A DNA stretch of 34,269 nt from Thermoplasmata archaeon (GTDB taxonomy: Archaea; Thermoplasmatota; Thermoplasmata; Lutacidiplasmatales; UBA184): positions 1-34,269 of the forward strand of contig JASHSU010000061.1 of assembly GCA_030038605.1 (NCBI GenBank). The letters are read 5' to 3'. Numbering within the stretch: the first letter of the stretch is position 1; every line of letters begins with the position of its first letter. This document shows, piece after piece, positions 1 to 34,269 of the stretch. The notes below the pieces were generated by a model. That model was given only the letters and a program-made list of their open reading frames with translations, was not told where the DNA came from and searched no databases. The translations under genes and the position numbers were made by a program.

Positions 1-261
1 CTCTCGAACATGCGGAGCGCCACCGCGGCGGTCGGGCTACCGGTCGTCCGGCCGTTGATCGGATTCGACAAGTCGGAGATCGAGGCGGTCGCCAAGGCGA
101 TCGGGACGTACGAGATCTCCACGCGGCCCGGGGTCTGTTGCCAGGCCGTACCGGACAAGCCGGCGACCCGCTCGAACCTGGTCCAGATCCTCCAGGAGGA
201 GGAGCGGATCGACGTCGAGCAGATGATCGACGAGTGCGTCCGAAAGGCAGTCGTCCTGTAG
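1..261 (+). CDS. thiI: ThiI, tRNA 4-thiouridine synthase, C-terminal part (5' truncated by window)
   Basis: The reading frame is open from base 1, so only the last 86 residues are visible. They match the end of the PP-loop ATP-pyrophosphatase domain of ThiI, which adenylates uridine 8 of tRNA before sulfur insertion. Recognisable segments are LSNMR at the window edge, PLIGFDKSEI (about visible residues 18-27), the IGTYEIS stretch and TRPGVCC, whose cysteines sit where bacterial ThiI carries its conserved PP-loop-domain cysteine. The protein ends shortly after, without a rhodanese domain, as in archaeal ThiI. A 73-nt gap separates it from the next gene, which has its own promoter. Family assignment is firm; whether it also serves thiamine synthesis cannot be told from this fragment. 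Confidence 0.88.
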   Translation, partial: LSNMRSATAAVGLPVVRPLIGFDKSEIEAVAKAIGTYEISTRPGVCCQAVPDKPATRSNLVQILQEEERIDVEQMIDECVRKAVVL

Positions 262-305
262 GGCCCGGCACCCGTGGCCCCTCTCGGCGGTGGAGGGTAG
301 TGTTT

Positions 306-312
306 GATATAG
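306..312 (+). promoter_or_regulatory. TATA-like box GATATAG for the zinc-ribbon gene
   Basis: GATATAG is centred about 26 nt before the ATG at 335. That is the usual archaeal TATA-to-transcription-start distance, so the transcript probably begins at or next to the start codon. A GGAGG at about 320-324 also lies in this gap. Inferred from sequence only. Confidence 0.5.
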
Positions 313-334
313 GCCGAAGGAGGTCCTCGGCCCC

Positions 335-892
335 ATGCAGGGCTACGGCGCCCCGATGAACTACCCGAGAACGGCGTACCTCCTGGCGTTGATCGGAGGG
401 ATTTTCATCCTCCTGGATGCGATTATCACCGCAGCCTTGGTCGCCGCCGTCGGCGCGGCCTTTGGCTCGATTCTCCCTGGACTCGGAATCATTCTCGTGG
501 TCTTTGCCGTCATTGTCTTGCTCTTCGGGTTGATTGTCCTGTTCTTGTCATTCCGGCTGAAGAGCAACCCTTCGGGAGCTCGGATGACGGGGATACTCAT
601 CATCGTCTTCGCTCTCCTGAGCTTCCTGAGTGGCGGTGGGTTCTACATTGGTGGAATCCTCGCGCTCGTCGGTGGAATCCTAGCGGTCGTCTGGACCCCA
701 CCCCCCATGATGGCCCAGCCGGGTTGGGGCCAGCCGGGTCAGTGGGGTCAGCCGGGGCAGCCCGCCCAGGCCGCCTGGGGCCAGCCCTCGCCTCCGCCCC
801 CCTCCGCTGGCAAGGTCTGCGCGTCCTGTGGTACGGCGAACGCGGCCGGCGCACAGTTCTGCGCCAAGTGTGGCGCGGCGTTGCCTCCGTAG
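335..892 (+). CDS. Four-helix membrane protein with C-terminal zinc ribbon
   Basis: This 185-residue protein has four hydrophobic segments (about residues 14-41, 48-73, 83-98 and 102-120), a Pro/Gly/Gln/Trp-rich linker (about 123-155) and a C-terminal zinc ribbon with two CxxC knuckles, CASC and CAKC, 11 residues apart. Such small membrane proteins with a cytoplasmic zinc ribbon are common in archaea and mostly uncharacterised; I cannot name a family. The ATG at 335 is chosen because it sits 26 nt after a TATA-like box; ATG 356 is an alternative in the same frame. The membrane-coding part looks visibly less GC-rich at third positions than its neighbours. It stands alone, with separate promoters on both sides. 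Confidence 0.8.
   Translation: MQGYGAPMNYPRTAYLLALIGGIFILLDAIITAALVAAVGAAFGSILPGLGIILVVFAVIVLLFGLIVLFLSFRLKSNPSGARMTGILIIVFALLSFLSGGGFYIGGILALVGGILAVVWTPPPMMAQPGWGQPGQWGQPGQPAQAAWGQPSPPPPSAGKVCASCGTANAAGAQFCAKCGAALPP
718..790 (+). repeat. Imperfect tandem repeat encoding a W-G-Q-P linker
   Basis: About four degenerate copies of a unit like TGGGGTCAGCCGGGTCAG lie in tandem inside the zinc-ribbon gene. They encode repeated WGQPGQ/WGQP steps that form a flexible linker between the membrane helices and the ribbon. Copy number in such a tract may vary between strains. Confidence 0.6.
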
Positions 893-916
893 GCCGCGGT
901 CGGTCTCTGCGACTAA

Positions 917-943
917 CCCTTTCTTGCTTCCATTTCTTCGTCG
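917..943 (+). terminator. Pyrimidine-rich tract, possible archaeal terminator
   Basis: A run with several short T-tracts (CCCTTTCTTGCTTCC, then ATTTCTTCG) follows the zinc-ribbon gene by about 25 nt. It is one of the few T-rich stretches in this GC-rich window. Archaeal RNA polymerase stops at such U-rich runs, but the T-tracts are short, so this is tentative. Confidence 0.25.
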
Positions 944-973
944 TAGTGCCAGGGTGCCCGCGGCCGAAGTCAT

Positions 974-980
974 CAGATAG
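974..980 (+). promoter_or_regulatory. TATA-like box for the 1004 gene
   Basis: CAGATAG is centred about 27 nt before the ATG at 1004, consistent with a leaderless transcript. Confidence 0.35.
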
Positions 981-1003
981 CGGTCGCCGATCCGGTCGTC
1001 ACG

Positions 1004-1282
1004 ATGTATCGAACGTTGCGACTCTGCTCGAGCGGTGGGGGGTTCGAGGCCGTGCCCGACCCGCCGCGTCGCCTGCGCCTCCCGGCCGTCCGACTGGCTC
1101 TCGAGAAGGAAGGCATCCCGGTCATCGACGCGCGGGTGATGCTCATTGCGGGGTCGGACCCGGAAGTCACGATCAGTCAGAACGGCCGGCTGCTGATCAA
1201 GACCCCGGACGCGACCACCGCGGACCGGACGTTCGCGCGACTGTTGCCCCTGATCGAGAAGGCCTCGGACGCCTCCATCTGA
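1004..1282 (+). CDS. Small conserved-looking protein of unknown function
   Basis: A 92-residue protein that I do not recognise. It starts with a short strand (MYRTLRLC), followed by a basic stretch, a helix (RLPAVRLALEKEG), and then an alternating pattern VTISQNGRLLIKT followed by an amphipathic helix (TTADRTFARLLPLIEKA). The strand-turn-strand-helix end resembles the generic shape of small alpha/beta domains such as half of a TBP fold, but this is shape only. No membrane segment or metal-binding cysteine set is present. The start is supported by a TATA-like box 27 nt upstream. It lies alone between the zinc-ribbon gene and the thiolase operon, 57 nt before the latter. Confidence 0.65.
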   Translation: MYRTLRLCSSGGGFEAVPDPPRRLRLPAVRLALEKEGIPVIDARVMLIAGSDPEVTISQNGRLLIKTPDATTADRTFARLLPLIEKASDASI

Positions 1283-1339
1283 CCCGCGCGCCCGCGCTAG
1301 GTTAAGGCGTTCTCCCGCCTCGAACGGTCCGCGGGTACC

Positions 1340-2494
1340 GTGCGCGAGACCTGGGTCGTCGGAGCGGCGTCGAACCGCTTCGGCAAGATGAAGGAATCCG
1401 GCCGGGAAGCGGCGACGCGCGTCTCCCTGGCGGCCATCGAGTCGGCCGGCCTCCGCCCGAAGGACATCGGGTACACCTTCGTCTCCAACTGCTTCGGTAT
1501 CGCCGAACACCAGGCCCACGTAGGACCCCTCATCAACGGGGGGCTGGGGATCCCGGAGGTGCCCTCCTGCACGATCGAGTCCGCCTGTTCGTCCTCGAGC
1601 GCCGGGCTCCACGAGGCGTTCGTCCAGGTCGCGGGCGGGTTCATTGACGCGGCGCTGGTGGTGGGTTCGGAGAAGCTCTCCCACCTGGACACGCTGGCGG
1701 CGACGAGTTACTTCGCCATCGCCGCCGACTACGCGTTCGAGACCCGCAACGGGGCGACGTTCCCCGGTCTCTACGCCACGCTCGCCAGTGCCTACCGCGA
1801 CGCGTACCCCACACGGCCCGAGATGTTCGGCGCGATCGCGATCAAGAACCACGCCAACGCCGCGCGCAACCCGCACGCGCACTTTCAGAAGGAGATCTCG
1901 ATGGAGACCTACCTCCACTCCCCCATCATCGCCTCCCCCCTGCGGCTCTACGACTGCTGCCCGTTCTCCGACGGGGCGGCCGCAATCGTGGTCGCGGCCC
2001 GGGAGTTCGTGAAGACCCCGCGCGCCGAGCCTCTGGTCGTGCGGGCTTCGGCCCGGGCGGGCTCGATCACCGAGATGCAGGATCGGCCGGACCTGCTGGG
2101 TCTCCCCGCAACCCGCACGGCCGCCGCCCGCGCCTTCCAGCAGGCGAAGCTCACGCCGAATCAGATCGATTTTGCGGAGGTCCACGATTGTTTCACCATC
2201 GCCGAAGCCCTGGCCCTGGAAGACCTCGGCTTCGTGCCCAAGGGTCAGGGGGCGAGCGCGGCGCTCGAAGGGATCACCGCCCGCGACGGGAGCCTGCCCG
2301 TGAACCCGTCGGGGGGCCTCAAGGCGAAGGGGCATCCGGTGAGCGCGACGGGCGTGTCGCAGGTGGTGGAAGTGTTCGAGCAGTTCAACGGATTGGCGAA
2401 GGGCCGGGAAGTCCCTCGCACCACCACCGCGCTGACCCACAACGTCGGAGCGACCGGTGGCTCCTGCTCCGTCCACATCTTCTCGAGGAGGTAG
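1340..2494 (+). CDS. Archaeal thiolase (acetyl-CoA acetyltransferase family, SCP-x-like)
   Basis: This 384-residue thiolase would catalyse acyl exchange between acyl-CoA and acetyl-CoA, in the condensing or cleaving direction. The nucleophilic cysteine lies in ESACSSSS (Cys83); the catalytic histidine region VHDCF (His282), the GHP motif (His332) and a C-terminal GGSCSVHIF (Cys376) are present. The GTG start at 1340 is the first start codon in the frame, about 36 nt after a GGTTAAGG box. The next gene, 10 nt downstream, is a DUF35 protein. Established work on archaea shows that such a partner bridges thiolase to HMG-CoA synthase, but no HMG-CoA synthase is in the window. The acyl-CoA ligase and dehydrogenase neighbours instead suggest acyl-CoA breakdown. 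Exact substrate unknown. Confidence 0.93.
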   Translation: MRETWVVGAASNRFGKMKESGREAATRVSLAAIESAGLRPKDIGYTFVSNCFGIAEHQAHVGPLINGGLGIPEVPSCTIESACSSSSAGLHEAFVQVAGGFIDAALVVGSEKLSHLDTLAATSYFAIAADYAFETRNGATFPGLYATLASAYRDAYPTRPEMFGAIAIKNHANAARNPHAHFQKEISMETYLHSPIIASPLRLYDCCPFSDGAAAIVVAAREFVKTPRAEPLVVRASARAGSITEMQDRPDLLGLPATRTAAARAFQQAKLTPNQIDFAEVHDCFTIAEALALEDLGFVPKGQGASAALEGITARDGSLPVNPSGGLKAKGHPVSATGVSQVVEVFEQFNGLAKGREVPRTTTALTHNVGATGGSCSVHIFSRR

Positions 2495-2504
2495 AGCGGA
2501 CCCG

Positions 2505-2921
2505 ATGGCCGACGACGCCCTCCCCGCCGCGCCCCACACGGTGGACGAGTGGGTGAAATCCTACGAGGAGGGGGGACCGCTGCGGGGGTTCCGGTGTCCC
2601 GACTGCGGACTGATCACCGCGACCTGGAGTCTCGCCTGCCCCTCGTGCGGCCACATCGGACTCGAAGAGCACGCGCTCGCCGCGACCGGTCGGGTGGTCG
2701 CGTTCACGCTCCTTACCGTGCCCGGGGATGAGTTCCTGAACGACGCGCCCTACGCCTACGTCGTGGTCGCGCTGGACGGGGGTGGGCGGATCACCGGATG
2801 GATGCCGTCCGTCCGCACCGAGGAGGGCGTCCGCATCGGCGAGCGCGTCCGATTCCACCCGAGCTACAAGCCCGGTGTCCAGTTCGTCCGCGAGGGCGAC
2901 GGCCCCGAGGAGAACCGTTAG
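2505..2921 (+). CDS. DUF35 zinc-ribbon/OB-fold protein, thiolase partner
   Basis: This 138-residue protein has an N-terminal helix, a rubredoxin-like zinc ribbon with CPDC (31-34) and CPSC (45-48), and an OB-fold that in this family (COG1545) contacts CoA-bound substrates. It follows the thiolase by 10 nt and is followed by the ligase gene after 1 nt, so the three are almost certainly one transcript. The ATG at 2505 is preceded at good distance by GAGGAGG inside the end of the thiolase gene. In archaea DUF35 proteins hold thiolase and HMG-CoA synthase together; here it probably scaffolds the adjacent thiolase. All four zinc ligands are intact. Confidence 0.92.
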   Translation: MADDALPAAPHTVDEWVKSYEEGGPLRGFRCPDCGLITATWSLACPSCGHIGLEEHALAATGRVVAFTLLTVPGDEFLNDAPYAYVVVALDGGGRITGWMPSVRTEEGVRIGERVRFHPSYKPGVQFVREGDGPEENR

Positions 2922-2922
2922 C

Positions 2923-4656
2923 GTGGACGCGTCCGGTTCGACCGCCGGATCGGCCAAGGTGTGGTGGAAGTGGTACCCTCCGTCGGTCCCGCACGAGGTG
3001 GAGGTGCCCTCCCAGCTGCTCCACGAGGTGATCCACTCCGCGGTGGAGCGCTGGGGGGACCGTACGGCCCTCATCTACTACGGGGCGCGGTGGTCCTACC
3101 GCCGCCTGTGGGAGGAGAGCGGTCGGTTCGCCGCGGCTCTCGCCCGCGACGGGGTCCAGGTCGGCGACCGGGTCGCGCTCTACTTGCCCAACTGCCCGGC
3201 CTACCCGATCGCCCTGCTCGGCATCCTCCGACTCGGGGCGGTGGTGGTCCAGGTCAGTCCGCTCTACCTGGGGCAGGACCTGACGCGGATCCTCAAGGAC
3301 GCGACCCCGAAGGCGCTCGTCACCCTGGAGATCCTCTACCCGAACGTGGCGAACGTGCGGACCGAGTACGCCGTGCCCGTGCTGTACGTCGCTCGGCTGC
3401 GGGAACTCTATCCGTTCCTGAAGCGCCCTCTCGTCAACCTGGTGCTGAAACGGCGCGGCTTGCCGACGGCGTTCCCGCGGGACGACCCGACGGTCCGACC
3501 GTGGACCTGGACGGTGCACTACCGCGGCACGGCCCCCGAGTTCCACGCCGACCCGGCCACGACGGTCGCGGTCCTCCAGTACACGGGCGGGACGACGGGG
3601 GTGCCGAAGGCGGCGATGCTCACGCACCGGAACCTGCACGCGAACCTCCTGCAAATGAACGCGTGGAACACGCGACGCGAGCCGGGCCACGAGGTGGTGA
3701 TGGCGGCGATCCCGTTCTTCCACATCTATGCGCTCACGGTGGCCCTGTTCGCGGGGCTCGCCGACGGCTCGACGATCGTCATCCAGACGCGACCGGACGT
3801 GCCCGAGCTGCTCCAACTCATCGACAAGTACGCGCCGACGCAGTTCCCCGGCGTACCCGCCCTCTACACGGCGTTCATCAACACCGAAGGGATCGAGCGG
3901 CACAAGATCCGGTCGATCAAGTTCTGCGTGAGCGGCTCGGCGCCGCTGCCGGTCGAGGTCGCCAAGCGGTTCGAGGCCCTGACCGGCGGCAACCTCATCG
4001 AAGGGTACGGGCTCAGTGAGACGTCGCCGGTCACTCACGTCAACCCGACCGAAGGGGAGCGGCGCGCCGGGTCGATCGGCATCCCGGTCCCGAACACCGA
4101 CCAGCGCATCGTCGACCCGGAGACCGGTACGCGCGTCCTCGGGCCGGGCGAGGTCGGCGAGTTGGAGATCCGGGGACCTCAGGTGATGCTGGGCTACTAC
4201 CGTAACCCGACCGAGACGGCGATGTTCCTGAGGGACGGGTGGTTCCGCACGGGCGATATCGCACGGATCGACGCGGACGGGTTTGCCTACATCGTCGACC
4301 GGAAGAAGGACACGATCAACGTCGGCGGGATGAAGCTCTACCCACGCGAGGTCGAGGAGGTCCTGTTCCAGCACCCGGGCGTCGCGGAGGCGGCGGTGAT
4401 CGGCGTTCCCGACCCCGAGCGCGGCGAGGCCGTGAAGGCGTATGTCGTCCTCAAACCCGGGGCCCATCCGACCGAGGCCCAGCTGATCGCCTTCGTGCGC
4501 GAGCGCATCGCGCACTACAAGGCGCCCCGGTCGGTAGAGTTCCGGACGAGCCTGCCCCGCAGCGGCGTCCAGAAGGTCCCGCGACGCGTGCTGCGGGAGG
4601 AGGCCGCGGGAGCGACGCCGGCGCCCCCCGCGACGCCTACCAGCCCCTCGTCATGA
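2923..4656 (+). CDS. AMP-forming acyl-CoA synthetase (fatty-acid/acyl-CoA ligase)
   Basis: This 577-residue member of the ANL superfamily activates a carboxylic acid through an acyl-adenylate to acyl-CoA. Motifs appear in order: the P-loop YTGGTTGVPKA (about residue 220), GYGLSE (about 360), the GWFRTGD aspartate (about 440), DRKKDTINVGG hinge (about 458) and a C-terminal lysine in VQKVPRR (about 549). The GTG at 2923 is chosen because it follows the DUF35 stop by 1 nt and the reading frame upstream is only the DUF35 gene in another phase. The last 18 residues are a Pro/Ala/Thr tail. The final 20 nt overlap the end of the convergent acyl-CoA dehydrogenase. Chain-length specificity cannot be read from the sequence. 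Confidence 0.93.
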   Translation: MDASGSTAGSAKVWWKWYPPSVPHEVEVPSQLLHEVIHSAVERWGDRTALIYYGARWSYRRLWEESGRFAAALARDGVQVGDRVALYLPNCPAYPIALLGILRLGAVVVQVSPLYLGQDLTRILKDATPKALVTLEILYPNVANVRTEYAVPVLYVARLRELYPFLKRPLVNLVLKRRGLPTAFPRDDPTVRPWTWTVHYRGTAPEFHADPATTVAVLQYTGGTTGVPKAAMLTHRNLHANLLQMNAWNTRREPGHEVVMAAIPFFHIYALTVALFAGLADGSTIVIQTRPDVPELLQLIDKYAPTQFPGVPALYTAFINTEGIERHKIRSIKFCVSGSAPLPVEVAKRFEALTGGNLIEGYGLSETSPVTHVNPTEGERRAGSIGIPVPNTDQRIVDPETGTRVLGPGEVGELEIRGPQVMLGYYRNPTETAMFLRDGWFRTGDIARIDADGFAYIVDRKKDTINVGGMKLYPREVEEVLFQHPGVAEAAVIGVPDPERGEAVKAYVVLKPGAHPTEAQLIAFVRERIAHYKAPRSVEFRTSLPRSGVQKVPRRVLREEAAGATPAPPATPTSPSS

Positions 4657-5830
4657 GGTCGCGCGCGATGACGAGGCGCTGGATCTCGTTCGTCCCCTCG
4701 AAGATCTCGCTGATGCGGGCATCACGGTAGGCCCGCTCGATCGGAGTGCCTCGGATGTACCCCAGGCCCCCGTGGATCTGCAGTGCCTCGTCCACGACCT
4801 CGCTCGCCCACTCGGAGGCGAGGCACTTCAGGATGGACGACTCGCGCGTCTTCTCCGCGCGTTCGAGCCGGCTCCACGCCTTGGGGTCGGTCCCCATCCG
4901 GTCCTGGTGCGCCGCCGCGTGGTAGACCATGAACCGGAGCGCCTGCGCGCGCATCGCCATGTCGGCGAGCTTGAACTGGATCGCCTGGTACTCGCTGATC
5001 GGCAGGCCGAACTGCGTCCGGTTCTGCGCGAACGTGAGCGCCTCGGTCATCGCCGCCTGGATGCCTCCCAGCGAGGCCGCGCCGAGCGACACCCGACCCA
5101 CGTCCAGGGCGGTCATCGCGACCGGGAACCCCTTGCCGACCTCGCCCAGGACGCACTCGGGTCCGAGCTCGACGTGGTCCAGGATCAGCTCGGCCGTCGA
5201 CGTTCCGTGAAGCCCCATCTTCTTCTCGCAGCGTCCGACCTTGAATCCGGCCTGGTCCGTGTCGACGATGAACGCCGTCACGCCACCGTTCGGGCCCAAC
5301 TTGACGTCGTTGCCCGCCATGACGATGACCGTGCCGGCCTCGCGGCCGTTGGAGACGTAGATCTTGTTGCCCGTCAGCACCCAGCGGTCGCCCTGCTTCT
5401 CGGCGACCGTTCGAACGGCCCCGGAGTCGCTCCCGGACCCGGGCTCGGTCAGGCTGAACGCGAGGAGCCGCTCTCCCTTGGCGGCCGGCACGAGCCATCG
5501 CCGCTTCTGCTCCTCCGTCCCGTAGTAGAGGAGGGGCGTCGTGCCCAACGAGGTGTGCGCCCCGACGATGACGCCGTGCGACGCGTCCACTTTCCCGAGT
5601 TCTTCGAGGAAGAGACAGTAACCGACCTTGCCGAGGCCGAGACCTCCGTACTCCTCCGGTATCGGTATGCCGAAGTAGCCCTCTTCCTGCATCCGACGGA
5701 CCGACGCCGCGGGGAACTGCTCGGTCTCGTCCATCTCGGCGACGATCGGGGCGACCTCCTTCTGGAGGAACGCCCGCGCCGCCTGTCGGAACGCCTCCTG
5801 GTCCGGCGTGAACGAGAATTCGATCGACAT
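4637..5830 (-). CDS. Acyl-CoA dehydrogenase 1
   Basis: This 397-residue FAD enzyme catalyses alpha,beta-desaturation of acyl-CoA and passes electrons to ETF. The N-terminal helical domain is followed by the FAD/substrate signature FSLTEPGSGSDSGA and by the C-terminal helical bundle. The catalytic base is the glutamate of EGTNEIQR (about Glu378), and the GGLGYI segment before it is typical. I chose ATG 5830 over GTG 5836, because GAGGGG is spaced 7 nt from the ATG but abuts the GTG. The upstream enoyl-CoA hydratase stops 2 nt before this ATG, so translation is probably coupled. Its 3' end overlaps the convergent ligase by 20 nt. A second paralogue lies at 17761-18909. Confidence 0.95.
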   Translation of the reverse strand: MSIEFSFTPDQEAFRQAARAFLQKEVAPIVAEMDETEQFPAASVRRMQEEGYFGIPIPEEYGGLGLGKVGYCLFLEELGKVDASHGVIVGAHTSLGTTPLLYYGTEEQKRRWLVPAAKGERLLAFSLTEPGSGSDSGAVRTVAEKQGDRWVLTGNKIYVSNGREAGTVIVMAGNDVKLGPNGGVTAFIVDTDQAGFKVGRCEKKMGLHGTSTAELILDHVELGPECVLGEVGKGFPVAMTALDVGRVSLGAASLGGIQAAMTEALTFAQNRTQFGLPISEYQAIQFKLADMAMRAQALRFMVYHAAAHQDRMGTDPKAWSRLERAEKTRESSILKCLASEWASEVVDEALQIHGGLGYIRGTPIERAYRDARISEIFEGTNEIQRLVIARDLMTRGW

Positions 5831-5832
5831 CG

Positions 5833-6618
5833 TCACTCCCCTCGGAACTTGGGCGGACGCCGTTCCACGAACGCCAGGATGCCCTCGGGTAGGTCTTTGG
5901 ACGGCAGCACCTCGGCCGCGAACAGGCTCGTCTCGAGCGCGATCCCCTCCGACAACGGCCGGGCGAGCCCCTCGTTGATGGCGCGCTTCGCCGCTTGGAC
6001 CGCGCGCGGTGCCCGCTGGGCGATCGTATGGGCGAGGTCCCTTGCAGCGCGCAGCTCCTGTCCGGCGGGGACGGTCTTGTTGACCAACCCGATCCGGAGC
6101 GCCTCCGCCGCCGGGATCATCGCTCCCGTGAAGATCAGTTCCTTCGCCTTGGCCAACCCGATGAGCCGGGGCAGGCGCTGGGTTCCCCCGTACGCCGGCA
6201 TCAGTCCGTAGTTGACCTCCGGAGCGCCCAGCTTGGCCGAATCGCCGGCGACGCGCAGGTCGGTCGCCAAGGCCAGTTCCAACCCGCCGCCCAGCGCGAG
6301 GCCGTTGATCGCCGCGACCACGGGGGGACGTAGTCCCGCCAGTCGGGCGAAGAGAGCGTGACCCTTCCGCACCACCTCGGGGGCGGTGGCCAGGTCCAGG
6401 GTGGCCATTTCCTTGAGGTCGGCGCCGGCGCTGAAGTACTGACCATCGCCCGTCACGATGACGGCGCGGACCTTCGGGTCCGCCTCGATCGCGTCCAGAT
6501 GATGGTCCAGGGCCGCTAGCAGGGCTGTGCTCAGGGCGTTGACCGGAGGGTTCCGGAGGATCAGGAGTTCGACCCCGTCCTCCTCGCTCTTTCGTCCCAC
6601 CAGCTCCGGTTCGGACAT
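5833..6618 (-). CDS. Enoyl-CoA hydratase/isomerase (crotonase family)
   Basis: This 261-residue crotonase would hydrate the enoyl-CoA made by the adjacent dehydrogenase. The oxyanion-hole segments YFSAGADLKE (61-70) and GLALGGGLELA (106-116) are present. Two glutamates, Glu114 in GGGLELA and Glu134 in APEVNYG, keep the 20-residue spacing of the two catalytic glutamates of rat enoyl-CoA hydratase, so true hydratase activity is likely. The ATG at 6618 is used; the frame stays open upstream but the extra residues are non-homologous and basic. A GTTAAGA box about 39 nt upstream may be its promoter. No fused 3-hydroxyacyl-CoA dehydrogenase domain is present. Confidence 0.95.
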   Translation of the reverse strand: MSEPELVGRKSEEDGVELLILRNPPVNALSTALLAALDHHLDAIEADPKVRAVIVTGDGQYFSAGADLKEMATLDLATAPEVVRKGHALFARLAGLRPPVVAAINGLALGGGLELALATDLRVAGDSAKLGAPEVNYGLMPAYGGTQRLPRLIGLAKAKELIFTGAMIPAAEALRIGLVNKTVPAGQELRAARDLAHTIAQRAPRAVQAAKRAINEGLARPLSEGIALETSLFAAEVLPSKDLPEGILAFVERRPPKFRGE

Positions 6619-6736
6619 CGGACTACCGTACGGCCGACGAGGCCGCGCCCTCCTCTTAACGCATCCTGCGGCGAACGACCCGGCGACCGTGGGCACGTCG
6701 GCGGGAACCTCTTGTAACGTGGCCCTCTAGGAGGGC

Positions 6737-7942
6737 GTGGTCCGTCGGGAACTGGTCTCCCTCTCCCTCTACTCCCTGCTGGCCAGCAACCGCGGCGGCC
6801 TGTTCATCGTCTTCTTTCCGCTCTACCTGGTCGAGGTCAAGGGCTCGACCCTCGAGGTCGCTCTCGTCGTCCTGAGCCTCGCCTACGTGCCGGCGAGCCT
6901 ACTGATGCCGCTGGCCGGACGACTGTCCGACCGGATCGGCCGGCGGCGCCCGTTCCTGTTGATCGGTGAGGTGACGGCGTTCCCGCTGTTCCTCGCCATC
7001 GTCTTCGCCCCGGGCTGGCAGCTGGCCAGCGCCCTGTTCATCGGAGCCGAGCTCGCCCTCGCGATCGGCGGCCCGGCGTACACGGCGTACGTCGCGGACG
7101 TCACGGCCAGTCACGAGCGAGGCGAGGGGTACGGCCTGCTCAACGCGACCTCCAACGCGGGCGCGGTGGTCGGCTTCGTACTGGCCGGCGTTTTGACCTA
7201 CTGGTACGGGCTCTGGCTGCTGTTCCCGTTCGTCGTGGCCGTCATGGTCGGGACCGTTTCGGTCGTCGTCTTCCTGGTCCCCGAAAGCCGGGTACCCCCG
7301 ACACCGAAGCCGAAACCGTTGCGGGAGCTCGGGCACGTGGCGACCTTCTCCTTCGCGGTCTCCATACGGGCGGTGGGCAGCGGCGCGGTCGCCGGCTTTT
7401 ACGGCTACTTGGCGGCCAGCCTGGGGGCGAACGACCTGGAGGTCGGCGTCGTCGCGATCGCCGGTTTGCTGACGGGCGCCCTCGTCTCCATCCCGCTCGG
7501 ACGACTCATCGACCGCCGCGGGGCCATCCGGGGGATCTGGTACGGGACCGCGCTGACCCTCGCCTCCTACGGCAATTTCCTGCTCGCCACACAGTGGGCG
7601 GAGACGATCCCGGCGCAGGCCGTGCGGAACGCGGGTCTCTCCCTGGTGGGTCCCGGTATGCAGGCGTACGTGGCCGAGCTGGCGCCCGAGGGCCACCGGG
7701 CCGAGTACCTGGGATTCTTCACGCTCATCAACTCCACGATGTGGAGCGCGGGCCCGCTCGTGGGAGCGGTCTTCCTGGCGCTTTGGGGGTACCCGGGTCT
7801 CCTCTGGATGGCCGTCGCCACGACCATCGTTTCGCTCGCGGTGATGGAGTTCCTGTACGGCGAGGTCGGGATCCGAGCCCGCCTGCTCGGGTACGCGACC
7901 GCCGGGCCCCCGTCCGGCTCGGGTGCGTCCCCGCCGTCCTGA
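6737..7942 (+). CDS. Major facilitator superfamily transporter
   Basis: This 401-residue protein shows about twelve hydrophobic segments in two halves. The MFS loop 2-3 motif GRLSDRIGRRRPF (about residues 60-72) is repeated in weaker form in the second half as GRLIDRRGAIRG. A short Pro/Lys-rich central loop (PPTPKPKPL) separates the halves. The GTG at 6737 is preceded by AGGAGGG at the right distance. It is divergent from the enoyl-CoA hydratase over a 118-nt gap and ends just before the agmatinase promoter. The substrate is unknown; a metabolite or drug exporter is possible, and the neighbours do not settle it. Confidence 0.9.
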   Translation: MVRRELVSLSLYSLLASNRGGLFIVFFPLYLVEVKGSTLEVALVVLSLAYVPASLLMPLAGRLSDRIGRRRPFLLIGEVTAFPLFLAIVFAPGWQLASALFIGAELALAIGGPAYTAYVADVTASHERGEGYGLLNATSNAGAVVGFVLAGVLTYWYGLWLLFPFVVAVMVGTVSVVVFLVPESRVPPTPKPKPLRELGHVATFSFAVSIRAVGSGAVAGFYGYLAASLGANDLEVGVVAIAGLLTGALVSIPLGRLIDRRGAIRGIWYGTALTLASYGNFLLATQWAETIPAQAVRNAGLSLVGPGMQAYVAELAPEGHRAEYLGFFTLINSTMWSAGPLVGAVFLALWGYPGLLWMAVATTIVSLAVMEFLYGEVGIRARLLGYATAGPPSGSGASPPS

Positions 7943-7947
7943 CCACC

Positions 7948-7958
7948 GTGATATAGCG
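7948..7958 (+). promoter_or_regulatory. TATA-like box GTGATATAGCG for agmatinase
   Basis: The box is centred about 24 nt before the GTG at 7977, which supports that GTG as a leaderless start. The same 11-mer occurs on the minus strand at 18950-18940, ahead of acyl-CoA dehydrogenase 2. Confidence 0.55.
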
Positions 7959-7976
7959 GGCCGTCGTGGGACGCGC

Positions 7977-8852
7977 GTGCAGCGCCCGACGACGTTCGCG
8001 GACGCCTCCGCGACCCTCGAAGAAGCGGAGTACGTCATCGTCGGCGTCCCGTTCGACCGTACGACCTCCTTCCGCCCCGGCGCCCGGTTCGGCCCGGATT
8101 CGATCCGCCAGCACTCGTGGAACTTCGAGTCGTATGACCTGGAGACCGGCCTGAGCCTATCGGAGGTGCCGATCCACGACCTCGGGAACACCGAGGAGTT
8201 CGGCAGTGCGGAGGACATGGCGAACGCCCTCCGCGAGGAGATCCGGCCGCTCTACGCGATGGGGAAGGTGCCAATCGTCCTCGGCGGCGACCACGCCTGC
8301 TCTCCGCCGGTCGTGGAGGCGTATCCCGACGGCGGGCCGAGCGTCGGCGTGCTCTACCTGGACGCGCACATGGACTTCCGCTCCAGCTACCTGGGCGACC
8401 GCCGCAGTCACGGTTGTTCGTCGCGACGGATCCTCGAGAAGGTCGGCGCACGGAACATCGTGGTGCTGGGCGTCCGCTCGGTCTCGGAGGAAGAGGTCGA
8501 CGACAACAAGGGCATCGGCATGTCGTACGTCACCGCCCACGAGATCGCGCGCGAGGGGATCGAGTCCGCCGTCCAACGCGCCCTCAACATGCTCCGGACC
8601 GACCGGCTCTACATCTCGCTCGACATCGACGCCATCGACCCCGCCTACGCGGGCGGTACGGGCACGCCCGAACCGTTCGGCCTGACCCCGCGGGACGTGA
8701 AGTACATCATCGACCAGGCGGCCCCGCGTCTGGTCGGCATGGACATCATGGAGGTGTCGCCGCACTACGACACGGGCAACACCAGCGCGCTCGCGGCCCG
8801 ACTCGCCCGGGAAGCGATCGTCCGCCGCGCCGCCGCCGGCGGCGCCCACTGA
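7977..8852 (+). CDS. speB: Agmatinase/ureohydrolase family enzyme
   Basis: This 291-residue ureohydrolase is predicted to split agmatine to putrescine and urea using a binuclear manganese site. Metal-binding motifs are GGDHAC (about residue 103), LDAHMDFR (about 127) and SLDIDAIDPAYAGGTG (about 214), with the usual MDIMEVSP downstream. The GTG at 7977 is chosen because it is 24 nt from a strong TATA-like box and begins just before the conserved N-terminal strand; no Shine-Dalgarno is seen. Bud32 follows 8 nt later. Archaeal members make putrescine for long-chain or branched polyamines. Guanidinobutyrase or another ureohydrolase specificity cannot be excluded. Confidence 0.9.
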   Translation: MQRPTTFADASATLEEAEYVIVGVPFDRTTSFRPGARFGPDSIRQHSWNFESYDLETGLSLSEVPIHDLGNTEEFGSAEDMANALREEIRPLYAMGKVPIVLGGDHACSPPVVEAYPDGGPSVGVLYLDAHMDFRSSYLGDRRSHGCSSRRILEKVGARNIVVLGVRSVSEEEVDDNKGIGMSYVTAHEIAREGIESAVQRALNMLRTDRLYISLDIDAIDPAYAGGTGTPEPFGLTPRDVKYIIDQAAPRLVGMDIMEVSPHYDTGNTSALAARLAREAIVRRAAAGGAH

Positions 8853-8860
8853 GGAGCCAC

Positions 8861-9514
8861 ATGGTGGCGGAACCGGCGGAGGGTGCACCGACCGCCCGGG
8901 GCGCCGAAGCGTCCCTGCGCAAGGTCGACTGGTGGGGTTTCCCCGCCCTCGCGAAAGAACGGGACGCGAAGAACTATCGCCCCAAGGCCCTGGACGACCG
9001 CCTTCGTCGCGAACGGACACGGACCGAGGCACGCCTGCTGGTCGACGCCCGTCGCCTCGGCGTCCGGACCCCGTTGCTCTACGACATCGACCTGCCCCGG
9101 CACCGGCTCATCCTGGAGGAGCTGCCCGGGGCCACGCTCAAGGAGATGCTCGAGGACAGCCACCTCGCCCCCGACCAGCTCACGGCCGCCGTGCGGGCGT
9201 TCGGCGTCACCCTGGGTCGCCTGCACGCCGGCGGGATCTCGCACGGTGACCTCACGAGCTCGAACGTGCTGTTCCCCGAGGGTCCGGCCGGCCCGCCGGC
9301 GTTCCTCGACCTGTCGATGGGCAGCCGGAGTCCGGGCCTCGAAGAGCTGGGAATCGACCTCCACCTGGCCGAAGGCGATCTGCGGGCCCTGCACGCGAAG
9401 GCCGAGGGCCTCATCCGCGCGTTCCACGACGGCTACGCCGAGGGCAACCCCGACGGGGTGAAGGCGGTGCGCCAGCGCGCCAAGGAGATCCGCGGCCGGA
9501 TGCGGTACGTCTAG
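8861..9514 (+). CDS. bud32: Bud32-type KEOPS kinase, stand-alone
   Basis: This 217-residue protein is a member of the piD261/Bud32 family, the small kinase/ATPase of the KEOPS complex that makes t6A in tRNA. It shows the GAEA start (about 14-17), the KNYRPKALDDRLRRERTRTEARLL-type region (here about 37-60), the catalytic loop HGDLTSSN (about 128) and the late DLH segment, and ends in GRMRYV, like the usual RRREYV tail. The metal-binding aspartate is kept, but the usual DFG is DLS (LDLSMG). In many euryarchaea Bud32 is fused to Kae1; here it is separate and Kae1 is not in the window. It lies 8 nt after agmatinase with a GAGGA before the ATG. Confidence 0.92.
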   Translation: MVAEPAEGAPTARGAEASLRKVDWWGFPALAKERDAKNYRPKALDDRLRRERTRTEARLLVDARRLGVRTPLLYDIDLPRHRLILEELPGATLKEMLEDSHLAPDQLTAAVRAFGVTLGRLHAGGISHGDLTSSNVLFPEGPAGPPAFLDLSMGSRSPGLEELGIDLHLAEGDLRALHAKAEGLIRAFHDGYAEGNPDGVKAVRQRAKEIRGRMRYV

Positions 9515-9520
9515 GCCGGA

Positions 9521-11017
9521 CTATTCCGGGTGCCGGACGCGGTTGAGACCGGCGACGAGGACCGCCGGTAGCTCCTCGATCAAGTCGGTCGCCATCAGAC
9601 CGTCGCCCCGGGTCGCTGCGACGCGCAGCCCCGCCTCGCCGACCCAGTAGGTCCCCAGCCGAGCCGCGGCCGACGCACCCAGCCCCTGAGCGAGCAGGCT
9701 CCCGATGACCCCGCCGAGCACGTCGCCGGCCCCGCCGACCGTCATCGCCAGGGCATGGTGCCGATTCTCGTAGATCTCGTGCCCGTCCGTGATCAGGTCC
9801 GGGTCGCCCTTGGCGACGAGCGTGAGGCCCAGCTCCTGACTGGCCCGGAGCGCGACCGCCCGCCGCTCCTCGGGGGCGTGGTCCTTGGGTCCGTGGAAGA
9901 CCCGGATGAACTCTCCGCCGTTCGGTGTGGCGAGTACCGGGTGCGCGAGCGTACGCCCGCGGACGATCTCGGGGAGGACCGCGAGGGCGTCCGCGTCGAT
10001 GACGCAGGGGTACCGACCGACGATCGACCGGGTGAGGCCCCGGAGCGCTTCCAGGGTCTCCGACTCCGTACCGATCCCCATCCCCATGACGACCGCTCGG
10101 GGCGGGGTCTGGTCGAGGAATCGGAGCACCGGGCCCACGTCGGCCTGCGTGAATCGGTCCCGGCCGAACGGCCGGACGATGAGGTTCGGGCTGAACGACT
10201 GGATCCGGTCGGCCGCCCCGCCCGGAGCGTAGATGGTCGCCCGCTCCGCGCCCGCACGGAGGGCGGCGAGGCCGGCCAGCGCCGGTGCGCCGGCGTAGGG
10301 GCCACCGCCGATGACGACCAGCCGGCCGGTCCGGCCCCGCGGCTCGGCCGCACGGGCCCGGCGGAAGAACAGGAAGTCACCCGGTCCGGTCTCCCGCCAC
10401 GCGGCGTCGGGAATGCCGATGTCCCGAACGGTCACTTCGCCCGCGCTGCCGTCGCCGAACTCGACCTTCGGCGCGGCGAGAGCGACCGTGCGCTGCGGGC
10501 GAAGACCCTCGGGGTCGGTCGCCCCGGTCGGCACATCGACGGAGAGCACCGGCGCTCCGCTCGTCCGGATCGATTGCACGGCCTCGCGGAAGGGGGGTCG
10601 CAGCGGACCGGTTTGCCCGGTACCGAGCAGCGCGTCCAGTATCAGGGGGTACGCGCCCAGCTCGGAGGAGGTCGGGATCCCGACATGCACCGGGCACCGC
10701 CGCGCGACCCGCTCGTAGCAGCGACGCGCCGCGCTGGTTCGGATCTGGGAGGGCGGCTGCACCATCCAGACCTCCGGGTGGTAGCCCCAATCGAGAAGGT
10801 AGTGCGCCGCGCAGAGACCGTCGCCGCCGTTGTTGCCGGGTCCCGCGACGACGCCGACGCGCGCCCCCGGTGGGAGCGGAGGTCGGACCGCCTCTTCGGC
10901 CACCACGCGGCCGGCGTTCTCCATCAGGACGTCGGTCGAGAGGCCGAGCGCCTGGGCATTCAGTTCGGCGACGGCCATCTCCTCCGCGGAGACCGGTCGG
11001 TCGAGGGGGACCCCCAT
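9521..11017 (-). CDS. nnr: Bifunctional NAD(P)H-hydrate repair enzyme Nnr
   Basis: This 498-residue fusion repairs hydrated NAD(P)H. The N-terminal YjeF_N epimerase domain (about 1-215) has the GPGNNGGDGL motif. The C-terminal ribokinase-like dehydratase domain (about 225-498) has NGGEF and GGAGDVLGG with its conserved catalytic aspartate. The length fits the full two-domain enzyme. It starts 6 nt after the aIF1A stop, so it is probably the second gene of that transcript. It is convergent with bud32, the stops being 6 nt apart. Confidence 0.94.
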   Translation of the reverse strand: MGVPLDRPVSAEEMAVAELNAQALGLSTDVLMENAGRVVAEEAVRPPLPPGARVGVVAGPGNNGGDGLCAAHYLLDWGYHPEVWMVQPPSQIRTSAARRCYERVARRCPVHVGIPTSSELGAYPLILDALLGTGQTGPLRPPFREAVQSIRTSGAPVLSVDVPTGATDPEGLRPQRTVALAAPKVEFGDGSAGEVTVRDIGIPDAAWRETGPGDFLFFRRARAAEPRGRTGRLVVIGGGPYAGAPALAGLAALRAGAERATIYAPGGAADRIQSFSPNLIVRPFGRDRFTQADVGPVLRFLDQTPPRAVVMGMGIGTESETLEALRGLTRSIVGRYPCVIDADALAVLPEIVRGRTLAHPVLATPNGGEFIRVFHGPKDHAPEERRAVALRASQELGLTLVAKGDPDLITDGHEIYENRHHALAMTVGGAGDVLGGVIGSLLAQGLGASAAARLGTYWVGEAGLRVAATRGDGLMATDLIEELPAVLVAGLNRVRHPE

Positions 11018-11023
11018 GGCCGC

Positions 11024-11455
11024 CTACGTCGACGGGGTCGCCTCGCTCGCACTGTCGGGAGTACCGAACAGATTCACCGAGGCGGGCAGCAGGTTGCGTC
11101 GCGAGAGGTACTGCGACTGCGTCCGGCTGTACCGGAAGAGGATGTCCGCCTTCCCTTCTTGGAATCCCCACGGGCGGACGATGAGCAGGTCGCCCTCACG
11201 GATCCACATTTTCTTCTTCATCTTGCCGGTGATGCGTCCCATCCGGGCGACATTGTCCTCGCACATCACCCGGATGCGGGCGGCCCCGAGCAGCTGACTC
11301 GCGATGCCGAACACCTCGCCGCGGTTGCGGCGGGGCAGGGGCAGCCGTCCGACCTCGCCGCTCTCTTCGACGATCTCGACGACCGGTGCCGGTTCCTCCG
11401 GTTCGGTCGTCGGAGCCTCGCCGTTCGGCGGGTCCGGGTCGGCGCCGTCCTTCAC
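11024..11455 (-). CDS. eif1A: Archaeal translation initiation factor 1A
   Basis: This 143-residue protein is an aIF1A/eIF1A homologue, an S1/OB-fold factor that binds the A site of the small ribosomal subunit. The core contains RNRGEVFGIASQLLGAAR (about 42-60), CEDN..RMGRITGKMKKKMWI and GDLLIVRPWGFQ. An acidic, proline-rich N-terminal extension of about 35 residues and a Ser/Thr-rich C-terminal tail flank the core; both are longer than in minimal aIF1A. The GTG at 11455 is chosen because it lies about 24 nt from a TATA-like box; upstream in-frame residues belong to the amidohydrolase gene in another phase. nnr follows after 6 nt. Confidence 0.93.
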   Translation of the reverse strand: MKDGADPDPPNGEAPTTEPEEPAPVVEIVEESGEVGRLPLPRRNRGEVFGIASQLLGAARIRVMCEDNVARMGRITGKMKKKMWIREGDLLIVRPWGFQEGKADILFRYSRTQSQYLSRRNLLPASVNLFGTPDSASEATPST

Positions 11456-11474
11456 ACGTCGTGGAGCGGGGCCC

Positions 11475-11483
11475 AGTATTTCA
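11475..11483 (-). promoter_or_regulatory. TATA-like box for aIF1A, overlapping the amidohydrolase stop codon
   Basis: On the minus strand TGAAATACT is centred about 24 nt before the aIF1A GTG. Its first three bases are the stop codon of the upstream amidohydrolase gene, so promoter and stop are merged. Confidence 0.4.
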
Positions 11484-12332
11484 GGTCGGCCCTCGCCGGG
11501 GGAAGACCTTGAGCGGATTCTCTTCGAGGATCCGGCTCTGCGCGTCGGCCGGGATCGGGAGCGCCCGGAACGCGTTGAGGTTCGCCCGGATGTCCTTGAC
11601 ACCCGGACCGGGCCAGTCGGTTCCGAACAGGACCTTGTCCGCGAGCCGGGGCAGGGTCGGGAAGTACTCCATCAGCCGGTTCGGTGGGACGCCGCTCACT
11701 TCAAGCCACACCCGGGGAAAGCGTCGGGCCAGGAACACGGCCGTCTCCATCCAGATCGGACGGCCGCCATGGGCGAGGACGATCGTGAGGTCGGGAAAAT
11801 CGACCGCGACATCCTCCACCATGAGCGGGTCGGCGAACCGGTTGCGCGCGCGCGGGAAGACGCTCGTGCCCGTGTGGAAGATCACCGGGAGACCGAATCG
11901 CTCGCAGGCCGCGTAGAGCTCGCGAAGTCCCGGGAGTTCGCCGTCGACGTAGGCGTTCGGACGGAACAGTTGGTGCGGGGGATGGAGTTTGATCGCTCGG
12001 AGATGGAGCTCCTCCGCGAGTCGGGCGACCTCGCGCGCCGGCGACGGGTGGTCCGGCCGCAGACCCCCAACCGCCAGGAGCCGGTTCGGGTCGGCCCGGG
12101 CATATTCGCTGACGAAGTCGTTCGCCTTCTCCGTGTACCCGATGACCTCCGGGGCGACGTAGTTGATGAGGGCGGCGCGCTCGACGCCGGCCGACGTGAG
12201 GTACTCCAGGAAGGCGACCGGATCGGTCAGGTAGCGGGAGGGAGCCTCGGCGTTGTACCCGAGCAGGGCGGCCGCGTCCGGCCGCATCTCCCAGATCGGG
12301 TTGATGTGCACGTGGCAGTCGGTGACGCCCAT
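11481..12332 (-). CDS. Amidohydrolase (Amidohydro_2 family metal-dependent hydrolase)
   Basis: This 283-residue TIM-barrel hydrolase or decarboxylase has the N-terminal metal motif DCHVH (5-9), AIKLHPPHQ (about 133), PVIFHTGTS (about 167), IVLAHGGRP (about 200) and FGTDWPG (about 250), the usual order for PF04909. Members act on varied aromatic or heterocyclic acids and lactones; the substrate cannot be deduced. The ATG at 12332 is supported by a TATA-like box 27 nt upstream and by the immediate start of the metal motif, which indicates a leaderless message. aIF1A follows 25 nt after its stop but has its own promoter-like box. Confidence 0.9.
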   Translation of the reverse strand: MGVTDCHVHINPIWEMRPDAAALLGYNAEAPSRYLTDPVAFLEYLTSAGVERAALINYVAPEVIGYTEKANDFVSEYARADPNRLLAVGGLRPDHPSPAREVARLAEELHLRAIKLHPPHQLFRPNAYVDGELPGLRELYAACERFGLPVIFHTGTSVFPRARNRFADPLMVEDVAVDFPDLTIVLAHGGRPIWMETAVFLARRFPRVWLEVSGVPPNRLMEYFPTLPRLADKVLFGTDWPGPGVKDIRANLNAFRALPIPADAQSRILEENPLKVFPRRGPT

Positions 12333-12353
12333 CGGGCCGCCCGAGCGTGGTCG

Positions 12354-12362
12354 CCGATATAA
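12354..12362 (-). promoter_or_regulatory. TATA-like box GTTATATCG for the amidohydrolase
   Basis: On the minus strand the box is centred about 27 nt before the ATG at 12332, supporting a leaderless start. Confidence 0.5.
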
Positions 12363-12421
12363 CGCGCCACCGGGGGCCTGCACGCCAACGGTTATCAGGG
12401 ATGAGTCCCGTGGGCGGCCGC

Positions 12422-13063
12422 ATGGCCACCTCGACCCCGGTCCGCGTGATGCCGAAGCACCTCAAGGCGACGTATCTCGCCGACGGGGAGTACCTGCTCG
12501 AAGAGACCCGCGGCACCAAACTCTACTATTTTCCGGGCCCGGTCCTGTTCACCCTCGTCTTCGGGTTGGTCGCCCTGTTCTCGGCGAACGCGGGGTACTC
12601 CAGCGCACCCGGTTTCGGCAGCCTGACCCAGTGGCTGAGCCTCAACCAGTGGACGAACAACGCGACGACGTCGAAGTACGTCACGCTGTTCTGGGCCCTC
12701 CTGTTCATCATCGGTCTGCTCTGGATCCTGGCGCGGTACCTGCGCTGGATCTCGACCGTCTATGCCGTCAGTTCCCGCCGCGTCATCGTCCAGAAGGGGA
12801 TCCTGGGCCGCGATTTCGATGAGATCCCGGTCACCCAAGTTCGCGGGGTCGACGTCCACCAGAGCCTGCTGCAGCGCCTCCTGGGTTACGGAACGGTCCG
12901 GGTCAGCTCCGAGGGTGGCGCATCCGTCGGGAACGAGGACTGGAAGGGGATCCCCAAGCCGTTCCGCTTCCAGAAGCACATCGAGGACGCGACCCAAAAC
13001 CTCAGCAACCCCAACTGGGCCGCACCTCCGGCGGCCCCGCCCGTGACACCGCCGCCCCGGTAG
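12422..13063 (+). CDS. PH-domain (bPH_2, YdbS-like) membrane protein
   Basis: This protein of about 213 residues has two hydrophobic segments (about 43-59 and 84-104) followed by a bacterial-type PH domain with YAVSSRRVIVQKGILGRDF, IPVTQVRGVDVHQSLLQRLLG and GTVRVSSEGG, and a Pro/Ala-rich tail. The order, two helices then the PH fold, is that of the YdbS/YdbT family; function is unknown, though membrane-linked roles are assumed. The start is uncertain: ATG 12422 is 28 nt after a GGTTATCA box, ATG 12401 is also in frame, and neither has a Shine-Dalgarno. It is divergent from the amidohydrolase and 53 nt before fixC. Confidence 0.85.
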   Translation: MATSTPVRVMPKHLKATYLADGEYLLEETRGTKLYYFPGPVLFTLVFGLVALFSANAGYSSAPGFGSLTQWLSLNQWTNNATTSKYVTLFWALLFIIGLLWILARYLRWISTVYAVSSRRVIVQKGILGRDFDEIPVTQVRGVDVHQSLLQRLLGYGTVRVSSEGGASVGNEDWKGIPKPFRFQKHIEDATQNLSNPNWAAPPAAPPVTPPPR

Positions 13064-13116
13064 ACCCCGGTCGCGCGCAGACCTAAACTCCCTCCACGGC
13101 TCGACTCGCCGGACCG

Positions 13117-14418
13117 ATGCCGGACGATTTCGACGCGATCGTCGTCGGGGCCGGCATGGCCGGTTGCTCGGCCGCGATCCGGCTCGCTCAGGGCGGCGCG
13201 AACGTCCTGTTGCTGGAGCGGGGCTCCGAAGCCGGTGTGAAGAATCTCTCCGGCGGCATTCTCTGGGGCCACGACCTCGACCGGATCCTCCCCCGCTGGT
13301 GGCACGAGATGCCGGTCGAGCGGCACATCGTCCGCAAGCGGTTCGGGTTCCTCTCGGCGGACAGCTCGGTCTCGTTCGACGTCGACGACGCGGCCTGGCG
13401 GAGCGAGCCGTACGTCGCCCACTCGGTCCTGCGCGCCCGCACGGATGCCTGGCTCGCGAAGAAAGCGGAAGAGGCGGGGGCGACCGTCGTTACGGGTGTT
13501 CCGGTCGAGCGGTTGCTGTGGGAAGGGACCCGCGTGCACGGGGTCGTGCAATCGGGTGAGCCGATGACCGCCCCCGTGACGATCATCGCCGACGGCGCCA
13601 ACTCCCGGCTCACCTTGGGAACGCCGATACGTCCGGAGCCCCGCCTTCGAAGCGAGGCGACCGAGCTCGGCATCAAGGAAGTCTACCGCCTCGACCCGGC
13701 CCGCATTCAAGAGCGGTTTGGGCTCGGGCCCGGCGAGGGCCACGCCGAGGAGTGGGTCGCCGGTCATCTTCCGCCCGGCGTCATGGGCGGCGGCTTCCTC
13801 TACACCAACACCGACACGATCTCGGTCGGGCTCATCCTGCACATCGGTTCTCTATTCGGCAAGGGCGCCTACTCCCAGGAGCTGGTCGAGCAGTTCCGAC
13901 TTCATCCGACGATCGCCGCCCGCCTCCGCGACGCGGAGCTCGTGGAGTATGGGGCCAAGCTGATCAGCTCCGGCTGGGCGAGTCGCCCCGCCGCCTTCCA
14001 CGGCGACGGGTGGATGGTCGCGGGCGACGCGGCGGGGTTCGTCTTCTCGAATGGGATCGTCATCCAGGGAATGAACTACGCCGTGCGGACCGGCCTCGAA
14101 GCGGCCGAGACGGCGCTCGCCGCCAAGAAAGCCGGCGCGTCGAACGCCGCGGTGCTATCGGAGTACACCCGGCGCCTGGAGACGACCGGAGTGTTGAGCG
14201 ACTTCCGCGATTTCGAGTCGATGGACCGGGTGAAGTGGAATCCCCGGTTCTACACCGTCTACCCTCGGTTTGCGGTCGAGCTGTTCCATGGGCTGATGAC
14301 CGAGACCGGAGCTCCGAAGCGGCACCTGCGCCAGGTCCTGCGGTCCGCCCAGCGGGCCGCCGGCGTTCGGACGACCTCGCTCCTCCGCGACGGCGTCGAC
14401 CTGGTGCGCGACCTGTGA
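13117..14418 (+). CDS. fixC: FixC-like electron-transfer flavoprotein:quinone oxidoreductase
   Basis: This 433-residue FAD protein has the N-terminal dinucleotide fold VVGAGMAGCSAA (about 8-19), the LERG strand end and VKNLSGG (about 41-47), the latter typical of FixC/ETF-QO rather than of geranylgeranyl reductase. GDAAGFV (about 303) is the second FAD motif. It would accept electrons from the ETF encoded at 15989-17748 and reduce quinone. Bacterial and archaeal FixC normally works with the small ferredoxin FixX, but the next gene, starting in a GTGA overlap, is an acetyltransferase. No cysteine cluster for an iron-sulfur domain is fused here. A CCTAAACT box about 32 nt upstream may be the promoter. 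Confidence 0.9.
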   Translation: MPDDFDAIVVGAGMAGCSAAIRLAQGGANVLLLERGSEAGVKNLSGGILWGHDLDRILPRWWHEMPVERHIVRKRFGFLSADSSVSFDVDDAAWRSEPYVAHSVLRARTDAWLAKKAEEAGATVVTGVPVERLLWEGTRVHGVVQSGEPMTAPVTIIADGANSRLTLGTPIRPEPRLRSEATELGIKEVYRLDPARIQERFGLGPGEGHAEEWVAGHLPPGVMGGGFLYTNTDTISVGLILHIGSLFGKGAYSQELVEQFRLHPTIAARLRDAELVEYGAKLISSGWASRPAAFHGDGWMVAGDAAGFVFSNGIVIQGMNYAVRTGLEAAETALAAKKAGASNAAVLSEYTRRLETTGVLSDFRDFESMDRVKWNPRFYTVYPRFAVELFHGLMTETGAPKRHLRQVLRSAQRAAGVRTTSLLRDGVDLVRDL

Positions 14419-14954
14419 GCCCGGCCGTCCGGTTCCGGCTCCGGCCGGCGACGCCGAAGGACCGGGCGGTCCTGGTCGACCATCGCGTCGGGATGTGGCG
14501 GGACATCCGGCACCACACGCCCGCGCAGCTCCGCGCGCACGGACCGGACTACGCGCACTGGCTCTCGCCGCGGTTGCGCTCGGGCGAGGTCGAGGCCATC
14601 CTCGCCGTGCAGGAGGGACGGGTCGTCGGCTCCGGTGCGCTCTGGTGGCGACCGGACCAGCCCCGGCCGGGCCAACCGTCGGCGGTCCCCTACATCCTCT
14701 CCATGTACACCGAGCCCACCGCCCGAGGTCGCGGCGTCGCCTCGGCCATCGTACGAGCGCTCCTGCGCGCGGCTCGGGCCCGCCGCGCCGACCGGGTGAC
14801 CCTGCACGCGTCCGACCAGGGGCGGCCGGTCTACGCCCGCCTCGGATTCGAACCGACGAGCGAGATGCGGCTCTGGTTGCGGCCCCCGGCGTGGGTCCGA
14901 CGGTCGGCGCGGCGTCCGTCGTCGCCGAAGCGGCGGCGCCGCCGGAAAGCTTAG
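14415..14954 (+). CDS. GNAT family N-acetyltransferase
   Basis: This 179-residue protein matches the GNAT fold: strand ILAVQEGRVVGSGALWW, then the acetyl-CoA-binding motif A as ARGRGVASAIVRALL (about 107-121), and the late YARLGFEP (about 141-148). The GTG start overlaps the fixC stop (GTGA at 14415-14418), so it is translationally coupled to that gene. The last 20 residues are very rich in Arg and Lys, and may bind nucleic acid or simply be a tail. The acceptor is unknown. Coupling to an electron-transfer gene is unexplained. Confidence 0.9.
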   Translation: MSPAVRFRLRPATPKDRAVLVDHRVGMWRDIRHHTPAQLRAHGPDYAHWLSPRLRSGEVEAILAVQEGRVVGSGALWWRPDQPRPGQPSAVPYILSMYTEPTARGRGVASAIVRALLRAARARRADRVTLHASDQGRPVYARLGFEPTSEMRLWLRPPAWVRRSARRPSSPKRRRRRKA

Positions 14955-14977
14955 GCGTCCCGACTCTCCTGACGGGC

Positions 14978-15985
14978 ATGGACGACCGGGCTCTCGCTCT
15001 CGAGCTGCTGGGCTCGTCCGAACCGTCCCTTCGTTGGCTGATGCGGCGGGGCGTCCTCGGGGACGACCCGGACTCCCGCACGATGGTCCGCCTCCGTGAG
15101 GAGATCCGAACGTCGCCACGGGCCAAGACCCTCCGTTCCCACACTCGCGTGCTCGGACGGATCGGGACGAACCGTCGCGTCTACTACAAGTGGCAGGGGC
15201 TCCAGTGGACCTTCCAGGCGCTCGCCGACCTGGGCTATCCGGAGGGCGACCGGTCGCTTCGGCCAGCCCACGACCGGATGGTCGATCTGTGGCTCGCGCC
15301 GGCCTACTACCAGGAGACCACGCGGCCCTACCCGGCGCCCGGCGTGCATCGTCTCGAGGGGCGGTACCGGCGCTGCGCGTCCCAACAGGGGAACGCTCTC
15401 CGGTCGTCGGTCCTGCTCGGCCTGGACGACGCACGGGCGGGTCGTCTCGCCGAGCGACTGCGGCACTGGCAGTGGCCTGACGGAGGCTGGAACTGCGACC
15501 GCGACCCGTCGGCGGACACCTCATCCTTCCTCGAGACCCTGCTGCCGATGACGGCCTTGGCCGCGTACGGCCAGCGCCGGCACGATGCGGCGGCCCGGAC
15601 GTCGGCCCGACGGGCCGCCGAGGTGTTCCTGACCCGACGCCTGTTTCGTCGGCGTTCCGACGGGCGGGTCATCAAACCGCAGTTCGTCGCCTTGCACTAC
15701 CCACGGTACTACTACTACGACGTGCTCGGCGGACTCCTCGGTATGGCCGCGGTCGGCCGGCTCGGCGACCCCCGCTGCGCGGACGCGCTCGACTACCTCG
15801 AGTCCCGGAGACTACCGGGCGGGGGCTGGCCGGCCGAGGGGGCCTTCGGCCAACTCCGCCCGACGACGTTCCAGAGTCGCGGCGAATGGGTCCGTTGGGG
15901 ACCCCACGGGGCCCGCACCCGGAACGACTGGGTGAGCGCGCAGGCGCTCACCGTGCTCCACGAGGCGGGCCGGTTCGCGATGTGA
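14978..15985 (+). CDS. Prenyltransferase/squalene-oxidase-repeat-like alpha/alpha-toroid protein
   Basis: This 335-residue protein has repeated helical hairpins with QW-like motifs, clearest at WQWPDGGWNCD (about residue 165) and again at GGGWPAEG (about 285). Conserved-looking segments are YYKWQGLQW, RRLFRRRSDGRVIKP and HYPRYYYYDVLGGLLG. I recall uncharacterised bacterial and archaeal proteins with the same pattern, some carrying misleading nitrogen-fixation labels. There is no DxDD or similar cyclase acid motif, so catalysis on terpenes is not supported; a binding or structural role is as likely. It starts 23 nt after the GNAT gene, and its stop lies 3 nt from that of the convergent etfA. 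Confidence 0.82.
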   Translation: MDDRALALELLGSSEPSLRWLMRRGVLGDDPDSRTMVRLREEIRTSPRAKTLRSHTRVLGRIGTNRRVYYKWQGLQWTFQALADLGYPEGDRSLRPAHDRMVDLWLAPAYYQETTRPYPAPGVHRLEGRYRRCASQQGNALRSSVLLGLDDARAGRLAERLRHWQWPDGGWNCDRDPSADTSSFLETLLPMTALAAYGQRRHDAAARTSARRAAEVFLTRRLFRRRSDGRVIKPQFVALHYPRYYYYDVLGGLLGMAAVGRLGDPRCADALDYLESRRLPGGGWPAEGAFGQLRPTTFQSRGEWVRWGPHGARTRNDWVSAQALTVLHEAGRFAM

Positions 15986-15988
15986 CGG

Positions 15989-16975
15989 CTACGACGCCCG
16001 GGCCCGGCGGACCTCGGCGGTGAGCGCCGGTACGAGCTGGAACAGGTCGCCGACCAGCCCGTAGTCCGCGACCCGGAAAATCGGAGCGCTTGCGTCGGAG
16101 TTGATGGCGACGATGACGCGGGAGCTCATCATCCCGACCAGGTGCTGGATCGCCCCCGAGATCCCGACCGCGACGTACAGCTGGGGGGACACCGACCGGC
16201 CGGTCTGACCGACCTGGTACGACGTGGGCCGCCAGCCGGCGTCGGTCACGGCCCGGGACGCCCCGACCGCCGCGCCTAGGCTGACCGCCAGGTCCTCCAC
16301 GAGACGGAATTCCTCCGCCGACCGGAGCCCTCGCCCTCCCGAGACGACGATCGACGCATCGGTCAGCGACGGCCCGGCTCCCTTCGCGGTCGGCTCTACC
16401 GACACGCGGCGGGCGGACAGGAGGACCGGCGGCAGGGGGCCGACGGCAACCTCCTCGGTACGCACCGGGGTTGGTGCTCCGGCCGGAGAGGCGAAGGCGT
16501 GCGGTCGAAGGGCCAGAATGACGCGGCCCCCGTCGACCCGACGGCGCTCCGTCGCGCGTCCGCCGAAGACCGGGCGTGCGACCACCAGGCTACTCCCGTC
16601 CCGACGAGCTTCGGTGACCCCCGTGACGGCGGCCGCCTTCCATCGGATCGCGAGCCGCGCGCTGAGCGCGCGACCGAAGGTGGACCCCGGGACCACGACA
16701 ATGTCGGCTCCGAGGCGCTCGGCCTCGGCGGCGACGCCGATCGCGGTCGCCGCGACAGGCGCCCCGTCGAGCGCGGGGTCGGCGGCGACCAGGACCCGGG
16801 CGACGCCCCACCCGCCGAACTCCGGCGCGGCCGAGGCCCCCGCGCTGCCTGCGGCGTAACCGACCAGCTCGGCCGCTCCGGCGACCAGAGACCGACCGAC
16901 CGCCACTGCTTCCCCGGTGGACGGTGTGAGGTGTCCTCCCTGGACCTCGCCGACGACCAGCACCGCCCCCGTCAC
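15989..16975 (-). CDS. etfA: Electron transfer flavoprotein alpha subunit
   Basis: This 328-residue ETF alpha subunit holds the FAD used to carry electrons from acyl-CoA dehydrogenases. The N-terminal domain is followed by the C-terminal FAD domain with SGGRGL (about 215), [19 protein letters not shown] (about 262-280) and [19 protein letters not shown] (about 295-315). The GTG start overlaps the etfB stop (GTGA, 16975-16972), so the subunits are made together. The canonical lysine in INKD is serine here (INSD), a small deviation. The set matches non-bifurcating ETF as far as can be judged by eye. Convergent with the toroid gene. Confidence 0.95.
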
Positions 16976-17748
16976 GGGAACACCTTCGCCTCCTCGCGGA
17001 GGATGCGCACCAGCTTCTGGGCCGCCTCGTCCGGCGTCTTGTAGTCGATCAGGCGGGCGCCGGTCCGGGGCGGAGGGAGGGCGAACCCGACGGGCACGCT
17101 CGCGGGCCCGGGAACCTCGGCGGCCGCGCGCTTGGCGATCGGCGCCTTGCGGGACTTGAGGATGTTCGGCAGCTTCGCGGTCCGAGGGTCGTTCCAGGCC
17201 TGTTGAAGACCAATGACGCACGGGACCGGCACCTGCCAGCGCTCCCCGCCCGCGTCCGTCGCCCTAAGGAAAGTGAACCGGCCGGCACCCGCATCCCACC
17301 GCAGATCGACCACCGAGTCGAAGTCGGGGAGGCCGAGCGTTTCGGCGAGAGCGCCGGGGAAGAGCCCGGCCTCGTCGTCCCCCGCCTGCTTACCGCAGAG
17401 GACCAGGTCGTGCGGTACGTCCGCCAGCGCGGCGGCGACGACCCGCGCGGCGGTCACCGGGTCGGCCCCGGGACCCGAGGGACCCTCGATCCAGGTCGCG
17501 AGGTCCGCGCCCAACGCGATCGCGGATCGAAGCACCTCTTCGGTCCGGGGCGCCGGACCGAACGAGACCGCATGGACCTTGGACCCGGGGACAGCCTCCT
17601 TCAGCAGGAGGGCCTGTTCGAGCGCCGATTCGTCGTACCCGGCCAGGACGAATTTCACACCCTCGACATCGAGCGTGGTGCCGTTCGACGCCACCCGCAG
17701 ACGCGTCTCCGCCTCGGGGACCGGCTTGAGGCAGACGACGATCTCCAC
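16972..17748 (-). CDS. etfB: Electron transfer flavoprotein beta subunit
   Basis: This 258-residue ETF beta subunit begins MEIVVCLKPVPE and contains the AMP/nucleotide-binding pattern LVLCGKQAGDDEAGLFPG (about 117-134). The PNILKSRKAPI stretch corresponds to the region that docks dehydrogenases. It is the middle gene of acyl-CoA dehydrogenase-etfB-etfA: 12 nt after the dehydrogenase stop and overlapping etfA by 4 nt. This links the ETF directly to acyl-CoA oxidation rather than to nitrogen fixation. Confidence 0.95.
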   Translation of the reverse strand: MEIVVCLKPVPEAETRLRVASNGTTLDVEGVKFVLAGYDESALEQALLLKEAVPGSKVHAVSFGPAPRTEEVLRSAIALGADLATWIEGPSGPGADPVTAARVVAAALADVPHDLVLCGKQAGDDEAGLFPGALAETLGLPDFDSVVDLRWDAGAGRFTFLRATDAGGERWQVPVPCVIGLQQAWNDPRTAKLPNILKSRKAPIAKRAAAEVPGPASVPVGFALPPPRTGARLIDYKTPDEAAQKLVRILREEAKVFP

Positions 17749-17760
17749 GGCGCCTCGCCG

Positions 17761-18909
17761 TCAGGCGTACTGCCGGAGCAGCTCGCGGGCGATGACCGTC
17801 CGCTGGATCTCGTTCGCGCCCTCGTAGATCTGCGTGAGCTTCGCGTCCCGCAGGAGTTTTTCGACCGGGTACTCCTTCATGTACCCGTACCCGCCGAACG
17901 TCTGGATCGCTTCGTCGGCGACGTGCAGGGCCGCGTCCGAAGCGAAGCACTTGGCGATGGACGACTCGAGCGTCCCCTTCGCCCCGCGGTCGATCGTCCA
18001 GGCCGCGTACCAGGTCAGGAGCCGGGCCGCCCGCACGGCTTGGGCCATGTTGGCGAGCTTGATCTGGATCGCCTGGTGCTCGCCGATGGGCTTGCCGAAC
18101 GACTGGCGCTTGAGCGCGTATCCGGCGGCGTGGTCCAGCGCCGCCTGGGCGATCCCGGTTGCGAGGGCGCCGATCGGGGTCCGAGTCTGGTCGAGCGTAC
18201 GCATCGCGAGGGAGAAACCTTCGCCCTCCTCGCCCAGACGGTCGGCGACCGGCACACGAACCCCTTCGAATCGGACCGTGCTGGTCGAGGACGCGCGGTG
18301 CCCCATCTTTTCCTCGTCCTTTCCCGTGGAGAGACCGGCGGCCGATCGGGGGACGACGAACGCCGTGATGCCGCGGGTCCGGAGCGCGGGGTCGACGGTG
18401 GCGAAGACCGTGAACAACGAAGCGTGCGGGGCGTTGGTGATGAAGCATTTCTCCCCGTCGAGCACGTACTCCTCACCGGATCGCCGCGCCCGGGTCTTGA
18501 GCGCCCCCGCATCACTACCGCCCGAGGGCTCGGTCAGGCAGAACGACGCGAAGTTGTACGCGGAGCAGAACGGCGTCAGGAATCGCTGCTTCTGCGTCTC
18601 GCTTCCACCCAGCAGAATCGGTTCGAGGGCGAGGCAGTTGGCGATGACGGAGGTGGTCATGCCGCCGCAGCCGTACGCGAGCTCCTCCACGAGCAGGCAC
18701 TGGTCGAAGAGCCCGAGCCCGGTGCCGCCGTACTCGGTCGGCACGTTCAGGTTCATCAGTCCCAGGTCGTACGCCTTACGGTAGATCTCCTCGGGGAACC
18801 GAGGGGTCCGGTCGCACTCGGCCGCGTGCGGCGCCATCTCGGTCCGGGCGAACTTGCGGGCCATGTCCCGGAGACTTTCCTGCTCCGGGGAGAGCGCAAA
18901 ATCGGGCAT
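17761..18909 (-). CDS. Acyl-CoA dehydrogenase 2
   Basis: This 382-residue paralogue of the 4637-5830 enzyme has [14 protein letters not shown] as its FAD/substrate signature, [14 protein letters not shown] and the catalytic glutamate in EGANEIQR (about Glu363). It opens the dehydrogenase-etfB-etfA operon and is therefore the likely cognate donor for this ETF. The ATG at 18909 is preceded by CGGAG at 4 nt and by a TATA-like box at 18940-18950. The frame stays open far upstream, but that stretch lies antisense to larB and is not homologous. Substrate (short-chain, branched or medium-chain) is not resolved. Confidence 0.95.
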
Positions 18910-18939
18910 TCTCCGAGAGACCGGCGTGCCACCGGAACG

Positions 18940-18950
18940 CGCTATATCAC
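18940..18950. promoter_or_regulatory. Shared TATA-like box between acyl-CoA dehydrogenase 2 and larB
   Basis: The near-palindromic core CTATATCAC reads GTGATATAG on the minus strand. It is 25 nt before the larB GTG on + and about 36 nt before the dehydrogenase ATG on -, and is the only AT-rich box in this 60-nt divergent gap, so one site may serve both directions. Confidence 0.45.
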
Positions 18951-18969
18951 GGCTTGGGTGCTCGGAGGC

Positions 18970-19710
18970 GTGACCCCGCGTCGCGCGACCCGCCGGAGTC
19001 CTCCTCCGGCGCGAGAACTGCGCGTCGGCCGCGTCGCCCGGGTCGACCGGGACCGGCCGCGGCGGGTGGGCGTGCCCGAGGTGATCCTCGGCGAGGGCAA
19101 GAGCGTCGAGCACGTCGTGGCCATCCTGCGGGCCCTCCACCGGGCCGGCCTCGGGGCCCTGCTCTCCCGACCGACGGCCGCCCAACTCGTCGCGGTCGAT
19201 GCGCTGCGGTCGGCGGGACTCCCTCTCACCGTCCGCGCTGCGGGGCGGTTGGTCCGGCTCGAGGGTCCGCTGGGGGCCCAGTACCGTCGCGGTGTCGTCG
19301 CGATCCTGACGGCCGGTACGAGCGATGTGCTCTGGGCGGAGGAGTCCCGCGCGGTGTTGGAAGAGTTGGGGATCCGTGTCGTCGCCGAGTACGATGTGGG
19401 GGTGGCGGGTCTCCATCGACTCACGGCAGCGCTCGGACGGATCGCCGGCGCTCGTCCGAGCGTCTACCTCGTCTTCGCGGGAAGGGAGGGCGCGCTCCCG
19501 ACCGTCGTGGCCGGCCTGGTCCATGCCCCGGTGGTGGGGGTCCCCACGTCGGTCGGGTACGGACGGGGCGGGCGAGGGGAGGCGGCGCTCAACGCGATGC
19601 TCCAGTCGTGCGCTCCGCTCGCCGTCGTGAACATCGACGCCGCGGTTCCGGCGGCCCTGTTCGCCGCACAGCAGTTCGCCCGGCCGAACGGGCGGGGGCG
19701 CGGGCGATGA
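18970..19710 (+). CDS. larB: LarB, pyridinium-3,5-biscarboxylate mononucleotide synthase
   Basis: This 246-residue member of the AIR-carboxylase-like LarB family carries out the first step of nickel-pincer nucleotide cofactor synthesis, carboxylating and hydrolysing nicotinate adenine dinucleotide. The C-terminal PurE-like domain shows VILGEGKS (about 38), ILTAGTSD (about 112), [15 protein letters not shown] and [20 protein letters not shown], ending with NID. The GTG at 18970 is chosen from its 25-nt distance to the TATA-like box; GTG 18958 is an alternative. A methyltransferase overlaps its stop by ATGA. Partners LarC and LarE and a lactate-racemase-like LarA are not in this window. Confidence 0.9.
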
Positions 19711-20372
19711 CCGCAGTCCCACCGCGTTCACCCTGGCCCGCGGTGGCCGAGCGGGCCGCGGCCGCCGACCGGATCTACGAGGGCGATCCCGACCGGTTCG
19801 AGGGTCCGCCCAGTCGTTTTTCCGACTGGGCCTATCCTCTGATCCGGTCCCGGTTTCACTTGGGTCAAATCCTGGAGCTGGGCAGCGGCCCGGGGCGGGA
19901 CGCGCGTCGACTGGCCAACGTCGGCTACGTGGTCACGGCGGTCGACCACTCGGCGACCGCGATCGCGCGGGGCCGCGCTGCGGCCGACACGCCGCCCCAA
20001 CTGAGATTCCGGCGGACGGATGCCCTAACCGCGCTGCGGGACACGCTCACCGATTCGCTGGACGTGGTCTACGCCCACGCCGTGTACATGATGCTGCCGG
20101 ACGACGAACTGCGCGCGGTCTTCGAGCAGGTCCGTCGCGTGCTCCATCCCGGCGGACTGCATCTGTGGGCCGTCCGGTCGACCACCGATCCCATCGCCGG
20201 CCAGGGCGAATTGGTCGCCCCGGATGTCTGGCGCCGGACGCCCGGGACCCCTCCGTACCGGTACTTCCGCCGGGAGTCGATCGATGCCCTGACGGCGCTC
20301 GGCTTCGAGCGGGTCGCGACGGAATTCCCATCCGGGCTCCACTTCTGGTACATCGCCGACCGTCGTCCGTAG
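19707..20372 (+). CDS. SAM-dependent class I methyltransferase
   Basis: This 221-residue Rossmann methyltransferase has the SAM motif [16 protein letters not shown] (about 55-70), the acidic end of strand 2 (TAVDHS), the DALT segment and the post-I motif [12 protein letters not shown]. After the core is a FRRES..LTALGFE end common to small-molecule (UbiE/TehB-like) methyltransferases. It overlaps larB by ATGA and so is co-translated, although no methyl transfer is known in LarB chemistry. Acceptor unknown. Confidence 0.9.
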
Positions 20373-20422
20373 GGGTGGCCGTGCGCGAAGGGCTTTTCAG
20401 GCCCCCGGCTCCTCGGACGCCA

Positions 20423-21325
20423 ATGTCCCCTCGCGCCATGCTCTCCGACGAGGAGGAGCAGAAGGACCGGGAGGACCGGGGCCGGCTCCAGGAGCTGGAG
20501 CGGAAGTTCCGGTCCCTCGAGACCCGGCGGGCCAGCCTCCTCGGCGAGATGCGGCAGCTCTCCTCGGAGCAGAAGGCGCTCTACGACCGCCGGCAGGCGC
20601 CCCAGCAGGAGGTCCAGCAACTCTACGACCAGCACTCCCAGTTGGGCCACCGGCTCGCCGAGTTGCGGACGACCCGGGAGAAGGCCCGCCGCCACCTGGA
20701 GGCGGCCGTGGTCGCCGTCCGGGAGATGCGCGGTGCGCACCCGGTCACCGAGCGGGCCCGACCCGAGCAGATCCGCAAGGAGATCGCCGACCTGGAGCAC
20801 AAGCAGCAGACGTCCGCCCTCCCGATCGAGGAGGAGAACGCGCTGATCGGCCGGATTCGCGAGCGGACCAAGGAACTCAAGGCGGCCGAAGGACGGGCCG
20901 CCACGGTCGCCGAGCACGAGAAGCAGCGTAAGGAGGCGGACGCGGCCGTCCGCGCCTGCCGCACGGAGGTCGACCGGCTGGGCGTCGAGTTCGCCCAGGC
21001 CCGCGCCGACCGGGATGCGCTGATGACCGCGATCCGAACGAAGCTGGAGGCGGCCGGTGGCATGGTCGCCGAGATGCGGGCCAAGGGCAAGGCCCGGGCC
21101 GAGCTGATGGAGAAGGTCGACGGGATGAGCCGGGAGATGGCCGAGCTCGACCAGGAGGCCCGGCGCATCTACGGAGAGAGCCGCGCCCGCCGTGAGGAGG
21201 CGGTCCGCACGCTGCGGGCGTACAGCCGGCCCCGGGGCCGGACCAACGACGAGGTCGCCGCCAATCTGGCGGACGCCCAACTTCAGGAACTGCTCAAGCG
21301 CGGGAAGATCACGCTGGGCGGGTAG
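20423..21325 (+). CDS. Archaeal coiled-coil protein (COG1340-like)
   Basis: This 300-residue protein is almost entirely charged heptad-type helix rich in Glu, Arg, Lys and Gln, with a break around HPVTERARPEQIRKEI (about residue 110) and a short non-coiled end TNDEVAANLADAQLQELLKRG. Two antiparallel coiled arms are plausible. The layout resembles the uncharacterised archaeal coiled-coil family COG1340, sometimes mislabelled as a phosphoserine phosphatase; there is no phosphatase motif. The ATG at 20423 is about 27 nt after a weak GCTTTTCAG box, which would give a leaderless message. It is 50 nt after the methyltransferase and 30 nt from the convergent FKBP gene. Confidence 0.8.
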   Translation: MSPRAMLSDEEEQKDREDRGRLQELERKFRSLETRRASLLGEMRQLSSEQKALYDRRQAPQQEVQQLYDQHSQLGHRLAELRTTREKARRHLEAAVVAVREMRGAHPVTERARPEQIRKEIADLEHKQQTSALPIEEENALIGRIRERTKELKAAEGRAATVAEHEKQRKEADAAVRACRTEVDRLGVEFAQARADRDALMTAIRTKLEAAGGMVAEMRAKGKARAELMEKVDGMSREMAELDQEARRIYGESRARREEAVRTLRAYSRPRGRTNDEVAANLADAQLQELLKRGKITLGG

Positions 21326-21355
21326 ACGAACCCCGACCGTCCGGTCGTAGGGCCC

Positions 21356-22285
21356 TCAGCCCTGGAAGATGTCGATGACCGTCACCCGGAAGATGAGGGT
21401 CTGGCCGGTGACCTCGCTGTTCCAGTTGATCGTGTAGGTGCCGGCGTTCGGGCTGACCGAGTTGATGAGGTAGTGGTCCGAGGTCGACCCGCCGCAGGCG
21501 CGTCCGGTCGCGAACGTGCCGAGCAGGCGGGCGTAGTTGCTCGGCGTGATGAGGTTCTCGACCGTGATGGTCGTGCTCGAGAGGTTCGTCACGGTGATGT
21601 TCCAGGCCCCGAACGCGGTCGTCTGACCGAGGGTGGGCAGGTGCTGGACGACCACGGCCGTGCTGTTGGCGCTCAGGACCAGGTCGGTCCAACCGTAGAC
21701 GGGGTCGGTGAACATCGTGCCTGAGGTGGCGCTCACGCCCGGGTAGGTGGTCGCGAAGTTGGCCGCACTCAACGGTACGGTGACGGGGACCGTGTAGCGG
21801 AGCGGCTCGGTCGCGAGGCAGGCCGGGTCGAGGGGTCCATAACCCAGCCCCGCCGGGATGATGATGTAGCGCGTCTGGTTGCCGTGCATCCCGATGAGCC
21901 CGGTCCAGAAGCCGGTGACCGTCGTTCCGAACGTCAGGTTGCCGATCGTGTACGACCCGGTCGGGCCGATGTGGGTCGGCAGCGGCGTGTAGTTGGCGGG
22001 GTTGCTGCTGTGGGTCGACGCGAAGTAGAGCGACTTCGGGTAGCTCACGTTGTTCTGGTAGATGCTGTAGATCGAGGTGTCGAACACCTTGCCCGACTGC
22101 GGCCCGCTCCCGAACATCCCGATGTAGTCCACCGTCGCGTTGTCGCCCAGCTCGACGGTCAGGAGTCCGCTCTGCGGCCGGGGGGTCGTGTAATAGTAGA
22201 TGCCCCAGGCGCCCGCCCCTGCGGCGACCAGGCCCACCACCACAAGGAAGACGAGGAGCCAGCGGGACGGTTTTGGTTCGGCCAT
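21356..22285 (-). CDS. Membrane-anchored FKBP-type peptidyl-prolyl isomerase-like protein
   Basis: This 309-residue protein has an N-terminal membrane anchor (about 9-32) and an exported domain. FKBP features are VELGDNATVDYIGMF (about 44-58), KVFDTS, GLIGMHGNQTRYIIIPAGLGYG (around 128-150) and a last strand pair TLIFRVTVIDI. An insert in the flap, as in archaeal SlyD-like FKBPs, carries a separate beta-rich part. Many N-x-S/T sequons (for example NLTF, NSTA, NLSS) suit a cell-surface glycoprotein. Some FKBP active-site aromatics are hard to place, so it may be a chaperone without isomerase activity. The mRNA leader appears long for this genome (see the box at 22387). Confidence 0.8.
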   Translation of the reverse strand: MAEPKPSRWLLVFLVVVGLVAAGAGAWGIYYYTTPRPQSGLLTVELGDNATVDYIGMFGSGPQSGKVFDTSIYSIYQNNVSYPKSLYFASTHSSNPANYTPLPTHIGPTGSYTIGNLTFGTTVTGFWTGLIGMHGNQTRYIIIPAGLGYGPLDPACLATEPLRYTVPVTVPLSAANFATTYPGVSATSGTMFTDPVYGWTDLVLSANSTAVVVQHLPTLGQTTAFGAWNITVTNLSSTTITVENLITPSNYARLLGTFATGRACGGSTSDHYLINSVSPNAGTYTINWNSEVTGQTLIFRVTVIDIFQG

Positions 22286-22386
22286 GGTCGGTTGTGCAGC
22301 GGGGTTGGGGGTCAGTTCGTCGCAGGTCTCGTCACGAATCGGAGAGACAGGTGGTCCTCATTCCCCCGCGCCCCGAGCCCGGTCCC

Positions 22387-22395
22387 GATATAAAT
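22387..22395 (-). promoter_or_regulatory. TATA-like box ATTTATATC upstream of the FKBP gene
   Basis: This is the strongest TATA-like sequence in the 133-nt gap between the RPAP3-like gene and the FKBP gene. It predicts a start near 22361-22365, about 75-80 nt before the FKBP ATG, leaving an unusually long leader. An ATG at 22361 opens a 9-codon frame ending with TGA at 22332-22334. Confidence 0.45.
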
Positions 22396-22418
22396 GCTCG
22401 TGAGGCGGCGGCCCGCTC

Positions 22419-23327
22419 TCAGGCGCGCCGCAACTTGCCGACGACCGGTTCCTCGACCACGCCCTCGTCCTCGAGACGGGTCAGCACAGCTTCCGCCCGG
22501 TCCGTGCCCAGTCCCTGCGCGCCGACCCGAGCCAGTAGCTCCCGCCGGTCGGCGTAGGCGTCGAGAGAGGCCTCCGCAACCTGATCGAGGAACTCCAGCA
22601 GGAGGGACTCCTCGGCCCGCTCCGCCGCGGTCGGAGCGGTCGACGGCGATGGCGCCGGGTCGCGCCGGACCTGGACCGACGGAGGGGCCGGTGGCACCAG
22701 CGCCGACGAGGCGACCCCCACGATCCGCCCTAGGACCGGACGCAGGTCCCGCCGGAACTGGAGTCGGTCCGCGCTGGGGTAGCGTCTGAGCGACTCTGCG
22801 GCCGCGACCACCCAGGGCGGCGGAACGAACCCGACCTCCCGCGGTGCCGCGGCCTCCCCGCGGGCCAGACGGTCGACCAGGTCGACCCGGTCGAGCGTCT
22901 GCTCGAGTGCCTCCGTATAGTGGGCTCGCTCTTCCGTTTCGGTCACGTCCCGAAGCGATTCGGCCCGGACAGAGACGTAGGCGGTCCCGTCCCGGCCGTG
23001 ATACAAGTTCACTTTGCCGACCACGAGGACGGTCCGGGAACCGGAGCCCGCGCGCAGCTGCTCCATCGCCCGGGGCTGAAACGTCCCCGCCGTGACGGCG
23101 ACCGCCCCGGTCGGGTCGGTCAACCGGGCCCGCCAGAACGACGGGGTCTCGTCCCGTCCGACCGGTTCCGCGGTGGACAACGTTCCCGCGAGGAGGACCC
23201 GGTTCATCCGGGCCCCGAACGGCGAGAGGACGTACGAGGTGGCCCGCTCGCCCGTCCCGCGCTCCGGCTCGAGCGACGCCTCCAGTTCCCGTGCGAAGAC
23301 CCGCCAGGCGGTCTCCCGTCCGGTCAC
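22419..23327 (-). CDS. RPA-associated protein (RPAP3/COG3390-like) with OB fold
   Basis: This 302-residue protein matches the haloarchaeal RPA-associated proteins: RETAWRVFARE near the start, then SPFGARMNRVLLAGTL (about 32-47), TDPTGAVAVTAGTFQP and VVGKVNLY, which form an OB fold. The C-terminal 65 or so residues (LLEFLDQV to VVGKLRRA) look like a winged helix, with a TRLEDEGVVEEP wing. The GTG at 23327 overlaps the stop of the RPA gene (GTGA), matching the conserved rpa-rpap gene pair in which both proteins act in single-stranded-DNA binding and repair. The middle (about 210-240) is a Pro/Ala-rich linker. Confidence 0.85.
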   Translation of the reverse strand: MTGRETAWRVFARELEASLEPERGTGERATSYVLSPFGARMNRVLLAGTLSTAEPVGRDETPSFWRARLTDPTGAVAVTAGTFQPRAMEQLRAGSGSRTVLVVGKVNLYHGRDGTAYVSVRAESLRDVTETEERAHYTEALEQTLDRVDLVDRLARGEAAAPREVGFVPPPWVVAAAESLRRYPSADRLQFRRDLRPVLGRIVGVASSALVPPAPPSVQVRRDPAPSPSTAPTAAERAEESLLLEFLDQVAEASLDAYADRRELLARVGAQGLGTDRAEAVLTRLEDEGVVEEPVVGKLRRA

Positions 23328-24493
23328 CGACGGCCATCCCCCAGACGGGCCGAGAGCCGGTCGGCCGAGGCGTCCAGGTCGACCTCCGCCGGCTCGACGG
23401 TGTCGGGTTGGAGGGTCACTCCGAAGTCGTCCCGCGTGGCCGAACCCCGGACCCGGAGCCGCCGGCCGAAGACGGCCTCCAAGAGGCTCGATTCCCACGC
23501 CGCGGGATCGGGCCGGTCCCGAAGGCCGCTCAGCACCTGCTCCAGCGTCGTCCCCCACAGTCGCTCGGTCGTCGCCCGGTCCGCATTGACGGTGAGCGCT
23601 CCGGTACCGTCGTCAAGCACGAGCCGGGCCCGAAGGTCCGGGATGCCCGTCACCGGACCGTGCTCCCGGCACGTTCCGTCCTGGACCGAGCGGCGGCAGC
23701 GGGGGCATCGATAGACCAAACCGCTCGGCGGCAGCAACCCCACGACCACTCCTTGCACGGACGCCGAAGCGGCGCCGCCGGTGTCCTCCAGCTGGGCGAT
23801 CGCGACGGGCGGGGCGTCCAGCACCGTGGCGGGCGTCGGGAGGTCCGTCCCCTCGACCCGCCGCACGCTCGCGCGCTCGTCCAGGACCAGCTGCGGCGTG
23901 CCGCGGAACTCGCGCACGTACGCGCCGACGATCTCCACCGCCTCTCCGGAACGGAGCCGGAAGTCGACCCACGCCGAGAATCCGACGGTGGCGCCCCCGT
24001 CCGCCAGCAGCCCGTCGTAGACGACGCGCCGTTCGTCGCCGACGGTCACCGACCGCTCCGCGACCCGGACGACCCGTGCGACGACCCGGAAACCCTCCAT
24101 CGGATCGGTCAGGTCCTTCAAACCCCGGCTCGGGATCTCCTCCGGTCGTACCACCGGGAGCTCGGCCTCACTCGCGGGGCCGACCCGGGTCTTCCAGCCG
24201 AACGACAGCTCCGTTCGGCCCCGGAACTCGCGCACTTCCGGGGCCACGGCGCGGAGGACGTCGCCCCGTTCCACCCCCTCGCGCGGCGGGTCCCACCAGG
24301 TGAATCGCACGGTCGCCGTCCCGTCCGAGAGCAATCCGGAGAGCAGGGACCGCCGTCCGCCGTCCGAGCTGCGCGTGATCTCCCGACGCTCGGCCCGAAG
24401 GACGCGGGCGACGATCTCGACCGGCCCCGACCCCAGTCGGAGGTCCCGCAGACGGACCTCGACCGGTTCGGAGGGCGGCGATGCGTCGGCCAT
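23324..24493 (-). CDS. rpa: Replication protein A, multi-OB-fold with zinc finger
   Basis: This 389-residue archaeal RPA large-subunit-like protein is for binding single-stranded DNA in replication and repair. Three OB folds are visible: about 8-100 (VEIVARVLRAERREI, VRFTWWD), 125-210 (FRVVARVVRVAERSV, VGFSAWVDF) and 240-380, the last interrupted by a zinc finger YRCPRCRRSVQDGTCREHG of CxxC...CxxH type (about 257-275). The ATG at 24493 lies about 34 nt after a TTTTTATC box, giving a leader of about 8 nt. RPAP3-like gene follows with a GTGA overlap. In eukaryotes and haloarchaea such zinc-bearing OB folds contact ssDNA and partners. Confidence 0.92.
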   Translation of the reverse strand: MADASPPSEPVEVRLRDLRLGSGPVEIVARVLRAERREITRSSDGGRRSLLSGLLSDGTATVRFTWWDPPREGVERGDVLRAVAPEVREFRGRTELSFGWKTRVGPASEAELPVVRPEEIPSRGLKDLTDPMEGFRVVARVVRVAERSVTVGDERRVVYDGLLADGGATVGFSAWVDFRLRSGEAVEIVGAYVREFRGTPQLVLDERASVRRVEGTDLPTPATVLDAPPVAIAQLEDTGGAASASVQGVVVGLLPPSGLVYRCPRCRRSVQDGTCREHGPVTGIPDLRARLVLDDGTGALTVNADRATTERLWGTTLEQVLSGLRDRPDPAAWESSLLEAVFGRRLRVRGSATRDDFGVTLQPDTVEPAEVDLDASADRLSARLGDGRR

Positions 24494-24523
24494 CGGAATC
24501 GGAGGCGGAAGACCGGGGTTCGC

Positions 24524-24531
24524 GATAAAAA
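24524..24531 (-). promoter_or_regulatory. TATA-like box TTTTTATC for the rpa operon
   Basis: On the minus strand TTTTTATC is centred about 34 nt before the rpa ATG, predicting a start around 24501. It is in the 118-nt divergent gap to pyrF. Confidence 0.5.
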
Positions 24532-24611
24532 CCTCGGGCCGTCCGTGGGCGATGAGGCAGGACCGTCCCCGGTCGAGCAATCCTTTTCCTTCGGGGACCC
24601 TCGGGACGACG

Positions 24612-25454
24612 GTGCCGCCCCGATTCATCGACCGGGTCGACCGGATTCTGAAGGCCCGGAACTCGCTCCTGTGTGTCGGGCTCGACCCCGACCCGGCCCT
24701 GTTGCCCAAACCCCTCCGCTCGCTGCCGTTGGCCCGTCGCCTCGACCGCTTTCTCGACGGAGTCGTCGCCGCGACGTTGCCGCACGCCGCCGCCTACAAG
24801 ATGCAGCTCGGATTCTACCTGCCGTACGGGGAGGCGGGGATCCGGTCGCTGGCCCGTATCGTTCGGACGATCGGTCCGTCCCGGCTCAAGATCCTGGACC
24901 TGAAGGCGAACGACATCCCGAACACCATCCGACTGTTCGGGGACGGCGCGTTCCGTACCCTCGGGTTTGACGCGATCACCGTCACCCCGTGGCTGGGCTG
25001 GGAGACCCTCGAACCGTTCCACGCGGACCCGGCGCATGGCGTCTTCGTCGTGGCCCACTCGTCCAACCCGGGCGCGGTGGACTTCCAGGAGATCCCCACG
25101 CCCCGGGGGCCGCTCTGGCTGGCGATCGTCGGCGAGGTGCGTCGCCTCGCGCATGCGCATGGCAACGTCGGGGCGGTCGTAGGCGCCACCTACTCGGACG
25201 CTTTCCGCCTCGCGCGCTCGACGCTCGGAAACCGCGTGCCGCTGCTGGTCCCGGGGATCGGCGCCCAAGGCGGGGCCCTGGCGACCGTGGTGCGCGACGG
25301 GGTCGATGCGGACGGTCGGGCGCTCCTCGTCAACGCGTCGCGGAGCATCATCTTCGCCTCCAACGGGAAGGACTGGAAGAAGGCGGCCGGCGCGGAGGCC
25401 GAGCGCCTCTCGACGCAGATCAACCAGCTGCGATCAGGTCTGCGTACAGGTTGA
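24612..25454 (+). CDS. pyrF: Orotidine 5'-phosphate decarboxylase, type 2
   Basis: This 280-residue OMP decarboxylase makes UMP in pyrimidine synthesis. It is of the longer, type-2 class: LCVGLDPDP at the first strand (about 15-23), YKMQLGFY (about 61), the catalytic DLKANDIPNT (about 96-105), PWLGWE, AHSSNPG, LVPGIGAQGG (about 213) and NASRSIIFAS (about 240). The DxKxxDI set is intact. The GTG at 24612 lies 24 nt after a weak CCTTTTCC box; the frame upstream is antisense to rpa and not homologous. The last 35 nt overlap the 3' end of the convergent glycosyltransferase. Confidence 0.93.
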   Translation: MPPRFIDRVDRILKARNSLLCVGLDPDPALLPKPLRSLPLARRLDRFLDGVVAATLPHAAAYKMQLGFYLPYGEAGIRSLARIVRTIGPSRLKILDLKANDIPNTIRLFGDGAFRTLGFDAITVTPWLGWETLEPFHADPAHGVFVVAHSSNPGAVDFQEIPTPRGPLWLAIVGEVRRLAHAHGNVGAVVGATYSDAFRLARSTLGNRVPLLVPGIGAQGGALATVVRDGVDADGRALLVNASRSIIFASNGKDWKKAAGAEAERLSTQINQLRSGLRTG

Positions 25455-26553
25455 GCAGCTGGCCCACGACCGTGCCGACGCCGTAGCGCAGCTCGGCGCG
25501 CCGGCGGCCGGCGGCGCCCATCCGCCGGGCCAGGGCGGGGTCGTCCAGCAGGGTCCGGGTCTTGGCGGCGACGTCGTCCGCGATCAGCGGTTCGGCGAGC
25601 AGTCCCTCCACGCCGGGCGTGATCACCTCACGGACGCCGGGCATGTCGGCCGTGACGACCGGTAGACCGGCGGCCATCGCCTCCGCGACCGCGAGTCCGA
25701 ACCCCTCCAGGCGGTTCTCGGACGGGAACACGAAGACGTCCCCGAGCGCGAGGTACCGGGGCAGGTCGTCGTCCGACACGCGCGGGCAGAACCGGACCCG
25801 GTCTTCGAGGTCCATCCGACGGGCACGGCTCTGCAGGCCGGGCAGGCGCGGGCCAGCACCGATGACGACGAGCACCACGTCCTTCGGTAGCGCGGCCAGA
25901 GCGTCCAGGAGAACATCGACGCCCTTGTGCGGCACCAGTCGGCCCGTGAACACGAGGACGCGATGGCCGTCCAGCCCGAGTTGCTCGCGCAGGGGCCCCG
26001 GGTCGAGGCCCGGTCGGAACCGGTCCAGGTCGACCACGGACGGAATGACCGCGAGCTCCCGTCCGCGCAAACCGGCGGAGGTGCTACCGTAGCTTCGGGT
26101 GTGGACGATGACCCGATCGACCCGGCGCAGGGTGGGCGGCAGGAAGACCCGCTGATACAGCCGGGCGACGGCCCGACCGGCGAACCCGGGCAGGTCGAGG
26201 TCGCAGTGGTAGGTGAGACAGACCGGCGTCCGGCGCGGTCCCACGCCCCGGGTGGCGAAGAACGACGTGAGCGGGGGCGGGTAGTGCATGTGGAAGATGT
26301 CCCCCGGCGTCGCGCGGGCGGTCGACCGGGTACCGTAGTCGATCGGTGTGTTGAAGATCGTGGCGAGGGTCGCCGTCCGAACGATCCGATACCCTTCGAA
26401 CGTTTCCTCGACCGGAAGTCCGCGTCGATAGCGCGACGTGAGGACGGTGACCTCGTGTCCCTGCCGGACGAATTCGCGGACGAGCGTGCGGACGTGGGAC
26501 TCCACCCCGCCGGTGTGGGGGTAGAAGAAGGGTGAGACCTGGACGATCCTCAC
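25420..26553 (-). CDS. GT4-family glycosyltransferase
   Basis: This 377-residue GT-B glycosyltransferase begins MRIVQVSPFFYPHTGGVE, the usual start of the GT4 acceptor domain. The C-terminal half has VFTGRLVPHKGVDVLLDAL (about 193-211) and the nucleotide-sugar E-x7-E motif, EGFGLAVAE, at about 279-287. A role in protein or lipid glycosylation, or in exopolysaccharide, is likely; sugar and acceptor are not predictable. The GTG start at 26553 is 6 nt after the pdxS stop, so it is probably co-transcribed with it despite the unrelated job. The 3' end overlaps pyrF by 35 nt. Confidence 0.93.
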   Translation of the reverse strand: MRIVQVSPFFYPHTGGVESHVRTLVREFVRQGHEVTVLTSRYRRGLPVEETFEGYRIVRTATLATIFNTPIDYGTRSTARATPGDIFHMHYPPPLTSFFATRGVGPRRTPVCLTYHCDLDLPGFAGRAVARLYQRVFLPPTLRRVDRVIVHTRSYGSTSAGLRGRELAVIPSVVDLDRFRPGLDPGPLREQLGLDGHRVLVFTGRLVPHKGVDVLLDALAALPKDVVLVVIGAGPRLPGLQSRARRMDLEDRVRFCPRVSDDDLPRYLALGDVFVFPSENRLEGFGLAVAEAMAAGLPVVTADMPGVREVITPGVEGLLAEPLIADDVAAKTRTLLDDPALARRMGAAGRRRAELRYGVGTVVGQLLNLYADLIAAG

Positions 26554-26559
26554 GGCCGA

Positions 26560-27459
26560 TTAGGCCTCGGACGTCCCCCGCCGCAGCGCGGTCATGGGAC
26601 CGGACTCGCGTCCCTGGAGGAGCGCCTCCGGAGGTAGACCGTTCAAGTCCAGCCCCCGCATCGGTTCGCCCAAACCGGACGAGACACGGACCAGCACCTC
26701 GGGGTCGTCGTAGTGGAGCGACGCCTCGACGATCGCGCGAGCGACCTTCATCGGGTGCTCGGCCTTGAAGATCCCGCTGCCGACGAACACGCCGTCGACC
26801 CCGAGTAAGCGGCACAGGGCCGCGTCCGCGGGCGTCGCGATCCCGCCCGCGGCGAAATTGACGACCGGTAGCCGTTTCAGCGAGCGGACCTCGTTGCAGA
26901 CGGTCTCGGAGACACGCTCCTTCTTCGCCCAGGCCCCCACGTCCTTCTTCGGCATGGCGACCAGCTCCTCGACCTCCGAGCGGATCTGGCGGATGTGCCG
27001 GACCGCCTCGACGACGTTGCCGGTCCCCGCCTCACCCTTCGTACGGACCATCGCCGCGCCCTCATCGATGCGGCGCAGGGCCTCGCCTAGGTTGCGGGCC
27101 CCGCAGACGAACGGGACCTTGAAGGCGCTCTTGTCGACGTGGGCGAACGGGTCGGCCGGTGTCAAGACCTCGGACTCGTCGATCATGTCGACGTTGAGCG
27201 CTTCCAGGATGCGGGCCTCGGCCGTGTGACCGATCCGGCACTTGGCCATGACCGGGATGGAGACGCGGTCCTCGATCTCCCGGACCTTCACAGGGTCGGC
27301 CATCCGCGCAACACCACCGGCCGCCCGGATATCCGCCGGGACGCGCTCGAGGGCCATGACGGCCACGGCGCCCGCTTCCTCCGCGATCGACGCCTGGTCG
27401 GCGGTCGTCACGTCCATGATGACCCCGCCCTGCTGCATGCGCGCGAAGCCGCGCTTCAC
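26560..27459 (-). CDS. pdxS: PdxS, pyridoxal 5'-phosphate synthase subunit (5' end uncertain)
   Basis: PdxS builds PLP from ribose 5-phosphate, glyceraldehyde 3-phosphate and ammonia from PdxT. Visible motifs are GGVIMDVT with the active aspartate, [30 protein letters not shown] with the first catalytic lysine, [24 protein letters not shown] and [10 protein letters not shown] with the second lysine. The coordinates begin at GTG 27459, the first ordinary start codon, giving 299 residues. That GTG is the valine in LVKRGFA: the same frame upstream encodes [12 protein letters not shown], which fits the conserved family N-terminus (LRxGTELxKRGF), so the true start is upstream, between about 27486 and 27512, at a non-standard codon. 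pdxT is not adjacent; a glycosyltransferase follows. Confidence 0.93.
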
Positions 27460-27534
27460 CAGCTCGGTGCCGAAGCGCAGTTTTGAGATCGGGTCCGCCG
27501 TAACGTTCCCCCCGGCGCCGGTAGGCGTCGTGAC

Positions 27535-27546
27535 GGTATAATAGAA
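27535..27546 (-). promoter_or_regulatory. TATA-like box for pdxS
   Basis: TTCTATTATACC on the minus strand, centred near 27539, predicts a transcript start near 27510-27514. That is only a few bases before the codons GTT (27504-27502) and ACG (27501-27499), which are in the pdxS frame. Confidence 0.5.
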
Positions 27547-27560
27547 CGGCGGGCGGGCGG

Positions 27561-27570
27561 GTCGTTAAAT
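27561..27570 (+). promoter_or_regulatory. TATA-like box for the thi operon
   Basis: GTCGTTAAAT, with GTTAAAT at 27564-27570, follows a GC-rich possible BRE. A start 24-28 nt downstream would fall at about 27591-27595, inside or at the P1 stem of the riboswitch, so the aptamer would begin at the very 5' end of the RNA. Confidence 0.45.
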
Positions 27571-27586
27571 GTCCAACCGGCTTCGT

Positions 27587-27686
27587 TCGCTCGCAGGGGG
27601 AGCTGGAACGGCTGAGAGGACGAGGGCAACCTCGTCGACCCCAGGAACCTGCACGGGATAATGCCCGCGAAGGGAACGCGATGCGA
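27587..27686 (+). promoter_or_regulatory. TPP riboswitch aptamer (THI element)
   Basis: The thiamine-pyrophosphate aptamer is recognisable by eye. P1 can form between 27587-27594 (TCGCTCGC) and 27678-27686, with one bulged U at 27682. P2 pairs the G-run at 27596-27600 with CCCC 27639-27642. P3 is AGCT (27601-27604) with GGCT (27610-27613), overlapping the diagnostic CTGAGA at 27612-27617. An optional P3a, GACGAGG/CCTCGTC with a GCAA tetraloop, spans 27619-27636. GGAACCTG (27644-27651), the CGGGATAATGCCCG P5 hairpin (27654-27667) and AAGGGA (27670-27675) complete the consensus. It is 36 nt before thiB, in the expected position for thiamine uptake genes. Confidence 0.95.
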
Positions 27687-27698
27687 CACGTAAGGCGA

Positions 27699-27721
27699 CT
27701 CTCCGCCGGTCCTGCGGAGGG
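27699..27721 (+). promoter_or_regulatory. Shine-Dalgarno-masking hairpin, riboswitch expression platform
   Basis: CTCTCCGC (27699-27706) can pair with GCGGAGGG (27714-27721) around a 7-nt loop, with one U-G pair. The 3' strand contains the ribosome-binding GGAGGG and ends one base before the thiB ATG. A weaker competing hairpin GGCG (27694-27697)/CGCC (27704-27707) would free it. This supports translational OFF control by TPP; which fold follows ligand binding is inferred. Confidence 0.7.
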
Positions 27722-28879
27722 ATGACCTCAGGACCCCCCACCGACCCACCCCGTCGGCGGCTCCGCGGACCCGGGAGGGCCCGGCGGCTGTTGCTCGTGA
27801 TCGTCGCTGTCGTGGTCGTGCTCGTGGCGGGCCTCGCGGTCTACACGCTCACGACCGAGGAGACCCCGACGCTGGTGATCTACACCTATCCGAGCCTGTT
27901 CGGCGGGTCGGACTGCGGGGCGACCAACTGGTCGACGGTCTTCGGGAGCTTCGAGTCGGCGCACCACATCCACATCGACGTCGAGTGTCCGGCCGGCACG
28001 CTGGCCAGCACACTACTCGCCCAGCAGAACGCCCCCGTGGCCGACCTGGTCATCGGCCTCGACGAGCTGACCGCCCCGGCGGCGGACGCGGACCATCTGC
28101 TGATACCGTACGCACCCCCGGAGCTCGCGCAGGTCTCCCCGACCCTGGTGGCGGAGCTGTCGCCGGACGACGCCGTCGTGCCCTACGAGTGGGGATTCCT
28201 CGGCATCGACTACAACAGTTCGTTCCTGAACGCGACCGACGGCGCGGTCGCCCACGCCACGTTCCCCGATTTCGTCGCCAACAGCTCGTGGGCCCGGCAA
28301 TTGCTCATCGAAGACCCTTCGGTCGACATCACCGGCGAGGAGTTTCTGGTCTGGGAGATCGAGTACTACGAGCACGTCCTGCACGAACCGTGGCAGGGGT
28401 TCTGGTCGTCGGTCCTCCCCAACCTCCCGCCGCCGGCGACCGACTGGGGCACCGCGTTCGGGGAGTTCACGAGCCCGACGCACAACCCGCAGATGGTCGT
28501 CTCCTACACGACCGACCCCGCCTACGCGGCGGCGTATGGGCAGGCCGGCGCGTACAACTCTACCGTCTCCTGGTGGAACGGGACCGCGTACGGCTGGCGC
28601 ACGATCTATGGCATCGGCATCGTTGCCGGGACGCACCACCTCGCGCTGGACGAAGCGTTCGAGAACTGGTTCCTCGGCGGCACGGTGCAGTCCCTCATCC
28701 CGCTCAACGAATGGGAGTACCCGGCGAACGGGACGATCCCGCTGCCCTCGGTCTATGACGCGGCGATCAACCCGGCGACGGTCACGCCGCTCAACGCGGA
28801 CGTGACGCCGAGCCAGGTCGCCGGCAACCTGACGGGGTGGGTCGACACGTGGCTCACGCTGGCGACCGGCGCCGGATGA
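27722..28879 (+). CDS. thiB: Thiamine ABC transporter, substrate-binding protein
   Basis: This 385-residue extracellular solute-binding protein of the ThiB type captures thiamine or its phosphates. A basic N-terminus and a strong membrane anchor (about 22-43) precede the mature start LVIYTYPSLFGG. There is no lipobox cysteine, so it is likely held by the helix. Two cysteines (in GGSDCGATNW and DVECPAG) could form a disulfide. Typical segments are DLVIGLDEL (about 103-111), VPYEWGFLGIDYN (about 156-168) and WGTAFGEF. It is the first gene after the TPP riboswitch; the ATG at 27722 sits directly after the masked GGAGGG. Its stop overlaps thiP (ATGA). Confidence 0.9.
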   Translation: MTSGPPTDPPRRRLRGPGRARRLLLVIVAVVVVLVAGLAVYTLTTEETPTLVIYTYPSLFGGSDCGATNWSTVFGSFESAHHIHIDVECPAGTLASTLLAQQNAPVADLVIGLDELTAPAADADHLLIPYAPPELAQVSPTLVAELSPDDAVVPYEWGFLGIDYNSSFLNATDGAVAHATFPDFVANSSWARQLLIEDPSVDITGEEFLVWEIEYYEHVLHEPWQGFWSSVLPNLPPPATDWGTAFGEFTSPTHNPQMVVSYTTDPAYAAAYGQAGAYNSTVSWWNGTAYGWRTIYGIGIVAGTHHLALDEAFENWFLGGTVQSLIPLNEWEYPANGTIPLPSVYDAAINPATVTPLNADVTPSQVAGNLTGWVDTWLTLATGAG

Positions 28880-30495
28880 GGACCGTCGCGCGCGACGCGC
28901 TGCCGGTCCTGCCGATCGTCGTCTTCGTCGTGCTGTTCGCCCTGCTCCCGGTCGCGGTCGTGTTCGTCACGGCCCTCGGGAACGCGGGCGGCTGGTCGGG
29001 CGTGACGTCGATCCTGGGCAGCCCGTTGAACCAGCGCGCGCTCGAGAACTCGCTCGTCCAGGGAGGGCTTTCGGCGGGGCTGGCGGTCGCGTTCGGGTAC
29101 CCGGCCGGGGTGTTCGTCGGTCGTTACACCTGGCCCGGCCGGGAGGTCGTTCGCTCCCTGCTGCTGGTCCCATTCCTCCTGCCGAGCCTGATCGTGGTCC
29201 TGGGGGTCGAGGACCTGTTCGGGGCGGGCGGCTGGGTCGTCGGGAGCCTCCCCGGCCTCGCCGTCGTCGGCCAGGGCCTTCCGGCGATCGTCGCGGCGAA
29301 CCTGGTCTTCAACGTGCCGCTGGTCGTCCTGCTGACCGCCGCGGGCACCGAAGGGGCCTCGGTGGAGCTCGAAGAGACCGTCCGGACCCTGGGCGGCGCT
29401 CCGGCCCGGGCCTATTGGGACGCCTGGGGCCGGCCGACCTGGGTCGGAGCGGCGGCGGGCGGATTCCTCACTTTCCTGTTCTCGGCGCTTTCGTTCGCGC
29501 CCCCGCTGTTGCTGTGCGGACCGCGCTGCTACACGGTCGAGGCCCGCATCTGGTCCCTGGACCAGATCCTCCTCTCACCGAACGAGGCCGGCGTCCTCGC
29601 CGCGGCGATGGTCGTAATCTTCCTGCTACCGGCCCTGGGCTATCTCGTCCTGGTCCGTCGGCTGGCTCGACCGACCGGGACTCGGGTCCGTCGCCCGCTG
29701 CCCTGGTCCGGTTCGCCCGTGGTCGTGGCGCTCGCCGTCGAGACGGCCACGGTCCTGTTGGCCGTCGTCGCCCTGCTCGGGGCCGTCCTGGCCCGGACAC
29801 TGCTCCCGACCGGTGGAGGCAGTGAGGGCTCCGCCTGGGACTTACTGTTCGGACCGGCGACGGCCCAGCGGCTCGGCGTCACCGTTCCCACGACGATCCT
29901 GAACACGTTCGTCTTTGCCACCGCAGCGGCCGGGATCGCGGTGGTCCTGGCCGTCCCCGCCGCCTACGCCGTGCTCCGGCGGCCGGCCCGGGGGCCCACC
30001 CTCGGGCTCGTTCTGTTCGTCCCCCTCCTGCTTTCGCCCGTCGTCCTGGCCCTCTCCCTGGCGACGTTCTGGCGACCTCTCCTCGGGGGGTCCGGGTCGG
30101 TCTGGGTGCTGGTGATCGTAAGTCAGGCCGTTCTCGCCCTGCCGTTCGCGCTCCAGAGTCTCGGACTCCCGCTCAGCTCGTTGACCGCCGCGGGTCGAGA
30201 GTCGGCGCAATCCCTCGGAGCCAGCCGGTTCGCCGCGTTCCTGGATGCCGACCTGCCCCGGGTCCGCGGCGGGCTGACCACCGCCGCGTTGTTCGCCTTC
30301 GCCCTCGGTCTCGGCGAGTTCACCGCGACGTACTTCCTCGTCACCCCACGGTTCACGACGGTCCCGGTGGCGCTGTACGGGTTGATCGGGGCCCGACAGT
30401 TCGCCGCGGCGGACGCGGCCGCCGGCTTGCTGCTGCTGCTCAGCGTCGCGGTGTTCCTCGCCCTCACGGTCGGAGGTCGGCGTGTCGAGCTCTGA
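28876..30495 (+). CDS. thiP: Thiamine ABC transporter, fused permease
   Basis: This 539-residue permease has about twelve membrane segments and two BPD-type transport domains. Each has an EAA loop that docks the ATPase: ETVRTLGGAPARAYWDAW (about 173-190) and AQSLGASRFAAFLDADLP (about 444-461). The duplicated layout is that of ThiP and the related iron permease FbpB; the riboswitch upstream decides for thiamine. The ATG at 28876 overlaps the thiB stop (ATGA), which I prefer to the earlier ATG at 28837 that would start inside thiB without a ribosome site. It overlaps thiQ by 14 nt. Confidence 0.92.
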   Translation: MRTVARDALPVLPIVVFVVLFALLPVAVVFVTALGNAGGWSGVTSILGSPLNQRALENSLVQGGLSAGLAVAFGYPAGVFVGRYTWPGREVVRSLLLVPFLLPSLIVVLGVEDLFGAGGWVVGSLPGLAVVGQGLPAIVAANLVFNVPLVVLLTAAGTEGASVELEETVRTLGGAPARAYWDAWGRPTWVGAAAGGFLTFLFSALSFAPPLLLCGPRCYTVEARIWSLDQILLSPNEAGVLAAAMVVIFLLPALGYLVLVRRLARPTGTRVRRPLPWSGSPVVVALAVETATVLLAVVALLGAVLARTLLPTGGGSEGSAWDLLFGPATAQRLGVTVPTTILNTFVFATAAAGIAVVLAVPAAYAVLRRPARGPTLGLVLFVPLLLSPVVLALSLATFWRPLLGGSGSVWVLVIVSQAVLALPFALQSLGLPLSSLTAAGRESAQSLGASRFAAFLDADLPRVRGGLTTAALFAFALGLGEFTATYFLVTPRFTTVPVALYGLIGARQFAAADAAAGLLLLLSVAVFLALTVGGRRVEL

Positions 30496-31494
30496 TCCCG
30501 TGCTCCGGGTGGAGGGGCTCTCGGCGGCCTGGGGCCCCGCGCCGGTCCTCGACCGAGTCTCGTTCGACGTCGGACCGGGCGAGATGTTCGTCCTCCTGGG
30601 CCCGAACGGGAGCGGGAAGACGACGCTCCTCCGTTGCGTCGTCGGGCTCGAACGTCCGACCGGCGGTCGGGTGCGGTTGGACGGTGTCGACGTGCTCGGG
30701 CAGCCCGTTCACCGCCGGGGGATCGGGCTCATGTTGCAGGAGGCGGCCCTCTTCCCTCACCGGACGGTGGCCGAGAACATCGCCTACGCGCCGCTCCTCC
30801 AGCACCGGGGACGGACGGAGGTCGAGGAGGAGGTCGCTCGGCAGGTGGAGCTGGTCGGACTGACCGGATTCGAGGACCGACGGCCCGACCAGCTCTCGGG
30901 CGGGGAACGTCAGCGGGTCGCCCTCGCCCGCACCCTGGCGGCCCGGCCCCGGCTGGTCCTCCTCGACGAACCGTTCGCCGCGATCGACCCCGAGCGCAAG
31001 GCCGACCTGCGCGCGGAGTTTCGCCGAGTGCTCCGGGCCGCCGGCATCAGTTCCGTCCTCGTCACCCACGACCGGCCCGAAGGGCTGTTCCTCGGGGACC
31101 GGGTCGGCGTGCTGTTCGACGGTCGGCTGGAGCGCGTCGGCCCGCCGGCCGCCGTCTTTGAGGACCCCGGGACCGACCGGGTCGCCCGATTCCTGGGCTA
31201 CAATGTCGTGGATGGGCCCTCGGGCCCGGAGGCGGTCGACCCGCGGGACCTGCGGCTCGGCCCCCCGGCGTCCGGTGCGTGGGACGCTGAGGTGCTCGCG
31301 GCGGGTATCACGGGAGCGGAGCGACTGGTGCTCCTGCAGGGCTCGGCGGGGCGGCGATACGAGGCCCGGGGACCTCCGGCGGGCCCGCTGCCGCGGGTGG
31401 GCGAGCGGGTCGGGGTTCGTTGGGAGCGCTCGATCCGCCTGCGAGAGTCTCCCACGGCCAAAGAGGCCAAGAACGAGCCGGGATTGAACCCGGC

Positions 31495-31498
<4 letters not shown>
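30482..31498 (+). CDS. thiQ: Thiamine ABC transporter, ATP-binding protein
   Basis: This 338-residue ABC ATPase powers the importer. Walker A is GPNGSGKTTL (about 40-49), signature LSGGERQRVALARTL (about 138-152), Walker B LVLLDEP (about 159-165) and H-loop VTHDRPE (about 195-201). A C-terminal regulatory beta domain of about 100 residues (TOBE-like, with DPRDLRLGPP) makes it longer than bacterial ThiQ and like PotA/CysA-type ATPases. GTG 30482 is preceded at 4 nt by GGAGGT and overlaps thiP by 14 nt. The last codons form part of a hairpin just before the aconitase ATG, with which it overlaps by ATGA. Confidence 0.92.
31477..31494 (+). promoter_or_regulatory. 6-bp GC hairpin directly before the aconitase start codon
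   Basis: GCCGGG (31477-31482) and CCCGGC (31489-31494) form a perfect stem around the loop ATTGAA. The stem ends one base before the ATG at 31495 and lies inside the end of thiQ. There is no Shine-Dalgarno sequence here, so initiation probably depends on ribosomes that have translated thiQ and opened the stem. Confidence 0.45.
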
Positions 31499-34179
<2,681 letters not shown>

Positions 34180-34191
34180 GCGGTCCGCGGG

Positions 34192-34269
34192 CTACCGCTT
34201 CCGGCGGTCTCGAACCCTCGAGTTCCAGGCGGCGAGCGCCTCGACCCGACGGTACGTTTCCGTCCGGTC
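34192..34269 (-). CDS. Possible C-terminal end of a gene running off the window
   Basis: The minus strand is open from the window edge to a TAG at 34192-34194, giving 25 residues that end RRVEALAAWNSRVRDRRKR. The charged helical tail is plausible for a real protein, and it would be convergent with aconitase (12-nt gap). The stretch is too short to assign a family or to exclude chance. Confidence 0.35.
   Translation of the reverse strand, partial: DRTETYRRVEALAAWNSRVRDRRKR

Follow-up and report, generated by a model that had tools for sequence, protein, structure and literature searches.

Transcriptional control is common among bacterial TPP riboswitches. In translational TPP riboswitches of the E. 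coli thiM type, an anti-Shine-Dalgarno (anti-SD) strand takes either the Shine-Dalgarno (SD) sequence or a strand of the aptamer as its partner; switching proceeds via the P1 region and there is no leader ORF. The classic paper on the THI element, family RF00059 of Rfam, is reportedly that of Rodionov et al. from 2002. No mechanism of an archaeal TPP riboswitch was found in the literature searched. Two further systems are relevant for comparison. The B12 riboswitch of Mycobacterium tuberculosis ppe2 has a leader ORF with an AUGA overlap, and translation of this ORF is essential for PPE2 expression (PMC11260477). Reinitiation at overlapping stop and start codons is strictly coupled in most tested gene pairs of Haloferax and E. 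coli (Huber et al., 2019, PMC6728339).

The locus described here lies in a 34,269-nucleotide stretch of DNA, hereafter the window, from a soil archaeon of the Thermoplasmata that belongs to the Lutacidiplasmatales, an order described in PMC9287336. It shares with the THI element the core motifs, the P2-P5 architecture, an above-cut-off score and a downstream thiamine-transport gene, but differs in that P1 is cut to 2 bp where the RNA is predicted to begin, a start codon lies 5 nt beyond the aptamer and a leader ORF is present. Thermoplasmatales-type aptamers are similar in having a start codon 2-8 nt past the AGGG that closes P4; they end in GGAGGGA, a better SD, and the ORF behind them is often the transporter itself, whereas the window combines a weaker AGGGA with a leader ORF of 14 codons and an anti-SD hairpin. 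The thiM type resembles the locus in the alternative partners proposed for the anti-SD and differs in lacking a leader ORF. The ppe2 riboswitch has in common the ligand-OFF direction, the leader ORF, the AUGA overlap and termination-reinitiation, which are experimental in ppe2 and inferred here; its ligand is B12 and its host a bacterium, as opposed to TPP and an archaeon. The pairs of Huber et al. include the same archaeal ATGA overlap, but are ordinary gene pairs with no riboswitch.

The TPP aptamer, its promoter and its distribution

A search with cmscan matched RF00059 at 27586-27693 on the plus strand over the full length of the model, with a score of 60.3 bits (E 1.3e-9) against a gathering cut-off of 54.3 bits. 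This is the sole above-cut-off Rfam match within the window, and no further TPP element was found in the 77%-complete source genome. The motifs from which the initial annotation had called a TPP aptamer are all present, namely CTGAGA, the P3a hairpin GACGAGG-GCAA-CCTCGTC with its GCAA loop (27619-27636), GGAACCTG, GGGATAATGCCC and AAGGGA, and the Infernal check that it had proposed bears out the call. The Rfam model contains P3a, which had been taken for an extra arm, as an optional helix. The aptamer closes with AGGGA (27671-27675), of which AGG pairs with CCU (27648-27650) in P4. By its family, and with the thiB-like thiamine-transport gene that RF00059 gene context calls for, the element upstream of thiBPQ is a genuine riboswitch of the vitamin B1 (TPP) class, with TPP as its predicted ligand.

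The aptamer is flanked by a divergent pdxS gene (26560-27459, minus strand; NF003215 467 bits and TIGR00343 449 bits, both over cut-off) and a plus-strand ABC transporter operon of thiB-like, thiP-like and thiQ-like genes. The thiB-like gene (27722-28879), for a thiamine-binding protein, matches TIGR01254 (E 6e-23; 81.5 bits, under the cut-off of 93.4) and the thiB model TIGR01276 (E 1e-11). The thiP-like permease gene (28876-30495) matches ThiP models under cut-off (E 2e-22), and the thiQ-like ABC ATPase gene (30482-31498) matches PF00005 (E 2e-36). The identities of thiB and thiP are thus putative, at significant yet sub-cut-off model scores. The stop codon of thiB overlaps the thiP start ATG at 28876 as ATGA (28876-28879). 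The thiP and thiQ genes overlap by 14 nt (30482-30495), and GGAGGT precedes the GTG of thiQ. A divergent pdxS lies less than 600 nt from the aptamer in 42 of the 52 relatives with sufficient upstream sequence.

Of 106 genomes of the order, 97 have a TPP riboswitch, as do 159 of the 350 from the class Thermoplasmata with a completeness of at least 80%, so the family call is ordinary and its taxonomic novelty small. The initial view of a taxonomically unusual archaeal riboswitch is correspondingly weak, the host belonging to the same class as Thermoplasma. The closest ThiB proteins found come from Thermoplasmata MAGs (79-82% identity). ThiC was found in three of the 106 genomes of the order, one of them as a 62-residue fragment, and this scarcity fits a reliance on imported thiamine or its precursors, although most genomes are incomplete. 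The two genomes with a full-length ThiC both come from a family (f3) in which no TPP riboswitch match was found; the majority of the remaining genomes show the reverse, a riboswitch but no ThiC.

For comparison, 160 aptamer loci were reduced to 98 distinct leaders and aligned. Positions are counted from P, the first base of GGGGAG in the 5' strand of P2 (27597 in the window), and from b, the first base past AGGGA (27676). Changes were counted on a ThiB tree of 96 sequences. In the relatives, the limits of the ThiB peptide and ORF were taken from the frame with an NTG at +43 to +52, and some starts may be misplaced.

The 98 leaders share an A+T block at P-33 to P-28, with an A+T fraction of 0.62-0.94 compared with about 0.2 in the surroundings. 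The TATA-like box GTTAAAT (27564-27570, plus strand), already picked out in the initial annotation, coincides with this block, which keeps the same distance throughout. A purine pair at P-37/-36 is AA in about 65% of leaders and GG in the window. Together the two elements match, as expected, a BRE and a TATA box. Transcription is predicted to start at the G at P-4 (27593), 26 nt downstream of the TATA centre; P-4 is G in 87% of the 98 leaders, mostly with C before it. Because the promoter stands at a fixed distance, the 5' end of the RNA is expected about 4 nt before P2, and the earlier suggestion that the aptamer sits at the RNA 5' end with almost no lead would hold across the order, where this predicted start is conserved. 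A sigma-70-like match within the aptamer was set aside, as the host is archaeal and BRE and TATA are conserved upstream.

The closing helix P1 is minimal, comprising 2 bp (27593-27594 with 27678-27679). The outer pair, P-4 with b+3, covaries, being GC in 82, TA in 3, TG in 3 and CG in 2 of the 98 leaders, and support extends to these 2 bp only. A P1 formed by AUGC/GCA pairing was dropped, given that T stands at P-2 in about 35% of leaders with the T of the start codon unchanged.

A leader ORF behind the aptamer and a reading frame through it

Between the aptamer and thiB lies a 14-codon ORF, ORF B (MRHVRRLSAGPAEG*, 27681-27725, plus strand), whose TGA overlaps the thiB ATG as ATGA. Of the 98 leaders, 93 have an NTG at exactly b+5, 5 nt past AGGGA; the tree's 96 leaders include 86 with ATG, 6 with GTG and 1 with TTG. 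Where the TG is kept, the base before it varies among A, G and T alone, a start-codon-like pattern. The three NTG columns have undergone 3-4 changes each, compared with 18 in each flanking column and 26-36 in columns b+9 to b+14. The AGGGA ahead of it would be a weak SD. No conservation of the ORF B peptide was found, the codon test failing to favour its frame, and no peptide function is therefore claimed.

The end of ORF B is tied to thiB. ORF B usually has 13-15 codons, and the thiB start lies in phase with it, at offset 43, 46 or 49, in 76 leaders, 69 of which have NTGA, the window included; NTGA occurs in none of the 17 out-of-phase leaders (offset 45 or 50). The association is strong by Fisher test (p 2e-13), which, like the Mann-Whitney tests used here, ignores the relatedness of leaders; on phylogenetically independent pairs about three are concordant and none discordant, too few for significance. 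The thiB offset must have changed no fewer than 15 times over the whole tree, and 6 times among the in-phase leaders alone. A conserved start after the aptamer and an overlap with the main start codon are the marks of a ppe2-like upstream ORF. Across nearly 100 relatives, ORF B appears to be a conserved mini-gene that had gone unnoticed and that in most cases stops on the start codon of the transporter gene. Four leaders without the b+5 start codon still have the aptamer and thiB, and one leader from another family of the order (L084) has a start codon at b+4 only.

A second frame, frame A, is open through the 3' half of the aptamer. In the window it contains a mini-ORF that starts in loop L5 (MPAKGTRCDT*, 27661-27693, plus strand) and stops just inside ORF B. 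A raw count finds this stop at b+15, b+18 or b+21, in one phase, in 92 of the 98 leaders, and in 89 it is the first stop from L5. At b+15, T is present in 77 leaders; 75 of these read TAA, TAG or TGA and none reads TGG, and the stop type has changed among the three at least 29 times on the tree. At aptamer position -6 the Rfam consensus has U, which would give UAG in frame A; 96 of the 98 leaders have A or C there, and in the two with T, and hence an in-frame UAG, the downstream stop is not the first. In leader L077 the stop has shifted to a TGA that overlaps the ORF B start. The pattern suggests translation through the aptamer's 3' half and is partly lineage structure. In three leaders neither the ORF B start nor the frame-A stop is in its usual place, as if the two had been lost together, and L142 keeps of these features the TTG alone.

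These observations raise the alternative that the aptamer itself is translated. A frame-A ribosome would enter in or before the aptamer, at a GTG or ATG after GGGGAG in some lineages and at the L5 AUG in others, would end inside ORF B and hand over there, and TPP binding would compete with its transit. The single-phase stop, its many changes that bypass TGG, the avoidance of UAG at position -6 and the shifted stop of L077 all point this way, as does the distribution of possible starts: of the 54 leaders with an open frame, 37 have a frame-A ATG or GTG in the P3 region, compared with 1 of the 37 with a closed one, and L5 is ATG in all 37 of the latter, an association that is not significant on independent pairs. 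The L5 AUG is, however, also common simply as aptamer sequence, no clear SD was seen ahead of it, and five leaders of one genus have no ATG or GTG start in frame A. Translation of the aptamer is accordingly a tentative alternative, with the odds leaning against it. Its fuller form, in which the TPP aptamer would double as coding sequence and the overlapping mini-ORFs A and B would relay reading frames into thiB, with TPP set against ribosome passage, is just as tentative.

Anti-SD pairing and folding of the expression platform

The anti-SD CTCTCCGC (27699-27706) is complementary to the thiB SD arm GCGGAGGG (27714-27721). The GGAGGG run of this arm (27716-27721) directly abuts the ATG at 27722, and the single intervening base of the initial annotation is not there. 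The 8-bp hairpin formed by the two arms, which that annotation had described, is real in the sense that it has a predicted probability of about 0.97 with the aptamer forced and the RNA ending at 27726, and of 0.70 without constraint; with 14-34 nt of additional coding RNA its place in the predicted fold is taken by other pairings that largely bury the SD, one of them GGTCCTG/CAGGACC, whose loop holds the ATG. The proposed comparison of folds with and without the aptamer thus gives a difference for the short RNA, but in longer RNAs the SD is largely buried regardless. Since every modelled state, aptamer present or not, has the thiB SD largely paired, the masking hairpin alone leaves the action of TPP unexplained. 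The initial reading is supported on control of thiB and on an anti-SD hairpin; it was incomplete, and it omitted two parts to which the alignments point, the leader ORF and a possible second partner of the anti-SD in the aptamer.

The evidence for the hairpin is comparative, because against shuffles of the same composition the 179-nt leader as a whole does not stand out in stability (z = -1.5). As the pairing register differs between lineages and covariation in any single register is only moderate, a register-free swap test was adopted. Duplexes between a leader's own anti-SD and SD average -13.3 kcal/mol, compared with -10.8 kcal/mol for arms swapped between species, and none of 300 swaps equals the native pairing (z -11). 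The anti-SD and SD covary, as sequestration of the SD calls for.

The CTCTC at the 5' end of the anti-SD (27699-27703) is the proposed switching element. It is found in 43 of 93 leaders including the window's, in 40 of them at b+23, and is retained where the SD arm differs. The proposed alternative partner is the complementary GAGAG of CTGAGAGG in the aptamer core (27614-27618), and the two are paired in the predicted ligand-free fold of RNAs ending at 27740 and 27760. The 50 leaders without CTCTC have strong complementarity to the 5' strand of P2/P3, averaging -21.7 kcal/mol compared with -14.2 kcal/mol in those with CTCTC (p 5e-11), and the tree requires 11 or more changes of the CTCTC state. 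Complementarity of the anti-SD to the aptamer has a z of -5.4 for the P3 5' strand and -1.8 for the whole P2/P3 strand. A possible mutually exclusive pairing of the anti-SD with the aptamer is weakly indicated in the window itself (-13.3 vs -15.0 kcal/mol). The ORF B leucine codon at the CTCTC site is CTC in 40 of 40 leaders with thiB at +46, which argues for a constraint at the RNA level.

A rival reading is a plain anti-SD/anti-anti-SD switch, in which TPP would determine only whether the anti-SD pairs with the thiB SD or with the aptamer and both ORF B and the frame-A stop would be incidental. The covarying anti-SD, the complementary aptamer strand in both leader types and the predicted GAGAG/CTCTC pairing of the free window RNA speak for it. 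It leaves unexplained the NTG in a fixed place, with its A>G>T variation amid variable neighbours, as well as the recurrent exchange of one stop codon for another, and the window's thiB SD is largely paired whichever state is modelled. This simpler switch is therefore considered unlikely. Control by TPP-dependent termination of the leader, the frequent bacterial mode, is highly improbable, as conservation of the platform runs up to the SD and start codon of thiB and no intrinsic terminator with a U-run was found in 27450-27800.

A candidate switching mechanism and its place in the class

The favoured reading, given a probability of roughly 60% from the sequence comparisons, is a TPP-responsive translational OFF switch on thiBPQ that is coupled through ORF B. 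Without TPP, the aptamer would capture the anti-SD, through GAGAG in the window and through the 5' strand of P2/P3 in many relatives. Ribosomes would then initiate ORF B, pass the hairpin, terminate at the TGA and start again on the thiB ATG that overlaps it, and the thiB/thiP ATGA overlap would extend the coupling onward. With TPP bound, the AGG ahead of ORF B, part of its ribosome site, would stay held in P4 and ORF B would not be initiated; the folded aptamer would also free the anti-SD, so that the thiB SD would be masked and thiB not initiated. Coupling via ORF B is favoured because folding by itself shows no TPP-dependent exposure of the thiB SD. The scheme assumes that the ORF B site opens when TPP is absent, since RNAfold keeps the AGG mostly paired in P4 in the free state too. 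Sequence comparison establishes the identity of the aptamer, the conserved start and stop positions and the covariation of the anti-SD, whereas the transcription start, translation of ORFs A and B, their coupling and the response to TPP are predictions.

Elsewhere in the class, 86 distinct aptamers outside the window's family had a clear end and main ORF. In 37 of them the main gene starts 2-8 nt past the aptamer, which in these cases ends in GGAGGGA or GGAGGAA. Another 25 have a leader ORF ending near the main start, by a loose criterion with an uncalibrated chance rate (at least 8 codons, stop at -12 to +8 nt of the main start), and 24 show neither arrangement. Eleven class leaders have a GCAGGA-like SD followed by ATGnnTCCTGC, so that their anti-SD may lie inside the main gene. 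In four leaders of family f18 the aptamer ends in GCGTAGGGA, the platform CCTGAGGA(G/A)TC precedes the start, and the b+5 start codon is absent; these may represent a third platform type.

The riboswitch family is already known, and the leader architecture appears new relative to the searchable literature. Archaeal riboswitch mechanisms are poorly documented, and related aptamers exist in culturable Thermoplasmatales, which makes the mechanism testable. Annotation of such a locus as an aptamer plus a hairpin can overlook the coding parts of the leader. If the ORF B-coupled switch is true, the ribosome site of a leader ORF would lie within the ligand-binding RNA, and a conserved stop/start overlap would relay the decision to the transporter throughout the order.
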